In this document: positions 1 to 64,000 of the stretch, in pieces
Numbering within the stretch: position 1 is the first letter of the stretch
Layout: each line of letters begins with the position of its first letter
From: Laspinema olomoucense D3b
GTDB lineage: Bacteria > Cyanobacteriota > Cyanobacteriia > Cyanobacteriales > Laspinemataceae
Direction of reading: 5' to 3'
Assembly (NCBI RefSeq): GCF_025370785.1
Contig: NZ_JAMXFA010000022.1
Coordinates: 53,636-117,635, forward strand
Length of the DNA stretch: 64,000 nucleotides
Notes under the pieces: model-generated
What the model saw: only the letters and a program-made list of their open reading frames with translations
Told to the model about the DNA's origin: nothing
Database searches by the model: none
Program-made: the position numbers and the translations under genes

Positions 1-230
1 TAACCAATACCCAAATCAATCATTGAGAGATTTTACAAAATGCTCTCAAACCCCCCTTATTCTCCAAAGCCCCCCTTCTTAAGGGGGGTTGGGGGGATCA
101 ACCCAGATTGTTGCAACCGCTCTAATAACCAATACCCAAATCAATCATTGAGAGATTTTACAAAATGCTCTCAAACCCCCCTTATTCTCCAAAGCCCCCC
201 TTAATAAGGCGGGTTGGGGGGATCAATCCG
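1..230. repeat. 125-bp direct repeat upstream of cas2
   Basis: Two near-identical copies of about 105 bp lie at 1-105 and 126-230, exactly 125 bp apart. Each starts taaccaatacccaaatcaat and ends in a C-rich/G-rich palindrome (ccccccttcttaagggggg in copy 1; interrupted in copy 2) followed by ttggggggatcaa. The same palindrome occurs at about 5012-5045 and, inverted, at about 22160-22198, so it belongs to a dispersed family. I see no ORF here. It separates cas2 from whatever precedes it, presumably cas1. Confidence 0.8.
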
Positions 231-277
231 GATCCCGGCAACACATCAAATAACCAATGACCAATAACGAATAACCA

Positions 278-553
278 ATGCTAGTCTTAGTAGTTTACGA
301 TATCCCCGATGATCGTCGGCGTCTCAAACTCTCCACCTGTTTAGAAGGCTACGGACGACGGGTCCAAAAATCTGTATTTGAATGCTTTCTCAGCTTAGAA
401 GAAATGCAAAAACTACACCAAAAATTGCAGCGATTGGTTAAACCCACAGAGGATAATATCCGCCTGTATTGGATCAGCGAAAACGCCTTTTCCAAAACCC
501 TAACCATCGGCAGTGAATTCCCCCAACCGCCCCCGAGTTTCTACATTATCTAG
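278..553 (+). CDS. cas2: CRISPR-associated endoribonuclease Cas2
   Basis: A 91-residue protein of normal Cas2 length. It begins MLVLVVYDIPDDRRR, matching the Cas2 first beta strand with the metal-binding Asp (Asp8 in VYDI), followed by a ferredoxin-like fold and the RVQKSVFECFL segment typical of the second strand and helix. In the family Cas2 is the dimeric scaffold of the Cas1-Cas2 spacer integrase, and the catalytic Asp is not needed for integration. It is transcribed towards the array 350 bp downstream. cas1 normally lies directly upstream and must be outside the window. The intrinsic terminator 40 bp after the stop suggests cas2 ends its operon. Confidence 0.95.
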   Translation: MLVLVVYDIPDDRRRLKLSTCLEGYGRRVQKSVFECFLSLEEMQKLHQKLQRLVKPTEDNIRLYWISENAFSKTLTIGSEFPQPPPSFYII

Positions 554-593
554 GCCCTTCCCCCTTCCCTGTCGAGTGACTCGGCCCCCATTA

Positions 594-622
594 CCCCCAG
601 GTTAACCTCCTGGGGGTTTTTT
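594..622 (+). terminator. Intrinsic terminator after cas2
   Basis: A perfect 8-bp stem, CCCCCAGG (594-601) with CCTGGGGG (609-616), has a 7-nt loop and is followed directly by six T (617-622). It should end the cas operon transcript before the CRISPR leader. Confidence 0.85.
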
Positions 623-900
623 GTTGCACCCTTCCACTGGCAATGCTATGCTTCCAGTAGGGAAGAACACCTTTCCAAAATAAACAGCGGATTTGTAAAG
701 TTTTATAAATCCGCAGAGGTCAGCCAAACCTCGAAACCCGCATTTTGTCGTTGACCTCTGCGGATCGAGGGCAGAATCAGGGGTCCGGGTCATGAATCTG
801 GGGCTTATTCGCAATAAGTTCCAACTTGTTGACAGGTTAAGACCCCCTCTGCGGATTTGGTCCTTGAAACCCTCTCTCCGTCAGGCTTCCTGGCAGAGGA
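623..900 (+). promoter_or_regulatory. CRISPR leader
   Basis: This 278-bp non-coding stretch lies between the cas2 terminator and the first repeat. It carries a perfect 14-bp inverted repeat, atccgcagaggtca (709-722) with tgacctctgcggat (752-765), around a 29-nt loop. The core ctctgcggat appears a third time at about 846-855, and gcggatttgt also lies at about 687. A TTGACA hexamer at 829-834 could be a -35 element, but no good -10 follows. The leader side is assigned because the degenerate repeat is at the other end of the array. Confidence 0.7.
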
Positions 901-3375
901 CTTACCGATTAGTTAAAATCGGACTTGTTGGAAACTTTAATGGCAAAGTTTTCGAGCGAAATTTGAGTGCCTAAAACTTACCGATTAGTTAAAATCGGAC
1001 TTGTTGGAAACTTTTGAGTTATGGACATTGGATTTGTTTCCTCGCTACTTACCGATTAGTTAAAATCGGACTTGTTGGAAACAATTATAACCATTAAAAC
1101 TAAAGTCAAGCATCCAAGACTTACCGATTAGTTAAAATCGGACTTGTTGGAAACTATCATGCCCGTTCCCCATCTCGAAAGATAGGTTTGAGACCTTACC
1201 GATTAGTTAAAATCGGACTTGTTGGAAACTCAACGCCTCGGGCTTTCAATAAAAGTTCTTCACAGTCCTTACCGATTAGTTAAAATCGGACTTGTTGGAA
1301 ACTGGGCGGTAACAGCGGCGGCGGTTGCCAGAACGAATCCACCTTACCGATTAGTTAAAATCGGACTTGTTGGAAACCAATTAGAACTTCCATCTCTTTC
1401 TCCAATAACTACAAATGTCAGCTTACCGATTAGTTAAAATCGGACTTGTTGGAAACAACTACTTAACAGCAGACATACACCATGCAGTTGAGTACTCCTT
1501 ACCGATTAGTTAAAATCGGACTTGTTGGAAACTTGATAGGATTGGTAGTAACTGTTGTATTCCTGATGCTTACCGATTAGTTAAAATCGGACTTGTTGGA
1601 AACAATTATCAACGACATATCGGAAACACCATCCGCATTGTAATCCTTACCGATTAGTTAAAATCGGACTTGTTGGAAACCTTTGTAGTTAGACATTGAT
1701 TTTCCTCAGAGATAATGAGTCTTACCGATTAGTTAAAATCGGACTTGTTGGAAACATTCATGGAAGGCTCGAACTCGGTTGACAAGTTAAGCGTGTACTT
1801 ACCGATTAGTTAAAATCGGACTTGTTGGAAACCAACTTAGGATTTTTGGCGGCGGCTGCGGCGGGAACCAGGGCTTACCGATTAGTTAAAATCGGACTTG
1901 TTGGAAACTTTACACGGACGGCTCCGTCGATGACTTCTCCGTCTTTTTTTCTTACCGATTAGTTAAAATCGGACTTGTTGGAAACCTGGGTGGACCGATC
2001 CTAAGAATTCATCATTCAGATAAATCTTACCGATTAGTTAAAATCGGACTTGTTGGAAACTCCTGGTAACCAAATTGCCACCAATCTCCGCCGCATTGTG
2101 CGGCAACACTTACCGATTAGTTAAAATCGGACTTGTTGGAAACATTTCTTGCGAAAAACTGGGAGAAGCGAAACCGAAAAGAGCGGAACTTACCGATTAG
2201 TTAAAATCGGACTTGTTGGAAACCCTTTCGTTCTCCATAAGGAGCTTTCAGGGAGAATTGTGCATCCTCTTACCGATTAGTTAAAATCGGACTTGTTGGA
2301 AACACGATATATGGACCTAACGATATGTAGACTTAAGACCAGATAGCCTTACCGATTAGTTAAAATCGGACTTGTTGGAAACCTTCTAAGGCGTACTGAA
2401 AGTCTTTTCCATTTAGTTCAATATGCTCCTTACCGATTAGTTAAAATCGGACTTGTTGGAAACTCCCTGAGTCATAGGTTCCACTTTCAAGGTATAGAAA
2501 CTCTTACCGATTAGTTAAAATCGGACTTGTTGGAAACTGGATTTCATTTGATTTCCTCAGAGAAGGTTAACAATCAGTCATCCTTACCGATTAGTTAAAA
2601 TCGGACTTGTTGGAAACAAGGACTTGCCTTTCTTCACGTTGTTGGCTGCACCTGAGATGCTTACCGATTAGTTAAAATCGGACTTGTTGGAAACCTTAAC
2701 AAATAGTCTGAAAGATTGTCCGTCTGCCGTGTGAACTTACCGATTAGTTAAAATCGGACTTGTTGGAAACTCATTAGTCGTCACTTTCTTGCCAGTAATG
2801 ACATCGTTAGTGACTTACCGATTAGTTAAAATCGGACTTGTTGGAAACCTGTGAAGAGAGAAGGGCTATTTTATATTCTTAAACCCGCTTACCGATTAGT
2901 TAAAATCGGACTTGTTGGAAACTTCGTATTCTTTCACCCAACCTAGGATTTTTTCATCGGCTTACCGATTAGTTAAAATCGGACTTGTTGGAAACCCTCA
3001 TGTGTTAAGTGCTCGCCGACCATCGTAATAATGGAGGGAACTTACCGATTAGTTAAAATCGGACTTGTTGGAAACTTTTGAGCAGCGGCGAAAGGTACCA
3101 AGGTTGCGAAGTCTTACCGATTAGTTAAAATCGGACTTGTTGGAAACAGTTGAGGTCTGATAGGTAGGTCAGAGTTAGTACTTACTGCTTCTTACCGATT
3201 AGTTAAAATCGGACTTGTTGGAAACTTGAGTGACACTTTCAACGAAAGTGTATTCTTCGCCGGTCTTACCGATTAGTTAAAATCGGACTTGTTGGAAACG
3301 CCATTGTTGACATCATCAACTTATGGCATAGAGCTCGGTCCTTACCAATTAGTTAAAATCGGAATCGTTGGAAAC
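901..3375 (+). CRISPR. CRISPR array, 33 repeats and 32 spacers
   Basis: The 35-nt repeat starts CTTACCGATTAG and ends GACTTGTTGGAAAC. Repeats 1-32 appear identical. Repeat 33 (3341-3375) has three substitutions: G7A, C24A and T26C. The repeat can fold as a 6-bp hairpin, CCGATT/AATCGG, with a 6-nt loop. Spacers run from 36 to 48 nt, a wide range more typical of type III than type I. Terminal degeneracy and the leader place transcription left to right, giving crRNAs a 5' handle TTGGAAAC. No effector (Cas10, Cas7, Cas5, Cas6) is in the window. Adjacent Csx3 genes argue for a type III partner. None of the 32 spacers matches anything I noticed elsewhere in the window. Confidence 0.97.
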
Positions 3376-3411
3376 TTTCTAAAAACTTACGATGCCCAGG
3401 GCAAAAGACCA

Positions 3412-3510
3412 AGAAACCCGGTTTCTGCGATAACTTTTGCCCCGTCACCTCAATTCATGAAAAAAACCCGGTTTCTAACTCCTGGCAAGGACATCAGAAA
3501 CCGGGTTTCT
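3412..3510. repeat. Three copies of a short palindrome AGAAACCSGGTTTCT
   Basis: The near-palindrome aaacccggtttct/agaaaccgggtttct occurs at 3412-3426, 3464-3476 and 3496-3510, in the 213 bp between the array and the Csx3-NTPase stop codon. Related pieces occur near 8980 and 19770. It is a dispersed repeat and could also act as a weak convergent terminator. Confidence 0.6.
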
Positions 3511-3588
3511 ACGAGAACTGTTGCCCGATCGCCTCAGTGGATGAAAGAAACCCCCTTGTCTTCCCTAACCCCAAAAATCACCCATTCC

Positions 3589-4479
3589 TCACATCGCAAG
3601 CAACCTCATCACCGCAGATAACAACGCATCCGGTATCCGGGCAGATTCCCCTCGCATCCAAGGCCCTGCAATGATTTCTAAAAACGGTTCCGTTTGCAGG
3701 ACCTCCACCCGGTCCTCCAACACACTATGAATCACCGCCACCGGAGTCAACTTCCCCTGCACTTGACAGAAATCGTGCCATTGGGCCAGGGCCTCCGGGT
3801 CGCTGGTAATAATCAAATAGTGAGTACAGCGATGGAGCACCATCACATCCCGAGGTTTGGGTTTCCCGCCAAAATCCACCAGCACCAAATCCATCGCCTC
3901 GCGAATATGACCCACTGCCTCCGCATGATGCTGGAAAAAGCGCTCAGACCAGCCTGCTTTATGCTGTTGGCGCAAACTATCCACCAAAGCGCGATCCTTC
4001 GCTTCAATGGCCCAATTCCCCTCCCCATCCCACTGCGCCCGATGCAGGTGGATGCGCCGGTTTGGGTTGGCCCCTCGCAACCCCCGAACCAAAGCGTAAG
4101 ACAGCACACTCTTCCCACTATTGGGCGGCCCCCCGATAAACAAAGCCGGTCCAGGAGGGCGACTCGGGACCAAGCGAAACGACTCCGCTGCCGCCAACTC
4201 CGGAATCCGACTCGCCACCACCACTACCGAACCCAACTGCAAATCGTAGCATCCCACCCAAGGCGCTGAGTCACACCGTTGCACCAGATGACTCGTCAAC
4301 CAAATCGGGGCCGCCCCCCACAAAATGATACCTTTGGAAAAATCCAGTTCCCGGGGCAAAGTGAGAGAACCCAGCAATTCCGGTTCAATCTTCCCCGAAG
4401 TGGCAATTTCCAAACATTGATACAACTCCCCATCACGCGCCTGCAACGGGTTCACGGTCAACTGTACTATCCCACTCAT
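3589..4479 (-). CDS. Csx3-NTPase fusion with a degenerate Csx3 domain
   Basis: A 296-residue protein. Residues 1-100 are a Csx3 (AF1864-family) domain, recognisable by PIWLTSHLVQR and WVGCYDLQLGSVVVVAS. Residues 110-296 form a P-loop NTPase with Walker A IGGPPNSGKS (Lys123) and a Walker B-like LVLVDFGG. Csx3 proteins degrade the cyclic tetra-adenylate made by type III complexes, and Csx3-AAA fusions are known in cyanobacteria. Aligned with the neighbouring stand-alone Csx3, only the conserved Asp (Asp79) remains. The His, Arg and second His positions read Asp70, Gln81 and Arg91. The Csx3 half is therefore probably a non-catalytic nucleotide-binding or assembly module (inference). Its start overlaps the csx3 stop by ATGA, so the two genes are translationally coupled. 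Confidence 0.85.
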   Translation of the reverse strand: MSGIVQLTVNPLQARDGELYQCLEIATSGKIEPELLGSLTLPRELDFSKGIILWGAAPIWLTSHLVQRCDSAPWVGCYDLQLGSVVVVASRIPELAAAESFRLVPSRPPGPALFIGGPPNSGKSVLSYALVRGLRGANPNRRIHLHRAQWDGEGNWAIEAKDRALVDSLRQQHKAGWSERFFQHHAEAVGHIREAMDLVLVDFGGKPKPRDVMVLHRCTHYLIITSDPEALAQWHDFCQVQGKLTPVAVIHSVLEDRVEVLQTEPFLEIIAGPWMRGESARIPDALLSAVMRLLAM

Positions 4480-4802
4480 GCCGGTAACTCCAACGGCAGC
4501 ACCGAACCTACCCCCACCCCGCGAGTGTGAGTTGCCACCACCACCGCCCCGTTCAAACGCGGGTCATAACAACCCACCCAGGCAGTCGCATGGGCCTCAT
4601 GGGTCAGATAGGCATAGACCCAAATTGGAGATTTCCCCTCAAACACCACCCCTTGAGACCCATCCAGAGGCGGCAGTTCCAGGGATTTCAGGTCATCGGG
4701 CTCCACAATCCCATCCTCGCTGATAATCTCAATGCGGATATGTTGATACCCCATCCCATCCCGGGTGTGATGGGGAATAACAGTCAAGGCAATGGGTTTC
4801 AT
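4476..4802 (-). CDS. csx3: Csx3, cyclic oligoadenylate ring nuclease
   Basis: A 108-residue stand-alone Csx3 of usual family length. Landmarks are GVVFEGKSPIWVYAYLTH, WVGCYDPRLNGAVVVATH, and His71, Asp80, Arg82 and His92. As I recall the archaeal enzyme, the catalytic set is His, Asp, Arg and His at similar spacing (Asp+2 Arg; Asp-9 His), and all four are present here. Known role: tetramers sandwich and cleave cA4, switching off type III CRISPR signalling. The start is preceded by AGAGGTG. Upstream, gcacctcta occurs twice, 33 bp apart (4809-4817 and 4842-4850), a possible operator. It is the first gene of a two-gene operon with the Csx3-NTPase fusion and converges on the array. Confidence 0.88.
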   Translation of the reverse strand: MKPIALTVIPHHTRDGMGYQHIRIEIISEDGIVEPDDLKSLELPPLDGSQGVVFEGKSPIWVYAYLTHEAHATAWVGCYDPRLNGAVVVATHTRGVGVGSVLPLELPA

Positions 4803-5151
4803 GGTATTGCACCTCTATAGAATCACTGGAGATATGATATAGCACCTCTAGTGTACCCGGTGTTATCGACACATCCAGCCAAATACCAACCCTGCGCCAT
4901 AGCCAAAGATGTGCGACACTCCCTGACGCCACTGGAGGAGGAGTCCCAGGAGGCAGAGCCTCCAATTTGGCATTCCCAGGCAGAGCCAGGGAACGAGGAA
5001 AATTGTCTTAAGCCCCCCTTTCTAAGGGGGGTTGGGGGGATCAATCCGGAATGAAAGCAAGCGGTATATTTTTTATAAAAATCCTTAATTAACCCCCTAA
5101 TAAAACCCCGATTTGTTGTATAATAAAACTCGTAAAAATTAATCATCTCTC
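4803..5151. other. Divergent intergenic region with repeat debris
   Basis: This 349-bp region lies between csx3 and the divergent Rpn-like gene. It holds the gcacctcta direct repeats next to csx3, a cagagcctccaa/ggcattcccaggcagagcc segment at about 4950-5000 related to the palindromic element at 59260-59400, and a copy of the aagccccccttt/aaggggggttgggggg palindrome at about 5010-5045. TATAAT at 5119-5124 is a good -10 for the gene starting at 5152. ORFs crossing this stretch are repeat-derived and not credible. Confidence 0.6.
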
Positions 5152-6132
5152 ATGGAATATGAATCGGTAAAAGCCGACTATGATGCCCCCTGGAAAGAAG
5201 CCCTCACCCTTTATTTTGAGCAATTCCTCAGCTTCTTCTTCCCCGAAATTCATAGCAAAATCGACTGGAGTCAACCCTATCAATCCCTAGACAAAGAACT
5301 CCTAGAACTAGGCCGCGACTCCGACACCGGCACCCAATTTCCCGACAAACTCTTTGAAGTTCAACTTATCACCGGCAATCCCCTATGGATACTAATTCAC
5401 GTCGAAGTCCAAAGTCAATCCGTTAGCGACTTTCCCAAACGCATCTATCGCTATAACTACCGCGCCTTTGACCAGTATGACAAACCCGTCGTCAGTCTCG
5501 CCATCTTAGGGGATGATACAGCCACTTGGCGACCCACCGAATATGCTTATACCCTGGATGGATATGAGCTAAAACTGAAATTTCCCACAGCCAAACTCCT
5601 AGACTACCAAACTCAGTGGGAAGAGTTAGAATCAGAACAGAATCCCTTTGCGCTGATGGTCATGGCCCATTTAAAAACCCAGGCCACCAACCGCAAAATG
5701 GAAGAACGAAAACAGTGGAAATGGACCCTAATCCGTTCCTTGTTTGACCGAGGATATAGTCGAGAAGAAGTCGAGAATCTCTTCCGGTTCATCGATCGCA
5801 TGATGAGCTTACCCAAACAACTCGAACAACAATTAAGAACCCAACTCATTGAATATCGGGAGGAAAGACAAATGCCATTCATCAGTCCCATGGAAGAACT
5901 CATCCGAGAAGAAGCAATGGAACAGGGACTCGAACAGGGAACCTTGCGAAATCAGCGGGAAAATATCCTAGAGCTTTTGCAAGTCCGGTTTGGGGAAGTC
6001 CCTCAGTCCGTAGTAGAAGCGATAAATCGTTTGGAGGAGATTCCAACTCTAAAACAGCTACATCGTCAAACCATTTCCGTGGGTTCCATAGCTGAATTTG
6101 AGCAACTTCTGAATCCCCAAACAGATAGCTAA
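5152..6132 (+). CDS. Rpn/PD-(D/E)XK-like nuclease with C-terminal DUF4351-like domain
   Basis: A 326-residue member of the large cyanobacterial Rpn/transposase-derived PD-(D/E)XK family. The N-terminal half has the nuclease core: GRDSDTGTQFPDKLFEVQL, then LIHVEVQSQ, where Glu and Gln fit the E-x-Q catalytic signature. The C-terminal 60 residues (ILELLQVRFGEVPQSVVEAI...) match the DUF4351 helical domain. Family members are linked to DNA breakage and recombination, and the substrate here is unknown. It has its own promoter and is not in the csx3 operon, so its place beside CRISPR may be chance. A similar gene is at 24495-25400. Confidence 0.75.
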   Translation: MEYESVKADYDAPWKEALTLYFEQFLSFFFPEIHSKIDWSQPYQSLDKELLELGRDSDTGTQFPDKLFEVQLITGNPLWILIHVEVQSQSVSDFPKRIYRYNYRAFDQYDKPVVSLAILGDDTATWRPTEYAYTLDGYELKLKFPTAKLLDYQTQWEELESEQNPFALMVMAHLKTQATNRKMEERKQWKWTLIRSLFDRGYSREEVENLFRFIDRMMSLPKQLEQQLRTQLIEYREERQMPFISPMEELIREEAMEQGLEQGTLRNQRENILELLQVRFGEVPQSVVEAINRLEEIPTLKQLHRQTISVGSIAEFEQLLNPQTDS

Positions 6133-6178
6133 AGTTAACTAACCTAGCCCTGTCAAGGTGGTAAATTGAATGAGCACT

Positions 6179-6231
6179 CCTGAAGGAGTCACTACAAACA
6201 TTTTACGAAAGTTTGTAGTAACCCCTTCAGG
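6179..6231. repeat. Long hairpin between convergent genes
   Basis: CCTGAAGG (6179-6186) and ACTACAAAC (6191-6199) pair with GTTTGTAGT (6211-6219) and CCTTCAGG (6224-6231), with a 4x4 internal loop. A partial copy of the left arm (tcctgaaggagtcactac) follows at about 6249-6266, and a relative lies after the Calx-beta gene at 12461-12486. It is a dispersed palindrome in the rpn/leuS convergent gap, probably also ending transcription. Confidence 0.7.
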
Positions 6232-6273
6232 GTTTATCTTTTCAGGTCTCCTGAAGGAGTCACTACGAACTTT

Positions 6274-8835
6274 CTATTTCCCCAGCACAAAATTCACCAA
6301 CTTACCCGGAACCACGATCGCCTTTTTAACCTCCTGTCCTGCAATATACTTCTGCGCAACTTCCGACTCCCGCGCATACTGTTCCAACTCCTCCCGAGTT
6401 GCTTGGGAGGGAACCTGAAGCGTCCCCCGGGTCTTGCCACTAATTTGAATTACTAAGGTGATTTCATCCACCACCAAAGCATCCAAATCCACCGTCGGCC
6501 AAGATTGCTCATGAACCAAGGTTTTATTGCCAATTTCCTGCCACAATTCCTCGGCAATATGCGGTGCAAAAGGGGCCAACAAAATTAACAGCGTTTTGAT
6601 GCCTTCAGTATAAATTGCCGAATTTTTGCAGTCTGCATCATTCAAAGCATTACTGAGTTTCATCAACTCCGAAACTGCCGTATTAAACTGATACTCCCCT
6701 TCTAAATCCTCGGTAATTTCTTTAATCGCCGTATGAATCGCCCGTCGCAATTCTTTTTCAGCTTTACTTAAATCCCCTTTCACCTCTTTGGCCGGAGTCG
6801 TTCCCGCATATTCCGTTACCAACCGCCAGACGCGATTTAAAAAGCGGAATTGTCCCTCAACGTCGGCGTCTTCCCATTCTAAATCTTTCTCCGGTGGCGC
6901 TTTAAATAAAATAAACATCCGCGCCGTATCGGCCCCATATTTTGCCAACACTTCTAACGGGTCAACGCCGTTATATTTGGATTTAGACATCTTCTCATAG
7001 AAGACTTGTAAGGTTTCTCCGGTTTCCGGGTCTTTCGGGTCACTGGCATTAACTTGGGCCGAGGGAATGTATTTCCCGGTTTGCGGATTTTTGTAGGTTA
7101 AACCCTGGACCATCCCCTGAGTCAGCAGGCGTTGGAATGGTTCATCAAAGTTCAATAAACCTCGGTCTCTCAATACCTTGGTAAAGAAGCGAGAATAGAG
7201 TAAATGCAAAATCGCGTGTTCAATTCCCCCAACATATTGATCCACCGGCAACCAATCATTGACCTGCTGGGTATCAAAGGCTTTGTCCGCATTTTGAGCA
7301 TCGGGATAGCGCAAGAAATACCACGATGAATCGATAAAGGTATCCATCGTATCGGTTTCCCGTTTCGCCGGTTCTCCACAACTGGGACAAGGCACATTCA
7401 CCCAACTTTCTAACTGGGATAAGGGAGATAATCCCCGTCCGGAAAAGGCCACATCTTCTGGTAATTGCACGGGCAAATCTTCATCTGGAACTGGGACGGC
7501 CCCGCAACTCGGACAGTGAATCACGGGAATGGGTGCACCCCAATATCGTTGCCGGGAAATTAACCAATCTCTGAGGCGATATTGGACTCGCGCTTTGCCC
7601 CAGTTTTGCTTCTCGGCATGGGCAATAATTTCACCTTTAGCCGTAGTCGATTCCATGCCATTGAAAATGTCGGAATTAATGACAATTCCGGGTTCTGTAT
7701 ATGCCTCTGTTAACTCGGCTTTTTCATCTGCAGTAGCGGCGGGAACAATTACCTGTTTAATGGGTAAATTCTGTTCCCGGGCAAATTTGAAATCGCGAAC
7801 ATCATGGGCGGGAACTCCCATAACTGCGCCAGTGCCATATTCATAGAGGACATAATCGGCAATCCATATCGGAATTTGTTCCCCAGTAAAAGGATTAATT
7901 GCCATTCCTCCGGTCGGAATTCCCCGTTTCGGTTTATCGTCGGCAGTGCGTTCTAATTCGCTTTGATTGCTAACTTCTTGGATGAAGGCTTCAACGGCTG
8001 CTAATCGGTCGGGGGTTGTGACTTTTCGGGTTAAGGGATGTTCCGGGGCTAAGACTACATAAGTTACCCCATAGACTGTATCGGGACGAGTGGTAAAGAC
8101 GGCAACTTTTTCGGAACTGTCTACAATGGGGAATTCTAAATAAGCGCCAACGGATTTACCAATCCAGTTAGCTTGCATTAGTTTAACCCGTTCCGGCCAG
8201 CCGCTTAATTGGTCTAAATCATTAAGTAATTGTTCAGCATAATCGGTAATTTTGAAGAACCATTGTTTGAGCAATTTCCGCTCAACTTTTGCCCCCGATC
8301 GCCAGGACCGACCCTCATTATCCACTTGTTCATTAGCGAGTACGGTTTGGTCGATGGGGTCCCAGTTAACTGCTGCTTCTTTTTGATAGGCAAGTCCAGC
8401 ATTAAAAAACTGCAAAAATATCCACTGAGTCCATTTGTAATAGTCTGGGGAACAGGTGGCGACTTCTCTAGTCCAATCGAAGGCAATTCCCAGACGTTCG
8501 AGTTGTTGTTTCATCTGGGCGATATTTTGATAAGTCCATTTCGCCGGATGAATCCCGCGTTCAATGGCGGCATTTTCTGCCGGGAGTCCAAAGGCATCCC
8601 ATCCCATCGGATTCAGGACACGATACCCTTGCATCCGCTTGAGACGGCCTATCACGTCCGTGATGGTGTAGACTCGGACATGACCCATGTGCAGGTTTCC
8701 CGAAGGATAGGGAAACATGGACAGGGCATAAAATTTAGGCCGATCGCGGGTTTTTGGGGTTTGATATAACTGGCGTTCTGTCCAAGTTTGTTGCCACTTT
8801 TCCTCAAGGGATGCGGGATTATAACGGGATTCCAC
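6274..8835 (-). CDS. leuS: Leucyl-tRNA synthetase
   Basis: A class I synthetase charging tRNA-Leu. The HIGH-type motif is SGNLHMGH near the N-terminus, the KMSKS loop is [10 protein letters not shown], and two CPSCG Cys pairs sit in the central zinc/editing region. I place the start at a GTG at 8835, giving 853 residues beginning (M)[13 protein letters not shown] as in other cyanobacterial LeuS. It is preceded by AGGAG seven bases upstream. The open frame continues 45 codons further upstream, but that extension does not resemble LeuS. No T-box or other leader is visible. It is monocistronic and converges with the Rpn-like gene. Confidence 0.97.
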
Positions 8836-9509
8836 GACAAATCTCCTACTCAATTGCTCGATCGCGTTTGCATCGATATTTTGACATACTCTTGAGGAAA
8901 TTTGGAGACCCCCTGTAGCTGCCTGTGGCGTCCCCAGGGCGTCCGAGGCGGAATGAGAACCCAGGCACAAGCAACCGGGTTTCTGGCCCTAATCTGTTGC
9001 CAACTGGCTCAAATTTTTTCAAAAAACCAGGTTGCTAACCTGACGCGCTACCCCCATTTGAGGTAACGCTTATCATGCCGGACCCCCCGGCAATATGCTA
9101 CTATTTTTACCAGGAATTTTACCGTCAGGGAGCATCTGGAAGCTGAAATTACGTCAGATGCTATATCGAAAACGCTTACAGTTGGGTCTCGATGTGGCAT
9201 CGGCAGGCAACTGGATCCACAGCAAATTGCTGACCTGAACTGCCGAATGATTTAAAGGGGTCTTCAAATGGGGGAAAACCCGATGGGTGTGGCGATAAAC
9301 TCTTCACCCATTTGAGCAAATCAAAAATTCATTTTTTCGGCTGTCCCGTGGGGAGGGTCCGAAAAAATTTAGGAGGATGGGAATTAGTCACTTTGCAGGG
9401 CAATTTCTATTGATTTTAAATGCCAGATCGTGCCAAGGCCCCGCTTCGCGATCAGATGCATTGGGGTGCATTGGGGTAAAGCACAACGGGTTAACAGGAG
9501 GATTAACGG
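8836..9509. other. Intergenic region upstream of leuS and the Calx-beta gene
   Basis: This 674-bp stretch has no convincing gene. It contains a caaccgggtttctgg piece of the dispersed AAACCSGGTTT repeat at about 8969, and at about 9040-9070 gcgctacccccatttgaggtaacgc, which has short self-complementary arms (gttacc/ggtaac type). The Shine-Dalgarno ACAGGAGG for the next gene is at its right end. Confidence 0.5.
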
Positions 9510-12446
9510 ATGACGTTCATTTTTGGGGATAATCAAGGGAATAGTTTAATTGCTCCCGACAGCGACGATACCATTATTGGCGCCGATGGCAATGATTCTA
9601 TCTTGGGCAATGGCGGAGAGGATATCCTCTTTGGAGGTCTAGGAGAGGATACTTTAATTGGCGGTCCCGGGGCGGATATTTTTGTTCTAGGATCCGGCAG
9701 AGATACGATTGTGGATTTTCAAAAAGGGGTGGATAGACTGGCGGTTTCCCGGACCTTAAGATTTGCTCAAATTCGCCTGGAACCGATTTTTGATCCAGCG
9801 GACAATCGGAATCCGAATTCGGTGGCGATCGGGACTCAATTGGTGATCCAGAATGGCGATCGCCAGGTAATTGGGGAAGTATTCGGGTCAATTAATTTGG
9901 ATGCCACGGATTTTTTAAATGAAACCCTAGACCCCCGGGCGAGTATTGTCGAGTTGAGTGCCACTAATTTTACAGTGGCGGAGGGGGTTCCCAGTGTAGA
10001 AGTGAGGTTAGTTCGCACCGGCAACCTAAGTGAGGCGGCCAGTGTGACGATTTTGCCGACGGATGGGACGGCGATCGCCTCCGCCGATTACCTCGGAGGT
10101 CCAAGGGTGGTCACCTTTACCCCCGGACAATCTCAAGCAGTGGTGACCCTTCCTCTGATTGATGATCAGATTGTAGAACCGGCGGAAACCCTCACCCTTA
10201 GCTTAGTCACTCCCACGGAGAATTTGGGAGTGGGAGGGCGATCGCAATCCACCCTCACCATTCTGGATGACGATATAGCACTTTCTTTGGGTGAGCAAAC
10301 CTTTACCCTCAATGACCAAGGTGAGGCGATCGCCACCATCACCGTCCTCCGCAGTGGCATAGTAGAGGGTACAGTCGGTGCAACCATCACCCTCGCCCCC
10401 AACATCCCTAACCCTCCTGAAAATCTCAATACCCTGCAACTTCCGGTAAACTTTGCCCCAGGAGTCACCGCACAAACCGTCACAATTCCCCTCGTCAATG
10501 AACTGATTGCCACAGGCGTTGAAACCCTCAGTTTGACCCTCACTACCCCCACCGGAGGCGCAACCCTAGGCCCAAGCAATACCGCCACATTTACTATCGT
10601 CGATAATACCATCAATCCGGTTAGCTTACAGTTCAGTCAAACCGACTTTCAGGGGTTGGAAGATAGTACCCCCATTGTTCCAGTCACCGTGACCCGCACA
10701 GGTTCCCTCAATCGTCCAGTGAGCGTCACCCTGGCCCTCACACAGGGGACGACAACTGCACCGGAGGATTTCAATAGTACCCCGCTCCTTCTCACATTTG
10801 CCCCGGGAGAAACCACTCAAACCGTTTCAATTCCTATCACTAATGATAGAACCATAGAACCCGATGAAACCGTAGCCCTCACTTTAGTTAATCCCACCGG
10901 AGGCGCAACCCTAGGCACAACCAATACCGCCACATTTACCATCGTCGATAATGATGCTGCCTTGCAGTTTACTCGTCCAGATTTTAACGCAGTTGAGGAC
11001 CGTACCCCCATCCAACCCATCCAAGTGCAGCGCATTGGGTTTACAGGCATCCCCACAGGTGTCACCATTGGATTAAGTGATGGCACCGCTACGACACCCT
11101 TGGATTACGACCCCACCCCCATTGCGGTAGACTTTGCACCGGGAGAAACCCTCCAAACCCTGGCCATTCCCCTGGTGGATGATGACACCATAGAACCGAA
11201 TGAAACTATCAATTTGGCCTTACTTAATCCCACCAGTGAGGCAACCCTAGGGCAACCCAGTACGGCAGTATTCACCACTATCGATAATGATGTGCTGTTG
11301 CAGTTTAGTGCAGGGAACTTTGTTACCACTGAAGATGGCACAGCGATCGCCCCGGTAACCGTCACCCGAGAAGGCCGCCTGGAGACCGCTTTTTCCGCAG
11401 CGATCGCCCTCACCGATGGCACGGCCACCGCTCCCTTGGATCACAATAATACCCCAATTCTCGTCAATTTCGCCCCGGGAGAAAGCGTTCAAACCGTTGC
11501 CGTTCCCATTGTCAATGACACGGACAGCGAGCCCAACGAAACCCTGCAATTAACCCTCACCAACCCCAGTCTAGGGGCACGAATTGGTGCGCAAAATACT
11601 GCCACTTTAGCAATATTAGACAATGATATCCGCCTAGAATTTAGTGCACCGACCTTCATCCTCGAAGAAGATGGGACCGGAATTGTCGCCGTCACCGTCA
11701 CCCGCGCTGGCGGACTCCATCTCCCTGCTGGTGCAACCTTAGTTTTAGGGAATGGGACGGCCACTGCACCCTTTGATTACAATAATACGCCGATTCCGGT
11801 CAACTTTGCTCCCGGAGAAACCGCCCAAACCATCACCCTTCCCATCGCCAACGATGCGATCGTCGAAGTGAGTGAGACCCTCAATCTGGCCTTAATCAAT
11901 CCTACCCCCGGGGTAGAAATTGGTATCCAAAGTAATGCCACCCTCATCATTCCCCGCAGCGATCTGCCTGCCTTACTCAACTTTGAAGGCGTGGGAAATT
12001 TAGACCCCGTGAGCGGATTTTATGGCGATCGCGGGATATCTTTTTCCCCCAACGCCTTGGGAATCATGAGTACCGATGCCTTAGATGCCTTGGGATTACC
12101 CGGTGAATTCGGCGGAAATTTTGCCCCTCCCCCCAGCGGCACAACTGCCCTCACTTACGGAGAAAACTCGGCGATCGTCATGAATGTAGAAGGTGGATTT
12201 GACAATCAACTCTCCTTCTTCTATGCCTCCCCTTTCGCCCGTCACAGCGTCACCCTCTATGACGGATTAGGCGCATCCGGCAACATTTTGGCATCCATCC
12301 CCTTATCCACCACCGCAGCAGGTTCCTTACCCCATGTTTATGAAGAATTTGAGCAAGTAACCCTCCCCTTCGCGGGAGTCGCCCGTTCCGTCAGTTTCGG
12401 CAGCGTTCCCAACAAACTCATCCTCGATGATATCCTTCTAGGATAA
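9510..12446 (+). CDS. RTX/Calx-beta repeat protein, probably secreted
   Basis: A 978-residue modular Ca2+-binding protein. Residues 20-60 hold RTX-type glycine/aspartate nonapeptides (GNDSILGNGGEDILFGG). Six Calx-beta domains of about 112 residues begin near 143, 255, 369, 483, 594 and 706, each ending in a VDNDI/ILDDDI-like linker. Residues 815-978 form a distinct C-terminal domain (LNFEGVGNLDPVSGFYGDRG...) resembling PEP-CTERM-type beta-sandwich domains. There is no Sec signal peptide. RTX proteins usually leave by type I secretion, with an adhesion or calcium-dependent surface role (inference). The repeats are conserved at DNA level (ggaggcgcaaccctagg recurs), so recombination between them is plausible. 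Confidence 0.85.
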   Translation: MTFIFGDNQGNSLIAPDSDDTIIGADGNDSILGNGGEDILFGGLGEDTLIGGPGADIFVLGSGRDTIVDFQKGVDRLAVSRTLRFAQIRLEPIFDPADNRNPNSVAIGTQLVIQNGDRQVIGEVFGSINLDATDFLNETLDPRASIVELSATNFTVAEGVPSVEVRLVRTGNLSEAASVTILPTDGTAIASADYLGGPRVVTFTPGQSQAVVTLPLIDDQIVEPAETLTLSLVTPTENLGVGGRSQSTLTILDDDIALSLGEQTFTLNDQGEAIATITVLRSGIVEGTVGATITLAPNIPNPPENLNTLQLPVNFAPGVTAQTVTIPLVNELIATGVETLSLTLTTPTGGATLGPSNTATFTIVDNTINPVSLQFSQTDFQGLEDSTPIVPVTVTRTGSLNRPVSVTLALTQGTTTAPEDFNSTPLLLTFAPGETTQTVSIPITNDRTIEPDETVALTLVNPTGGATLGTTNTATFTIVDNDAALQFTRPDFNAVEDRTPIQPIQVQRIGFTGIPTGVTIGLSDGTATTPLDYDPTPIAVDFAPGETLQTLAIPLVDDDTIEPNETINLALLNPTSEATLGQPSTAVFTTIDNDVLLQFSAGNFVTTEDGTAIAPVTVTREGRLETAFSAAIALTDGTATAPLDHNNTPILVNFAPGESVQTVAVPIVNDTDSEPNETLQLTLTNPSLGARIGAQNTATLAILDNDIRLEFSAPTFILEEDGTGIVAVTVTRAGGLHLPAGATLVLGNGTATAPFDYNNTPIPVNFAPGETAQTITLPIANDAIVEVSETLNLALINPTPGVEIGIQSNATLIIPRSDLPALLNFEGVGNLDPVSGFYGDRGISFSPNALGIMSTDALDALGLPGEFGGNFAPPPSGTTALTYGENSAIVMNVEGGFDNQLSFFYASPFARHSVTLYDGLGASGNILASIPLSTTAAGSLPHVYEEFEQVTLPFAGVARSVSFGSVPNKLILDDILLG

Positions 12447-12460
12447 TGTTTCTTATGTTT

Positions 12461-12486
12461 GTAGTAACGACAGAAGTCGTTACTAC
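12461..12486 (+). terminator. Hairpin after the Calx-beta gene
   Basis: A perfect 11-bp stem, GTAGTAACGAC with GTCGTTACTAC, has an AGAA loop 14 bp after the stop codon. There is no T-run. It shares gtttgtagtaac with the 6179-6231 hairpin, so it is a dispersed palindrome that may also serve as a terminator. Confidence 0.6.
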
Positions 12487-12511
12487 GAATAGAAAGAGAA
12501 CGAATTGAATC

Positions 12512-12673
12512 GTGTCCTGTAGATGGAATGGAGTGGAAAAATTGAGGGTAAACTTGCGATCGGGATTAATCACCGGCGCTGCAATTTTACCGCCAACCTG
12601 GGACTTTAAACGGGTAGAGCGCAATATTCCCCCAGTGACGGAAGCAGAGTGGGACCGATTGGGACTCCTCTAA
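12512..12673 (+). other. Possible 53-codon ORF or gene remnant
   Basis: An open frame from GTG at 12512 to TAA at 12673 encodes a 53-residue peptide ending PPVTEAEWDRLGLL. I do not recognise it. It lacks a clear ribosome binding site and could be the 3' remnant of a longer gene. It lies in the 620-bp gap between the Calx-beta gene and desB. Confidence 0.3.
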
Positions 12674-12844
12674 TCGCCTATTGCTAACACGCAACTTTTT
12701 GAGGGAGGAGATCGGGCATCCCGAGGCAGAAATAGGCAGGGGTTATGAGTTTTAGGCAGGATAATCCGTAATTTTGAAACGTTTCTTAACAATTCAGCTC
12801 AAAACGGGTTAAAATAAATTCCGTTTATCGGCTGCGTTTTTCAT

Positions 12845-12867
12845 CTTCCGTCTCCCGGAAGTTTTTT
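12845..12867 (+). terminator. Intrinsic terminator or attenuator upstream of desB
   Basis: CTTCCG (12845-12850) pairs with CGGAAG (12856-12861), followed by six T. The only upstream coding candidate is the doubtful 53-codon ORF, so this could end a small RNA or act as an attenuator in a long desB leader. desB starts 200 bp downstream. Confidence 0.55.
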
Positions 12868-13067
12868 ATAAAGCGTCAGGGAGTTCTCAGCGTTTTCAGA
12901 CCCGTGGGGTTCAATTCGTTCAATCATGAGGAGGACCGCATCGGGGGAATGAAGAGACTGAATAACGCGGGTCTCTTTGGGGAGAAGACTTTAAAGCCTT
13001 TTTAGGCGGAAAGGGACGGGTGAAAGGTGAAAGGCAGGTTTGAAAATCAGGTAAAAGCGGAAATTTC

Positions 13068-14144
13068 GTGCAAGCAAACACAGTTCTTGATCAGACGACT
13101 GGTACAGTTTCACAGACACAAACCCAAGAGTTACCCTTTACTCTTCAGGATGTGAAGGCGGCAATTCCTGCCGAGTGTTTTGAACCCTCGATACCCAAGT
13201 CTTTGAGTTACTTTTTTCTGGATATTGGGATTATTGCGGGACTGTATGCGATCGCATACAATCTGGACTCCTGGTTCTTTTTTCCCATTTTCTGGGTGAT
13301 GCAAGGGACAATGTTTTGGGCATTATTTGTCGTGGGTCATGACTGTGGTCATGGCTCTTTTTCTAAGCTCAAATGGTTGAATAACCTCATCGGACATTTG
13401 TCTCATATTCCCATTTTAGTTCCTTACCACGGTTGGCGGATCAGTCATCGGACCCATCATGGAAACACGGGAAATTTAGACACAGACGAAAGCTGGTATC
13501 CGGTATCTGAGGAAAAATACAATCGGATGCCTTGGTATGAAAAGCTATTCCGCTTTTATTTACCCTTATTAGCCTATCCGCTTTATCTGTTCAAGCGATC
13601 GCCCGATCGCGCCGGTTCCCATTTTCTCCCCAGCAGTCCCCTGTTCCGTCCCTCGGAAAAATGGGATATTGTGACCAGTTCGGTCCTGTGGGTGATGATG
13701 GTGGCATTCCTCGGGGTGCTCACCTATCAATTTGGGTGGGTCTTTTTGGTTAAATATTACCTCGTACCTTATATCATTTTTGTGATGTGGTTGGACTTAG
13801 TGACCTTCTTGCATCATACGGAAGATGATATTCCGTGGTATCGAGGAGAGGATTGGTATTTTCTCAAAGGTGCGCTTTCGACCATCGATCGCGACTATGG
13901 ATTTATAAATCCCATCCATCATAATATTGGCACTCATGTGGCGCATCATATTTTCTTAAATATGCCCCACTATCACTTAAAGACAGCAACCGAGGCGATT
14001 AAACCCTTGTTAGGTGATTATTATCGCTCCTCCAACGAACCCATTTTAAAGAGCTTTATTCGCTCTTATTTGTCCTGTCATTTTGTGCCAAATAGCGGGT
14101 CCAAGGTGTACTATGAATCCCCTTGGAAGCCGAAATCGAAATAA
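13068..14144 (+). CDS. desB: Omega-3 (delta-15) acyl-lipid desaturase
   Basis: A 358-residue membrane di-iron desaturase. The histidine boxes are HDCGH (about 96-100), HRTHH (about 132-136) and HVAHH near residue 303, with an extra HHTEDD. The segments GSHFLPSSPLFRPSEKWD and STIDRDYGFINPIHH match DesB better than the delta-12 enzyme DesA. It inserts the third double bond in thylakoid and plasma membrane lipids, usually cold-induced in cyanobacteria. The start is GTG at 13068 with a weak ribosome binding site. The long upstream region with a terminator-like hairpin at 12845 suggests leader control (inference). It is followed by a strong terminator. Confidence 0.92.
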   Translation: MQANTVLDQTTGTVSQTQTQELPFTLQDVKAAIPAECFEPSIPKSLSYFFLDIGIIAGLYAIAYNLDSWFFFPIFWVMQGTMFWALFVVGHDCGHGSFSKLKWLNNLIGHLSHIPILVPYHGWRISHRTHHGNTGNLDTDESWYPVSEEKYNRMPWYEKLFRFYLPLLAYPLYLFKRSPDRAGSHFLPSSPLFRPSEKWDIVTSSVLWVMMVAFLGVLTYQFGWVFLVKYYLVPYIIFVMWLDLVTFLHHTEDDIPWYRGEDWYFLKGALSTIDRDYGFINPIHHNIGTHVAHHIFLNMPHYHLKTATEAIKPLLGDYYRSSNEPILKSFIRSYLSCHFVPNSGSKVYYESPWKPKSK

Positions 14145-14190
14145 CTAGAAATAGTCCCGATCCCTTCCGGGTTGGGACCGTTGGCAAATG

Positions 14191-14215
14191 GCCCGCCTGT
14201 GCGGGCTATTTTTTT
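14191..14215 (+). terminator. Intrinsic terminator after desB
   Basis: GCCCGC-CTGT-GCGGGC (14191-14206) is followed by TATTTTTTT. The same hairpin core recurs at about 14350 inside the neighbouring element. Confidence 0.85.
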
Positions 14216-14222
14216 GCCTGGG

Positions 14223-14318
14223 ATTGTAAAAACCCGCAATTGTAAAAACCCGCAATTGTAAAAACCCGCAATTGTAAAAACCCGCAATTGTAAAAACCCG
14301 CAATTGTAAAAACCCGCA
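14223..14318. repeat. Six perfect tandem copies of a 16-bp unit
   Basis: The unit attgtaaaaacccgca is repeated six times without a mismatch (96 bp). The last copies overlap the left end of the inverted-repeat element 14307-14528, so the array probably arose by slippage at the element's end. Confidence 0.95.
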
Positions 14319-14528
14319 GGCTGAAGCCCGGAGGCTATACGGACAAAGCCCGCCTGCGCGGGCTATAAGAGTATTGTTATACCCAATCCGGTTGTGAAAG
14401 TCCTATCTTATTCTTTAGCCTGCGTTTGGCGCAGCCTGCGCGATAGCGCTTAGGCAGGCTACCCTTCACCGAAGCCGCTAGCGCGTCTACGTTCGTGTAG
14501 CCTCCGGGCTTCAGCCTGTGGGTTTTTA
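14307..14528. mobile_element. MITE-like element with 31-bp inverted repeats
   Basis: The left end 14307-14337 (taaaaacccgcaggctgaag...) and right end 14498-14528 (ending cttcagcctgtgggttttta) are inverted repeats with one mismatch. The 222-bp element carries no ORF. Its interior has nested palindromes (agcctgc...gcaggct) and tatacccaatccg. A relative with tataccaaatccg, an inverted match to the ggacaaagcc segment and taaaaacc-type ends lies at 45541-45787. A non-autonomous transposable element is the best explanation. I saw no matching transposase in the window. Confidence 0.7.
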
Positions 14529-14652
14529 TTGGGTTTAGTCTAAAATTGGGAGGAGGACCGGATGCATCTATTATTTCACCCCAGAAAAATGTAGGCGCTG
14601 TTTACTCCCTATCAATTTAGAAAACCCAATTTATTTCAGGAGGCATAGATCA

Positions 14653-16572
14653 ATGGTTAGATTAAAAACTTGGCAATGGGTAGTTTTAGCCCTGCCGATC
14701 GCCGCGATTGTTACCTTTTTGCTAGTGGCAGCCGGAACCCAAATACATGAATGGAATCTAAACTGGATTTGGGCCATATTTACCCTAGTTTTAGTCGGGT
14801 GGCGGTGGATATTAGTGCGGTGGACTCAACCGATGATGGCGGAAATGGAAGCGGCGATCGCCCAGGTGAATCAGGACATCGAAGAGTCTAAACAACAAAA
14901 CACCGGACCCACCGCTGATGAAGCCACTCAAAAAGCCGAAATTGCCTTACAGAAGATATTAGAAACCTCTCGGACTGATGCGCCGATTTGGGAGGATTTA
15001 CAAACCTTTGGAAACCGATGTCAGGAAGTCGTAACCGCCATTGCCTTAATTTATAATCCAGAAGTCAAATATCCCCTACTTAATATTTACATTCCCCAAG
15101 CTTATGGACTGATTCGCGGGACCGTCGATGATATGGACCGCTGGATGCAACAACTTTCACCCGCCTTGAATCAAGTCACCGTAGGACAAGCCTTTCAAGC
15201 TTATGAAATGTATCGAAAATTGGAACCGTCGGCGCGGAAACTGTTCCAAGTTTGGAACTGGGTACAATGGTTTGTGAATCCGGCTGTAGCGGCTGCCCGA
15301 GTCGCCTCCCAGGGTTCTAGCAATCGGGCAACTCAAGAATTGTTAGTAAATTTGGGACAACTGTTGCGCGAAGCAGCATTACGGAATTTGAGTCGGCAAG
15401 CGGCTACTTTGTATGGAAATCGGACTTTACCCGAGAGTGCTTCACCCATAGCTACTCCCGCTTTACCGAAGGCCAAAACCCAAACTCTGCGAGAGATTAT
15501 CTCCCAAGCAGAACCTGTGGAAAAAATCGCACAAAAGCCCATTAATATTTTGTTAGTGGGGCGCACAGGGGCGGGAAAAAGTAGTCTGATTAATACCTTG
15601 TTTGACAGCGATCGCGCCGAAGTTGATTTGTTGCCGAGTACGGACCTAATTTCCAACTATCACTGGCAGAGTGAGGGCGGGGAAACCTTGATTTTATGGG
15701 ATACCCCGGGATATGAACAAGCAAAACGCGCCGATTTGCGAGAGATGGTGCTCGACTATGGCAAAACCGCCGATTTGTTATTGTTAGTGACCCCCGCTAT
15801 GGATCCGGCCCTGCAAATGGATGTGGATTTTCTCAAAGAAATCAAGGCAGAAGTGTCAGATTTACCGGCGATCGCCGTGGTGACGCAAGTCGATCGCTTG
15901 CGTCCGATTCGGGAGTGGAATCCTCCTTATGATTGGGTTTGGGGGGATAAACCCAAAGAAAAATCCATTCGAGAAGCAACGCAGTATCGCACTGAACAAT
16001 TGGGGGAATATTGCGATCGCATTTTACCCATTGTGACCCAAGACTCACAACAAGGGCGAACTGCTTGGAATGCCGATACCCTGGCGGTAGCGCTGATTGA
16101 GGCGATCGACCCGGCGAAACAACAGCGCCTCGCCCGATTTTTGCGCGATCGCGAATCCCGGATCGTGACTTCGGCTAGAATTATCGATCGCTATACCTTC
16201 CAGATGACAACCACCCAAGGCGTGACCTCTTTACTCAAGACTCCCGTGCTCCAGTTCATTTCCACCCTCTCCACCGGGTCCCCGACCCTCGCCTACGCCT
16301 TAGCGGAACAAATCCCGGTAGAACAGTTACCCGTGGTGATTGGTAAACTGCAAATGGCCTATGACTTATTTAATTTGTTGAATACCGACGCCAAACCCTT
16401 TCAGTTTGATTTGCTCTCCCTGTGGCCCTTGCTGCGGGATAATCGGGGAACGAGCGATCGCAATGCCTGGGCCTTCGGTCATGCCTTAGTTGAATATTGG
16501 ACCCAGAAATTAACCTTACAACAACTGCGATCGCGCTTTGAGTCCTATTTGGAGCCACAACCAACATCCTGA
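14653..16572 (+). CDS. Membrane-anchored dynamin/Era-like GTPase
   Basis: A 639-residue protein. Two N-terminal membrane helices (about 9-27 and 37-56) precede a helical region to about 290. The GTPase domain then has G1 GRTGAGKSS (about 302-310), G3 DTPGYE, and G4 TQVD in place of NKxD. About 150 C-terminal residues are helical. It resembles the YcjX/HSR1-type GTPases of unknown function in cyanobacteria. The start is supported by CAGGAGG ten bases upstream. It is monocistronic. A role at the membrane is inferred only from the architecture. Confidence 0.8.
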   Translation: MVRLKTWQWVVLALPIAAIVTFLLVAAGTQIHEWNLNWIWAIFTLVLVGWRWILVRWTQPMMAEMEAAIAQVNQDIEESKQQNTGPTADEATQKAEIALQKILETSRTDAPIWEDLQTFGNRCQEVVTAIALIYNPEVKYPLLNIYIPQAYGLIRGTVDDMDRWMQQLSPALNQVTVGQAFQAYEMYRKLEPSARKLFQVWNWVQWFVNPAVAAARVASQGSSNRATQELLVNLGQLLREAALRNLSRQAATLYGNRTLPESASPIATPALPKAKTQTLREIISQAEPVEKIAQKPINILLVGRTGAGKSSLINTLFDSDRAEVDLLPSTDLISNYHWQSEGGETLILWDTPGYEQAKRADLREMVLDYGKTADLLLLVTPAMDPALQMDVDFLKEIKAEVSDLPAIAVVTQVDRLRPIREWNPPYDWVWGDKPKEKSIREATQYRTEQLGEYCDRILPIVTQDSQQGRTAWNADTLAVALIEAIDPAKQQRLARFLRDRESRIVTSARIIDRYTFQMTTTQGVTSLLKTPVLQFISTLSTGSPTLAYALAEQIPVEQLPVVIGKLQMAYDLFNLLNTDAKPFQFDLLSLWPLLRDNRGTSDRNAWAFGHALVEYWTQKLTLQQLRSRFESYLEPQPTS

Positions 16573-17206
16573 AGAAGGGTGGGGGTTTTGGCCCTTGCGC
16601 CTTTTAGCCGACTAATACTCAGTCATTTGGCGGATGTCCGGGAGGACTACTCTGGGTGATAATAGAGAACAAGAGAGTCAATTATAGAGAAAGGAACTGC
16701 CCCAGTGAAATTAAATAACTGGGGTTTTTGCTTTTTACACACTGAAGCCTCACCCCAGGGGGGCAGAAATTGGTGATTCCGAATCCAGAGAATAGCTGAC
16801 ACCTCCATATTTGCCCCAGATCGCGATCGGCGATACAAAACCAACCCTTACCCCTGATGGTGGAGCGAATAATTAGGCGAATTGACCTCAATAAAAAACC
16901 CCCAAATCGTTGGGGGTTCGCCATGCACATTTCTCAATCTCTTTAGATCCTACTGTTAAGCCCTGAGAAAAAAATCAGCCAAAGTGCGGATTTATAGGGG
17001 TTAAATGTACCTATTTTTGTAAAAATTCATCCTAAATTTCTTCTTCATGAGGGTTGGCAAAACCCCTCAATTGTCTCCGATTTTTCAGAGTCATCCCGTT
17101 GAAACCCCATGATCAGACCGAGGTTCGCTACAATCACAGGAGCAGCTTCCCCAGTGCCCTGGGGGACTGGAGTCCAATACAATCCTCCTCGAATCATCAA
17201 AAACTC
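16573..17206. other. Intergenic region with two terminator-like hairpins
   Basis: This 634-bp gap has no convincing gene. A + strand terminator CCCCAGT...ACTGGGG plus five T lies at 16700-16729. A - strand terminator lies at 16893-16918 (AACCCCCAA-ATCG-TTGGGGGTT, with six A on the left reading as T on the - strand). No minus-strand gene feeds the latter. Structured sequence at about 17045-17180 (GAGGGTT/AACCCCTC and CCCCAGTGCCCTGGGG hairpins) may belong to a small RNA. Confidence 0.5.
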
Positions 17207-17530
17207 ATGAATCCTCAAGAACGGCAAAAATTAGAGCGCAAACTACAAGATTTAGAGGCGCAAATCCATCAACCGCAACCCTTACCCACCTCGACCCCGG
17301 ACACCCCCTCCTTGAAATCGGTCTACCAACAGTTAACCCTGTGGTATCAAGGACTGCCTGATAGAGGGAAAGTAGTGGCGATCGCGGTGGGAGCAGTCTT
17401 TGCCTTATCCGCCGTGAGTACAGTCTTAAATTTGGTTCGGTTAGCCTTTACCTTGGCCGCAGTTGGGGTGTTAGGATTTGTCGGATATAAATTATTTTTA
17501 GCGTCTAAATCCTCCAATCCAAATCCATAA
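17207..17530 (+). CDS. Small two-helix membrane protein with coiled-coil N-terminus
   Basis: A 107-residue protein starting at ATG 17207. The open frame extends upstream, but that part is non-coding in appearance. Residues 1-20 (MNPQERQKLERKLQDLEAQI) form a short charged coiled coil, followed by a Pro-rich linker and two hydrophobic helices at about 53-72 and 76-96. I do not recognise a family beyond similar cyanobacterial hypotheticals. It ends 9 bp before the RDD-pentapeptide gene, so the two are probably cotranscribed and may act together at the membrane. Confidence 0.65.
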   Translation: MNPQERQKLERKLQDLEAQIHQPQPLPTSTPDTPSLKSVYQQLTLWYQGLPDRGKVVAIAVGAVFALSAVSTVLNLVRLAFTLAAVGVLGFVGYKLFLASKSSNPNP

Positions 17531-17539
17531 GAGATAAGA

Positions 17540-19723
17540 GTGACTGGGAAATCTAAAGGTCTGAAGCGAACTGCACCCAAGGTCAAATCCACAACCGGAA
17601 GCAAACCCCCGAGTCCGGGGAAAGTCAACCCCGTGACCCTATTTCCACGGCGGTTGGCAGCAAGTACAGTAGAACTGGCGCTGATTGCCGTTAGCGCCCT
17701 AGTTCCCCTGTCTGTGGGATGGCACGCCACGCGGTATCTGAATGTGCAACCTGTCCCTCTGAATCCGGTTCTGGTGACCCTGGAACGTGCGATCGCCCGG
17801 ACTCTGGCACTGCCCCCAACTTGTCCCCCTCTCCAAAGACGTCGCTGCACCCGTCTGGTCCCTCCCCTTGTCAATTTCCTCTGGACAATTGGCCCGATCG
17901 CCGCCTTGAGCGTCAGTATTTGGCAATTATATCTACTCGGACTCACGGGTCAGACTTTACCCAAGCGCTGGTTGCGCCTCCAGGTGGTGACGGATTCGGG
18001 AAAAGCGCCCGGTTTTGGGCGTGCCCTGTTGCGAGAGGCTGTAGGCCGTTGGGGAGTCACCCTCACCAGCGCCTATGTAATCTGGCTCATCACAGGCGCT
18101 GTACCGGACTTAGTAATTTTGGGACTGACGACGGCCTTAATGGTAGTCTTTGATGGACTCTGGAGTTACTTTGATCCCAAGTCCCGCACCCTCCACGATC
18201 GCCTCGCCGGAACGTGGGTCCGCAGTAGCCGACACAGCGTTTCGGGACTTAGTAGAAACATGAACAGCAGCAACTCAAAACAGGTGGGAATTCAATTAGA
18301 GACAGGCGGGCCCATTGAACGGATGCCCGAATCAAAACCCGGGGTAGATCAGTGGTGGAATGGGATTCACCTTCACAAGAGCGCGAAAAAAGCCTTGGCA
18401 TTGGCCGTGGGTCTAGCTGCAATTTTGGGAACCTTCCTCACGACTCAACTTTATATCCAATCTCAAGAAAATGCCCGGACTCAGGCAGCGCGAGATCAGG
18501 AAAAGTTTCTCACTTGGGTCCGCCAATTTGCACCGGATGAGCGTCAAGGTGCGATTCTCGGATTGGCCAGTTTCGAGAATCCCGAGGCCCAGTACCAAAT
18601 TTTAGCGGATATGCTGGCCCTGGAAACGGAGGCGGCTCAACTGGATGTGTTGCAACAAGCTTTAGTCAGCAGTGGAGGGCGATCGCTCCCCTATTTGCAA
18701 AGATTAAATCAAGCCACCCGCACAGACCTGGATTCCCTGCGTTATAGCACCAATGAGGAGCAGATTGAAGTGGTGCAACTGCGACTCCAAGCCACCCAAC
18801 GGGCGATCGCCAAACTCCTCCAACTTTATAGCACCGAGTTCGACTCTCTCGATCTCAGCCGCACTCATTTGGGGCAGATTACCACAGAAGCAGCGCCCTT
18901 CACCTTGGTGTTAGAAAAAACTGACTTATCCGGAATTCGATTTCGGGGCGCTATTTTAAGCCATGCCAGTTTTAAAAGCAGTCAATTTTCCAGTCCTGGA
19001 CCCGATCGCCGTTTCGGAACTGTGGATGACCAAAAAGCCGACTTGACTGCCAGCATCCTCACGGATGCGGACTTTACCGGGGCATTTCTGAGTCATGTTA
19101 TCCTAGCCTATAGCAATCTCAGTCGTGCCAAACTGGATCGGGCCAACCTCTCCAAGGCTCAACTCACCGGGGCCAACCTCAGCAGCACCCAGGCGATCGG
19201 GGCAGATTTGCTGCAAGCGGACCTCACGAATGCTACCCTGGTGGGTGCTCATTTAGCCTCCGCGAACTTAACCGGCATTCTCGCCATCGGTGCGCGGTTC
19301 CCCCGGGTGGTGGCAACCGGCGCGACCCTAGCAAAGGCGGACTTAACGCGATCGGACTGGCAGGGGGCAGATTTGAGTCGGGCGAATTTCACCGAGTCTA
19401 ATCTCCAAAATGCCAACTTGAGTGGGACGAAACTAGCAGGTGGGAATTTGAGTTTTGCTCAATTACAAAATGCCAACTTCCACCAAACCGATCTCACCTC
19501 GGTGAATTTTCAAGGGGCGAATGTGGAAGGGGCGGATTTCCAAGGGGCCGTGTTTTTCAAACCCAAAACCCAAACGGGCGATCGCCTGATGCAATCCTCC
19601 GACCCCACCCCATCCGGATTTTTGCGGGGGGTTGATTTTAGCAAAGCCCGAAATTTAGATGATAAACAAATTGTTTATATCTGCGCCCAAGGGGGGATTT
19701 ATCCCCTTTGTTCCCAACCTTAA
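17540..19723 (+). CDS. RDD membrane domain plus pentapeptide repeat protein
   Basis: A 727-residue fusion with a GTG start at 17540. Residues about 30-235 are an RDD-type membrane domain with several helices (RRLAASTVELAL..., HDRLAGTWV). A transmembrane anchor lies near 278-300, then a helical linker to about 430. Residues about 440-690 are pentapeptide repeats of A(D/N)LXX type (LDRANLSKAQLTGANL), forming a right-handed quadrilateral beta helix. The C-terminus carries two Cys (YICAQGGIYPLC). Function is unknown. The beta helix usually serves as a protein-binding surface. It is cotranscribed with the small membrane protein upstream and followed by a terminator. Confidence 0.8.
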   Translation: MTGKSKGLKRTAPKVKSTTGSKPPSPGKVNPVTLFPRRLAASTVELALIAVSALVPLSVGWHATRYLNVQPVPLNPVLVTLERAIARTLALPPTCPPLQRRRCTRLVPPLVNFLWTIGPIAALSVSIWQLYLLGLTGQTLPKRWLRLQVVTDSGKAPGFGRALLREAVGRWGVTLTSAYVIWLITGAVPDLVILGLTTALMVVFDGLWSYFDPKSRTLHDRLAGTWVRSSRHSVSGLSRNMNSSNSKQVGIQLETGGPIERMPESKPGVDQWWNGIHLHKSAKKALALAVGLAAILGTFLTTQLYIQSQENARTQAARDQEKFLTWVRQFAPDERQGAILGLASFENPEAQYQILADMLALETEAAQLDVLQQALVSSGGRSLPYLQRLNQATRTDLDSLRYSTNEEQIEVVQLRLQATQRAIAKLLQLYSTEFDSLDLSRTHLGQITTEAAPFTLVLEKTDLSGIRFRGAILSHASFKSSQFSSPGPDRRFGTVDDQKADLTASILTDADFTGAFLSHVILAYSNLSRAKLDRANLSKAQLTGANLSSTQAIGADLLQADLTNATLVGAHLASANLTGILAIGARFPRVVATGATLAKADLTRSDWQGADLSRANFTESNLQNANLSGTKLAGGNLSFAQLQNANFHQTDLTSVNFQGANVEGADFQGAVFFKPKTQTGDRLMQSSDPTPSGFLRGVDFSKARNLDDKQIVYICAQGGIYPLCSQP

Positions 19724-19778
19724 GGGGTTGTTTCTCCCCAGGGCCTTGGTCCCGCAGGCAATCCACCAGAAACCGGGT

Positions 19779-19802
19779 TTGGGGTTTTCAACCCCAATTT
19801 TT
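19779..19802 (+). terminator. Intrinsic terminator after the RDD-pentapeptide gene
   Basis: TTGGGGTT (19779-19786) pairs with AACCCCAA (19790-19797), followed by TTTTT. Confidence 0.8.
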
Positions 19803-19972
19803 GAACCCAGTTAACCGGAGTTAACCTTTGAGTCACACCCTTGACTCCTCTGGGTTTTGCCATTCCCGAAGGGATAGGGAAACAGACTTCTAATGGTTCA
19901 TCGATTCAACTTAAGCTAGAATCGACGGAACATTGGAAGTATTTGTTTTTAGTGGGATAGAGGAGTAGGGAA

Positions 19973-20491
19973 ATGGAACGTCTGAAAAAAATTGCCTCAA
20001 CTTTGGGTGCTCTGTTGTTAGGGACAGGGGCGATCGCCAGCAGTTTAGCCTTGTCGAGTCAACCGGCATCGGCTCAAGCAGCTTATGGGAGTTATATTGG
20101 GATTGGTGGCTCGGCTGGAATCAGCGAACTCGACGGCGATCGGCAAAACTCTTTTTTACTAGCAGCACGCTATAAACTACTCCCCGTGCCAATTTCCTTA
20201 CGGGCTCAGGCCTTTTTTAGCGGAGATGGAACCGCCGTGGTCCCGACCATTTCCTACGACTATCCCCTCACCTGGCAAACTGATATTTACTTGGGTGCAG
20301 GTGCGGCCCTCACCACTGGGGATACCCCCGTGGGCCAAAAAGTTAGCTTTGCGATTCAACCCGGGGTAGATTTCGCCGTTCCCAATACCCGATTCATCGT
20401 CTTTGGGAATGCGGTGATTGCCCTAGATGCTTATGAGGATGAAAGCAAACCTGCCGTCTCTGTCCAAGGCGGCGTCGGTTTACGATTTTAA
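19973..20491 (+). CDS. Exported outer-membrane beta-barrel-like protein
   Basis: A 172-residue protein with a clear Sec signal peptide: basic start MERLKKIAS, hydrophobic core, and cleavage likely after PASAQA. The mature part alternates glycine- and aromatic-rich strands (YGSYIGIGGSAGISELDGD, TDIYLGAGAALTTGD) and ends in Phe (VGLRF), both typical of outer-membrane barrels. It is small for a porin, and family assignment is not possible from sequence alone. GAGGAG lies about ten bases upstream of the ATG. A perfect 11-bp hairpin follows the gene. Confidence 0.75.
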   Translation: MERLKKIASTLGALLLGTGAIASSLALSSQPASAQAAYGSYIGIGGSAGISELDGDRQNSFLLAARYKLLPVPISLRAQAFFSGDGTAVVPTISYDYPLTWQTDIYLGAGAALTTGDTPVGQKVSFAIQPGVDFAVPNTRFIVFGNAVIALDAYEDESKPAVSVQGGVGLRF

Positions 20492-20509
20492 GACGGGCAG
20501 ATAGGTGCA

Positions 20510-20544
20510 GTGTTTAGAGAAGTGTCCAGCAAGTCTCTAAACAC
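20510..20544. terminator. Hairpin between convergent genes
   Basis: GTGTTTAGAGA (20510-20520) pairs perfectly with TCTCTAAACAC (20534-20544). It lies between the barrel gene and lepB, which converge. There is no T-run on either side, so termination is likely but not certain. Confidence 0.6.
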
Positions 20545-20558
20545 TCCCCTGGGCGGAT

Positions 20559-22034
20559 TTACCTCAAGGGTCCGATCCGGTCTGGGGGCCAGTAGATTTT
20601 ATACGCCTTGCCGATAATATGATTTCTGGGGACATATCCCCAAACGTGAGAATCAAAGCTATTGTTGCGATTATCGCCTAACACAAAATAACTATCTGCG
20701 GGGACTATCTGCGGGTCTAAATTGTACTGGGCAGGGCCAACAACATAGTCCTCGGAAAGGGGTTCATTGTTGATATAGATAATCCCATCTTTGAGTCGGA
20801 TTACATCTAAAGGCATCCCAATGGTGCGTTTGATAAATAAATCTCCAGCATTCGGGTCAAGGGTTTTGGCGAATTCGGGAGCACGAAATACCACCAAATC
20901 CCCCTTTTGTGGAGGACGCCCCCGAGATTTGAAAGCAAGGATTTGGTCCCCGGAACGGAGAGTCGGAACCATGGAATCACTGGGAATTGTAAACCGTTGG
21001 ACAAAATCATGTTCGACCCAAGCGGGAATCAAAATACTGGTGAGCTTGAAGGCTACAATTAAAATCACAATCATCACAATCGGGTCATGGGAATGGAGGG
21101 CCGATCGCGGACAGGAAAAATAAGCATGGTAACAGGCGATCGCATACAGTAAAGGCGGAACCAGCAACCATCCCGGATGAAATCGGGCAATATTAGAGGC
21201 GACAATTAGACTAATCATCAAGACTGCGCCTAGCCCGACGTTTTTTAAATACAGATGGCCCAGTCCGGGTAACAGTTGGGATAAAAATACTGCAACCCAA
21301 GGATTATTTTTATTTCTTTTATTCTTAAGAACCCTTTCTAGTCGCAAAAAAGATAGGTTTTTAAAACATCGATGAGCATCTATAATATTGACCAAATAAA
21401 TGCCAAGAATTGGGAAAACTAATCCCAAACTGGTGAGGGTGTTTCCCTGGGGACTATAGAAGGCCGAAACTGCCACGGCAATTAAGACGGCTTCAATTAA
21501 AATAATTCCCAACCCTCGGAAAATTTTTCCCGCATAAATCTGCCCCAGACCCGGAAACAGGGCGGATAAGTTAACCGCTAACCACGGGTCTTTTTGCAGC
21601 TTGGCCCTGCGCGATCGCCTGGGTTGTATGCCAGTTGAGGAGGGACGAGGGGTGACTCGGGACAATGCCAGTGCCAGGGTATCGGTGTTGTCCTCATTTT
21701 GCTGTTTGCGCCGTCGGGGGGCGACGGTTCGCACATCAGTTCCATTCCCTAGGGCAAATTCCTCACTCCAAATCACTGAGCGATCGCGATTTTTGCCCAA
21801 AATCCGGACCCGGGCGACTGCGGGAATTCTCAGTTTCATCAGCAGTTCCCGAATTGCAGCAACGCAGCGTTGCCGATGTTTGGGAGTCGGCGCTTGCACA
21901 CTCACGGACAGTAAACCCTGATGCAAGCGCACCTGAGCTCTCATGCCGTGGGGGGTTAAACACTCATCAATCAAGGCGGCGATCGCCCGTAGATCGCCTT
22001 GTTTCGCTTGTGCTTGTAGCTTTGCCGGTGTCAT
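20559..22034 (-). CDS. lepB: Signal peptidase I with long N-terminal membrane extension
   Basis: The C-terminal ~180 residues are a complete type I signal peptidase: IPSDSMVPTL with the nucleophile Ser, FIKRTIGMP with the general-base Lys, then GDNRNNSFDSHVWGYV. It cleaves signal peptides of exported proteins. The N-terminal ~310 residues are unusual. A small MRAQVRLHQGLLSVSVQ domain is followed by two copies of a membrane motif (NLSALFPGLGQIYAGK, FLSQLLPGLGHLYLKN) typical of TM2/DUF5683 proteins, plus further helices. I chose ATG 22034 (MTPAKLQAQ), giving 491 residues, rather than the start ten codons upstream. Ordinary cyanobacterial LepB is about 200 residues, so this is a paralogue with added domains. 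Confidence 0.85.
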   Translation of the reverse strand: MTPAKLQAQAKQGDLRAIAALIDECLTPHGMRAQVRLHQGLLSVSVQAPTPKHRQRCVAAIRELLMKLRIPAVARVRILGKNRDRSVIWSEEFALGNGTDVRTVAPRRRKQQNEDNTDTLALALSRVTPRPSSTGIQPRRSRRAKLQKDPWLAVNLSALFPGLGQIYAGKIFRGLGIILIEAVLIAVAVSAFYSPQGNTLTSLGLVFPILGIYLVNIIDAHRCFKNLSFLRLERVLKNKRNKNNPWVAVFLSQLLPGLGHLYLKNVGLGAVLMISLIVASNIARFHPGWLLVPPLLYAIACYHAYFSCPRSALHSHDPIVMIVILIVAFKLTSILIPAWVEHDFVQRFTIPSDSMVPTLRSGDQILAFKSRGRPPQKGDLVVFRAPEFAKTLDPNAGDLFIKRTIGMPLDVIRLKDGIIYINNEPLSEDYVVGPAQYNLDPQIVPADSYFVLGDNRNNSFDSHVWGYVPRNHIIGKAYKIYWPPDRIGPLR

Positions 22035-22149
22035 GACCCTATTCCCCAAAATCCGGTACAGCACAAATCACCGCAACACTCAACCCTCGCCCCGTTGAGA
22101 GTTGGTTTGTCTGGAATATCGCCCAGTGTTGGGTGATAAGACTTCTTGC

Positions 22150-22200
22150 CAAAGTCCGGATTGATCCCCCCAATCCCCTTGTTAAGGGGGGCTTGAGAGA
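22150..22200. repeat. Dispersed C/G palindrome, inverted copy
   Basis: tccggattgatccccccaat...ccccttgttaaggggggctt is the reverse orientation of the element at 1-230 and 5010-5045. It lies between lepB and the SDR gene. Confidence 0.7.
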
Positions 22201-22287
22201 ATTCTGCCAGAAGTTTATAGTTAACCCGTCACCATGAGTCGTAGATTGCATCTGTAGTCTATCCTTCACGCGCATCTTTAATTTAGT

Positions 22288-23061
22288 TTAACGTCGCCGA
22301 TGAACGAGGGTAGCATTGGCCTGATCCACTGGCACTACCAACATTTCGCTAATATTTACATGGGGGGGTCGAGTGACCGAAAAAAGCACTAAATCGGCAA
22401 TATCTTCCCCGGTGAGGGGGGTTAAATCTTGATATACCTTTTCAGCGCGATCGCAGTCGCCATGAAAGCGCACGAGACTAAATTCCGTTTCCACTAAACC
22501 CGGTTCGATTTCCGTCACCCGCACTGGAGTCCCGATTAAATCTTGCTTCAACCCGTCGGAAATCGCCCTTACTGCCGCTTTTGAGGCACAGTACACATTC
22601 CCCCCCGGATAGGCGACTCGACCGGCGATCGAGCCAATATTCACCACATGACCGGATTGCCGTTCCACCATCTGGGGCACCACCGCCCGAGTCACATATA
22701 GCAATCCCTTGACATTGGTATCTAGCATTTCTTCCCAGTCATCGATATTGCCTTCATGGAGTTTGGATAATCCCCGACTCAAACCCGCATTATTGACTAA
22801 AATATCAATCCGATTCCAAGGGTCCGGAAGATGATTCAGAGTAGCGTCAACCGCTTGGCGATCGCAGACATCTAACCCCAAAACATGAGTCTGAATGTGA
22901 TACTGTTGCGCCAGTTGAGTGCCTAACTCCTGCACCCGTTCCAAACGCCGCGCCGCCAAAATCAAATCTGCACCCGCCTGGGCCAACAATTGGGCGCAAG
23001 CGGCCCCAATTCCACTACTTGCACCCGTAATCAAAACAATTTTACCCTTGAGAGACACCAT
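22288..23061 (-). CDS. SDR oxidoreductase, YdfG-type
   Basis: A 257-residue classical short-chain dehydrogenase. It has the TGASSGIG cofactor motif at residues 13-20, NNAG, the active-site Ser in NIGSIAGR, and YCASK (Tyr-x-x-x-Lys). The AARR motif after beta-2 suggests NADP(H). The C-terminal segment (DLTPLTGEDIADLVLF, PPHVNISEMLVVP) is typical of the YdfG/serine-3-hydroxy acid dehydrogenase branch. The substrate is not predictable. It lies 8 bp after the NrdG-like gene on the same strand and is probably cotranscribed with it. Confidence 0.88.
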   Translation of the reverse strand: MVSLKGKIVLITGASSGIGAACAQLLAQAGADLILAARRLERVQELGTQLAQQYHIQTHVLGLDVCDRQAVDATLNHLPDPWNRIDILVNNAGLSRGLSKLHEGNIDDWEEMLDTNVKGLLYVTRAVVPQMVERQSGHVVNIGSIAGRVAYPGGNVYCASKAAVRAISDGLKQDLIGTPVRVTEIEPGLVETEFSLVRFHGDCDRAEKVYQDLTPLTGEDIADLVLFSVTRPPHVNISEMLVVPVDQANATLVHRRR

Positions 23062-23069
23062 AATCCTTG

Positions 23070-23699
23070 CTATAAACTCTTATCAATGGCCTGTTTAAAG
23101 GTATCAGAGAAATGGCGAGGCGGTACACCCACCATCAAAGCGGAATCATTTCTCAGGTGAATTTCCACATCGCGCCGACGAGAGGAAAAAGCACTCGCTT
23201 CCGCTAACAACCTAGGGGTGAGAAAATGCACCTGTTGATTGCCCGAACCGCGCCACCCTTGGTTATCGTTAAGTTCTGGAATATACAGTCCATCAATTAA
23301 CACATCAATTTGGGACAGGACTCGGGCGATCGCCGGGTCGGATTTCGCCTGTAACTGTTCTAAGGTAAACCCGGTATAGCAGATAATCGAACAATCCATC
23401 TCTGCCAAAAGTTCAAATAATTCACTGAGTGCCTGTGCCTGTAACATCGGTTCTCCCCCGGAAACCGTTAACCCTTCTGTTCCCGGGACGGATAAAATTG
23501 TTTCCGCCAAGCGTCGCGGTTCCACCCAAGTCCCGGATACCTGGGGAATCCAATCCGGAGAGATACAACCGGAACAGTTAAAACAACAGCCTTGCACCCA
23601 AATGGCAAACCGTTGACCCGGACCGAGAGTGCGGGTGATGGGACAAAGTTCTGCTAAGTTCAGTAAGGTCATTGGGTTAGGGTTGGGGGTATGGTCCAT
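23070..23699 (-). CDS. NrdG-like radical-SAM activating protein
   Basis: About 209 residues. The radical-SAM cluster motif CXXXCXXC is present as C-CFN-C-SG-C in QGCCFNCSGC. The NrdG-like GGEPM and LNLAELCPIT segments are also present. In the family, such proteins transfer a glycyl radical to anaerobic ribonucleotide reductase NrdD or carry out related chemistry. No NrdD is in the window, and cyanobacteria often carry this gene alone, so the partner is uncertain. The start is ambiguous: TTG 23705, ATG 23699 and ATG 23672 are all in frame, and I use 23699. It is the first gene of an operon with the SDR. Confidence 0.75.
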   Translation of the reverse strand: MDHTPNPNPMTLLNLAELCPITRTLGPGQRFAIWVQGCCFNCSGCISPDWIPQVSGTWVEPRRLAETILSVPGTEGLTVSGGEPMLQAQALSELFELLAEMDCSIICYTGFTLEQLQAKSDPAIARVLSQIDVLIDGLYIPELNDNQGWRGSGNQQVHFLTPRLLAEASAFSSRRRDVEIHLRNDSALMVGVPPRHFSDTFKQAIDKSL

Positions 23700-23756
23700 T
23701 GTCAAGAGTAACCAATTTCCCGTATTTTTGGGATGGAACTCAAAGGGAGTAGAATC

Positions 23757-24398
23757 ATGGCAATTTATTTAGATTCAGCGATCGCCGCCGAGGCAGAACT
23801 GGCCCAAAAGATGGGCTGGGTCAAGGGAATCACCACCAATCCGACGTTATTGGCAACGAGTGAGTTATCTGCGGAAGATACGTTAAAAAAATTGGTTACC
23901 CTCACATCGGGGCCATTATTTTACCAACTTACGGCGTCGGATTTTCAGGGAATGGTCAGGGAAGGTCAAAAAGCGCGGGAACTTATTGGCGATCGCACTA
24001 TTTTAAAGGTTCCCGCCACCCCGGTTGGATTTGAAGTGGTCGCGCATCTATCTCCAGACATACCTTGTTCCGTTACGGCGATTTATAGTGCTGCCCAAGC
24101 TGCCGTCGCAAAGGAAGCGGGGGCAAAAATGGCGATCGCCTACGTCAACCGCGCCACCCGATTATTAGGGGATGGCATTGCTTTAGTGCGATCGATGGCA
24201 GATATTCTAAAAGGCAGTGACGTAGAAATTCTCGCCGCCAGCATTAAATCCCCAGAAGAAGCCGCCGCCGCCTTACAAGCCGGGGCCCATCACTTAACCT
24301 TACCCCTCGCCATGTTGAGAGCAATTTCCTCCCATGAACTCTCGCAACAAACTGTAGAAGAATTCAATCACAAAGGGAGAGGTTTAAGTTTGTCCTAA
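23757..24398 (+). CDS. Small transaldolase / fructose-6-phosphate aldolase family
   Basis: A 213-residue TIM-barrel protein of TalC/FsaA size. Landmarks are MAIYLDSA, GITTNPTLL (substrate loop) and TILKVPAT with the Schiff-base Lys at residue 84, corresponding to Lys85 of E. coli FsaA. It would transfer dihydroxyacetone units or cleave fructose 6-phosphate. Which of these cannot be told from sequence. I place the start at ATG 23757, preceded by AAAGGGAG. An in-frame ATG eight codons upstream is less likely. It is divergent from the radical-SAM gene and 58 bp away. Confidence 0.88.
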   Translation: MAIYLDSAIAAEAELAQKMGWVKGITTNPTLLATSELSAEDTLKKLVTLTSGPLFYQLTASDFQGMVREGQKARELIGDRTILKVPATPVGFEVVAHLSPDIPCSVTAIYSAAQAAVAKEAGAKMAIAYVNRATRLLGDGIALVRSMADILKGSDVEILAASIKSPEEAAAALQAGAHHLTLPLAMLRAISSHELSQQTVEEFNHKGRGLSLS

Positions 24399-24494
24399 TA
24401 GGCGACAAAATTGGTTTATAATAATAGGAGTGCACAGGCTTGGCTAACGCACTCCTATTTTCCATATCAGGGATATCCGCAATTAAACCGAATC

Positions 24495-25400
24495 ATGACC
24501 CGAACTGCTCATGACCAATTTGCTAAACAATATTTAGAGGAATTATTAGCATATCTGGGACAAGTCCAAACCAGTCGTGATGTTCCCAGCGAAGTGCGAC
24601 AAATCGACGTCTATTTCGTCCCCGCCGCCACCCCCTCCACTGCGCCAGAAACCCTGGGAGTTCTAGGACAAATGGCAGCGACAACGGGCTTATTTGAAGT
24701 GTTTAGAAACGCTCCCACCCCTGTGGAGATTAGAACCTGCAAACTCAAACTCTACTCCCTACAAGGGGACTTGCTGCGACAAGCGCGACGGGAAAAGAAC
24801 TCCCTGGGGGAATCGGACTTACCGCGACTCTGGGTGTTGTCCCCCTCTTGTTCCGAAAGACTGGTGAACGGATTTGGCGCACAACTCGATGAGTCCGGGA
24901 ACTGGCTACCCGGGATTTATTTTATGCCAGAATTTGAGAAGACAGCATTAGTGGCGATCGACCAACTCCCCGCCAACCTCAATACCCTATGGTTGCGAGT
25001 CTTAGGAAGAGGGGCCACCCAACAACAAGCCGTGAATGAGTTACTCTCTCTACCCCAGGGACATCCATTCCGGCGCAACCTGTTAGAAATTCTGTCAAAC
25101 TGGCGCATCAACGTACAACTCAGGCAAAATCAAGAGGAAGAAAATCCGGAGTTAATTATGAACTTATCACCAGCTTATTACCAGTGGCGAGAAGCCACCT
25201 TACAGGAGGGTCTCCAACGAGGAGTCCAACAAGAACGGAAGCAAAGGGTTCAAGAGCTTCTCAAGTTTCGATTTGGTTCGATTGATGAAGAACTCGCTTC
25301 CATTATCGAGGCATTATTACAGGTATCGGGTGAAGAATTAATTCCGTTGTTATTAACCCTTTCTCGGGAAGAGTTACTGCAACGCTTTGGCCGGTCCTAG
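24495..25400 (+). CDS. Rpn-like/DUF4351-type protein
   Basis: About 301 residues from ATG 24495 (MTRTAHDQFAKQYLEELL). It resembles a common cyanobacterial family of Rpn/PD-(D/E)XK-like proteins. The IDVYFVPA strand near residue 40 carries the conserved Asp, and the C-terminus (RVQELLKFRFGSIDEELASII) is DUF4351-like, as in the gene at 5152. The E-x-Q/K half of a nuclease site is not obvious, so activity is doubtful. An open frame upstream begins with TTG and overlaps a good -10 (TATAAT 24417-24422), so I treat it as leader. A perfect hairpin follows the gene. Confidence 0.65.
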   Translation: MTRTAHDQFAKQYLEELLAYLGQVQTSRDVPSEVRQIDVYFVPAATPSTAPETLGVLGQMAATTGLFEVFRNAPTPVEIRTCKLKLYSLQGDLLRQARREKNSLGESDLPRLWVLSPSCSERLVNGFGAQLDESGNWLPGIYFMPEFEKTALVAIDQLPANLNTLWLRVLGRGATQQQAVNELLSLPQGHPFRRNLLEILSNWRINVQLRQNQEEENPELIMNLSPAYYQWREATLQEGLQRGVQQERKQRVQELLKFRFGSIDEELASIIEALLQVSGEELIPLLLTLSREELLQRFGRS

Positions 25401-25406
25401 TTTCTT

Positions 25407-25440
25407 GATATGGAGTGGCATAATGATGCCACTCCATATC
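25407..25440. terminator. Perfect 15-bp hairpin between convergent genes
   Basis: GATATGGAGTGGCAT (25407-25421) pairs with ATGCCACTCCATATC (25426-25440) around a 4-nt loop. It lies between the Rpn-like gene and arfB, which converge. It probably acts in both directions, although no long T-run follows. Confidence 0.7.
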
Positions 25441-25496
25441 GCCTTTGAAAAAGAAATTTCCCCCAATGAATCTCGCCGCTGTTTTAAGCAGGATGA

Positions 25497-25910
25497 TTAA
25501 TCCATAACTGTCCGTCTCATCGCTTTAATCTGTCCGCGCTTCGTTTTACTGTCGAGGCGTTTGCGCTGAGAACTGCGAGTCGGTTTGCTTTTAAAGCGCT
25601 TTTTAGGCACAGCAACGGCACTTTTAATCAATTCTTGCAAGCGCAGCAAGGCTTCATTGCGGTTTTCTAACTGACTGCGAGATTCTTGAGCTTTGATAAT
25701 AATTACACCCTCTTGGGTAATCCGATGATCGCTGAGAGTCAATAGGCGATTTTTGTAGCGTTCCGGTAGGGAAGATGCTTTGATATCAAAACGCAAATGA
25801 ATCGCCGTTGCTACCTTATTTACATTTTGACCCCCGGCTCCTTGAGAACGAACTGCACTAATTTGAATTTCGTTTTCTAGGATACTGACGCTGTTAGAAA
25901 TTTGTAGCAT
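25497..25910 (-). CDS. arfB: Alternative ribosome-rescue factor ArfB (YaeJ)
   Basis: A 137-residue class I release-factor-like protein lacking stop-codon recognition domains. The catalytic GGQ is in RSQGAGGQNVNK (residues 21-32), and the C-terminal 40 residues are a strongly basic tail (KKRFKSKPTRSSQRKR) that enters the empty mRNA channel. It hydrolyses peptidyl-tRNA on stalled non-stop ribosomes. Length and layout are normal for the family. It is monocistronic. Confidence 0.93.
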   Translation of the reverse strand: MLQISNSVSILENEIQISAVRSQGAGGQNVNKVATAIHLRFDIKASSLPERYKNRLLTLSDHRITQEGVIIIKAQESRSQLENRNEALLRLQELIKSAVAVPKKRFKSKPTRSSQRKRLDSKTKRGQIKAMRRTVMD

Positions 25911-26136
25911 AATTTAGTAATAAAATGAGAATTTCACGGGGTTGGTTCAGCAACTTGTTAGAGAATTAGCATTTGACCGCGATTCTATTATAAACCATCC
26001 GGGAATGGGTGAGTGGGGGAAGATGCCTTATAAAAATAGCTCAGGGATAAGGGCTAATTTCCACCGAAACCCACTGCTTGTAGTAAAATGAGTCATTAAT
26101 TGCGAAATTCATAACCCAAATAATCATCAATTTATC

Positions 26137-27120
26137 ATGACTAAACCACTTGAGGGCAAAGTTACTGTTGTAACCGGGGCAACCCGGGGCCTGGGTAAAG
26201 GCATCGCCATTGGACTGGGGGAAGCGGGGGCGACGGTGTATATCACCGGGCGCAGTCTGGACCCGACGAGTGGAGAGGGGGAACTGTCGGGGAGTTTGAA
26301 AGAGACCGAAGCGGCAGTGGAAGCGGCAGGAGGGCTATGTATCCCTGTGCAGGTGGACCATAGTGATGATGACCAAGTGCGATCGCTGTTTGAGCGGATT
26401 CAATCGGATTTCGGCCAGCTTGACCTCTTGGTGAACAATGTATATGCCGGGGTGCAAACTTTAATGAATAGTCAGGGTCGGCCATTCTGGGAGAGTGAAC
26501 CGAGTTTTTGGGATGCTTGTAACAATGTGGGTTTGCGGAGTCACTATGTGACGAGTGTTTTGGGGGCGCGAATGATGGCCCCGCGTCAGCAGGGGCTGAT
26601 TTGTACGATTTCCTCTTGGGGAGGGCTATCTTATATTTTTGGAGTGCCTTATGGGGTGGGGAAATCCGGTTGCGATCGCCTCGCGGCAGATATGGCGGTG
26701 GAACTCAAACCCTATAATGTCGCCTCCCTCTCGATTTGGCCGGGAATTGTAGGGACGGAACTAATGTCCAGTATGGCGGATCAAATGGCGGCAAGTGAGA
26801 TAAACGATCGCCAATTTTCTGGATTCCGAGAACGGTACAACTGGGAAACACCCCTCCTCACCGGACGGGCGATCGCCGCTTTAGCTGCCGACCCCACCGT
26901 GATGCAGCATACCGGACGGGTCCAGATTGTGGCAGAAGTGGCGCAACGGTATGGACTGGTCGATGAAGATGGCACATCCCCCGTATCGTTGCGGTCCCTG
27001 CGCTTCGTCCTCCCCTTTGCCGTCCCCCAATTGAGACCTTATGCCGGACTGGTTCCCAATCTTAACCTGCCTTGGTCTCTCATGCTGCTGAGTCGATTGG
27101 GTGCACCCCGTCTGGGTTGA
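26137..27120 (+). CDS. SDR oxidoreductase, DHRS1-like
   Basis: A 327-residue short-chain dehydrogenase. It has TGATRGLGKG at residues 14-23, VNNVYAG, a catalytic Ser in TISSWGG, and Tyr-x-x-x-Lys in PYGVGKS. YITGRSLDP, with Arg after beta-2, favours NADP. The longer C-terminus (LRFVLPFAVPQLRPYAGLVP) is characteristic of the DHRS1-like subgroup. The substrate is unknown. It is not in an operon and converges with the coiled-coil gene at 27135. Confidence 0.87.
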   Translation: MTKPLEGKVTVVTGATRGLGKGIAIGLGEAGATVYITGRSLDPTSGEGELSGSLKETEAAVEAAGGLCIPVQVDHSDDDQVRSLFERIQSDFGQLDLLVNNVYAGVQTLMNSQGRPFWESEPSFWDACNNVGLRSHYVTSVLGARMMAPRQQGLICTISSWGGLSYIFGVPYGVGKSGCDRLAADMAVELKPYNVASLSIWPGIVGTELMSSMADQMAASEINDRQFSGFRERYNWETPLLTGRAIAALAADPTVMQHTGRVQIVAEVAQRYGLVDEDGTSPVSLRSLRFVLPFAVPQLRPYAGLVPNLNLPWSLMLLSRLGAPRLG

Positions 27121-27134
27121 AACCGGATTTTCAC

Positions 27135-28211
27135 TCAAAAGGTGATAATGGTTTTTTCCTGCGATCGCTCATGTTGCTGGTGAGCAATCCTTAATTCCTG
27201 ATCCAATTGGTCTAAATTGTTCTGAATCCTCTGAATTATAGTCTCGATTTGGGGTTTATTCACGGGCAGTTTCTGACCTAATTCTACATCCGTTTGATAA
27301 TGAATTTTTAAATAAGTCATCAATTCATGGGTTTGTTGTTGATAGCGATTAAAATCAGCAATGGCTTGAGATAATTCCCCTTGAGCATTTTGATAAGCTG
27401 ACTGTTGTTCCGCTAATTCCGCTAACAAAGGGACTAAAGCGGTTCCTAGGCGTTGTTGTTCAGCCTCGGTTAAGGTAATCAGTTGCACTGCTTGTTGTTG
27501 GGTCTGGTTTTCTAAGCGAGAACGGCGCAGTTGTAGTCCTTCTAATTCTCGGGAAATTTGATGATTGAGTCCTTGAAGTGCAGCAATTTCAGTTTCAATT
27601 TCAGCTTTTTGGCGTTTGATAATTTCTAGCTGATTACGGTCCTGTTCTAAGGCATTTTGCCGGTTAGAAATGTCCCGGCGTAAGTCTTCTAAATCCGTGA
27701 TTGCTAATTCCTGTTCAATGGCCGTGAGTTCCGCCTGAGTTTGTTTTAACTCTCGTAATGTTTCCCCAGCTTTACGGAGTTCTAATTCGCGATGGAACAG
27801 GGTCTCGGATGCCGCTAACAGTTCGGCTTTTTCCGTGGTAATTTGCTCAATTTGAGCGGTGCGATCGCGGATTTTATCGGCTAATGCCGGAGGGGTGGTG
27901 AGTAGGGGGAACCAAGGGTTTAAAATGGCCAGTTGAGTTTGCAGGGTTTGCAATAAGGCGATCGCCAAGGATTCTAAGGTATCCGGATCCTCCGTCGCCA
28001 GCGATCGCAGCAACTCGGGGGGAAAAATTGCCTCCCAGAGTCCCATTCCCTGTTGCACGAATTCAAATGGAAGGGCGACGGTTTCAAATTGATGGAGAGA
28101 CGATAAAAAATTCGTCTCTCCATCTTCAGAATCTAAACCTAAATTCTGAATTTGCTCTAATAAATTGGCGATTTTATTGAACTGCTGTTGTAGATTTGGC
28201 GAGGTTGTCAT
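27135..28211 (-). CDS. Coiled-coil hypothetical protein
   Basis: A 358-residue protein. Residues 1-110 are helical and hydrophobic in part. Residues about 115-345 are a long coiled coil rich in Glu, Gln and Leu (AELLAASETLFHRELELRK, EIETEIAALQGLNHQISREL). It has no signal peptide or membrane segment. I do not recognise a family. Architecture suggests a structural or scaffold protein, but no function can be assigned. It lies 82 bp from the next gene on the same strand. Confidence 0.65.
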   Translation of the reverse strand: MTTSPNLQQQFNKIANLLEQIQNLGLDSEDGETNFLSSLHQFETVALPFEFVQQGMGLWEAIFPPELLRSLATEDPDTLESLAIALLQTLQTQLAILNPWFPLLTTPPALADKIRDRTAQIEQITTEKAELLAASETLFHRELELRKAGETLRELKQTQAELTAIEQELAITDLEDLRRDISNRQNALEQDRNQLEIIKRQKAEIETEIAALQGLNHQISRELEGLQLRRSRLENQTQQQAVQLITLTEAEQQRLGTALVPLLAELAEQQSAYQNAQGELSQAIADFNRYQQQTHELMTYLKIHYQTDVELGQKLPVNKPQIETIIQRIQNNLDQLDQELRIAHQQHERSQEKTIITF

Positions 28212-28293
28212 GTCCTGGATTTGGATAATTTTCTTTTTCCAGAATACAGAACAACCGAAACAATGGATTGAACAGAGGGTTTAAAAGACGTTT

Positions 28294-28557
28294 CTAGCGG
28301 CGATTCACTTCAGCTTTGGGATGGTCTGGGGTGGTAAGACTGGCTGCTGTTGTGCGATCGAGGTTTTCCTGTTCCCACTGGAGTACATCTTGCAAGGCTT
28401 TCCAAGAGGGAGTAAATGCTGGACTAGCCAGAGAACAAGATTTCCAGGTTGCTTGAACCGGGACATTGAGTTGCTGGCAAGCCCCACCCCGTCTTCCTTC
28501 CGGTTCATAGTACCGACAATTGCGACAGCAAGAAGTTAAAGAATTTAAGGGGTTCAT
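28294..28557 (-). CDS. Small Cys-rich conserved cyanobacterial protein
   Basis: An 87-residue protein with an N-terminal Cys cluster SCCRNCRYYEPEGRRGGACQ and a further Cys in WKSCSLASP. The spacing suggests metal or Fe-S binding, though this is inference. Similar short proteins with CCRNCRYY...GRRGG are, from memory, common in filamentous cyanobacteria and lack a known role. It shares strand with the coiled-coil gene 82 bp downstream. Confidence 0.7.
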   Translation of the reverse strand: MNPLNSLTSCCRNCRYYEPEGRRGGACQQLNVPVQATWKSCSLASPAFTPSWKALQDVLQWEQENLDRTTAASLTTPDHPKAEVNRR

Positions 28558-28957
28558 AGCAATGTTTGGTTTAAAGGTCTGCTCAATATTTAACCGGTCT
28601 TTCTATTCAGTTACTGCGTGAATTTATACCGTTTTGACCCAAATTTTATTAATAAATGTAACAAACTTCTTGGAGTAAGTACATCATTACAATGCTTAAC
28701 CCCCATTAAATTGTAATCCAAGATACGAATTAAGAAATTCTGTCTGAGTGGAATCTCCCCCAGGGTTTTCCGTGATTTCCATTTGGGGACCGGCAATCCC
28801 GGGTTACTGAACCTGGATTCCCAACCTAGGCGATCGCCCCGCCACAGGGATTATGGTACTCTATAAACTACCCCTAATATCAGGGGCCTCTATTGCATCT
28901 CTCCTCGGTTGCCTCGCCGTAGGACATCCCCCAACCTCTTAACCTTGCGATTTGTGT
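28558..28957. other. Intergenic region upstream of the SNF2 gene
   Basis: This 400-bp gap has no credible gene. It holds an 8-bp inverted repeat, ATTACAAT (28686-28693) with ATTGTAAT (28710-28717), separated by 16 bp. That is a possible regulator site between divergent genes. Confidence 0.45.
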
Positions 28958-31900
28958 ATGAAAATCCTTCATGGCACTTGGATCCCCAACAATACCAGCG
29001 AATTCATTCGTCAGGGCCGATTTTACCTCTGGGTGGAAACGATTCCCAAACCTAGCCGGAAACAGCCCAGTTTACGCCATCCCGCCCATTTAGAAAAAGC
29101 GGAATTGGCGGAATTTTTGCGGGCAAACTTGGGAATTCCTGAACTCGTCCAAAATGGGCTTAAAAATCGCATTTCATCTCAGTATTTTATTCTTCCCACC
29201 ACCGAAGATAAACCCCTGCCTTCTGTGGAACTGTTTCGCTACCTAGAAGATGAACCCCCGGACACCTGCGAGTTTCATCCTTGGGAAATTGATTGCTATC
29301 ACCTCGAAGATATTGTCAAATCTGACCCCGTAAAATCGGTAACGAAAACATTAAATGATTTACACTTTATCGCCATCAATAATCTGGCGGAGGTTCAGCT
29401 TGGCGCTGATTTAATGTTTTGGTATCAATATAGCCAAGTTCTCAAACAAATTATTCTCAAAGACCAATACATTCCAGCCTTAAAGTATTCTAGCCTAACC
29501 TCTACCACCGGAAAAGGCAAAAAAGCTAAAACCGTTCAAACTGACGAGTATTATTCCTATTGGGAAATTTTATCGGACCAGTATGAAACAGATATTCAGC
29601 AGTATAGTGAGGCGATGCCTTTAGCCTGTGTTTCCGGTTTTGCTGCCATCCCCAACCCGTTAGAATTTTACGAACCGTCCAGTCTGCTGCGCCATTTTTC
29701 TGAATGTTTATTGAATAATTTGGTCGGCCAGACTCCCATTCCCCAAACCGTTTCCAAACAGTTGGAGGATTCTTTTATCTACACCAGTAAAAGTAGTATA
29801 AAGAGGTCCGATGTTTCCCGAGAAGTTTACCAGCAGTGGGCCACTTGGAAAGAACGGTTATCCGGTGCACAATTAACCGCCCCATTTTATCTCTGTTTTC
29901 AACTTAAAGAAGGAACCGCCAAACAGCCCGACCATTGGCGAATTGAATTTCTAGCAGCCTCTAAAAAAGACCTTTCTTTGAAACTTCCCTTAGAGGAGTA
30001 TTGGAGGTTGAATAAAACCGAGAAAAAAACTTTTTACAAAAACTTTGGGGCGGATTTTGAAAAAAATCTGCTGTTAAATTTGGGCTATGCCGCCCGGATG
30101 TATCCGTTACTCTCAAAAGGGCTAGAAACGGACCGTCCCACGGGGTTAGCGTTAACCTTATCAGAAGCCTTTGAGTTCCTCAAAGAAAGTGCCTGGATTT
30201 TAGAAGATTCCGGCTATAAAGTGATCGTTCCTGCTTGGTGGACACCGGAAGGACGCAGACGGGCGACCCTCCGTCTGAAAGCCTCCTCGAAAAAGAAATC
30301 AGCGGGACAAGGAAACAAAGGTTTGTTTAGTTTACAGCACATTATTCAATATAAATATGAGCTTTCCATTGCCGGACAGCCGGTTAGTGAACAGGAATGG
30401 CAGCAACTGGTTGAAGCAAAAACTCCCTTAGTCCAATTTCGCGGGGAATGGATTGAGTTAGACCCGAAGAAAATGGAACAAATGCTGGAATTTTGGCAGT
30501 CGCATAAAGATGAACAGCCAGAAATGTCCTTGCAAGAGTTTATGCAGAAAATCAGCGATGCCTCGGGTGAAATTGAGGTGGAACAGGATGAAGTTTTAGC
30601 GGAGATGATGGCTAAACTTCGCGATAGTAGCCGTCTGGAACCGATTGAAAATCCGGCGCAGTTGCAAGGGATGTTGCGAGAGTATCAAAAACGCGGGGTT
30701 GCCTGGGTGCAATATTTGGAACAGTTGGGACTCAATGGCTGTCTCGCGGACGATATGGGGTTGGGAAAATCGTTACAAGTGATTGCTTGTTTGGTATTAG
30801 AACGAGAGGGAGGAGAGAACCCTTTACCAACGTTATTAATTGCGCCAACTTCGGTGATTGGTAACTGGCAACGGGAGATTGAACGGTTTGCACCACATAT
30901 TACTTCAATGGTGCATCACGGTAGCGATCGCCTCAACGATGAGAAGGAATTCAAAGCCGAAAGTTTAAAGTATGATGTGGTGATTACTTCGTTTACTTTG
31001 GCCCGCAAAGATGAAAAACTGTTTAAGGGAGTAAAGTGGCATCGGGTTGTGGTGGATGAAGCGCAAAATATCAAGAATCCGCAAGCGGCACAAACCAAGG
31101 CGATCGCCAAACTTCCCTCCACCCATCGCCTCGCTTTAACGGGAACCCCCATTGAAAACCGGCTGTTAGATTTATGGTCTATTTTTAACTTCCTGAATCC
31201 GGGATATTTGGGGAAAGAAACCCAGTTTCGCAAAGGGTTTGAAATGCCCATTCAAAAAGACAATGACCCGATTAAATCAACCACGTTGAAACGATTGGTA
31301 GAACCCTTTATCCTGCGTCGGGTTAAAACGGACCGTTCGATTATTAAGGATTTGCCCGATAAAGTCGAACATAAACAATATTGCAACCTCACCAAAGAAC
31401 AGGCTTCCTTATATGAGGCGGTGGTCAAAGATGTGGCAGAACAGTTAGAACAAGCTGAAGGCATTCAGCGCAAAGGCTTGATTTTATCTACTCTGATGAA
31501 ACTCAAGCAAGTTTGTAACCATCCGGCGCAATTTCTACAAGATAACAGCGAGTTTCTCCCCTCGCGATCGCATAAATTAGAACGGCTAGTGGAGATGGTA
31601 GAAGAAGTCATCGCCGAAGGAGAAAGCCTGCTGATTTTCAGCCAATTCACCGAAATTTGTGGGGCCTTAGAAAAATATCTCAAACAGACTTTTCATTACA
31701 AAACCCACTACCTACATGGGGGAACTCCGCGTGAAAAACGGGAAAAAATGATTGCAGAGTTTCAAGACCCCGACACCGAACCCTCAGTCTTTATTCTGTC
31801 TTTAAAAGCTGGAGGGGTGGGGATTACCCTGACGAAAGCCAATCACGTTTTCCACTTTGATCGCTGGTGGAACCCGGCAGTGGAAGATCAAGCCACCGAT

Positions 31901-32110
31901 CGCGCCTTCCGAATTGGACAAGAAAAAAATGTGTTTGTCCATAAATTTATTGCGATCGGGACCCTGGAAGAACGGATTGATCGCACCCTGGAAGATAAAA
32001 AGCGCCTCTCCTCGGCGATCGTCGGCAATGATGAATCCTGGCTAACCGAACTGGATAACGACAGTTTCAAAAAACTGATTGCCTTAAATAAACAAGCAAT
32101 TTTGGAGTAA
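28958..32110 (+). CDS. SNF2/HepA-family DNA translocase
   Basis: About 1050 residues starting at ATG 28958. The N-terminal ~560 residues include the SNF2_assoc-type region found in bacterial HelZ-like proteins. The motor follows: Walker A in DDMGLGKS (about residue 598), DEAQ in motif II (about 698), LTGTPIENR in motif III, and motif VI in QATDRAFRIGQ. These proteins move along double-stranded DNA and remodel bound proteins. The adjacent SWIM zinc-finger gene, 5 bp downstream, is the usual partner in cyanobacteria, so the two likely form one complex. There is no nuclease domain. Confidence 0.93.
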   Translation: MKILHGTWIPNNTSEFIRQGRFYLWVETIPKPSRKQPSLRHPAHLEKAELAEFLRANLGIPELVQNGLKNRISSQYFILPTTEDKPLPSVELFRYLEDEPPDTCEFHPWEIDCYHLEDIVKSDPVKSVTKTLNDLHFIAINNLAEVQLGADLMFWYQYSQVLKQIILKDQYIPALKYSSLTSTTGKGKKAKTVQTDEYYSYWEILSDQYETDIQQYSEAMPLACVSGFAAIPNPLEFYEPSSLLRHFSECLLNNLVGQTPIPQTVSKQLEDSFIYTSKSSIKRSDVSREVYQQWATWKERLSGAQLTAPFYLCFQLKEGTAKQPDHWRIEFLAASKKDLSLKLPLEEYWRLNKTEKKTFYKNFGADFEKNLLLNLGYAARMYPLLSKGLETDRPTGLALTLSEAFEFLKESAWILEDSGYKVIVPAWWTPEGRRRATLRLKASSKKKSAGQGNKGLFSLQHIIQYKYELSIAGQPVSEQEWQQLVEAKTPLVQFRGEWIELDPKKMEQMLEFWQSHKDEQPEMSLQEFMQKISDASGEIEVEQDEVLAEMMAKLRDSSRLEPIENPAQLQGMLREYQKRGVAWVQYLEQLGLNGCLADDMGLGKSLQVIACLVLEREGGENPLPTLLIAPTSVIGNWQREIERFAPHITSMVHHGSDRLNDEKEFKAESLKYDVVITSFTLARKDEKLFKGVKWHRVVVDEAQNIKNPQAAQTKAIAKLPSTHRLALTGTPIENRLLDLWSIFNFLNPGYLGKETQFRKGFEMPIQKDNDPIKSTTLKRLVEPFILRRVKTDRSIIKDLPDKVEHKQYCNLTKEQASLYEAVVKDVAEQLEQAEGIQRKGLILSTLMKLKQVCNHPAQFLQDNSEFLPSRSHKLERLVEMVEEVIAEGESLLIFSQFTEICGALEKYLKQTFHYKTHYLHGGTPREKREKMIAEFQDPDTEPSVFILSLKAGGVGITLTKANHVFHFDRWWNPAVEDQATDRAFRIGQEKNVFVHKFIAIGTLEERIDRTLEDKKRLSSAIVGNDESWLTELDNDSFKKLIALNKQAILE

Positions 32111-32115
32111 ACCGC

Positions 32116-32955
32116 ATGGCAACATTTAGCAAAACCTGGTGGGGAAAACGTTTTATTGATGCCTTAGAAGACTTTACCGATTCCAGCCGACTGGGACGGG
32201 GCCGGTCCTACGCCAATAATGGAAAAATCAAAGAATATCGGATTATCAACAACCAAATTACCGCTAAAGTGCGGGGTTCGGTGAATCCCTATTTTGGCGT
32301 TTACAAAGAACCTCTCTATACTGTCAAAATTGAAATCAATCCGATTTCACCAGCGCAATGGTCCAAGGCGATTAAAGTCATTGCCTCAAATGCCAGTTTT
32401 GTCTCGAAACTGTTAATGAATGAAGTGCCGGATAATATTGATTCCGCCTTTGCTGATTTGAAACTGCATTTACTTCCCGACAGTCGCAAAGACTTCAAAA
32501 CAAGCTGTTCTTGTCCCGACTATGCCAACCCTTGTAAACATATTGCTGGAGTTTATTATTTAGTTGCCCAGCAATTAGATTCCGACCCCTTCTTACTCTT
32601 TGAACTGCGGGGACTGTCTCGGGAAGATTTGCAACATGAACTCGCAAAAACCCCATTAGGAGAAGCGCTTTCTGCCTCCTTGCATGAAACAGCGATCGCC
32701 CCGGAACCCTCGGAATCTTATTACACCGAACCGGAACGAGTCCCCGTCAATGCCACCGCCGATTTAAAAGAATTTTGGATGGGTTCCAAGCGACTGCCAC
32801 CCCCACCCCCGCCGTCTCAACCGGCGATCGTTCCTGCAATTTTGATTAAAAAAGCCGGTGATTTTCCTCACTTTTGGCATAAAGATATTTCCTTCCTGGA
32901 GGTGATGTCCGACTTTTACACTCGCGTCAAAACGAAAAATAAGGAAGTCTTGTAA
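32116..32955 (+). CDS. SWIM zinc-finger protein, SNF2 partner
   Basis: A 279-residue protein. The SWIM motif CxCxnCxH is present as CSCPDYANPCKH near residue 131, which binds zinc and probably DNA or protein. The N-terminus (TFSKTWWGKRFIDALE) is typical of SNF2-linked SWIM proteins. A Pro-rich stretch (PPPPPPSQPA) precedes the C-terminal end. It starts 5 bp after the SNF2 stop codon and is certainly cotranscribed. Confidence 0.92.
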   Translation: MATFSKTWWGKRFIDALEDFTDSSRLGRGRSYANNGKIKEYRIINNQITAKVRGSVNPYFGVYKEPLYTVKIEINPISPAQWSKAIKVIASNASFVSKLLMNEVPDNIDSAFADLKLHLLPDSRKDFKTSCSCPDYANPCKHIAGVYYLVAQQLDSDPFLLFELRGLSREDLQHELAKTPLGEALSASLHETAIAPEPSESYYTEPERVPVNATADLKEFWMGSKRLPPPPPPSQPAIVPAILIKKAGDFPHFWHKDISFLEVMSDFYTRVKTKNKEVL

Positions 32956-33062
32956 GTCCAGTCCCTTCCCCTTTGGATTGGGGAGGGGACTAGATTACAG
33001 ATTTTTTCCCAGCCTAAATTAGGATAATCTAAAATGTAGGCTAATTAAAAAAAACCACTTTC

Positions 33063-33728
33063 TCACAACAAGCCACGATACCGAATAAATAGCAAAATTA
33101 CCGCCCATGAACCCAATGCTACTTTGATAGCAACGAGAATGTTTAAAATGGGCAATATTCCCCCACTCAGCAAGGTACCAAACTCACCGTAAGGTAACTC
33201 AATTCCCCCCAGGGTCAGTATGGATAATCCGATGAAAATGAGGACAGAAATCTTCTCCCAAGTCGCCGTATGCCAACGCTTATAAATAGACTGCATCACT
33301 TCCATTGATGAAGTAATAGCAATTAACCCGATCGCCGTCCCTCCTGCTACCCCGGCAGCAAACCCTCCCCCAGGACTTAAATGGCCGCGAATTGCCAGTT
33401 CGACGCCGACTAATGCGGCGATCGTTGCCCCTAAGCGGGCTAAAACAATGGAGGGCGGATCGTTGAATTGACGCACCTGCGGTGATGGCTTTTCATTGGC
33501 AAGTAAATAATTGACTCCAAAAATTGCAATAGAAAATACCACCACTTCAAAGATAGTATCGTACAAGCGATTCCTCAAAATAATCCCGGATACGGCATTA
33601 GGAACACCACTTTCCTGAATCACCGCTTGGACAATTTCTAGGGTACTTTCATCCGCCACAATAAAATTAGAGGTTAATAAAATTTTTAGGGAAAGTGCTA
33701 TCCCGGCCAGAACATAAATCCATTTCAT
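33063..33728 (-). CDS. mrpB: Mrp antiporter subunit B
   Basis: A 221-residue membrane protein with the MnhB signature GHLSPGGGFAAGVAGG. It is the last gene of the seven-gene Mrp operon, and its ATG shares one base with the upstream stop. Mrp complexes exchange Na+ for H+ across the membrane and resemble the membrane arm of complex I. The N-terminal ~80 residues precede the core MnhB domain and contain two or three further helices. Confidence 0.88.
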   Translation of the reverse strand: MKWIYVLAGIALSLKILLTSNFIVADESTLEIVQAVIQESGVPNAVSGIILRNRLYDTIFEVVVFSIAIFGVNYLLANEKPSPQVRQFNDPPSIVLARLGATIAALVGVELAIRGHLSPGGGFAAGVAGGTAIGLIAITSSMEVMQSIYKRWHTATWEKISVLIFIGLSILTLGGIELPYGEFGTLLSGGILPILNILVAIKVALGSWAVILLFIRYRGLL

Positions 33729-34324
33729 TAATGCTGCTCCGATGAACTCACAGGGCTGATTAAAGGGTTGAAATAAGTCACATCTGTTTCTGAGGGGAGT
33801 TCATCTTTCATGATTTCATAAAGACGCTTAATCCGGGTGGTTGTCTGATATTCTGTGACTTTTTCTAAGGTATTCGAGAAGGTGCGATCGCTAGGTTGTA
33901 CCGGCTTTGGTTTAACATAAATGGCATGAATGTCTTTATCCGCGAATGCTTGATTCAGGGCTGAGTCATCGGGATAAGGGACTAATTCAAGGCGCATATA
34001 CCGTTTAGCAAAAACCGCTCGTAAATCCTCAATGGGTTTTCCTGCGGGGCGATCGCCTTCGAGCCAGTCCCCTTGGTTAAACCCCATCCGCATCACCATA
34101 GAGGAACGCACCGCCACCGCATAGAGGGTAATCGCCAGTAATGTCCCCATTAACGCTTCGGTTAACGCCACATCTGGGGCCCCCAAGAGGCCATAAATCA
34201 AGGCCGCCACTGCCCCTAATATCCCCCGATTAATTAGGGCATGAAAGGGATTCGATTGCATCACTAACATACCAGCGGTTAAGGGCAAAAGCGCCATGAG
34301 CGGATAGATATAATACTCAGTCAT
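33728..34324 (-). CDS. MbhD/DUF4040 subunit (C-terminal MrpA equivalent)
   Basis: About 198 residues from ATG 34324. The hydrophobic N-terminal half (RGILGAVAALIYGLLGAPD, VALTEALMGTLLAITLYAV) matches the MbhD/DUF4040 domain that forms part of the long MrpA in other bacteria. The C-terminal half is soluble. In cyanobacterial Mrp operons this gene is called mrpA although the NuoL-like part is missing. It overlaps mrpG by eight bases (ATGACTGA). Confidence 0.82.
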   Translation of the reverse strand: MTEYYIYPLMALLPLTAGMLVMQSNPFHALINRGILGAVAALIYGLLGAPDVALTEALMGTLLAITLYAVAVRSSMVMRMGFNQGDWLEGDRPAGKPIEDLRAVFAKRYMRLELVPYPDDSALNQAFADKDIHAIYVKPKPVQPSDRTFSNTLEKVTEYQTTTRIKRLYEIMKDELPSETDVTYFNPLISPVSSSEQH

Positions 34325-34595
34325 GAGTTTCTTCTCCAATGGAACAATAGGCTAATACATATCCCAAAATTGTATTCCAAATTGCTAAACAAATCAGGGC
34401 CAGCAGAATCAAAGGCCATTCCGAGGGAATTTGGAACAGCAATCCAACGGTAATAGACATGGAACCTAGGGTATCCGACACCGAAAGAGTATGGAGCTTA
34501 AATAACACTGATCGCTGCCCGAGTAACGGATAAGTACCCCAAAACCAGAAGAAAATTCCTAACCCGATACAACCATAACTCAGGAAGTCCATCAT
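34317..34595 (-). CDS. mrpG: Mrp antiporter subunit G
   Basis: A 92-residue small membrane protein. MrpG/PhaG traits are TYPLLGQRSVLFKLHTLSVSDTLGS followed by LLFQIP and a C-terminal helix. ATG 34595 lies two bases after the mrpF stop. The longer upstream reading overlaps mrpF and is not supported. Confidence 0.85.
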   Translation of the reverse strand: MMDFLSYGCIGLGIFFWFWGTYPLLGQRSVLFKLHTLSVSDTLGSMSITVGLLFQIPSEWPLILLALICLAIWNTILGYVLAYCSIGEETHD

Positions 34596-34597
34596 AA

Positions 34598-34855
34598 TTA
34601 ATTCAATCGTTTGATGATATGAGCTAGTAACATTAAACCGGCATTCCCCACGCTGAGGATAATCACTCCTGCGACCCCGATATTCCAATCATCGCGAAAC
34701 ACAGAAATGACCAAAATTATGATAGAAGTTTTCGATGCAATACTGGCAAAAGCTAACATTTTTTGCCAAATATCATCATCTTTCCAGGCTTCATAAATTG
34801 GAATTAGCAGTGCCAAAATCATGGCAAACAGTATGCCATTCATTGTTAAATTCAT
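34598..34855 (-). CDS. mrpF: Mrp antiporter subunit F
   Basis: An 85-residue, three-helix MrpF/PhaF-type subunit placed between mrpE and mrpG as in other Mrp operons. Its ATG overlaps the mrpE stop by four bases (ATGA). The assignment rests on size, hydrophobicity and gene order as well as weak sequence resemblance. Confidence 0.8.
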   Translation of the reverse strand: MNLTMNGILFAMILALLIPIYEAWKDDDIWQKMLAFASIASKTSIIILVISVFRDDWNIGVAGVIILSVGNAGLMLLAHIIKRLN

Positions 34856-35241
34856 TGGGGGCTTCTCCGGCGTAAACGATGGACTTCATACCACCCTTCT
34901 TCGTGATATCTGGAAACAATCGTCTTGGGGGTAAAGGTAATCAAAAAAATGTCTAAAAAAATCAATCCTGCGGAACGACGAGGGGGGGCTTGTTCCAGGG
35001 TAATTTCTTCAAACCGATGAGGGAACAAGATGATTTCAAAGGCTTCCTTATAGGCGGTGGGAACTGCCACGAGCATCTCCCACAATGCCCGCATCCAATC
35101 TTGAAGCTGCCCTCTAGTTTTATCGTTGTGAGGCAACAGGAGGGAAATTGTGACTCCAATTATGATATTGGCTAAACTCAGATCCGAAGTCAGCAGAAAC
35201 CAGATGGCCAATCGTAAGATTAAATTGAGGTATCCTATCAT
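34852..35241 (-). CDS. mrpE: Mrp antiporter subunit E
   Basis: About 129 residues from ATG 35241 (MIGYLNLILRLAIWFLLTSD). The MrpE pattern is visible: two N-terminal helices, then a soluble part with ITFTPKTIVSRY. It starts one base after the mrpD stop. Confidence 0.87.
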   Translation of the reverse strand: MIGYLNLILRLAIWFLLTSDLSLANIIIGVTISLLLPHNDKTRGQLQDWMRALWEMLVAVPTAYKEAFEIILFPHRFEEITLEQAPPRRSAGLIFLDIFLITFTPKTIVSRYHEEGWYEVHRLRRRSPQ

Positions 35242-35242
35242 A

Positions 35243-36688
35243 TTAATGCCAACTCCAGGCAAACCAGAACAGCAGAACTGAAATCAGACTCATCACCCCA
35301 ACTAAATGCTCAAATTCCTCGAACATTCGCGGTAAATTCACAACCCACCGTTGAATGAGGGCTAGATAAATCACTGCACCACCTGCCACAATCCCAATCG
35401 CTTTGAGAATATTGGCTACGGTATAAACGTCATAATGAACCGCATTGGCGACAATTAATCCCCCCAGCAAGAGAGCGATCGCCAACCAAAACCCAACCCG
35501 CATGGGTTGTTTAGGTTCAGCCTGGAAATCATGAGGGAGAAAAATTAACTTGGAAAAGCAGATTACCGTTCCTACTGCCGCCAGATTCATGGGGATACTT
35601 TGCCAAGAGAGCAAATTTTGTAGGGTTAACATCTTAGCTTCAAACCCCGCAAATAAGGGAAATCCGGAGATAGATAAACCCGCTAAACACAGGGGAATCC
35701 AGAGGGCGGTATTCATCGGCTTAGTTTGCAGTACCTGAAACTCTCGACTCGGCAAATTTCCCGCAATTAGAAATAGACTCGATTTCACTAATCCGTGGGT
35801 TAAAGCATAAAAACCTGCGACTTCCGGGGCAGAAATAATCCACCCTAACTGGGAAACGGTGCTAAACGCTAACAGGCGTTTGGTATCTTTTTCAAAGACG
35901 GCATAACTCACCCCAAAAATCGCTGCTCCCACTCCAAAAATCTGCACAATTGGGCTCACTTCTTCTAAAATTAGAGCGCAACGCACTAAGGGATATGCAC
36001 CGGCTTTGACGACAATTCCCGACAACAGGGCCGAAACCGGCGTTTCTGATTCTGAATGAGTTAATGGTAACCACAATCCCGAGACAAAAATCCCCGCCTT
36101 GGTTAACAAAGCCATGAAAATTAAAGCTAAAGCTTCCGGGGGTGCACCGCGCAATCCTTCAAAACTAAAGGAATGATGCGCTTTATAAACTAGAACTGCC
36201 CCCACCAAATAAAACAACATGGCGATATTGCTAACAAATAGATAGCGCAATGCCACCCAAATTGAGCGATCAGTTCTCGGATAGCTCACCAGCAATGCAG
36301 CCGCAATTCCGCTCACCTCTAGCGCCACATATAAGCTCATAAAATCGGTGCAAATAAAGGCGGCATTGAGGCTACCATGCAGAATAATCATCTGGGCATA
36401 AAAGAATGCACTTTTCTCCGTTTGCCAGCAGTACAAAATCACCGCAGCGCTTACCAAAGCATTGGTTAAAATAAAGTAAGCGCTAACGGGATCAATGAAT
36501 AAAGTCACCCCCGCCGAATCTAGTAATTGCAAAGCCAGCGGCGATTCGAGTAAAAAGATTTTTGCGGCAAATGCGGCGGAAGCCACCAGCGTCAGGGTGG
36601 CAAGGTAGCGATCAAGTTGAGGAATGATAAAAATGGTAAATCCTGCCAAAAAGGGCAGGGCCATCCAGCCGATTGTCAGGGTATTCAT
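35243..36688 (-). CDS. mrpD: Mrp antiporter subunit D (NuoN/NuoM-like)
   Basis: A 481-residue polytopic protein of the proton-pumping antiporter family. The key acidic residue is the Glu in LYVALEVSG, and Lys residues occur in MALLTKAGIF and GIVVKAGAYP, as in MrpD and complex I antiporter-like subunits. It is the only large antiporter-like subunit in this operon. Relatives in some cyanobacteria have two D copies, and canonical operons have a full MrpA as well. Its ATG overlaps the mrpC stop (ATGA). Confidence 0.9.
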   Translation of the reverse strand: MNTLTIGWMALPFLAGFTIFIIPQLDRYLATLTLVASAAFAAKIFLLESPLALQLLDSAGVTLFIDPVSAYFILTNALVSAAVILYCWQTEKSAFFYAQMIILHGSLNAAFICTDFMSLYVALEVSGIAAALLVSYPRTDRSIWVALRYLFVSNIAMLFYLVGAVLVYKAHHSFSFEGLRGAPPEALALIFMALLTKAGIFVSGLWLPLTHSESETPVSALLSGIVVKAGAYPLVRCALILEEVSPIVQIFGVGAAIFGVSYAVFEKDTKRLLAFSTVSQLGWIISAPEVAGFYALTHGLVKSSLFLIAGNLPSREFQVLQTKPMNTALWIPLCLAGLSISGFPLFAGFEAKMLTLQNLLSWQSIPMNLAAVGTVICFSKLIFLPHDFQAEPKQPMRVGFWLAIALLLGGLIVANAVHYDVYTVANILKAIGIVAGGAVIYLALIQRWVVNLPRMFEEFEHLVGVMSLISVLLFWFAWSWH

Positions 36689-37026
36689 GGGGTGTTATTT
36701 TTTTCGATTTCTGTGAGTTCTAAAGTGGGATTATCCCGGGCTAATTTCATCACCCCAACTAACATTAAAGCCTGAATTGAAAACCCAATCACAATCGCCG
36801 TTAAAATTACGGCTTGGGGAACTGGATCAGCGTAGGTTACTTTGTCAGCCCCATCGACGCCCGTAATAGGGGTAATGAAACCGCCTCGGGATGCCACGAA
36901 TACATAATAGGCAATCACCCCTGTACTCATGATATCCATTGAGACAATTTTCATTACTAGGTTCTTTTTAAAGAGAATTCCGAAAAATCCACACAAAATG
37001 GTGGTAATGACAAAAGCTTCTAACAC
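36685..37026 (-). CDS. mrpC: Mrp antiporter subunit C (NuoK-like)
   Basis: A 113-residue, three-helix NuoK-like protein with TYADPVPQAVILTAIVIGFS typical of MrpC/MnhC. The start is GTG at 37026. First gene of the operon. A TATATT -10 candidate lies about 50 bp upstream on the minus strand. The Mrp operon order C-D-E-F-G-MbhD-B is the cyanobacterial arrangement. Confidence 0.9.
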   Translation of the reverse strand: MLEAFVITTILCGFFGILFKKNLVMKIVSMDIMSTGVIAYYVFVASRGGFITPITGVDGADKVTYADPVPQAVILTAIVIGFSIQALMLVGVMKLARDNPTLELTEIEKNNTP

Positions 37027-37501
37027 AGCAAGGGTAGGCGAGGTAAGGAGGACGGGTTACGTTCAGTGAACTATTTAATATAATGATTGTACCGTAATCG
37101 CCTACACTTTGAAATATCCTCCCGGGAAAACATCATAAGAATTTTTCGGGTGGGTTAGGGAGTTTGGCTTATAGATCCTGCTGTAAAAAGACTTATGGGA
37201 TTGAATCTTTAAAAGCCCTCCTGAGAAAATCCGGTCGATTCCGGAATTTCCCCTATCTGAATCATTGAGTCTCTCTATCGGAACCCTTCAGGGCGAACAA
37301 AAAAGCCCCCGTGAATCCAACATTTCTTTTTGTGGCTTCCCCGGGAAATTAAACATTTATTCCTGTGGCTTCCCCCGAGGATCGGGGGAAGGGAGGGGCA
37401 TTTAAGGGGGACCAGAGGGGGTTCAAGGGGGGAACGAGGAATCCAGCCAGAATTATCGCCTCAACCTCTTGAGTTGAAATTGCGTTCTGCCCAGGGAGAG
37501 A
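37027..37501. other. Intergenic region between mrpC and metH
   Basis: This 475-bp stretch has no gene. It holds the mrp promoter region and two gtggcttcccc repeats at about 37332 and 37365. A perfect 9-bp hairpin, TTCCCCCGA/TCGGGGGAA (37370-37390), lies 111 bp downstream of metH and may help end its transcript. Confidence 0.5.
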
Positions 37502-40500
37502 TTAGGCGCTAAAGTATTTCGCAACTGGGTGATAGGTAACGATCGCCGTGGTGGATTGTTCCGGATAAAGCTGTTCACTTTCATCCATATACAAGTGAAT
37601 GCGATCGCTGCCTAACAAATCCAATTGTTTATACTGGTCCTGCATATTCGGACAAGCGGGATAGCCAAAACTATACCGAGAACCGCGATAACGCTGCTGC
37701 AAAATCTCCCGAATATTATCCGGTTCTTCACTGGCAAATCCCAACTCCCGGCGAATTCGGGCGTGTAACCATTCGGCGATCGCCTCCGCTGTTTGCACCG
37801 CAATCCCATGAAAATACAAATAATCCGTATAGCGATCGCCATCAAACAACTGTTTGGCATACTCTGTCGCCACTTCCCCCACCGTCACCGCGTGCATCGG
37901 AAACACATCAATATGACCCGTTTCTTTCGGTGCAAAAAAGTCCGCAATACATAACCGCCGCATCGACTTTTGCCGTGGAAACTCAAAGGTAGCAACGGGT
38001 TCAGTTACCGCACCTTTTTCCCCTTCCTCCGGCTGATAAACCAGCAAACTATTCCCCTCAGCCTGACAGGGAAAATAACCATAAACCGCCTGGGGATGTA
38101 ACAACTTCTCCGAGAATATCCGTTCCTTCCAAGTCGCTAAAATGGGATGTACCGTTTCCGCCAGAAACGCATCATACTCTTCCCGAGATTGACCTTGGGG
38201 CTTGCGGAATTGCCATTGTCCCACAAACAGCGCTTGTAAATCCATATACTCGAACACTTCCGCCAAAGGAATATCCTCCGGTTGCAGCACTTTCGTTCCC
38301 CAAAATGGCGGCGTAGGACGCTCAATTTCAATCGCCACCGCCTCAGAACGGCGCGTATCCACTTCCTGCGGTTCTGGAGATTTGGGAGTAGCCTTTTCTA
38401 GCTTTTTCCCATTCTCCGAGGTGGCTAATCCCCCATTTCCTTTCGCTTCAGCCTCATCCAAAAATCCCGTAAAATCATTCCAATTTTGCGCCGCCTTAGC
38501 AGGCATCAATTTATCCATAAAATGCAAGTCAGAAAAGGCATCTTTACCGTAAATCACTTGACCTTTGTAAGTATTCTGACAATCCTCATGGACAAACTTC
38601 GGAGTTAGCGCCGCACCCCCCAAAATCACAGGAACGCTGATTCCCCGTTCGTTAAACACCTCCAGATTTTCTTTCATAAATGCAGTAGACTTCACCAACA
38701 GTCCACTCATGGCAATGCAATCCGCCCGATGTTCCTCGTAGGCTTGGATAATATTCTCCACCGGCTGCTTAATCCCTAAATTAATCACCCGATAGCCATT
38801 ATTCGTCAGAATAATATCCACCAAATTTTTACCAATATCGTGAACATCGCCTTTCACTGTGGCAATAATCACTGTGCCTTTGGCATTATTATCTTCAGAC
38901 CCTTCTTTTTCCATAAAAGGTTCAAGATAAGCAACCGCTGCCTTCATTGTTTCCGCCGATTGCAACACAAAGGGTAATTGCATTTGTCCAGAACCGAACA
39001 ATTCCCCAACCACCTTCATTCCATCCAGAAGATACTGATTGATAATCTCCAGAGGCGGATAAGTTTCTAACGCCACGGTGAGGGCTTCCGTCAACCCAAT
39101 CCGTTCGCCATCAATAATATGATTTTTGAGCCGCTGTTCAATGGGCAAACTGGCATCAATCGAGCGGTCCCGTTTCGTGGTTTTTCCTTGGAAAAATTCC
39201 GTCACTTTCGCCAGGGGGTCATAGATACAAACATCCCCCTCAAACCGACGGCGATCGTAAATCAAATCCAGGCAGACTTCTTGCTGTTCCGGGTCAATTT
39301 TTGCCAAGGGTAAAATCTTACTGGCGCTAACAATGGCGCTATCCAACCCCGCCTGCATTGCTTCATGTAAAAACACCGAATTCAGCACTTGTCGCGCCGC
39401 CGGATTTAAGCCGAAGGAAATATTAGAAACCCCTAACAAAATGTGACAACCGGGCAGTTCTTCCCGAATGCGGCGAATTGATTCAATTGTAGCTTTGCCA
39501 TTCGCGCGATCTTCTTCAATCCCCGTAGAAATTGGTAACGCCAGGGTATCAAAAAACAATTCATGGGCGGGGACACCATAGGCGATCGCTGCATCATAAG
39601 CCCGCTTGGCAATTTCAAACTTGCGATCGGCAGTCCGCGCCATCCCCTCCTCATCAATCGTCCCAACAACCACCCCCGCACCATACTGCTTCGCCAAATC
39701 CAGCACTTTGTAGAACCGGGGTTCCCCATCTTCATAGTTAGTCGAGTTCATCAAACACTTACCCCCGGCAACTTTCAACCCCGCCTCCATCTTCTCCCAT
39801 TCCGTGGAATCCAGCATCAGAGGCAGGGTCACATTCGTCACCAATCGGGACACCAACTCGTGCATATCGCGCACCCCATCCCGTCCCACATAGTCCACGT
39901 TCACATCCAAAATGTGAGCGCCTTCTCGCACTTGCTCCCGTCCCAGGGCCACTAATCCATCCCAATCTTCCGCATTCAGCATCTCCCGGCACTTCTTAGA
40001 ACCGCTGGCATTCAGCCGTTCCCCGACAATCAGGAACGAGTTATCCTGTTCATAAGGTTGAGCACTATAAATCGAAGCCGCCGCCGGTGTATATTGAAAC
40101 AAATTGCGAGGCGGGGGACTGCCATTTTCACCCCAAACCCGCACCGATCGCTCCTTCGGCTTCAAAGTCTTAGACAATTCGGCTAACTGAGCAATGTGAG
40201 GGGCTTGCGTCCCACAACATCCCCCAATCACCTGCACTCCCAAATCTTCCACAAAGTGCATCAACGCCATCCGCAACTCCATCGGCGTCAACTTGTAATG
40301 CGCTTGTCCCCCAATATTTTCCGGTAACCCCGCATTAGGAATACAAGACACCACAAAGGGAGAATTTTCAGCCAAATACCGGATATGTTCCTTCATTTTA
40401 TCCGGACCCGTCGCACAATTGAGACCCAAAATATCAATGGGATAGGGTTCTAAAATGGCCAAAGCTGCACTAATATCCGAACCCACCAACATTGTCCCCA

Positions 40501-41098
40501 TGACTTCCATCGTGATGGAAACCATCAAGGGTAACCGCTGACCTCTTTTTTCAAAAACCGCTTCAATGCCATTCAATGCTGCTTTAATTTGCAACACATC
40601 CTGACAAGTTTCCACAATTAATAAATCAACGCCGCCATCAATCAAACCCTCAGCTTGTTCACTAAAAGCATTTTTCAGGGTATCAAACTCAATATGTCCC
40701 AAAGTTGGCAATTTCGTCCCCGGACCCATTGAACCGGCTACAAACCGAGGTTTTTCCGGCGTAGAATATTCGGCAGCCACACTTTTAGCCAATTCCGCCG
40801 CCATTTTATTCAGTTCATAAGCGCGATCGCCGAGATCATATTCCGCCAACACAATGGAAGTCCCGCCAAAGGTGTCGGTTTCGATGACATCGGCACCGGC
40901 TTCCAGGAACCCGCGATGGACAGTTTTCACCGCTTCTGGCTTCGTATAGACGAGATATTCGTTGCAGCCTTCCAATTCCTTGCCGCCAAAGTCATCAGCA
41001 GTCAGGTTTTGAAATTGCAGACTGGTACCCATTGCACCATCAAAGACTATCACTGGGCGATCGGGACTATGGAGACGTTGAAGAAAAGCAGGGGTCAT
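37502..41098 (-). CDS. metH: Cobalamin-dependent methionine synthase
   Basis: A 1198-residue four-module enzyme of full length. The homocysteine domain carries zinc Cys in GLNCATG (about 229) and GGCCG (about 294-295). The methyltetrahydrofolate domain starts near 350 ([10 protein letters not shown]). The B12 domain has the axial-ligand motif DVHDIG near 755. The reactivation domain follows from about 940 to the end, with [18 protein letters not shown]. It transfers the methyl group from methyltetrahydrofolate to homocysteine. The ~120-residue linker before the activation domain ([20 protein letters not shown]) is longer and more charged than in E. coli. It is monocistronic, and I see no cobalamin riboswitch upstream. 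Confidence 0.97.
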
Positions 41099-41422
41099 AG
41101 CAACATCAAGATAAGATTTAGTATGTGATTACTTTATCTTATTCTGGGGTTTGAGGTTCAGCAGTCCAGACTACCAGTTTTTGGATCCACTCTCCCCCCT
41201 GGGTGCGATCGCGAGTGAAAGTATAATCAGCACAGGGTAGGCCCCTTTCGGCTGGGCACCTCTGGTTTATGGCGGATTGGGGGCGATCGGTTCTGGGATA
41301 AATCAACCGGCTATTACAGATTGTCAATGGGATGGGTGGGGAGAGGGCGATCGCACGGGTTGTAAAGTAGAATCGGAAAGTTATTCTGCTAGATTAGTGA
41401 CACTATATGTTATAAAAAGACT
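41099..41422. other. Intergenic region between metH and the DUF4926 gene
   Basis: This 324-bp divergent region has two HIP1 sites (41207 and 41349 area). On the + strand TATAAT lies at 41221-41226, followed by a GC-rich hairpin with aggcccctttcggctgggc. No B12, SAM or other riboswitch consensus is recognisable to me. Coding frames crossing it are not credible. Confidence 0.45.
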
Positions 41423-41746
41423 ATGATTGAGCCAGAGTTATTTGATGTCATTGAACTGTTAGTTGATTTGCCAAATTATCATCTGAAAGCCGGAAGTCAG
41501 GGCGCGATTGTGGAGTGTTTTGCCGAAGGAGAGTATGAGGTTGAATTTGCCAATGAAGAGGGAGAAACTCTAGCGTTATGTACCCTCTCCTCGGAAGAGT
41601 TTCTCGTGGTTTGGAAAGCCAGTACAAAGAGTTGGCTTTCCGTATCTGATCGGCTGGGGGCGGTGCTTTCCCGGTTGTCGGAGGAACGTCAACAGGAAGT
41701 TTTAGAGTTTGCTCGGTCTGTTTATTCTCCTGGGAAAAGTGGATAA
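41423..41746 (+). CDS. DUF4926 domain protein
   Basis: A 107-residue protein. Residues 1-65 match DUF4926 (FDVIELLVDLPNYHLKAGSQ, GAIVECFAEGEYEVEFANEEG). The last 35 residues (SEERQQEVLEFARSVYS) resemble the C-terminus of DUF2281-type antitoxins. Such proteins often sit in toxin-antitoxin-like pairs, but I see no partner next to it. Function is unknown. A clear hairpin terminator follows. Confidence 0.7.
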   Translation: MIEPELFDVIELLVDLPNYHLKAGSQGAIVECFAEGEYEVEFANEEGETLALCTLSSEEFLVVWKASTKSWLSVSDRLGAVLSRLSEERQQEVLEFARSVYSPGKSG

Positions 41747-41794
41747 ATTTAGCAATTGCTCAAACCCTCCCCATCCTGTCAATTCCTCACAAAA

Positions 41795-41823
41795 AAGCAG
41801 CTTTCACAAAGGCTGCTTTTCTA
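41795..41823. terminator. Bidirectional terminator
   Basis: AAGCAGC (41795-41801) and GCTGCTT (41812-41818) form a stem with A-rich left and T-rich right flanks. It serves both the DUF4926 gene (+) and queD (-), which converge. Confidence 0.8.
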
Positions 41824-41832
41824 TTCTTCCCC

Positions 41833-42222
41833 TCAATCATCCTCATACTCAGCCCAGGAATTTGGGGTTTCTGAGACGGCTACCTTTAAGCGCACCCCTT
41901 CTGGTAACCGGCGTTTGGTTTCGTCGTAAATGTATTTGGCGATCATCTCTGCGGTGGTTTCGTATTCCGGTGGCATGACGTCATTGAGGACACAGTGATC
42001 TAATCCGCCTTTGGTGACGTCGCGTTTTGCCCAACGGAGGGTTTTGAAATCGGCAACCATGACCTCATGGGGGCAGTATTCAGAGGAGTGCAGCTTGTGG
42101 GTTGTGGCTTCTATGCGCACTCGATAGGTATGTCCATGCATCCGTCCACAGGGTCCATCGTAGTCTTTGATGAAGTGGGCGCTATCAAAGGTGAATTCTG
42201 TTGTGACTTTCCATTTTGGCAT
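41833..42222 (-). CDS. queD: 6-carboxytetrahydropterin synthase QueD
   Basis: About 129 residues from ATG 42222 (MPKWKVTTEFTF), preceded by GAGGG. Zinc ligands are in DSAHF and in the CGRMHGH motif, and the Cys-x3-HGH spacing is diagnostic of QueD/PTPS. A second His and Asp pair lies in LDHCVLND. It converts dihydroneopterin triphosphate for queuosine synthesis. A pyruvoyl-tetrahydropterin role is possible for the wider family. No other que gene is in the window. Confidence 0.9.
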   Translation of the reverse strand: MPKWKVTTEFTFDSAHFIKDYDGPCGRMHGHTYRVRIEATTHKLHSSEYCPHEVMVADFKTLRWAKRDVTKGGLDHCVLNDVMPPEYETTAEMIAKYIYDETKRRLPEGVRLKVAVSETPNSWAEYEDD

Positions 42223-42268
42223 TGTTTTTCCCTCATGCGATCGCAACCCTCCTCGATTCGGACAATAA

Positions 42269-42496
42269 TTAAGGATCCGATCCACTGCGGTTGAAATAAT
42301 CTTTTAGTATAGTCGAAACTCTCTTAAAACATACCACGGCGGTTCTAAAACTCCTGGCAGAAGTGACTCCTGTAGAGTCGATCGCCTTCCGCATCCTGGC
42401 GTTTACCCTATCTTGCCAGTCCACATCCCCGGAGTAGTATGGGGCTTTCGGGAGTCTAATCTCCCAAAAGCCTTTTGAATCCAACGGTTTATCCAC
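42269..42496 (-). other. Doubtful 75-codon ORF upstream of queD
   Basis: An open frame starting MDKPLDSKGFWEIRLPK lies on the queD strand, 46 bp before it. I do not recognise a domain and see no clear ribosome binding site. The DNA contains short inverted repeats (ctcccaaaagcc / ggctttcgggag). It may be a non-coding repeat rather than a gene. Confidence 0.25.
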
Positions 42497-42579
42497 CGAC
42501 CCTTAGCAGATCCATAGAGTATCTACGGGTTGGGGTAACAGGAAATGGTGACGAGAAAGCGGTGCCATCTCCAGAATGT

Positions 42580-43107
42580 TTACTTTAAAAAGTCGATCGC
42601 AATCCGATCTCCCACTTGTATCCCCAGTTCCGCAGCGCGTCCTCCTGCGAGTTCCAGCACATGATCAACGGGGTTATTTTCGGGCCCGTAGAAGGGACAA
42701 GGATCGCTGGTACAGGGGGGAACATCAGCAGCGATCGCCAGGACTTCTCCATCCCGCAAAAATATCATATCCAGGTTAATCTCCACGTTTTTCATCCAAA
42801 AGGTGACGGTTCTGGGGGGATTAAAGGGAAACAACATCCCCCGATTAGGCGCAATCTCACTTCGGTACATCAGTCCGATCGCCTGCTGTTGTGGTGTGGT
42901 TGCCACTTCTAAATCAATGGTTTGGTCGCCGATGGTTGCTTGTGCTGTAATGGGCAAATCTTGTCCCCTCTCTATTTGAACCCTTGGTGAGGAGGATACA
43001 GTCTCCCCATTGGTTTGTGCATCGGCAGCAGGGGGTAATCCCGAAGGTGTACAACCCAATAAAAACAGGCTGAGACTTGTGACGATAAACCGAGCTAAAC
43101 TATTCAT
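42580..43107 (-). CDS. DUF192 lipoprotein
   Basis: A 175-residue protein. The N-terminal lipobox LFLLGC gives a lipidated Cys near residue 19. Residues about 55-172 are a DUF192 domain (VATTPQQQAIGLMYRSEI, GMLFPF, TFWMKNV, DMIFL), a small beta-barrel of unknown function widespread in bacteria. Two Cys in PPCTSDPCPFYG are probably a disulfide. It is exported to the periplasm side. It lies 30 bp downstream of the GDYXXLXY-type gene on the same strand. Confidence 0.85.
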   Translation of the reverse strand: MNSLARFIVTSLSLFLLGCTPSGLPPAADAQTNGETVSSSPRVQIERGQDLPITAQATIGDQTIDLEVATTPQQQAIGLMYRSEIAPNRGMLFPFNPPRTVTFWMKNVEINLDMIFLRDGEVLAIAADVPPCTSDPCPFYGPENNPVDHVLELAGGRAAELGIQVGDRIAIDFLK

Positions 43108-43137
43108 ATCCTACTGCTTAAAGGTTACTGGTTTGAT

Positions 43138-43830
43138 TCAATTTGAGAGCGAATAGTTGCGATCGCCGATCCACAAATTAACCGGGACCGCATTTCCTCG
43201 CTCATTCACTTTGAGCTGGATCACTAAGGTTTCTAGTTTTTCCTCCTTGTCGGTCAAATCCAAGGTTTCCAAAATTTCCTCCCGTTGCGATCGCATCAGG
43301 TAAAATTTTTCTCCCTCATACTCCACCAAATCTTCTAAAGATTTCCCCTTAATCATGACTTGATTTTCTCCTAACTCCCGAGGGCGATCGCGACTTACCC
43401 TTACCGCGTTCCAAGGAGTTGGCACTTCCCCGGTTTCTTCCGGTGTTGGCGGTTCCAAAATTACATAGAGGGTCAAATCGGGGTCTAACAATTTAGCCTC
43501 TGGATTACACTCATTCTGCCAATTTCCCGAGCGGTTATTCCGGGGACAAGGCACTGGAGTTCCCGGCAGTTCTTCCCATCCAGGAATTTCTTCTAAATTT
43601 TTGAAGTTAGAAATGCTATAACTGACCCGATTTGAAGAATTTCTAATAAATTTACTCAAGTTAACAGGTTCAGTTTCTAAAGTCACTAATTCCCCCTTCC
43701 ATTCGGTCTGAACCGCAGAGAAGGCCACGGTCAGCATCGCAGCCGTTTGAATGAACAGCGGAATTAAAAATCGACCCACCACTAAGCTGGGTTTGATTTT
43801 TTTGGAAGAAGAAGGCTGCTCGTTTTCCAT
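43138..43830 (-). CDS. GDYXXLXY-type membrane-anchored protein
   Basis: A 230-residue protein with a single N-terminal transmembrane helix (about 19-42) and a soluble domain. Layout and its neighbour (DUF2157) suggest the GDYXXLXY family, although the name-giving motif is degenerate here (NRVSYSISN). The C-terminus KVNERGNAVPVNLWIGD is typical of that family. Function is unknown. It forms a same-strand cluster with the DUF2157 gene upstream and the DUF192 gene downstream. Confidence 0.6.
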   Translation of the reverse strand: MENEQPSSSKKIKPSLVVGRFLIPLFIQTAAMLTVAFSAVQTEWKGELVTLETEPVNLSKFIRNSSNRVSYSISNFKNLEEIPGWEELPGTPVPCPRNNRSGNWQNECNPEAKLLDPDLTLYVILEPPTPEETGEVPTPWNAVRVSRDRPRELGENQVMIKGKSLEDLVEYEGEKFYLMRSQREEILETLDLTDKEEKLETLVIQLKVNERGNAVPVNLWIGDRNYSLSN

Positions 43831-44047
43831 AATTTAGAAGAAACCCCGGCCTAATCGTTTTGGGGTCAGGGGGGAAATTATAATTGACCAAAAAATGCGG
43901 CTTTTTAATCCAATCAATAGCATTTTAAAAAGTAGCGAAGCCCGGACTCAAGCCTTGCATCTTGCTCGCTATTTTAGAAAGGGAGCAAGATGCTCGCACT
44001 CCTCATAAATTATAGATATTGAGAACAGCATGAGTGTGGACCATTCA

Positions 44048-45505
44048 TTACAAAGTCAAGTCTTCATTTTCCAGGGGTTTAATCCGGCTGCCTACGGTGA
44101 GGCCAATGGCAATTGTAGCCATTCCACAGAGAACAAAAACAATGGATTTCAAGACTAATCCGGTTTCATATTCCAGGACTCGGGTGAGAATTTGCAAGGT
44201 TAATAATAGCGTACCCGCCCAAAAAATCCGCCGATCGCTTTGGGTGAGACCCCGCCGCATCAATCCGTATGCTAACAAAAATAGCAGGATGTTAAAAATT
44301 AGGGGACCCAGCAGGGGTAAAGGTTGGATGCCAAAATGCCAAAACAGCATTCCCGTGGCGATCGCAATCACGAGGGCGATCGCATGATTCAAGTAGGCAT
44401 CCGGGGATAAAAACCGCCGGAAATTATCCCCAGAACTGCTGAAATGCCACACCAAAGCCAGCCAACTCCCCAGAACGATGAGGACATCAAGGAGGTAAGC
44501 AAACCCTTGTTCCAGGGGAATTTCGGCCAGGGTGGGGTCCCAAGGGGCGAGGGGGGAAGTGGAGGACCAAAACCAATGGAAGGAGATTACATAAAAGGAG
44601 AGGGCCAGAAAGATGAGGGCCAAGGTGCGGGAGATGGGTCGAAAATGGGGGAGATCTTCGCCGCCCTGAAATAGGGAGGGGACTTGCCAGGGTTGATCAT
44701 CGTAACTCCACAGGAGGGCAGGCGGTAGGGCATAGGCGATCGCCAGCATCCAATGATTGGGCACATTCAGCAGACTGAACCCCACGATCAGATTGACTTG
44801 CACCGACTGAATTAGGACCAGGGTTGCCAATCCAAAAATCCAGGGCGATCGGCACCAGTAGGCGAGGGGCACTAACAGGAAGGCGGAAATTAAGGGCAGA
44901 TGGAGGACCACAGTCCGGATCCAAAAAAATCCGTCACCCTGATACACCTGGGCTAAACCGGGCCAGTATCCTCCCCCAATTAACAGCGTCGCTAAAATCC
45001 CACAGCCAGTCAAACGTAAGCTATAGGCCATGACCAGCACTGCCAATCCCCAAATTAACCAAAATTCTCCCAGAGACGGCTTCATGAGGAAAATTTCCCC
45101 GATTAAGCTCATGTTTAAACCCAATAGGAGGGAACTCAGGAAGAATAATCCATGTCCCGTGCGGGTTTGCCATCTGGGGAAGCGATGCGATCGCCCCAAA
45201 GGATCCCCCCACAAATAGAAGGCGCACAGATTCACAGCGATGAAGATTCCCACCAGTACAGCGGTTTTGCTTTCCCGGGACCAGACTTCCCAATTCGCCT
45301 GAACCAGGGCGATCGCACCGCCACTGATCAGCAGTGCTCCCAACCCCAGCAGCAGGGCAATAAACTGATTCTGATTTGGGCGATCGAGGGTTTCAAAGAG
45401 ATAGCGATTGGACAACTCTTGATACTGCTCCTGGGAAATCAAGCCCTCCATCGTCCATGAACGAGCCTCTGTGCGTAATTGGCGGCGAAACTTTTCCGAA
45501 ACCAT
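44048..45505 (-). CDS. DUF2157 polytopic membrane protein
   Basis: A 485-residue protein. The N-terminal soluble segment (QLRTEARSWTMEGLISQEQY) matches the start of DUF2157 proteins, followed by about 12 hydrophobic helices. In many bacteria DUF2157 is paired with a GDYXXLXY protein, as it is here (217 bp downstream). Transport or sensing has been guessed for the pair, but no function is established. Confidence 0.8.
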   Translation of the reverse strand: MVSEKFRRQLRTEARSWTMEGLISQEQYQELSNRYLFETLDRPNQNQFIALLLGLGALLISGGAIALVQANWEVWSRESKTAVLVGIFIAVNLCAFYLWGDPLGRSHRFPRWQTRTGHGLFFLSSLLLGLNMSLIGEIFLMKPSLGEFWLIWGLAVLVMAYSLRLTGCGILATLLIGGGYWPGLAQVYQGDGFFWIRTVVLHLPLISAFLLVPLAYWCRSPWIFGLATLVLIQSVQVNLIVGFSLLNVPNHWMLAIAYALPPALLWSYDDQPWQVPSLFQGGEDLPHFRPISRTLALIFLALSFYVISFHWFWSSTSPLAPWDPTLAEIPLEQGFAYLLDVLIVLGSWLALVWHFSSSGDNFRRFLSPDAYLNHAIALVIAIATGMLFWHFGIQPLPLLGPLIFNILLFLLAYGLMRRGLTQSDRRIFWAGTLLLTLQILTRVLEYETGLVLKSIVFVLCGMATIAIGLTVGSRIKPLENEDLTL

Positions 45506-45540
45506 GAAGGGAAATGATAAAAGATGACAGCGTTGTAGGG

Positions 45541-45787
45541 TAAAAACCCGCTGGTTCGGTTGGGGACCTCATGAGTGAGAGTCCCCCTTGAGGGGGGCTG
45601 GGACCCCGGTCCTAATTCCCCAGGGCTAAGGGCATCAGCGTCAGGTTGGAGGAGGATTCGGATCAGGGGAAGGGCCTTGCGACAACGGGTTATACCAAAT
45701 CCGCTTTTCAAAAGTCCATTTTCTGTATGACGCTGCGTAGGCAGGCTTTGTCCGTCTAGCCCCACCCGATCGGGTGCAGGTTTTTAC
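45541..45787. repeat. Relative of the 14307-14528 MITE-like element
   Basis: The segment begins taaaaacccgctgg, contains tataccaaatccgcttttc and taggcaggctttgtccgtctagcc, and ends ggtgcaggttttta. These match the ends and interior of the element at 14307-14528 (its ggctatacggacaaagcc segment is inverted). Divergence is higher here. It lies between the DUF2157 gene and the DivIVA-like gene. Confidence 0.55.
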
Positions 45788-46416
45788 TTGGATTCGGGTC
45801 CAAGTTGGGATCTGCCGTTACGAACGACGCGCAACATTTCTGAGAGTTGACTTTCCAGGTTGTAGAGGACGCGATCGGCATAATCATCCGCCCCTTTTTC
45901 GATCGCCTCCGCCTCCGCGATCGCCCGGGACCTCATATCCTCCAGATCCTCCATCGCTTGCCGTCGCAACCGTTCGATTTCCGAAATCGTCTGTTCCTGG
46001 GCGGATTCGCAATCAAGCTGAACCTGTTGGCGCAGATGGTCTGATTCTAGCTTTGCCTGTCGGACAATCCCCATTTCATCGAGAATTTGGGCCGCCCTTT
46101 GCTCGGCAGCTTCCAAAATTTCCTGGGCATATTGTTCGGCTTGGACAATGATTTCGTCCTTGTGGCGGATGATTTCCTCTACTTCCTCAAAGGCAGCAGG
46201 TAAATTCAGCCGCAGGAGATCGAGCTGCTCTAGCAACTGCTCCTCATCCACCAGGGTCCTTCCCGTAAACGGGATGCGCGGACTTTCGAGAATCATCTCC
46301 TCCAGTCGGTTTAGTTCCCTCTGGATATCTAGGAGTCCCTGCTCGTGCTCGGGAGATTCTTCTGGGAGACTCGATCTGTCGTCTGGGTCAATCCGGGCTG
46401 TGTCTTGGCGTAACAT
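45784..46416 (-). CDS. DivIVA-like coiled-coil protein
   Basis: A 210-residue protein. [20 protein letters not shown] and the following [26 protein letters not shown] are conserved in a cyanobacterial DivIVA-like/Cdv3-type family. Residues about 85-190 form a long coiled coil ([20 protein letters not shown]). Proteins of this group act in cell division or polar organisation. The start at 46416 lies 88 bp inside the end of coaD in another frame. A start near Met42 would nearly remove the overlap but would lose conserved-looking sequence. Confidence 0.7.
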
Positions 46417-46877
46417 CGGTAGATATCAAGCGCAACGTGCTGGGGAACAAGGTGATCGATGGAGCCGCCAAATCGGGCAACTTCCTTTACTACACTACTG
46501 CTTAAAAAGCTGTATTCGTTAGAAGTTGCTAAAAAAACGGTCTCAATTTCAGTAGCTAGGGTTTTGTTGGTATGAGCCATTTGGAGTTCTAGCTCAAAGT
46601 CCGAGAGCACTCGTAGTCCCCGTAACAGGACACTCGCCCCTCGAATTCTGGCATAGTTCACCGTCAAGCCCTCAAAACAGTCTATTTCTAAATTAGACAA
46701 ATGGGGGGTCGCAAGGCGAATTTGTTCTAAACGCTCTTGCACAGTAAACAGTGGGATTTTATTGGGATTGATGACCACTGCTACAATCACTTGGTCAAAC
46801 AGCTTACACCCTCGCTCTATGATGTCAAGGTGACCTAGGGTAATGGGATCAAAGCTGCCCGGATAAATTGCAATCAC
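46329..46877 (-). CDS. coaD: Phosphopantetheine adenylyltransferase
   Basis: A 182-residue enzyme. The nucleotidyltransferase motif is [16 protein letters not shown] (T/HxGH) and the second motif is [17 protein letters not shown]. It makes dephospho-CoA, the penultimate CoA step. The last ~20 residues ([19 protein letters not shown]) extend past the usual end and overlap the next gene. It heads a two-gene operon with the DivIVA-like gene. Confidence 0.96.
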
Positions 46878-46929
46878 AAGGATTTAGTTATCAGATTCGC
46901 AGGGAGGGACTTTAGAGGTCAAGTCCGAT

Positions 46930-46984
46930 GCCATTTCGGTTAGGGCAAATGTGCCGTTTGGACATTTGCTTTTGTTGAAATGGC
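46930..46984. other. Nested hairpin upstream of coaD
   Basis: The outer arms GCCATTTC (46930-46937) and GAAATGGC (46977-46984) enclose the inner arms GCAAATGT (46945-46952) and ACATTTGC (46962-46969). Both are perfect 8-bp stems. It lies 53 bp upstream of the coaD start. It could be a leader RNA structure or a regulator site. Confidence 0.55.
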
Positions 46985-47259
46985 AACGGCTAACAAACCC
47001 CATGATACCACCTTTAGGATGACTCGCCACTCAAGTTCCTGCTTTGTTCATAGTTAGGGCTTATTTCTTACCAGGGGACTGGCTATTGTTAGGGAAATTT
47101 TTGAGAAGCTATCTGCTCACCGTGAACAGTTTACCTTCCCGGGATCAGATCCAGAAATTAAAGGTCAAATCAAACCCAATATTTACTGGAGCATTTGCGC
47201 CAAATATCTGGGATTTAGAAGAATATTTAGACTTTTTCCCCTGAGAATTGACACCGTAG

Positions 47260-47640
47260 TTTTTTACGCTCATGGTGATTTGCCTTCCTATTAATTGCAC
47301 CTGATGATCCCCTCCCCTTGGCAAGGGGAGGGTTAGGGTGGGGTGTCGGCGGTGAGGTGGGAAAACTACGTCAGGCACTCAAAGGAGGCTTAAGCGTTTG
47401 TATGGAGGCTGATCCAAGCTCTTTTTTCGTGAGGCGCGGTAAGCGGAAGCTCTCCCGTAGGGAATCGCGTCACAAGAACCCCACCCTAACCCTGCTCTTT
47501 ACTTGGTGAGGCGCGGTAAGCGGAAGCTCTCCCGTAGGGAATCGCGTCACAAGAACCCCACCCTAACCCTCCCCTTGCCAAGGGGAGGGGACCGGAGGTG
47601 GTTCCCTCCCCTTGGCAAGGGGAGGGGACCGGAGGTGCTT
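47260..47640. repeat. Repeat-rich block with a 77-bp tandem duplication
   Basis: A 65-bp segment starting gtgaggcgcggtaagcggaa occurs at 47429 and again at 47506. Its ends gtga..cgcg and cgcgtcac are self-complementary. Around it are three copies of the palindrome cctccccttggcaaggggagg (about 47307, 47571 and 47607). At 47265-47289 ttttttacgctcatggtgat is shared with 52805-52824. No credible gene lies in 46878-47665; a 66-codon ORF at 47044 has no support. Confidence 0.75.
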
Positions 47641-47665
47641 CCTTGTTTGAGCCTTGTCCGGTAGG

Positions 47666-48565
47666 CTAGATCTCGGGAACCATGACCTTTAGACCCAAGG
47701 GAATGCATTCAATTTCTACGGGGGTGGTCCCTGTGATTTCCCCATCAACGGTCACTTTTTGGGGGGGATTTGTGGTCACTTTGATGCGATTGGTCCGCAG
47801 GTATAAGACATCATTGTGTTGAGAAGCGACTCCCCGTAATGCGCCTGTCATTAAGCTAGAAACCGCTCCCAAGGTACTCATTTCGGTCTGGGTGGATAGA
47901 ATCGTGACATCGAGCAATCCATCATCGGGGATGACGCCGCCAGGTCCTTGAGCTAGGACTGAGGTAGCGGGTGCAGCATTGGCAACGGTGACAGCGATCG
48001 CCCGCAGTCTGCTGATTTCTCCGTCCATTTCAAGCTCGACTTCAAAGGACTGGATCTCCCAGAGTTTTTCGATTCCGGCGACCAAATATGCCATGACTCC
48101 AAACCAGTTTTTCGCCTCGCGATCGGCTTGTTCGACGGTTTCAGCTTCCCATCCAATTCCAGCGAGCAAAATGCAGGGTTTACCGTTGCAAGTTGCCGCA
48201 TCGATCGCCCGGATTAGTCCATTTAAAATCGTTTCACAAGCACCGGCTATATTTGTAGGAATGGACAAGGCGCTGGCAAAGGCATTGGCGGTCCCTCTGG
48301 GGATCACCCCTAAAGGAATTTCCGTATTAACTAAGGCTTCGGCTACCGCAGAAACGGTACCATCGCCACCGGAAGCAATCACTAAATCAACCCCCCGGGC
48401 GATCGCCTCTTGCGCCAGTTGGCTGGGTTCTAAATCGGCTTTCGTATAGCGGATATCCAGTGTAATTTCGGGTTCTAAAAGTGAAAAAATCTGTTTGAGT
48501 TCGGCTTCGGGATTGCCGTTGCCAGAAGAGGGATTAAAAATTAAGCAAGCTGAACGGGTGCTCAT
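47666..48565 (-). CDS. YegS/diacylglycerol-kinase-like lipid kinase
   Basis: A 299-residue protein with IFNPSSGNGN at the start and the nucleotide-binding SGGDGTVSAVAEAL, then PRGTANAFA. It matches the bacterial YegS/BmrU/DagK fold, which phosphorylates lipids such as diacylglycerol or phosphatidylglycerol. The substrate is uncertain. The start overlaps the sipA stop by ATGA, so it is translationally coupled to sipA. Confidence 0.88.
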   Translation of the reverse strand: MSTRSACLIFNPSSGNGNPEAELKQIFSLLEPEITLDIRYTKADLEPSQLAQEAIARGVDLVIASGGDGTVSAVAEALVNTEIPLGVIPRGTANAFASALSIPTNIAGACETILNGLIRAIDAATCNGKPCILLAGIGWEAETVEQADREAKNWFGVMAYLVAGIEKLWEIQSFEVELEMDGEISRLRAIAVTVANAAPATSVLAQGPGGVIPDDGLLDVTILSTQTEMSTLGAVSSLMTGALRGVASQHNDVLYLRTNRIKVTTNPPQKVTVDGEITGTTPVEIECIPLGLKVMVPEI

Positions 48566-48822
48566 TCGTTTTCTGCTGTTCCTTCGTGAGATGTTTCCAC
48601 GGTATCCTGTATGGGTTCAATATAGTGGCTTTCGATGAGAAACGCCCCTTTTTTAAAGCGGACGCTCCAATATCCTCCCGGTTTGCGATCAAAAATCGTC
48701 CCTTCTTCCCCCAGGCTGACGGCATTGGGTGGACGAAGCATGGGGATGGGTTCAGCGGTTTTGAGGTAGGCGGGTAAGGCGACAACCCGAACGCGATCGC
48801 CGAGGGTGAATTCTTTTGACAT
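48562..48822 (-). CDS. sipA: SipA, NblS-interacting regulator (DUF3148)
   Basis: An 86-residue SH3-like small protein. DRVRVVALPAYLKTAEPIPM and GEEGTIFDRKPGGYWSVRF match SipA/Ssl3451, which binds the sensor kinase NblS (Hik33) and raises its autophosphorylation in the light/stress pathway. The last ~15 residues are a non-conserved tail. It is the first gene of a two-gene operon with the lipid kinase. Confidence 0.9.
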   Translation of the reverse strand: MSKEFTLGDRVRVVALPAYLKTAEPIPMLRPPNAVSLGEEGTIFDRKPGGYWSVRFKKGAFLIESHYIEPIQDTVETSHEGTAENE

Positions 48823-49380
48823 TGCTTTGGGAATTTGAGGATTTATCTCTTAAATTTTAAAGGATAAAATCCATCTCGTCTAAAGCGATTAAAGGGGAGT
48901 ATGATTAAAGGACAGAGGTAATCAGGACTTACCCCAAACATTTTCCCTAAAAATTTATTCACTCCACTACCTAATTAGGAGTATTAATCACTCCAATAAG
49001 GCCCAAATATCGGTGGGAGAGAGGCAATGCGATCGCCCCTTGTTAATCCGTCGGCTTTTGATATTGTAGCTCTCCCTATTTCCAGAGGCGGGCCCCTTCT
49101 CTCCAACGGAATACCCGGGGACCTACCTGCGGACTGTCCTACCCCCGGTGTTCATCGGACCCCATCTCAATCAACAATACCCCTCCACTTCCGGATTGAC
49201 TCTCGGAGATTTTGAGCCACAGCAGTGCCACAGCAGGCGAACAGGGGCAACCTTAAAATCTACAAAAATCAGTAAGATCCGGTATTGCGCCAGTAACTTT
49301 TATGATAAAACATAAAATCTGGACTGCGATAGTAGGTTACTTTTGCTAATTTTCTCCTATCCTTTCTTAACTGTGTCCTC
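48823..49380. other. Intergenic region upstream of the CheR-PAS gene
   Basis: A 558-bp divergent gap. It has short inverted motifs (taattaggagtattaatcactcc at about 48973) but no credible ORF, RNA or terminator. It presumably holds both sipA and cheR promoters. Confidence 0.4.
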
Positions 49381-51240
49381 ATGCTCCCATCAACAGTGGC
49401 GGCTAATGATCAGACTACGATCTTTGAAGCACTTCTAGAGTATCTGCGCCGATCGCGTGGCTTTGATTTTGTGGGATATAAGCGTTCCTCCCTCCAGCGT
49501 CGAGTCACCAAGCGAATGCAGGTGCATCATATTGAAAACTTTGGGGATTATCTGGACTACCTGAAAGTGCACCCCGAAGAATTCCTAGCCTTATTCAACA
49601 CGATCTTAATAAACGTTACTAGCTTTTTTCGAGATCTCACAGCATGGGAATACTTAGCCACCCATATCCTGCCGCTGATTATTAAACACAAATCCCCGGA
49701 TGAACCCCTGCGCTTCTGGACTGCTGGTTGTGCCTCGGGAGAAGAAGCCTACAGCTTGGCTATTTTACTGGCAGAAACCCTCGGCATTGAAGAGTGTCTG
49801 CGGCGGGTGAAAATTTACGCCACCGATGTAAATGAGGAAGCGTTGACACAGGCACGGAATGCCACCTATAAAGCAAAAGATATCGAGTCCATCTCGGAGG
49901 TGTTGCAGCAGCGATACTTTAAGCCGGTGGGCGATCGCCTTGCATTAGATGGGGATCTGCGTCGGCTGGTAATTTTTGGTCGTCATGACTTGATTCACGA
50001 TGCTCCTATTTCTCGCATGGATTTGCTCATCTGCCGCAACACCTTGATGTATTTTAATGCGGACACCCAAAAGCAAATTTTGGCTCGCTTTCATTTTGCA
50101 CTCAACGACACAGGCTTTTTGTTTTTGGGTAAAGCCGAAATGCTACTCACTAACACCGATCTGTTTAGTCCCCTAAACTTACAACACCGCATTTTTAAGA
50201 AAGCCCGAAAAATGGACCGGCGCGATCGCCTCTTAGTGTTAACACAAAATAGAAAAGAAGAAGCCGGGATGCGATCGACTTTAAATGTTCGTGTCTTGGA
50301 AGCAGCTTTTAATGCCATGCCCGTGGCGCAAATTGTAGTAGACGCTGATAGCAATCTCATCCTAGCCAATCAGTTAGCTCGGTCCCGTTTTGGCATTGAT
50401 GGTCAGGACCTGGGACGACCGTTCCAGGATTTAGAAATTTCTTACCGTCCCGTAGAGTTGCGATCGCAGATTGAACGGGTTTACAAAGAAGGTAACTCGA
50501 TTCTCGTGAGCGATGTCATTCGCACCTGGAGTGATGGCAGCATTCAGTATTTGGATATTGAAATCTCCCTTTTACAGCAAACTACCAGCGATCCCCTCGG
50601 GGTGAGTATCAGTTTTAACGAAGTCACTCGCTATCACCAGTTACAAGAGGAACTCGAACGGTCTAACCAAGAACTTGAAACGGTGAATGAGGAACTTCAG
50701 TCCAGCAATGAGGAACTGGAGACGACTAACGAGGAACTCCAGTCTAGCCATGAAGAACTGGAGACGACAAACGAAGAACTCCAGTCTACCAATGAAGAAT
50801 TAGAGACGATGAATGAGGAACTTCAATCTAGCAATGAGGAACTTCAAACCATCAATGATGAACTCGGGAGAAAAACTCTAGAACTGAAGCAATGTAACGC
50901 TTTTTTAGAGTCTATTTTTGCCAGTCTGCCATCAGCGGTGATTGTGGTAGACCGTCAATTTCTAATTCAAACTTGGAACGAAGCGGCCCAAAATCTCTGG
51001 GGACCGAAGGCTGAGGAAGTGAATCAGCAATCTATCTTTAGTTTGGATATTGGCTTACCCATAGAACGCCTGCGCGACCCCCTTTATCAATGCTTGAGTG
51101 GAACACAACCGGATGAAGAAATGCTCATTGATGCGTTAAATAATCAAGGTGAATCCATTCAGTGCAGCCTAAGTTTTAATCCCCTCCAAGATGGGAGTAA
51201 AGAACCTCTGGGGGTGATTCTTTTAATCAAGGAAGTTTAA
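49381..51240 (+). CDS. CheR-type methyltransferase with PAS domains and S-helix
   Basis: A 619-residue protein. CheR domain at about 15-275, with RRVTKRM, NVTSFFRD, the SAM-binding FWTAGCASGEEAYS and LLICRNTLMYF. A PAS domain at about 300-420. Then about 80 residues of 14-residue heptad-pair repeats (NEELQSSNEELETT) forming a signalling coiled coil, and a second PAS domain at about 505-615. CheR domains methylate chemoreceptor glutamates. The PAS-linked type with no CheB half occurs in cyanobacterial and proteobacterial signalling proteins. The DNA of the coiled coil (50680-50870) is a 42-bp periodic repeat. The next gene, 197 bp on, encodes a kinase. Confidence 0.9.
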   Translation: MLPSTVAANDQTTIFEALLEYLRRSRGFDFVGYKRSSLQRRVTKRMQVHHIENFGDYLDYLKVHPEEFLALFNTILINVTSFFRDLTAWEYLATHILPLIIKHKSPDEPLRFWTAGCASGEEAYSLAILLAETLGIEECLRRVKIYATDVNEEALTQARNATYKAKDIESISEVLQQRYFKPVGDRLALDGDLRRLVIFGRHDLIHDAPISRMDLLICRNTLMYFNADTQKQILARFHFALNDTGFLFLGKAEMLLTNTDLFSPLNLQHRIFKKARKMDRRDRLLVLTQNRKEEAGMRSTLNVRVLEAAFNAMPVAQIVVDADSNLILANQLARSRFGIDGQDLGRPFQDLEISYRPVELRSQIERVYKEGNSILVSDVIRTWSDGSIQYLDIEISLLQQTTSDPLGVSISFNEVTRYHQLQEELERSNQELETVNEELQSSNEELETTNEELQSSHEELETTNEELQSTNEELETMNEELQSSNEELQTINDELGRKTLELKQCNAFLESIFASLPSAVIVVDRQFLIQTWNEAAQNLWGPKAEEVNQQSIFSLDIGLPIERLRDPLYQCLSGTQPDEEMLIDALNNQGESIQCSLSFNPLQDGSKEPLGVILLIKEV

Positions 51241-51437
51241 CCGGGGTTGTCTTCTTGAGCCTTGTCCCTTCTCCCGCCAGGGATTTCGGGCTCGATTTCA
51301 CGAAAATAATCACCCCTGAACTGGGAGTCCCCATTGGCTCCCCCCATGAGTTTTTTAGGCTTTTTTCCGTTGGGTGGCTGTCTGGGCAATTAGCTACTAT
51401 CCTAAAGTTAGGGCTAAAACGGGAGCAAGGAAATAAG

Positions 51438-52802
51438 ATGGAAAATTTTACGGGGCAGATTGAACAGGCTAGAGTGCGTTTAGAGCTGATGCAACAACTG
51501 GCTCAGGAGTTTTCTTCCCCTCCACCGGACTTATTAGAACAGGTATTTGGCGAACTCTCAACGGCATTGGAAGAACTGCACGTTGCCACGGAGGAGATTC
51601 AGGAGCAAAATCAACAACTGCTCTCGACTCGGGAAGAAGTAGAAATAGAACGGGACCGCTATCAAAAGTTATTTGAAGAAGCACCGGACCCTTATTTAGT
51701 AACGAATGCTGTGGGCGTGATTGAAGCAGCGAATGCGGCAGCGGAAGAGTTATTTAACTTACGTCGCCCCTTCCTGATCGACAAACCTTTAGCAGTTTTT
51801 GTAGACCTGGAAGAACGGAGTGCCTTTCGCAGCCAACTAGAGCAAGTCCGAACCGTAGGAACGGTAAGGGAATGGGAAGTAAGAATGCTCCCGCGCGATC
51901 GCGAGTCCTTTCCTGCTGCAATTTCTGTTTCTCCAGTTCACGATCTCCAGGGAAATCTCACGGGGTTGCGCTGGTTGATTCGCAATATCAGCGATTTAAA
52001 AGAGGCTGAAAAAAATCGCCAAGAGCTGGCGGTACAACGAGAATTACATCTTATTAAATCTCGCTTTATCCAAATCCTTTCCCAAGAATTTCGCACCCCC
52101 CTCAATACGATTCATCTTTGTACACAACTTTTGGAACGATATAGTGATGGAGTAAAACAATCCAAAAGAACTCCACTTTTTTCAAAAATCAGGGCATCAA
52201 TTAAACAAATTACCCTCCTTTTAGATGATATTTTAATTTTTAATGGAGAGCAAAATTGTGGTTCGCTTCAATCCTCTCCAATTGATATACAGAAATTTTG
52301 TTGGAAACTGATAGAAGAATATAAACATCTTTATAGCCCCGGGGAACGTTTTATTAATTTTCAAGTAACAGGGAACTGTCACTCGGTCTTTACAAATACT
52401 AAATTGCTCAGACATATTTTCCGCAATCTCCTCTCAAACTGTTTCAAATTTACGCCTGAGTTCAGCCAAATCAACATTTCTATACAATGTGAAGAGACTC
52501 AGCTCATCTTAACTTTTCGCGATCACGGCTTGGGGATTCCCGCTGAAGATATCCCTAGCTTGTTTGAAATCTTTTATCGAGGCAGTAACGTCGGCGAGCT
52601 TTCAGGGGCGGGTTTAGGATTGGCGATCGTCAAAAAATCCGTAGACTTGCTCCGTGGGGCGATCGCCGTGGAAAGCACCGTTGGCGGTGGCACAACTTTA
52701 ACCATTACCCTCCCCACCACTTCCACCCCCAAATCCTTATCCTTACCGTTAAAAAACAGCCTACTCTCACCCGTAGAAGAGACTTCTGGCAGACAAAAGT
52801 AG
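51438..52802 (+). CDS. PAS histidine-kinase-like protein lacking the phosphoacceptor His
   Basis: A 454-residue protein from ATG 51438 (AAGGAA upstream). A coiled N-terminus (ALEELHVATEEIQEQNQQLL) and a PAS domain (about 80-190) precede the HisKA-like region. The H-box reads ILSQEFRTPLNTI, with Gln216 where the phosphorylated His should be. One base change from CAC or CAT to CAA would cause this. The ATPase half looks intact: N-box NLLSNCFKF, G1 FRDHGLGIP, G2 GAGLGLAIV. It is either a pseudokinase or a binding partner of the upstream CheR-PAS protein. No response regulator is nearby. Confidence 0.85.
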   Translation: MENFTGQIEQARVRLELMQQLAQEFSSPPPDLLEQVFGELSTALEELHVATEEIQEQNQQLLSTREEVEIERDRYQKLFEEAPDPYLVTNAVGVIEAANAAAEELFNLRRPFLIDKPLAVFVDLEERSAFRSQLEQVRTVGTVREWEVRMLPRDRESFPAAISVSPVHDLQGNLTGLRWLIRNISDLKEAEKNRQELAVQRELHLIKSRFIQILSQEFRTPLNTIHLCTQLLERYSDGVKQSKRTPLFSKIRASIKQITLLLDDILIFNGEQNCGSLQSSPIDIQKFCWKLIEEYKHLYSPGERFINFQVTGNCHSVFTNTKLLRHIFRNLLSNCFKFTPEFSQINISIQCEETQLILTFRDHGLGIPAEDIPSLFEIFYRGSNVGELSGAGLGLAIVKKSVDLLRGAIAVESTVGGGTTLTITLPTTSTPKSLSLPLKNSLLSPVEETSGRQK

Positions 52803-53503
52803 GTTTTTTACGCTCATGGTGATGTGCCTTTATATATAACGGCTCACTTCCGGTCCCCTCCCCTGATTCTTGGGGAGGGCTGTTTCATTCTCCCAGCCCA
52901 ATTAATTTTTGCATTGTTCAATCGCTTTATCTGGCCGGGGATACAGGCTATTCCCCTCCAAGGGAGGGAAATTTTGGGGCATATTCCCCTCCTGTGGAGG
53001 GGTGTCCCGTAGGGACGGGGTGGTGTCTTGATTGGGAAGAGACATATACTTTTGAGTAAAGAAGCATAGCTCAATACTTGATTACTAGCTAGAATTGACC
53101 ACCCCGCCCCTGCGGGGCACCCCTCCAAGGGAGGGGAATTTTGGGGCATATTTCCCTCCACAGGAGGGGTGTCCCGAAGGGACGGGGTGGAATTCCCCTC
53201 CTGTGGAGGGGTGCCCCGTAGGGGCGGGGTGGTCCTTAGTTTCAACTTAGGAAATAAGGCCGAAAACCCTCGGGCTGTAAAGCTTACGGGGTAAGGAAAA
53301 TTTGACAATGAAACAGCCCTAGATTCTTGGGGAGGGGAGGGCAAGTGAGATTAAAGAGGACCCCACCCTAACCCTCCCCTTGCCAAGGGGAGGGGACCGG
53401 AAGTGAGCTAAAATGTGAGATAAACTCCCTGAAGGTCAAAACCCTACTTTTCTAAGGGGGGAAAGGGGGAGCAAATCGCTATTTTGCAAGAGGTCTATTA
53501 ATT
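52803..53503. repeat. Palindromic repeat cluster downstream of the kinase
   Basis: This 700-bp gap has no gene. It contains several related palindromes: cctccaagggagg and ttcccctcctgtggaggggtg...cccgtagggacggggtgg at about 52985-53025, an inverted copy starting accaccccgcccctgcgggg at about 53098, and direct copies at about 53150-53190 and 53191-53235. A cctccccttgccaaggggagg palindrome lies at about 53375. The start shares ttttttacgctcatggtgat with 47265. Confidence 0.75.
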
Positions 53504-54277
53504 TCAAGCAAAAGTAGAAGAACCGAAATCCGGTGGCACATCCTGAATTCTTGCAGGACCGATCGCCTGGATTGCTTCTTTCAGGGAAACATCCCCCGTA
53601 TAAAGCGCACGCCCTACAATCACACTATTCACCCCTAACGGTTCCAGGGCCAGCAAACTGAGCAAATCCGTCAGAGAACTCACACCCCCAGAGGCCACAA
53701 TCGGAATATCTATCGCCCTCGCCAGTTCACGCAATGCCGGAATATTCGGTCCTGCCAAGGTTCCATCGCGATGAATATCCGTATAGATAATCGCTGCAAC
53801 ACCTAACGCCACCATTTGTTGCGCCAGGACCGTCGCTAATACTTCCGAGGTTTCCAACCATCCCCGGGTGGCAACTTTGCCATCTCGCGCATCAATTCCG
53901 ACCACAATGTGACCCGGAAATTCTTGGGCGAGTTGCTGGACGAGTTCCGGTTTTTCAACTGCCACAGTCCCGAGGATGGCGCGATCAATCCCGAGGGATA
54001 ATAAATTGGCAACGGAGGCATAGTCGCGCAACCCGCCACCGACTTGAATCGGGACGGATACGGCGCGGGCGATCGCCTCGATGCTTTTCAGATTACGCGG
54101 TTCCCCCGCTTTTGCCCCATCTAGGTCCACTAAATGCAAGCGTGTCGCACCTTCGTCTACCCATTGTTTTGCAACTGCCACCGGGTCCTCGTTAAACACA
54201 TCCGAGCGATCGTAATCCCCCTGATACAGACGGACACAACGACCTTCTAATAAATCAATCGCTGGAATCACTTCCAT
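53504..54277 (-). CDS. hisA: HisA, ProFAR isomerase of histidine biosynthesis
   Basis: A 257-residue (beta/alpha)8 barrel. Catalytic Asp residues are in [10 protein letters not shown] (Asp8) and VVGIDARDG (about Asp128). Phosphate-binding loops are QVGGGLRD and VASGGVSS. It isomerises ProFAR to PRFAR. I use ATG 54277, two codons inside the longest frame, which starts with TTG. The gene stands alone, as his genes are scattered in cyanobacteria. The C-terminal ~15 residues ([17 protein letters not shown]) are a tail of low conservation. Confidence 0.96.
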
Positions 54278-54283
54278 AAACAA

Positions 54284-54623
54284 TCTGACCTCAAATTTTA
54301 CTCAATTACTATGGCACGGGATGGGATGAAAGTCATCGATTGCAGATCAAGTTAAATCCTGACCCTTTCCCGATCCAAGTCATCACCATCCGTATAGTTT
54401 ACTTATCACTCCAAGGGGGTATTTTCGGGGAGTGGCAGGAGAAGCACAGGCTTTTTCCTTCTCTTCTTTCCCTCCTGCACCACAAGCTGCGATCGGCCTT
54501 TGTGCAGGGGCTAACACCCGAGGAATTGCCTCCTAATTGTATCAAACATCGGGCCACTTCCTTGAGAAGTTTAGCCAAAACAAAGCCACTCAGTTCCTCA
54601 CTCTTTCAACAAGATCTACCATT
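54284..54623. other. Divergent intergenic region hisA/lysozyme
   Basis: A 340-bp region with no credible ORF of its own; frames that cross it are not supported. The lysozyme start lacks a strong Shine-Dalgarno. I see no riboswitch or hairpin of note. Confidence 0.35.
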
Positions 54624-56093
54624 ATGTGTGCAAAAGGTATCGACGTTTCCGATTGGCAAGACCCTGTAAACTGGAATTCCGTGGTTGGGGATGGCATGGG
54701 GTTTGCCTTTACCAAAGCAACCGAAGGCGCTACGTTTGTGGCCGATTCCTATCGCAGTAATTGGGCGGCAATGAAATCGGTGGGGTTACCTCGGGGTGCT
54801 TATCACTTCTACCGTGCCAAACAAGACCCCAGAGCACAAGCGGATATTTTCCTCAAAACGGTGAAACTGGAAGCCAATGATTTGCCGCCAGTTCTGGATA
54901 TTGAGTCCACTGATGGAGTCGGTGCAAGTTCGATTATTCGGGATATTACAACTTGGATCGAAATTGTCGAGAAAGAGACAAAACGTCGCCCAATTATTTA
55001 CACTTTTCCCAGTTTTTGGGAACGGATTGGTGATCCTAAAATTTTTACCGATTATCCCTTGTGGATTGCTCACTATCAGACCAATAATCCCTGGGTTCCC
55101 GGGGGTTGGGATGGTTGGACCTTTTGGCAATACACCGAAAGCGGTAAAGTCAGCGGAATTAATGGCGGTGTAGATATCAACTGGTTTAACGTCTGCCGCC
55201 AAGGGGGGAAAGGCTCCCATGTTAAGTATATCCAAATGTGCTTACGGGATAAAGGATTTAATCCCGGTGCCATTGATGGGGTATTTGGCGCTACAATGCA
55301 CTCCACAGTGATGGCGTTTCAACGGGCGATGAATGTTACCGTAGATGGCATTGTCGGAATTCAGACTTGGGCGGCTTTAGTGAGCGCTATTCAACCCTCG
55401 ACACAAGTTCAACCGACGCCTACCCCGATTTATATTCCCACTCCAACACCGACTCCAATTCCACCGCCAACTCCTGCACCTCCTTCGCCTCCGATTCAGT
55501 CGAGTCCGAACCCTGTGATTCGGTTAATTGATGTCTGTCGATTTTATCAGGGATTTTCCCATCAAAATCAAGCTTTAAATTGGTTACAGGGTCAATTATC
55601 TCAGGCAAATTTACTAGAATTTGCTCGTCGCTGGCGGGGTCATGCCTCGGCGTCATCCCCGATTAATTTTGTGGATGTGGCCAAATTTTATCAAGGATTG
55701 CCCATGCAAGACCAGGCGATCTTTTGGTTACAAGGTCAGCTTTCCAGTGGGATTTTAAACGAATTTGCCCGGTGGTGGCGATCGGGAAATCAGCAGATGG
55801 CCGCTCAATCTACAAATATCGATTTAGTCGATGTTTGCACTTATTATCAAAGCTTGAATAACCAAAAGCAGGCCCTCCAGTGGTTGCAAACTCAGATTCC
55901 CACTACTACCTTGTCTGAGTTTTCTCGTCAATGGCGCAATCGCTCATCAGTTGCGGTTGCTGGGAATATTTCTTTGGTAGATGTCTGCCAACATTATCAA
56001 GGGTTAAACCATCAACAACAGGCAATCCACTGGTTGCAACGGCAGATTCATAGTTCAGTGTTGGATGAGTTTACCCGCAAGTGGCGCAGTTAA
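54624..56093 (+). CDS. GH25 lysozyme with PG-binding domain and four C-terminal repeats
   Basis: A 489-residue modular cell-wall hydrolase. Residues 1-190 are a GH25 muramidase: KGIDVSDWQ, FTKATEGA, GAYHFYRAK, and PVLDIES with the catalytic Asp-Glu pair. Residues about 192-255 are a PG_binding_1 domain (VKYIQMCLRDKGFNPGAIDG). A Pro/Thr linker follows to about 295. Then four copies of a ~41-residue unit begin near residues 299, 347, 399 and 449. No signal peptide is seen, as in phage endolysins, so export is unclear. A strong terminator follows. Confidence 0.88.
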   Translation: MCAKGIDVSDWQDPVNWNSVVGDGMGFAFTKATEGATFVADSYRSNWAAMKSVGLPRGAYHFYRAKQDPRAQADIFLKTVKLEANDLPPVLDIESTDGVGASSIIRDITTWIEIVEKETKRRPIIYTFPSFWERIGDPKIFTDYPLWIAHYQTNNPWVPGGWDGWTFWQYTESGKVSGINGGVDINWFNVCRQGGKGSHVKYIQMCLRDKGFNPGAIDGVFGATMHSTVMAFQRAMNVTVDGIVGIQTWAALVSAIQPSTQVQPTPTPIYIPTPTPTPIPPPTPAPPSPPIQSSPNPVIRLIDVCRFYQGFSHQNQALNWLQGQLSQANLLEFARRWRGHASASSPINFVDVAKFYQGLPMQDQAIFWLQGQLSSGILNEFARWWRSGNQQMAAQSTNIDLVDVCTYYQSLNNQKQALQWLQTQIPTTTLSEFSRQWRNRSSVAVAGNISLVDVCQHYQGLNHQQQAIHWLQRQIHSSVLDEFTRKWRS

Positions 56094-56161
56094 GGGGCTC
56101 AGGGGGGGGCGGATGTGAGACTTTTGGGTCACCGCTGAACTCAAGTTAACCTAGGGCGAAG

Positions 56162-56199
56162 TCGGGGCAATTGTTTAGAATTTGCCCCGATTTTTTTTT
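56162..56199 (+). terminator. Intrinsic terminator after the GH25 gene
   Basis: TCGGGGCAA (56162-56170) pairs with TTGCCCCGA (56182-56190), followed by nine T. Strong factor-independent terminator. Confidence 0.9.
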
Positions 56200-56304
56200 A
56201 TGGAGGAGCATGATTTCTGGTAAATTTTTTGGGTGATAGTTTTCTAGGCAACTGTGGAATACTTAGAGACATAATGTTTTTTTGTGGCATTTTTCACCAC
56301 TGCT

Positions 56305-58749
56305 ATGACTCAATTACTCCCTCAGTGTCAGCATCTACAGGATCAGGTCGATCGCATTCTCGAATTGTTGCATCAAGAACCCGCTTTGCGACAACAGGAT
56401 ATCACCGCTGTTCAGTCCTCTCTGAAAAAGGCCGTCGCCCCTAAGTTTGAAATTGTCTTTGCTGGGGCTTTTAGTGCGGGTAAATCCATGCTGATTAATG
56501 CCCTGTTAGAACGAGAATTGCTCTACAGTGCAGAAGGTCACGCCACCGGAACAGAGTGCTATATTGAATATGCTGAACCGGACCAAGGGCGAGTCGTCCT
56601 CACGTTTTTGAGTGAAAGTGAGATTAAAGACCAGATTACTGCTTTATGTGAACGTTTGGGCATCAAAGCAGCAACCAATATTAATGAACCCGAAGTTCTG
56701 AAACTGGTGCGTGAGATTGGGCAAACAATTCTGACTAAAGAAGGGGGGGAAAGTAAATCCCAGTTAGCGAAGCAAGCGAAGGCATTAATCTTATTGCTGG
56801 ATGGATTTGCAGAAAATAGCAGCCGCATCCATCCAGTGAATAATAACACGTTTTCGATGGAACAGTTTAACTTTTCCAACCTCAAAGAGGCGGCAAGTTA
56901 TGCGCGGCGGGGTAGCAATAGTTCGGTATTGAAACGGATTGAATATTACTGTTATCATCCCTTGCTCAAAGATGGGAATGTGCTGATTGATTTGCCGGGA
57001 ATTGATGCGCCGGTGAAACGGGATGCAGAACTCACCTACCGCAAGATTGAAGACCCGGAAACCTCAGCGGTGGTATGCGTCCTCAAACCCGCTTCTGAAG
57101 GGGATATGACCACGGAAGAGACGGAATTGCTGGAAAAAATGCGGTCTAATCCCGGAATTCGCGATCGCGTCTTTTATGTCTTTAACCGCATTGACGAAAC
57201 CTGGTATAATAGCCAACTGCGGCAACGGTTAGATGATTTAATTGTTACTCAGTTCCGAGATACCAAACGCCTCTATAAAACCAGTGGGTTGCTGGGTTTT
57301 TGGGGAAGTCAAATCAAACAAACCAGCGAACGCGATCGCTATGGATTAGATTCCCTGTTTGCCGAAAGCGTCAAAAACACCAGCATCCAGGAAGACACCC
57401 CGCAATTTGTCAACGAATTTAACCGCTACTGCGCCAACTCCGGGAAACTCTCCCCCAGTCAATTTAAAATTGCGGTTTACAGCTACGAAACCCCGAATGA
57501 AAACTACGTCCGCATCCTCAACGAATGCGGAACCTCTCTGCTAAATCAGCTCATTTCTGATAGTGGCATTGAGGAGTTTCGCACCAGCATTACCAACTAC
57601 TTAACCAACGAAAAACGCCCTCTTCTTTTTAAAACCCTCGCCAATGACCTCCAACCCATCTGCCTGCTGTTAAGTCGCCATTACGTCCAACAATATCGGG
57701 ACTTAGAGAGTCAACCCGTCAATATTGAGGGGTTAAAATTGCGGCGGATGGAACAACTGAATTATGACTTACGCCGCCTGGGAATGGCCTTAAATGAACA
57801 TATTACCCAAGAGGTAAATGAAGTTGTAACCAATCAGTGCCTTACCTTTGAGGAAGACTTCCGCAAACTAAAAGTTAAAATGGTTTGCCGCATGGATGAA
57901 CTGTTGAATACCTTCTCCGTGGAAGAAGCCTACCGGCAAGCGACCCTAACTCATCCTCGCAACTCAACTGCACCGTTATTGGCGATTTTAGTCGAGGCTT
58001 TTTATTACTTGTCCAATGAATTAGAGGAGGTATTGGCAGAAGAAGCAGAACGAACAATTGCTAATTATTTCGCCTATTTAATCGAGCGAATTCGCCGTCA
58101 AGAGTATTACCGAGACTTATGCCGCTTAGTAGGCGGGGATGCTGGATTAGAACAGACGGTTAAGAATTTGGAGGTGCAAGTGCAGCAAGCGATTCGCGCT
58201 GCGGCGAGTACGGAATGCGATCGCTTCGTGCGGGAGAGTCCTCGCTTTTACGATGAAGGCACATTTTCCATTTATCAGTTCCGTAAAGTGCTGCAACAAA
58301 CTTCTCAAAGTTATGATTGTATCACCATGAAAGATGCGGAACCGGCTATTCGCCAGTTGTTAAAGTTGGACTTTGAACCGAAAGTCAAACACACGATTCA
58401 AAGTACCTTCCGACAAACGGTGAATCAAACCCTGAAAACTCATCTGTTGCCGTTAGTCAAGCAGCAAGAGGAGATGATTTTACAACAGTACAACCGGGCG
58501 CGATCGCACCTAGAGAAAACCCTAGAACGGGAAGCACAAGAGCAACTCGATAGTAATCAGATCCAGTTGCAAGAAGTTCAGGATAAAATTGCCGATTACA
58601 ACGAGGTAGTTTCCGGTATTAATAGCTGTTTACAGGCAATGCTTTTAGACCGCTATCAGTTACCCTTGGCTAATTTGCAAGAGGCGATCGAGGTGGATAT
58701 TATTGAGGAGGAAGATGGGGAATTAGCAGAGGTGGTGGAGATGATCTAA
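56305..58749 (+). CDS. Bacterial dynamin-like GTPase
   Basis: About 814 residues from ATG 56305. A GTP-binding domain has G1 GAFSAGKSM (about 53-61), a G2-region Thr in ATGTECYIEY, G3 DLPGID and G4 NRID. The rest is a long helical stalk and C-terminal coiled coil (QQEEMILQQYNRARSHLEKT). This is the layout of bacterial dynamin-like proteins, which remodel membranes on self-assembly. There is no obvious membrane helix, so membrane contact would be peripheral. A GTG seven codons upstream is in frame. It is monocistronic. Confidence 0.82.
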   Translation: MTQLLPQCQHLQDQVDRILELLHQEPALRQQDITAVQSSLKKAVAPKFEIVFAGAFSAGKSMLINALLERELLYSAEGHATGTECYIEYAEPDQGRVVLTFLSESEIKDQITALCERLGIKAATNINEPEVLKLVREIGQTILTKEGGESKSQLAKQAKALILLLDGFAENSSRIHPVNNNTFSMEQFNFSNLKEAASYARRGSNSSVLKRIEYYCYHPLLKDGNVLIDLPGIDAPVKRDAELTYRKIEDPETSAVVCVLKPASEGDMTTEETELLEKMRSNPGIRDRVFYVFNRIDETWYNSQLRQRLDDLIVTQFRDTKRLYKTSGLLGFWGSQIKQTSERDRYGLDSLFAESVKNTSIQEDTPQFVNEFNRYCANSGKLSPSQFKIAVYSYETPNENYVRILNECGTSLLNQLISDSGIEEFRTSITNYLTNEKRPLLFKTLANDLQPICLLLSRHYVQQYRDLESQPVNIEGLKLRRMEQLNYDLRRLGMALNEHITQEVNEVVTNQCLTFEEDFRKLKVKMVCRMDELLNTFSVEEAYRQATLTHPRNSTAPLLAILVEAFYYLSNELEEVLAEEAERTIANYFAYLIERIRRQEYYRDLCRLVGGDAGLEQTVKNLEVQVQQAIRAAASTECDRFVRESPRFYDEGTFSIYQFRKVLQQTSQSYDCITMKDAEPAIRQLLKLDFEPKVKHTIQSTFRQTVNQTLKTHLLPLVKQQEEMILQQYNRARSHLEKTLEREAQEQLDSNQIQLQEVQDKIADYNEVVSGINSCLQAMLLDRYQLPLANLQEAIEVDIIEEEDGELAEVVEMI

Positions 58750-58855
58750 CGCGATGAATGTCAATAGGGTGGGATGTGTCTCGTTACATTTTACCCTATT
58801 GACAGGGTGGTTTTGATGACCTAATATAGGAGAGTAATTTTTCCAGATAGTTGGT

Positions 58856-59227
58856 ATGAATTCTAAATTTAGACCACTCCAGGACGATGAAGTGTTATCT
58901 ATGTCTAACACGGCTCAAAACATCCCATTGCTGACCCATCCCATCATGAAATTTGGGGAATTGAGAGAATCTTTAATAAAGGTCATGAAAAACAGTGTTA
59001 TTGGATCTAATTTAAATGGACACACTGTCAAATGGTTTGGAGAGGGTGCCGACGTTGAAGTCTTAAAATATGGGTCTCAAGGCTGGAAAAAAGGTAAAAT
59101 GAGAATAACAATCAGCTTAGAATTTTGCTCAAATGAGCCAGAAGCTGAAGAAATAGCAGCCAGCAATAAAGGGGAATCCAGTGAACCTGCATCACCCCTT
59201 GATGATATTCGACGGATGCAGGGATGA
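58856..59227 (+). CDS. KGK-domain protein, first paralogue
   Basis: A 123-residue protein. The KGK signature is YGSQGWKKGKMRITISLEFC, followed by an acidic tail that ends SPLDDIRRMQG. KGK proteins are cyanobacterial and of unknown function. Its neighbour at 59439 is a paralogue with the same ending (SPLDDIRRMM). The N-termini differ more than the C-terminal halves. Confidence 0.8.
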   Translation: MNSKFRPLQDDEVLSMSNTAQNIPLLTHPIMKFGELRESLIKVMKNSVIGSNLNGHTVKWFGEGADVEVLKYGSQGWKKGKMRITISLEFCSNEPEAEEIAASNKGESSEPASPLDDIRRMQG

Positions 59228-59264
59228 GCCAAACATTGCCTCCTAATAGTAGCAGAACCAATTA

Positions 59265-59400
59265 GGCGGCAGAGCCGCAAAATGCCCGTGTCACGGCAGA
59301 GCCATGACACGAGAATCTATTATAGAATACTCTAATTCTCGTGACTTGGCTCTGCCGAGTCACGCAGTATTGGAGGCTCTGCCTCCATCAGTATATAGGC
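59265..59400. repeat. Palindromic element between the KGK paralogues
   Basis: The main arms at 59296-59316 (starting gcagagccatgacacg) and 59335-59355 (ending gacttggctctgc) pair with two mismatches. Outer matches extend to tggaggctctgcctcca at about 59381. The same cagagcc words occur at about 4950-5000. The element carries no gene and looks like a MITE or large REP. Confidence 0.7.
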
Positions 59401-59438
59401 GGTATGATAACAATAACAATTTATAGGGATTACCTGAA

Positions 59439-59831
59439 ATGAGCACTCAATTTGAACCCTTGGATCCGGAGGAAGTTGTTGTTTTAAAGAACGACTACTG
59501 TAAAATATTAATTGGGCAGCAAACATTTAGAACAAGGGAGTTGACAGAACGAGCAATTTTAATCTTGAGAAGCAATGATTCTATTCTCAATAAGAATGGC
59601 TGGGATAACAATCAAATAAATTGGGTTCATGAGGGTGTTAAAGCTAAATCCTTAAGATATGGAGCCCAAAACTGGCAAGAGGGGAAAGTTAGAATGAGGA
59701 TTATTGTAGAATTCTGTCCAGATGACCCACAAGTTGAAGAAATAGCTGTATCCAATGAACCCGAATCACCCAGTGAACCGAAATCACCCCTGGATGATAT
59801 CCGGCGGATGATGGATGAACCCAACTCTTAA
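59439..59831 (+). CDS. KGK-domain protein, second paralogue
   Basis: A 130-residue paralogue of the gene at 58856. It has KGK-type sequence YGAQNWQEGKVRMRIIVEFC, with the KGK triad changed to EGK, and a shared ending PKSPLDDIRRMMDEPNS. The two are head-to-tail with a 211-bp gap filled by a palindromic element, which suggests tandem duplication followed by insertion. It ends 27 bp before the HNH gene. Confidence 0.8.
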   Translation: MSTQFEPLDPEEVVVLKNDYCKILIGQQTFRTRELTERAILILRSNDSILNKNGWDNNQINWVHEGVKAKSLRYGAQNWQEGKVRMRIIVEFCPDDPQVEEIAVSNEPESPSEPKSPLDDIRRMMDEPNS

Positions 59832-59858
59832 ATTTACCCCTTAATCTACTAAAAATCT

Positions 59859-60104
59859 ATGAGTAAAACACCTCGAATCCGGATTCCTGCATCAGTTAGA
59901 GCTTATGTGTGGGAACGCGATCGCCATCAGTGTCAAAGTTGTGGCAAAACGGAACAAGAAACCGAACTGAATATTGATCATATTATTCCCCTGGCGATGG
60001 GGGGGTCTAACGATATCAGTAATCTGCAAACCCTTTGCCGCCAGTGCAATCAACGTAAAAGTGCCGACTTAGACTCTCGATTTCAGCGTCGGTTTGATTT
60101 ATAA
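59859..60104 (+). CDS. Small HNH endonuclease
   Basis: An 81-residue protein with a complete HNH motif: [26 protein letters not shown], and [10 protein letters not shown]. The CxxC pairs bind zinc, and the DH pair with the later Asn forms the beta-beta-alpha metal site. Stand-alone HNH proteins of this size are common in cyanobacteria and are related to McrA-type nucleases. The target is unknown. It follows the KGK gene closely (27 bp) and may be cotranscribed. Confidence 0.88.
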
Positions 60105-60254
60105 TTGTTATAATTGGGAATTAATGGAAGAATGGGGGGACGGGATGAGGGATGAAAGACAACCAGGGACCGTCTTTTGTTCTAATAAAATGCCTTATGC
60201 CTGGATGCTTCCGCCTTCATGCTTCCGCTTTGATCCTTCATCTTTCCATGTCCA

Positions 60255-60941
60255 ATGACCGATGACAAACAAAAAGCAAAAGAGCAAATTCTCTACCTGT
60301 TAAAAATGCAAGGGGCCACGAATGCGACGGACCTGGCAGAACAGCTAGAGGTGTCTCCAATGGCGATTCGGCAGCATTTACAGGCACTGCGGGGAGAGGG
60401 TTTAGTGGATTATTCGGAACAACGGCGTCCGATCGGGCGACCTGTGAAGTTGTGGCAATTGACCGATCGCACCCTGAATTTATTTCCCAATACTCATGCC
60501 GACTTGATGGTGGAATTTCTGAATAGTTTTGAAGCGGTTTTAGGGGAAGCGGAATTAGAGAAAGTCTTAGCAGAACGATCGCGCCGACAAATTCAAGGGT
60601 ATCGCGTTCAGTTTGCTACTTTAGAAGGGGAGAACTGCGCAAATTTACGGCAATCCCGACTCGATCGCCAAGTGAAACGCCTTGCAGAAATTCGGACCAA
60701 GGAAGGATATATGGCAGAGGCGATCGCCCAAACGGATGGGTCCTGGTTATTCATAGAAAACCACTGTCCCATTAATGAAGCTGCACGCACTTGTCGATTA
60801 TTATGTCGGTCCGAACTGGAAGTTTTTAAAACCCTATTCGGACCAACTGTCACTATCGAACGAGTGGAACATATCATGGAAGGCGATCGGCGTTGCGCCT
60901 ATCAAATCACCCCTCATATCAAGTCCGGTGGATCAACCTAA
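60255..60941 (+). CDS. sufR: SufR-type Fe-S sensing repressor
   Basis: A 228-residue regulator. The N-terminal winged helix-turn-helix (ATDLAEQLEVSPMAIRQHLQ) and the C-terminal region with Cys in ENHCPINEA, RTCRLLC and GDRRC match SufR, which binds a [4Fe-4S] cluster and represses the sufBCDS operon. In most cyanobacteria sufR is divergent from sufB. Here the upstream neighbour is the HNH gene, so the suf operon is elsewhere. The gene appears to be alone in its unit. Confidence 0.8.
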   Translation: MTDDKQKAKEQILYLLKMQGATNATDLAEQLEVSPMAIRQHLQALRGEGLVDYSEQRRPIGRPVKLWQLTDRTLNLFPNTHADLMVEFLNSFEAVLGEAELEKVLAERSRRQIQGYRVQFATLEGENCANLRQSRLDRQVKRLAEIRTKEGYMAEAIAQTDGSWLFIENHCPINEAARTCRLLCRSELEVFKTLFGPTVTIERVEHIMEGDRRCAYQITPHIKSGGST

Positions 60942-60998
60942 AAAACCATTTCTTCCTCTTCCTCTTCTCTGCTGATTCGCCTCACATTTAACTGCACC

Positions 60999-61035
60999 TC
61001 CGGTCCCCTCCCCTTGGCAAGGGGAGGGGACCGGA
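60999..61035. repeat. Perfect 17-bp palindrome, CCCTCCCC family
   Basis: tccggtcccctcccctt (60999-61015) and its exact complement (61019-61035) are separated by ggc. Related copies lie at about 47307, 47571, 47607, 52853 and 53375. It sits between sufR and the end of sppA, so it may also act as a transcription stop. Confidence 0.85.
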
Positions 61036-61134
61036 AGTAAAAAAACTACTCTTGTAAGGGGTGGGGGTTAGGTCTCTCTGGGTAATTCAACTAACATAAT
61101 ATAAGTTTCAACCCCCTTCCCACCCAACCGCATC

Positions 61135-62964
61135 TTAACGAATCTGGAACGTAAAAGGCAGGCGAGTATAAGCATGGAACGGGTCATTCAAATTTTTGAC
61201 CATAGAAACTTCCTCATAGAGTTCCTGTAATTGTGCCGTTAGCGGGTCCGGTTCTGGAGTCGGGACCAGTGCTTTCAGGCGACTCCCTAGCAAGCGCTCA
61301 ATCAAGATTTGTTCAAATGTGCGAGTTTGGGGATATTCCTCCACCTTCCAATCTTCACCCAGTTCTGCTAATTCCGCTGCGGCCAAAATTGCCTCATTTA
61401 GACCGCCCAGTTCATCGACTAAACCCAGTTGTTTTGCTTCTTGACCGGACCAGACTCGACCTTGAGCAATCTCACTTACCTTTTGGGCCGGTAGATTCCG
61501 AGATTCCACAATCAAGTTCAAGAATCGCTCATAAATGCCATCGACCATTTGCTGAATAATTGCCATTTCTTGAGCGGTTCTCGGGCGGGTAATCGTATCA
61601 ATATCCGCATAAGGTCCAGTTTTCACCACATCCCAGTTAATCCCTTGTTTATTGCCCAAACTTTGGATATTCAGCAGCATTCCGAACACGCCAATGGAAC
61701 CTGTTATCGTATTCGGTTGAGCAAAAATTTTCGACCCATAGCTAGAAATCCAGTACCCACCGGAAGCGGCAACATTCCCCATTGACACCACAATGGGTTT
61801 GCTTTCAGCAATCAACTGGACCTCACGCTGAATCACTTCCGATGCTGTGGCAGAACCTCCGGGACTGTTCACCCGTAAGACAATCGCTTTGACATCCTCA
61901 TCCCGGCGCAAGTCGCGCAATTGTTTGGCGAGGCGATCGCCTCCCACCTGGGTAGAACCACCTTCCCCGCTCACAATCTCACCCTCAGCATATACTAGGG
62001 CAATTTGAGGAGCCGATCGCGCCTTAGTCGCTCTTTGATCCTCACTGACTGCGGCATAACCGGATAAACCAATTTGCCGGAACGTCCGGTCCTCCTCTTT
62101 TTGGCCCGTGAGTTCCTTGAGTTGTGCCACCACTTCATCAAAATAAGCGAGGCGATCGACAAATCCCTGTTGTTCTGCCTCCGTTGCCATCAGCATACCC
62201 CGGGTATTCACCACCTGCTGCACCTGTTGAGCGCTAATTTTCTCACGGCGATCGACCGTTGTCAGAAAATCACCCCAAATATCGCTCAAGAGTTTTTCCG
62301 TCTGTTGCCGACTTTCTGGGGAACTTTGGGTTAATACAAAGGGTTCCACGGCGGATTTATACTTTCCGACCCGGGTCACTTGAACTCCGACGCCGTATTT
62401 CTGCAAACCCCCTGTCAAAAAAGTCGTCTCCGAACTCAACCCATTCATTTCGATCATCCCGAGAGGATTGAGGAGAATTTCGTCAGAAACCGAGGCGAGG
62501 TAATATTCCCCTTCACTCCAATCTTGGTCATAGGCAATGATAGTTTTACCGGCGTCCTGGAACCGTTCGAGGGCCGAGCGAACTTCCCGGAGGGTGGCAA
62601 AGCCGTTACTGGTGCTGGAGGAGGTAGAGTGGAGGTAGATCCCGAGAATGCGATCGTCCTCTCGGGCAGCATCAATGGTTTCCACCACCTGGCGCAACGT
62701 CATCGTGTTCGGTTCCGAGTCCTCCGAGAGGGTTCGGGATAATGCTTCTGCCGTAGTGGAGGTGGGTTGAGAATCGGTGATATTCATCGAAAGGTCAAAC
62801 ACCAGCATCGAGTTATTTTCGACGTTTGGTCCGGCATCTTTCGAGGAAGTGGCGATTGTCCCAACAACAATCAGGAGTCCACCTAAACTCAGAACACCTA
62901 AAACGCCTAATCCGACAATCGTCCCGAGGATACTAGCAAAGGTGTATTTGAAAAAATCTCGCAT
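61135..62964 (-). CDS. sppA: SppA, signal peptide peptidase (67 kDa type)
   Basis: A 609-residue membrane serine protease with an N-terminal anchor (LGTIVGLGVLGVLSLGGLLI). The catalytic Lys is in RVGKYKSAVEPF and the nucleophile Ser in NVAASGGYWIS. The double-domain length matches the E. coli-type SppA that forms a tetrameric bowl. In cyanobacteria SppA1 also takes part in light-induced phycobilisome degradation, as I recall from Synechocystis. It starts about 140 bp from the IPP isomerase stop, on the same strand. Confidence 0.94.
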   Translation of the reverse strand: MRDFFKYTFASILGTIVGLGVLGVLSLGGLLIVVGTIATSSKDAGPNVENNSMLVFDLSMNITDSQPTSTTAEALSRTLSEDSEPNTMTLRQVVETIDAAREDDRILGIYLHSTSSSTSNGFATLREVRSALERFQDAGKTIIAYDQDWSEGEYYLASVSDEILLNPLGMIEMNGLSSETTFLTGGLQKYGVGVQVTRVGKYKSAVEPFVLTQSSPESRQQTEKLLSDIWGDFLTTVDRREKISAQQVQQVVNTRGMLMATEAEQQGFVDRLAYFDEVVAQLKELTGQKEEDRTFRQIGLSGYAAVSEDQRATKARSAPQIALVYAEGEIVSGEGGSTQVGGDRLAKQLRDLRRDEDVKAIVLRVNSPGGSATASEVIQREVQLIAESKPIVVSMGNVAASGGYWISSYGSKIFAQPNTITGSIGVFGMLLNIQSLGNKQGINWDVVKTGPYADIDTITRPRTAQEMAIIQQMVDGIYERFLNLIVESRNLPAQKVSEIAQGRVWSGQEAKQLGLVDELGGLNEAILAAAELAELGEDWKVEEYPQTRTFEQILIERLLGSRLKALVPTPEPDPLTAQLQELYEEVSMVKNLNDPFHAYTRLPFTFQIR

Positions 62965-63100
62965 TTTGCAACGGTCCTTAATGTTATCTGCGCTGCTTCC
63001 GGCGTCGGTGTTTTGAAAACTGACCCGAAGTTGCGATCGCTTATCTCTTCTATGTTAATCGTTCTGGGACGTTCAGAAACTCGCTTGTCTTGCCTCTGGG

Positions 63101-64000
63101 TTACGGACGCCCTAGGGAACCCTGGGGTTGAAGGGCGTCCGAGTCTCTGAGTTCGGTGAGAGTGGCATTGCCGGTACAAAACAGAACTGTAGAGAGTTCT
63201 GCCAGTAAATGTTCCACCAGGGTGTGAATCGCCGCCTCGGATTCTGCTGCTGCTTGCAGGAAGGGCCATGCTAAACCGGCGAGGTCCGCCCCCAAGGCGA
63301 TCGCCTTCGCCACATCCAGTCCATTGCGTAATCCCCCCGATGCAATTAAGGGAATTTCTGGGGCGATCGCCCGAATCGAGGTGATACAATCTACTGTGGG
63401 TAAACCCCACTCCGCAAAAGTTGCTCCTAAGCGGCGCTGTCGGGAATCCTTCGCCCGTTCCCCTTCCACCTTCGCCCAAGAAGTCCCCCCTGTACCCGCC
63501 ACATCGACTGCCCCAACCCCTGCCTCAATCAATTTCTGGGCTATCTTTGCCGAAATCCCATTACCCACCTCTTTGGCAATCACCGGCACGGGTAATACAT
63601 TACATAACTCATGGATTTTGTCAAGCAATCCTTTGAAATTTTTATCCCCCCGGGATTGAACCGCTTCTTGCAAGGGATTGAGGTGAAGAATCAACGCATC
63701 TGCTTCCAGCAAATCGACTGCTTTGCGACATTCATCCACCCCATAACCATAGTTCAACTGTACCGCCCCTAAATTGGCAAATAACAGAATATTTGGTGCC
63801 AGCGATCGCACCGCAAAGGTATCTCCCACCTCCGGTTTTTCCACCGCCACCCGCTGGGAACCCACCCCCATTGCAATCTGAAACTCTTCCGCCACCACCG
63901 CCAACCGAGAATTAATCCGCTTCGCCTCCTGAGTCCCCCCCGTCATCGAAGAAATCAACAAGGGAGCACCAAGGGATTTCCCTAAAAACCGCGTCGTCAG
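63101..64000 (-). CDS. fni: Type 2 isopentenyl-diphosphate isomerase, partial
   Basis: The last ~300 codons of an FMN-dependent type 2 IPP isomerase. The reading frame is open to the window's right edge, so the N-terminal ~50 residues are missing. Characteristic segments are [41 protein letters not shown] (with His and Gln of the active site), VIAKEVGNG and ASGGLRNG. It interconverts IPP and DMAPP at the end of the MEP pathway. A type 2 enzyme is normal for cyanobacteria. The C-terminal ~20 residues are less conserved. Confidence 0.95.

Follow-up and report, generated by a model that had tools for sequence, protein, structure and literature searches.

Two adjoining csx3 genes of a cyanobacterial type III-B CRISPR locus encode an intact Csx3/Crn3 protein and a fusion of a P-loop domain with a Csx3 domain deprived of most of its catalytic residues, and this arrangement is conserved: 40 such pairs were scored (22 in one Csx3 family, 18 in a second), with H60 (AfCsx3 numbering is used throughout for conserved positions) lost in 39 of the 40 fusions. 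The sequences suggest a two-part off-switch of the CRISPR alarm signal that would operate in dozens of cyanobacteria and is undescribed in the literature searched; in titles, abstract beginnings and passages, as far as these were available, no description of paired intact and degenerate Csx3 proteins was found. In the preferred reading the two genes would encode a two-subunit Crn3 module, composed of a cA4-holding NTPase subunit and a cutting subunit, to which a probability of slightly under one half (about 0.48) is assigned. The pair is located in the window, i.e., the whole 64,000-nucleotide stretch of DNA analysed here. Published papers are cited from excerpts of their text.

The csx3 pair and its CRISPR locus

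The window starts directly after a run of N, inside the type III-B locus. Upstream of it the same contig carries Cmr6, Cmr5, Cmr4, Cmr3 and Cmr2/Cas10, the last with its GGDD at residue 358, together with a regulator of the WYL type, whose homologues carry the TIGR03985 annotation, and RT-Cas1. Within the window the csx3 pair lies on the strand opposite to cas2 and the CRISPR array (Table 1). Two 125-bp tandem copies, 90% alike, occupy positions 1-250, and a related 52-bp copy (5002-5053) lies upstream of the csx3 genes at a distance of approximately 200 bp. Contig C19 of the genome encodes a third Csx3 (PF09620), a fusion of 302 aa whose active site is intact; its neighbours are a CARF-RelE protein and a second Cas10, which has GGDD at 482.

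Table 1. Positions in the window of the csx3 pair, its parts and the neighbouring CRISPR elements
Feature	Position	Strand	Basis
cas2 of the csx3-pair locus	278..553	+	PADLOC Cas2 models
CRISPR array (~33 repeats), flanked by cas2 and the csx3 pair	889..3375	+	limits approximate, end judged by eye
Standalone Csx3/Crn3, 108 aa	4476..4802	-	PF09620, TIGR02579, AfCsx3 alignment; H68, H71, D80, R82, H92 intact
Stretch with catalytic residues of standalone Csx3 (H68-H92 = AfCsx3 H57-H80)	4527..4601	-	AfCsx3 alignment; residue roles from excerpts of PMC7371418
Fusion of degenerate Csx3 domain and P-loop domain, 296 aa	3589..4479	-	PF09620, TIGR02579; AlphaFold2 model
Degenerate Csx3 domain of the fusion, residues 1-105	4165..4479	-	
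Replaced catalytic positions of the fusion: Q67, D70, D79 (kept), Q81, R91	4207..4281	-	AfCsx3 alignment
C-terminal P-loop domain of the fusion, residues 107-296, SIMIBI-like fold	3592..4161	-	
Walker A GGPPNSGKS, fusion residues 116-124	4108..4134	-	
Walker-B-like LVLVDFGG, fusion residues 198-205	3865..3888	-	alignment of 37 fusions
ATGA overlap of the standalone and fusion genes	4476..4479	-	+ strand reads TCAT

The first-pass annotation of this DNA described an ATGA overlap between two Csx3 genes, a 108-residue Csx3 that keeps His71, Asp80, Arg82 and His92, and a P-loop, GGPPNSGKS, in the fusion; the overlap and the P-loop were found again at the positions of Table 1, and the four residues were confirmed by alignment to AfCsx3. 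Both proteins are recognised by the family models, the standalone with 117.7 and the fusion with 77.1 bits for PF09620 (cut-off 21) and with 84.1 and 58.5 bits, respectively, for TIGR02579 (cut-off 55.4). All five catalytic positions of AfCsx3, H57/H60/D69/R71/H80, are kept in the standalone, as H68/H71/D80/R82/H92, and correspond in the fusion to Q67/D70/D79/Q81/R91, so that only D69 is kept there. The same annotation had the fusion losing three of four residues; its four positions were correct, yet the fifth, H57, is lost as well, and consequently 4/5 conserved positions are gone in this fusion. In the cA4 pocket R46 is replaced by A56 and S44 by W54. The fusion has the Csx3 fold, and its AlphaFold2 model (296 aa) reached a pLDDT of 91.3 and a pTM of 0.87. 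By family models and active site the standalone would be an intact Csx3/Crn3 ring nuclease, expected to perform Mn-dependent cA4 cleavage, and the fusion is a Csx3 homologue that, judged by its active site, is no Crn3 ring nuclease.

The fused P-loop domain

In the model the fused domain resembles MinD, ParA and dethiobiotin synthetase (DTBS); it shows the fold that these have in common with CTPS, the class named SIMIBI, NTP hydrolysis being putative. Pfam AAA models remained below their cut-offs against the fusion of the window (AAA_18, 14.5 bits with a cut-off of 29.4; AAA_16, 12.8 bits with a cut-off of 32.6), and no AAA+ chain was seen among the best 50 rows of a fold comparison, which by itself can exclude no family. 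As to the remodelling NTPase proposed earlier, the modelled MinD/ParA-like fold does not point to an AAA+ machine. That Csx3-AAA fusions were already known, as the annotation said, is correct: one paper calls the fusion Csx3' (excerpts of PMC7371418), the fused domain is labelled AAA (Csx3' or Crn3-AAA), and the role of the cyanobacterial Crn3 P-loop fusion is termed unknown (excerpts of PMC7371418 and PMC12409355).

Conservation of the pair in family 1

PF09620 matched in 48 of 386 genomes sampled from the phylum and in 140 of 388 sampled from the order, the two samples overlapping. Loci were fetched and scored on a single alignment; pair counts are lower bounds, and listed strong single fusions and lone standalones were fetched in part. 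Duplicates of one place (L002, L003, L007, L013, L035, L037, L038, L039, L063 and L124) were removed before counting. A standalone lies directly upstream of a fusion in at least 22 family-1 loci, distributed over 10 cyanobacterial families (f1, f2, f4, f5, f7, f11, f14, f29, f43 and f58). One of them, L071 (G473), was placed by the gap rule among the 52 unpaired fusions and recounted as the 22nd pair, since its standalone is directly upstream. Plasmid pMIC7113.03 of Allocoleopsis franciscana PCC 7113 carries one of the 22 pairs, with crn3 annotation on both genes; this pair (L124) is situated a few kb from annotations of a TnsA-type endonuclease, an ATP-binding protein and TniQ, cf. Tn7-like elements.

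The paired standalones are all intact, with E-G-[KR] and HHDRH in 22/22, and the paired fusions have lost H57 and H60 in 22/22. Among the 51 fetched family-1 fusions without upstream partner, which include L084 and L085 with a standalone downstream, H60 is kept in 50 and lost in one, L100 (Fisher p 9e-18 for paired versus unpaired, from hand-entered counts and with descent ignored); L170 (G494), one more intact unpaired fusion, stands outside the 51. The degenerate family-1 domains, i.e., those of the 22 fusions and two domains of double proteins, form one clade in the tree (support 99/98), which implies one ancient event kept through deep divergence. As the 22 pairs are thus of single origin, the p values overstate independence. 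When fusions of both families are taken together and doubles excluded, 39 of the 43 scored fusions without H60 have an intact Csx3 gene directly upstream. The 44 E-type standalones comprise 22 that are unpaired, 19 of them without an adjoining fusion in the fetched stretch.

It was considered that a histidine-biased model might overlook unpaired degenerate fusions. This ascertainment bias was ruled out with a profile of the P-loop domain only, run on those 388 genomes: every one of its 58 full-length hits of family 1 (>=190 bits) was already among the PF09620 matches listed (by-eye comparison), so that no unpaired full-length degenerate fusions were missed in these genomes. Six partial P-loop places lie outside the 58 (G603, G483, G532, G473, G423 and G518); G603 is a truncated P-loop piece without Csx3 domain, and that of G532 runs off the contig.

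The neighbourhood of the pair is also recurrent. With queries from the genome of the window, 17 of the other 21 pair loci of family 1 showed the WYL regulator within the stretch fetched, in 15 of them divergent to the csx3 genes. A gene of type III or RT-Cas1 turned up at 10 of the 21 (11 with the annotated plasmid pMIC7113.03). These counts may run low, as truncation at contig ends and sequence divergence would hide some genes. The regulator accompanies 8/8 family-2 pairs in one set of 20 regions. A WYL/TIGR03985-type regulator near the pairs of both families may control the pair.

A second family and other arrangements

The second, distant Csx3 family was reached through weak PF09620 matches; from H57 to H60 its sequences are longer by one residue. 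In 8 of the first 20 regions a standalone and then a fusion were present, and 20 regions picked by the P-loop domain yielded 10 pairs, nine lone fusions and one unscorable locus (L165, excluded from the counts, its fusion being broken or doubled). In these 18 pairs the standalone is intact in 18/18 and the fusion lacks H60 in 17/18; in L166 both members are intact. The 17 fusions without H60 have all kept D69 and K71, with H57 lost in 12 and H80 in 13. Lone family-2 fusions have lost H60 in 3 of 9 (L160, L161 and L163), which gives a Fisher p of 0.0017 for paired versus lone, again from hand-entered counts and with descent ignored. Families 1 and 2 split at 100/100 in the tree, each set of degenerate fusions being nested in its own family, which implies two or more losses of the H60 face. 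The intact/inactive pair pointed out in the first-pass annotation is therefore real, as it is conserved in 22 family-1 and 18 family-2 pairs; it goes beyond coincidence or the decay of a single locus, and lack of conservation, one of the outcomes by which the annotation would have been refuted, did not occur.

Other arrangements were seen as well. L061 has adjoining intact and degenerate Csx3 genes and no P-loop domain; L055, L056, L057, L119, L120 and L121 are single chains of two unlike Csx3 domains followed by the P-loop domain. In two family-1 double proteins, L053 (G008) and L083 (G628), both Csx3 domains are degenerate and joined to a P-loop domain (model of L053, 458 aa: pLDDT 84.9, pTM 0.85). 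No other Csx3 was found among the PF09620 matches listed for these two genomes, so cleavage is not always needed, and these may be systems in which it was dropped altogether. L084 (G550) and L085 (G459) have an H60-keeping fusion and then an intact standalone, with no loss in either protein. A csx3 fusion gene of Leptolyngbya sp. PCC 6406 (L050) is seemingly interrupted between its Csx3 and P-loop parts by a frame of 338 aa that may encode a transposase.

Fusions that have lost H60 and have no adjoining partner are L100, the three lone family-2 fusions and a fusion of plasmid pSYSA of Synechocystis 6803. L100 (G646:C95) has the site DQEPN, no upstream partner and a Cas10 beside it; a family-2 pair, L145, is on the same contig, approximately 14 kb off. 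The pSYSA fusion (record 75157-76089; L167:5641-6573), presumably slr7080 as judged from context, has Q, P, D, K and R at the five positions (by-eye scoring against family 2), and the record annotates no Csx3 adjoining it. The absence of H57, H60 and H80 makes its label as putative ring nuclease doubtful and illustrates that the name Csx3 need not mean a ring nuclease.

Direction of residue loss

In AfCsx3 two successive dimers build the active site together, one with its D69 face and the other with its H60 face; the H60A and D69A variants are each inactive and their mixture is active, and the cA4 contacts are mostly on the D69 face, several to many of them main-chain (excerpts of PMC7371418). 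D69 is kept in 31 of the 39 paired fusions without H60 (family 1, 14/22; family 2, 17/17), and none of the 76 family-1 fusion domains scored has lost D69 (to a residue other than E) with H60 kept. Since Crn3 cleaves cA4 between the D69 and H60 faces, the fusions mostly keep the cA4-binding half-site and lose the catalytic half. This direction of loss, with H60 gone and D69 mostly kept, goes beyond the earlier annotation.

Other positions of the pocket are less uniform. In family 1 R71 is kept in 10/21 paired fusions, the cA4-contacting glycine G45 in 21/21, and position 44 is aromatic in 20/21 degenerate domains, E in 21/21 partners, and S, D, T or N in fusions without upstream partner; E44 is no mark of pairing, as the 22 unpaired E-type standalones show. 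In the subclade of the window erosion has reached the D69 face as well; the fusion of the window keeps D69 itself but has Q for R71, A for R46 and W for S44, which weakens the half-site reading for this protein.

Selection and maintenance

Pairwise dN/dS in eight comparisons (three within one trio) was 0.10-0.38 for the degenerate domain and 0.06-0.10 for the partner, and on these ratios the degenerate Csx3 domain is under purifying selection. In 37 aligned fusions Walker A SGKS and an RAxWDG motif are invariant, and D202, G204 and G205 of the Walker-B-like motif are found in at least 90%. The reading of the fusion as a pseudogene was ruled out by dN/dS and by the conservation of the P-loop. 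Distances of partners and degenerate domains correlate (Mantel r 0.73, 18 pairs, near copies L067, L068, L075 and L081 excluded), with species history still included, as expected of genes inherited together; the mean distance is 0.59 for the degenerate domain versus 0.35 for the partners. Decay was nevertheless seen in two genomes, in G423 with the standalone kept and the fusion gene largely lost, and in G473 (L071) with the fusion gene split.

Proposed mechanism and alternatives

In the two-subunit module, the standalone, with both half-sites kept, would be expected to cleave cA4. The fusion would be a specialised non-cleaving Csx3, which lost the H60 face but preserved its fold (most relatives have preserved the D69 face too) and carries a P-loop NTPase-like domain. 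It would bind cA4 made by the type III complex, either through its D69 side or as part of a mixed dimer, and the cA4-loaded state would set the P-loop domain as an active effector or in an assembly state. Docking of the H60 face of the standalone on the same cA4 would then lead to cleavage and reset the module. The sequences show the pairing, its conservation and recurrence, the direction of loss, the selection, the type III context of the window and the chains of two Csx3 domains with a P-loop domain; cA4 binding by the fusion, its contact or mixed assembly with the standalone, and the NTP coupling are inferred. Counted against the module are the unpaired fusions without H60, L166, L084/L085, L061, L053/L083 and the 22 unpaired E-type standalones. 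A more specific version is offered tentatively: a heteromeric ring nuclease gated by NTP and with its half-sites divided between the subunits, in which the fusion would be D69-face holder and NTPase timer, the small subunit the H60 cutter, and the split would have evolved at least twice in cyanobacteria.

The main rival differs from the module only in whether the proteins touch. The fusion might be a P-loop effector or regulator that, like Cat1, is activated by cA4 and does not cleave it, with the standalone as its dedicated off-switch; the two proteins would have cA4 in common and never assemble. The sequence relation between the degenerate domain and the sensor of Cat1, a protein with no detectable ring nuclease activity (excerpts of PMC12162218), agrees with this, as do the unpaired fusions without H60 and the frequency of loci with a ring nuclease and a cA4 effector (211/536; excerpts of PMC12409355). 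However, 39 of 43 fusions without H60 stand directly behind an intact Csx3, not behind another ring nuclease or none, two Csx3 domains recur with the same P-loop domain in one chain, and the partner and degenerate-domain distances correlate (species history included), so that separate action is possible but somewhat doubtful. Still less probable is a cA4-blind degenerate domain that serves only for dimerisation or docking and thereby holds the P-loop domain on the active Csx3. It would suit the subclade of the window, where S44, R46, R71 and three histidines are replaced and the fold residues G55, P58 and W60 kept, and also L053 and L083 with both domains degenerate, but it leaves unexplained why D69 and K71 persist in 17/17 paired family-2 fusions without H60 and G45 in 21/21 in family 1, many AfCsx3-cA4 contacts being main-chain (excerpts of PMC7371418).

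Two further readings carry little weight. Substituted positions are often polar or charged, which would suit a fusion that is an active ring nuclease by means of other catalytic residues; this is very improbable, as H60A alone abolishes AfCsx3 activity (excerpts of PMC7371418) and no common substitute is found at H57, H60 or H80. Ordinary duplication with one copy in decay would account for the faster evolution of the degenerate domain and for the broken copies in G423 and G473, yet the P-loop is intact in 10 families, dN/dS is well below 1 and the loss recurs in family 2; decay is largely contradicted by the purifying selection that these ratios indicate, and hardly deserves credit. With one face lost in the fused subunit, the pair makes the role of the P-loop fusion directly testable.

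Comparison with known systems

In the literature Crn3 was reported in 37 loci, and more than one ring nuclease in only 10 of 242 ring-nuclease loci (excerpts of PMC12409355). Csx15 resembles the pair in that its family has cleaving and non-cleaving (sponge) ring nuclease members and in head-to-tail stacking; it differs in belonging to another branch of the CARF superfamily, and neither tandem pair nor P-loop domain was seen in the excerpts of PMC13148439.

Cat1, the CRISPR-associated TIR effector, is another of the closest systems. A profile of 17 degenerate domains found the Cat1 sensor (PDB 9mud) with an E-value of 0.0014, and one of 37 fusions (21 degenerate, 16 not) with 2e-4, versus 0.69 for 12 intact standalones; the narrower partner profile (12 rows, 65% mean column identity, against 17 rows and 50% for the degenerate one) may explain part of this gap. 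The matched stretches of Cat1 and fusions are equal in length (60/60 and 53/53), with five AfCsx3 entries ranking above Cat1. If these stretches are read without gaps, W215 of Cat1 meets the invariant W60, while the H60 position is matched by the cap residue K225 and the D69 position by N234. The region of Cat1 akin to degenerate Csx3 spans residues 202-261. Cat1 holds cA4 between stacked dimers, with ring nuclease activity not detectable, and the word Csx3 is absent from the available main text of that paper (excerpts of PMC12162218). By analogy, Cat1 is a precedent for a Csx3-like domain that has both catalytic positions changed and still senses cA4, and the link suggests a route from a cA4-cleaving to a cA4-sensing domain. 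What the two share is a non-cleaving sensor related in sequence to the degenerate Csx3 domain; what separates them is the effector, a TIR NADase in Cat1 and a P-loop fold in the fusion, from which a Cat1-type TIR domain is absent, and the paired ring nuclease, of which none was seen for Cat1 in the excerpts of PMC12162218.

With Crn3/Csx3 of the AfCsx3 type (PDB 6yud, 3wzi, 6vjg) the pair shares fold and family, and the standalone keeps the five catalytic positions, whereas the fusion of the window is without H57, H60, R71 and H80 and is joined to a P-loop domain; the excerpts consulted describe no dedicated pair of an intact and an inactive member. The cyanobacterial Csx3' or Crn3-AAA fusions (excerpts of PMC7371418 and PMC12409355) have the same domain order and a homologous P-loop domain. 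They differ in that 50 of 51 family-1 fusions without upstream partner keep H60, while in the pairs described here cleavage is proposed to be left to a separate subunit.
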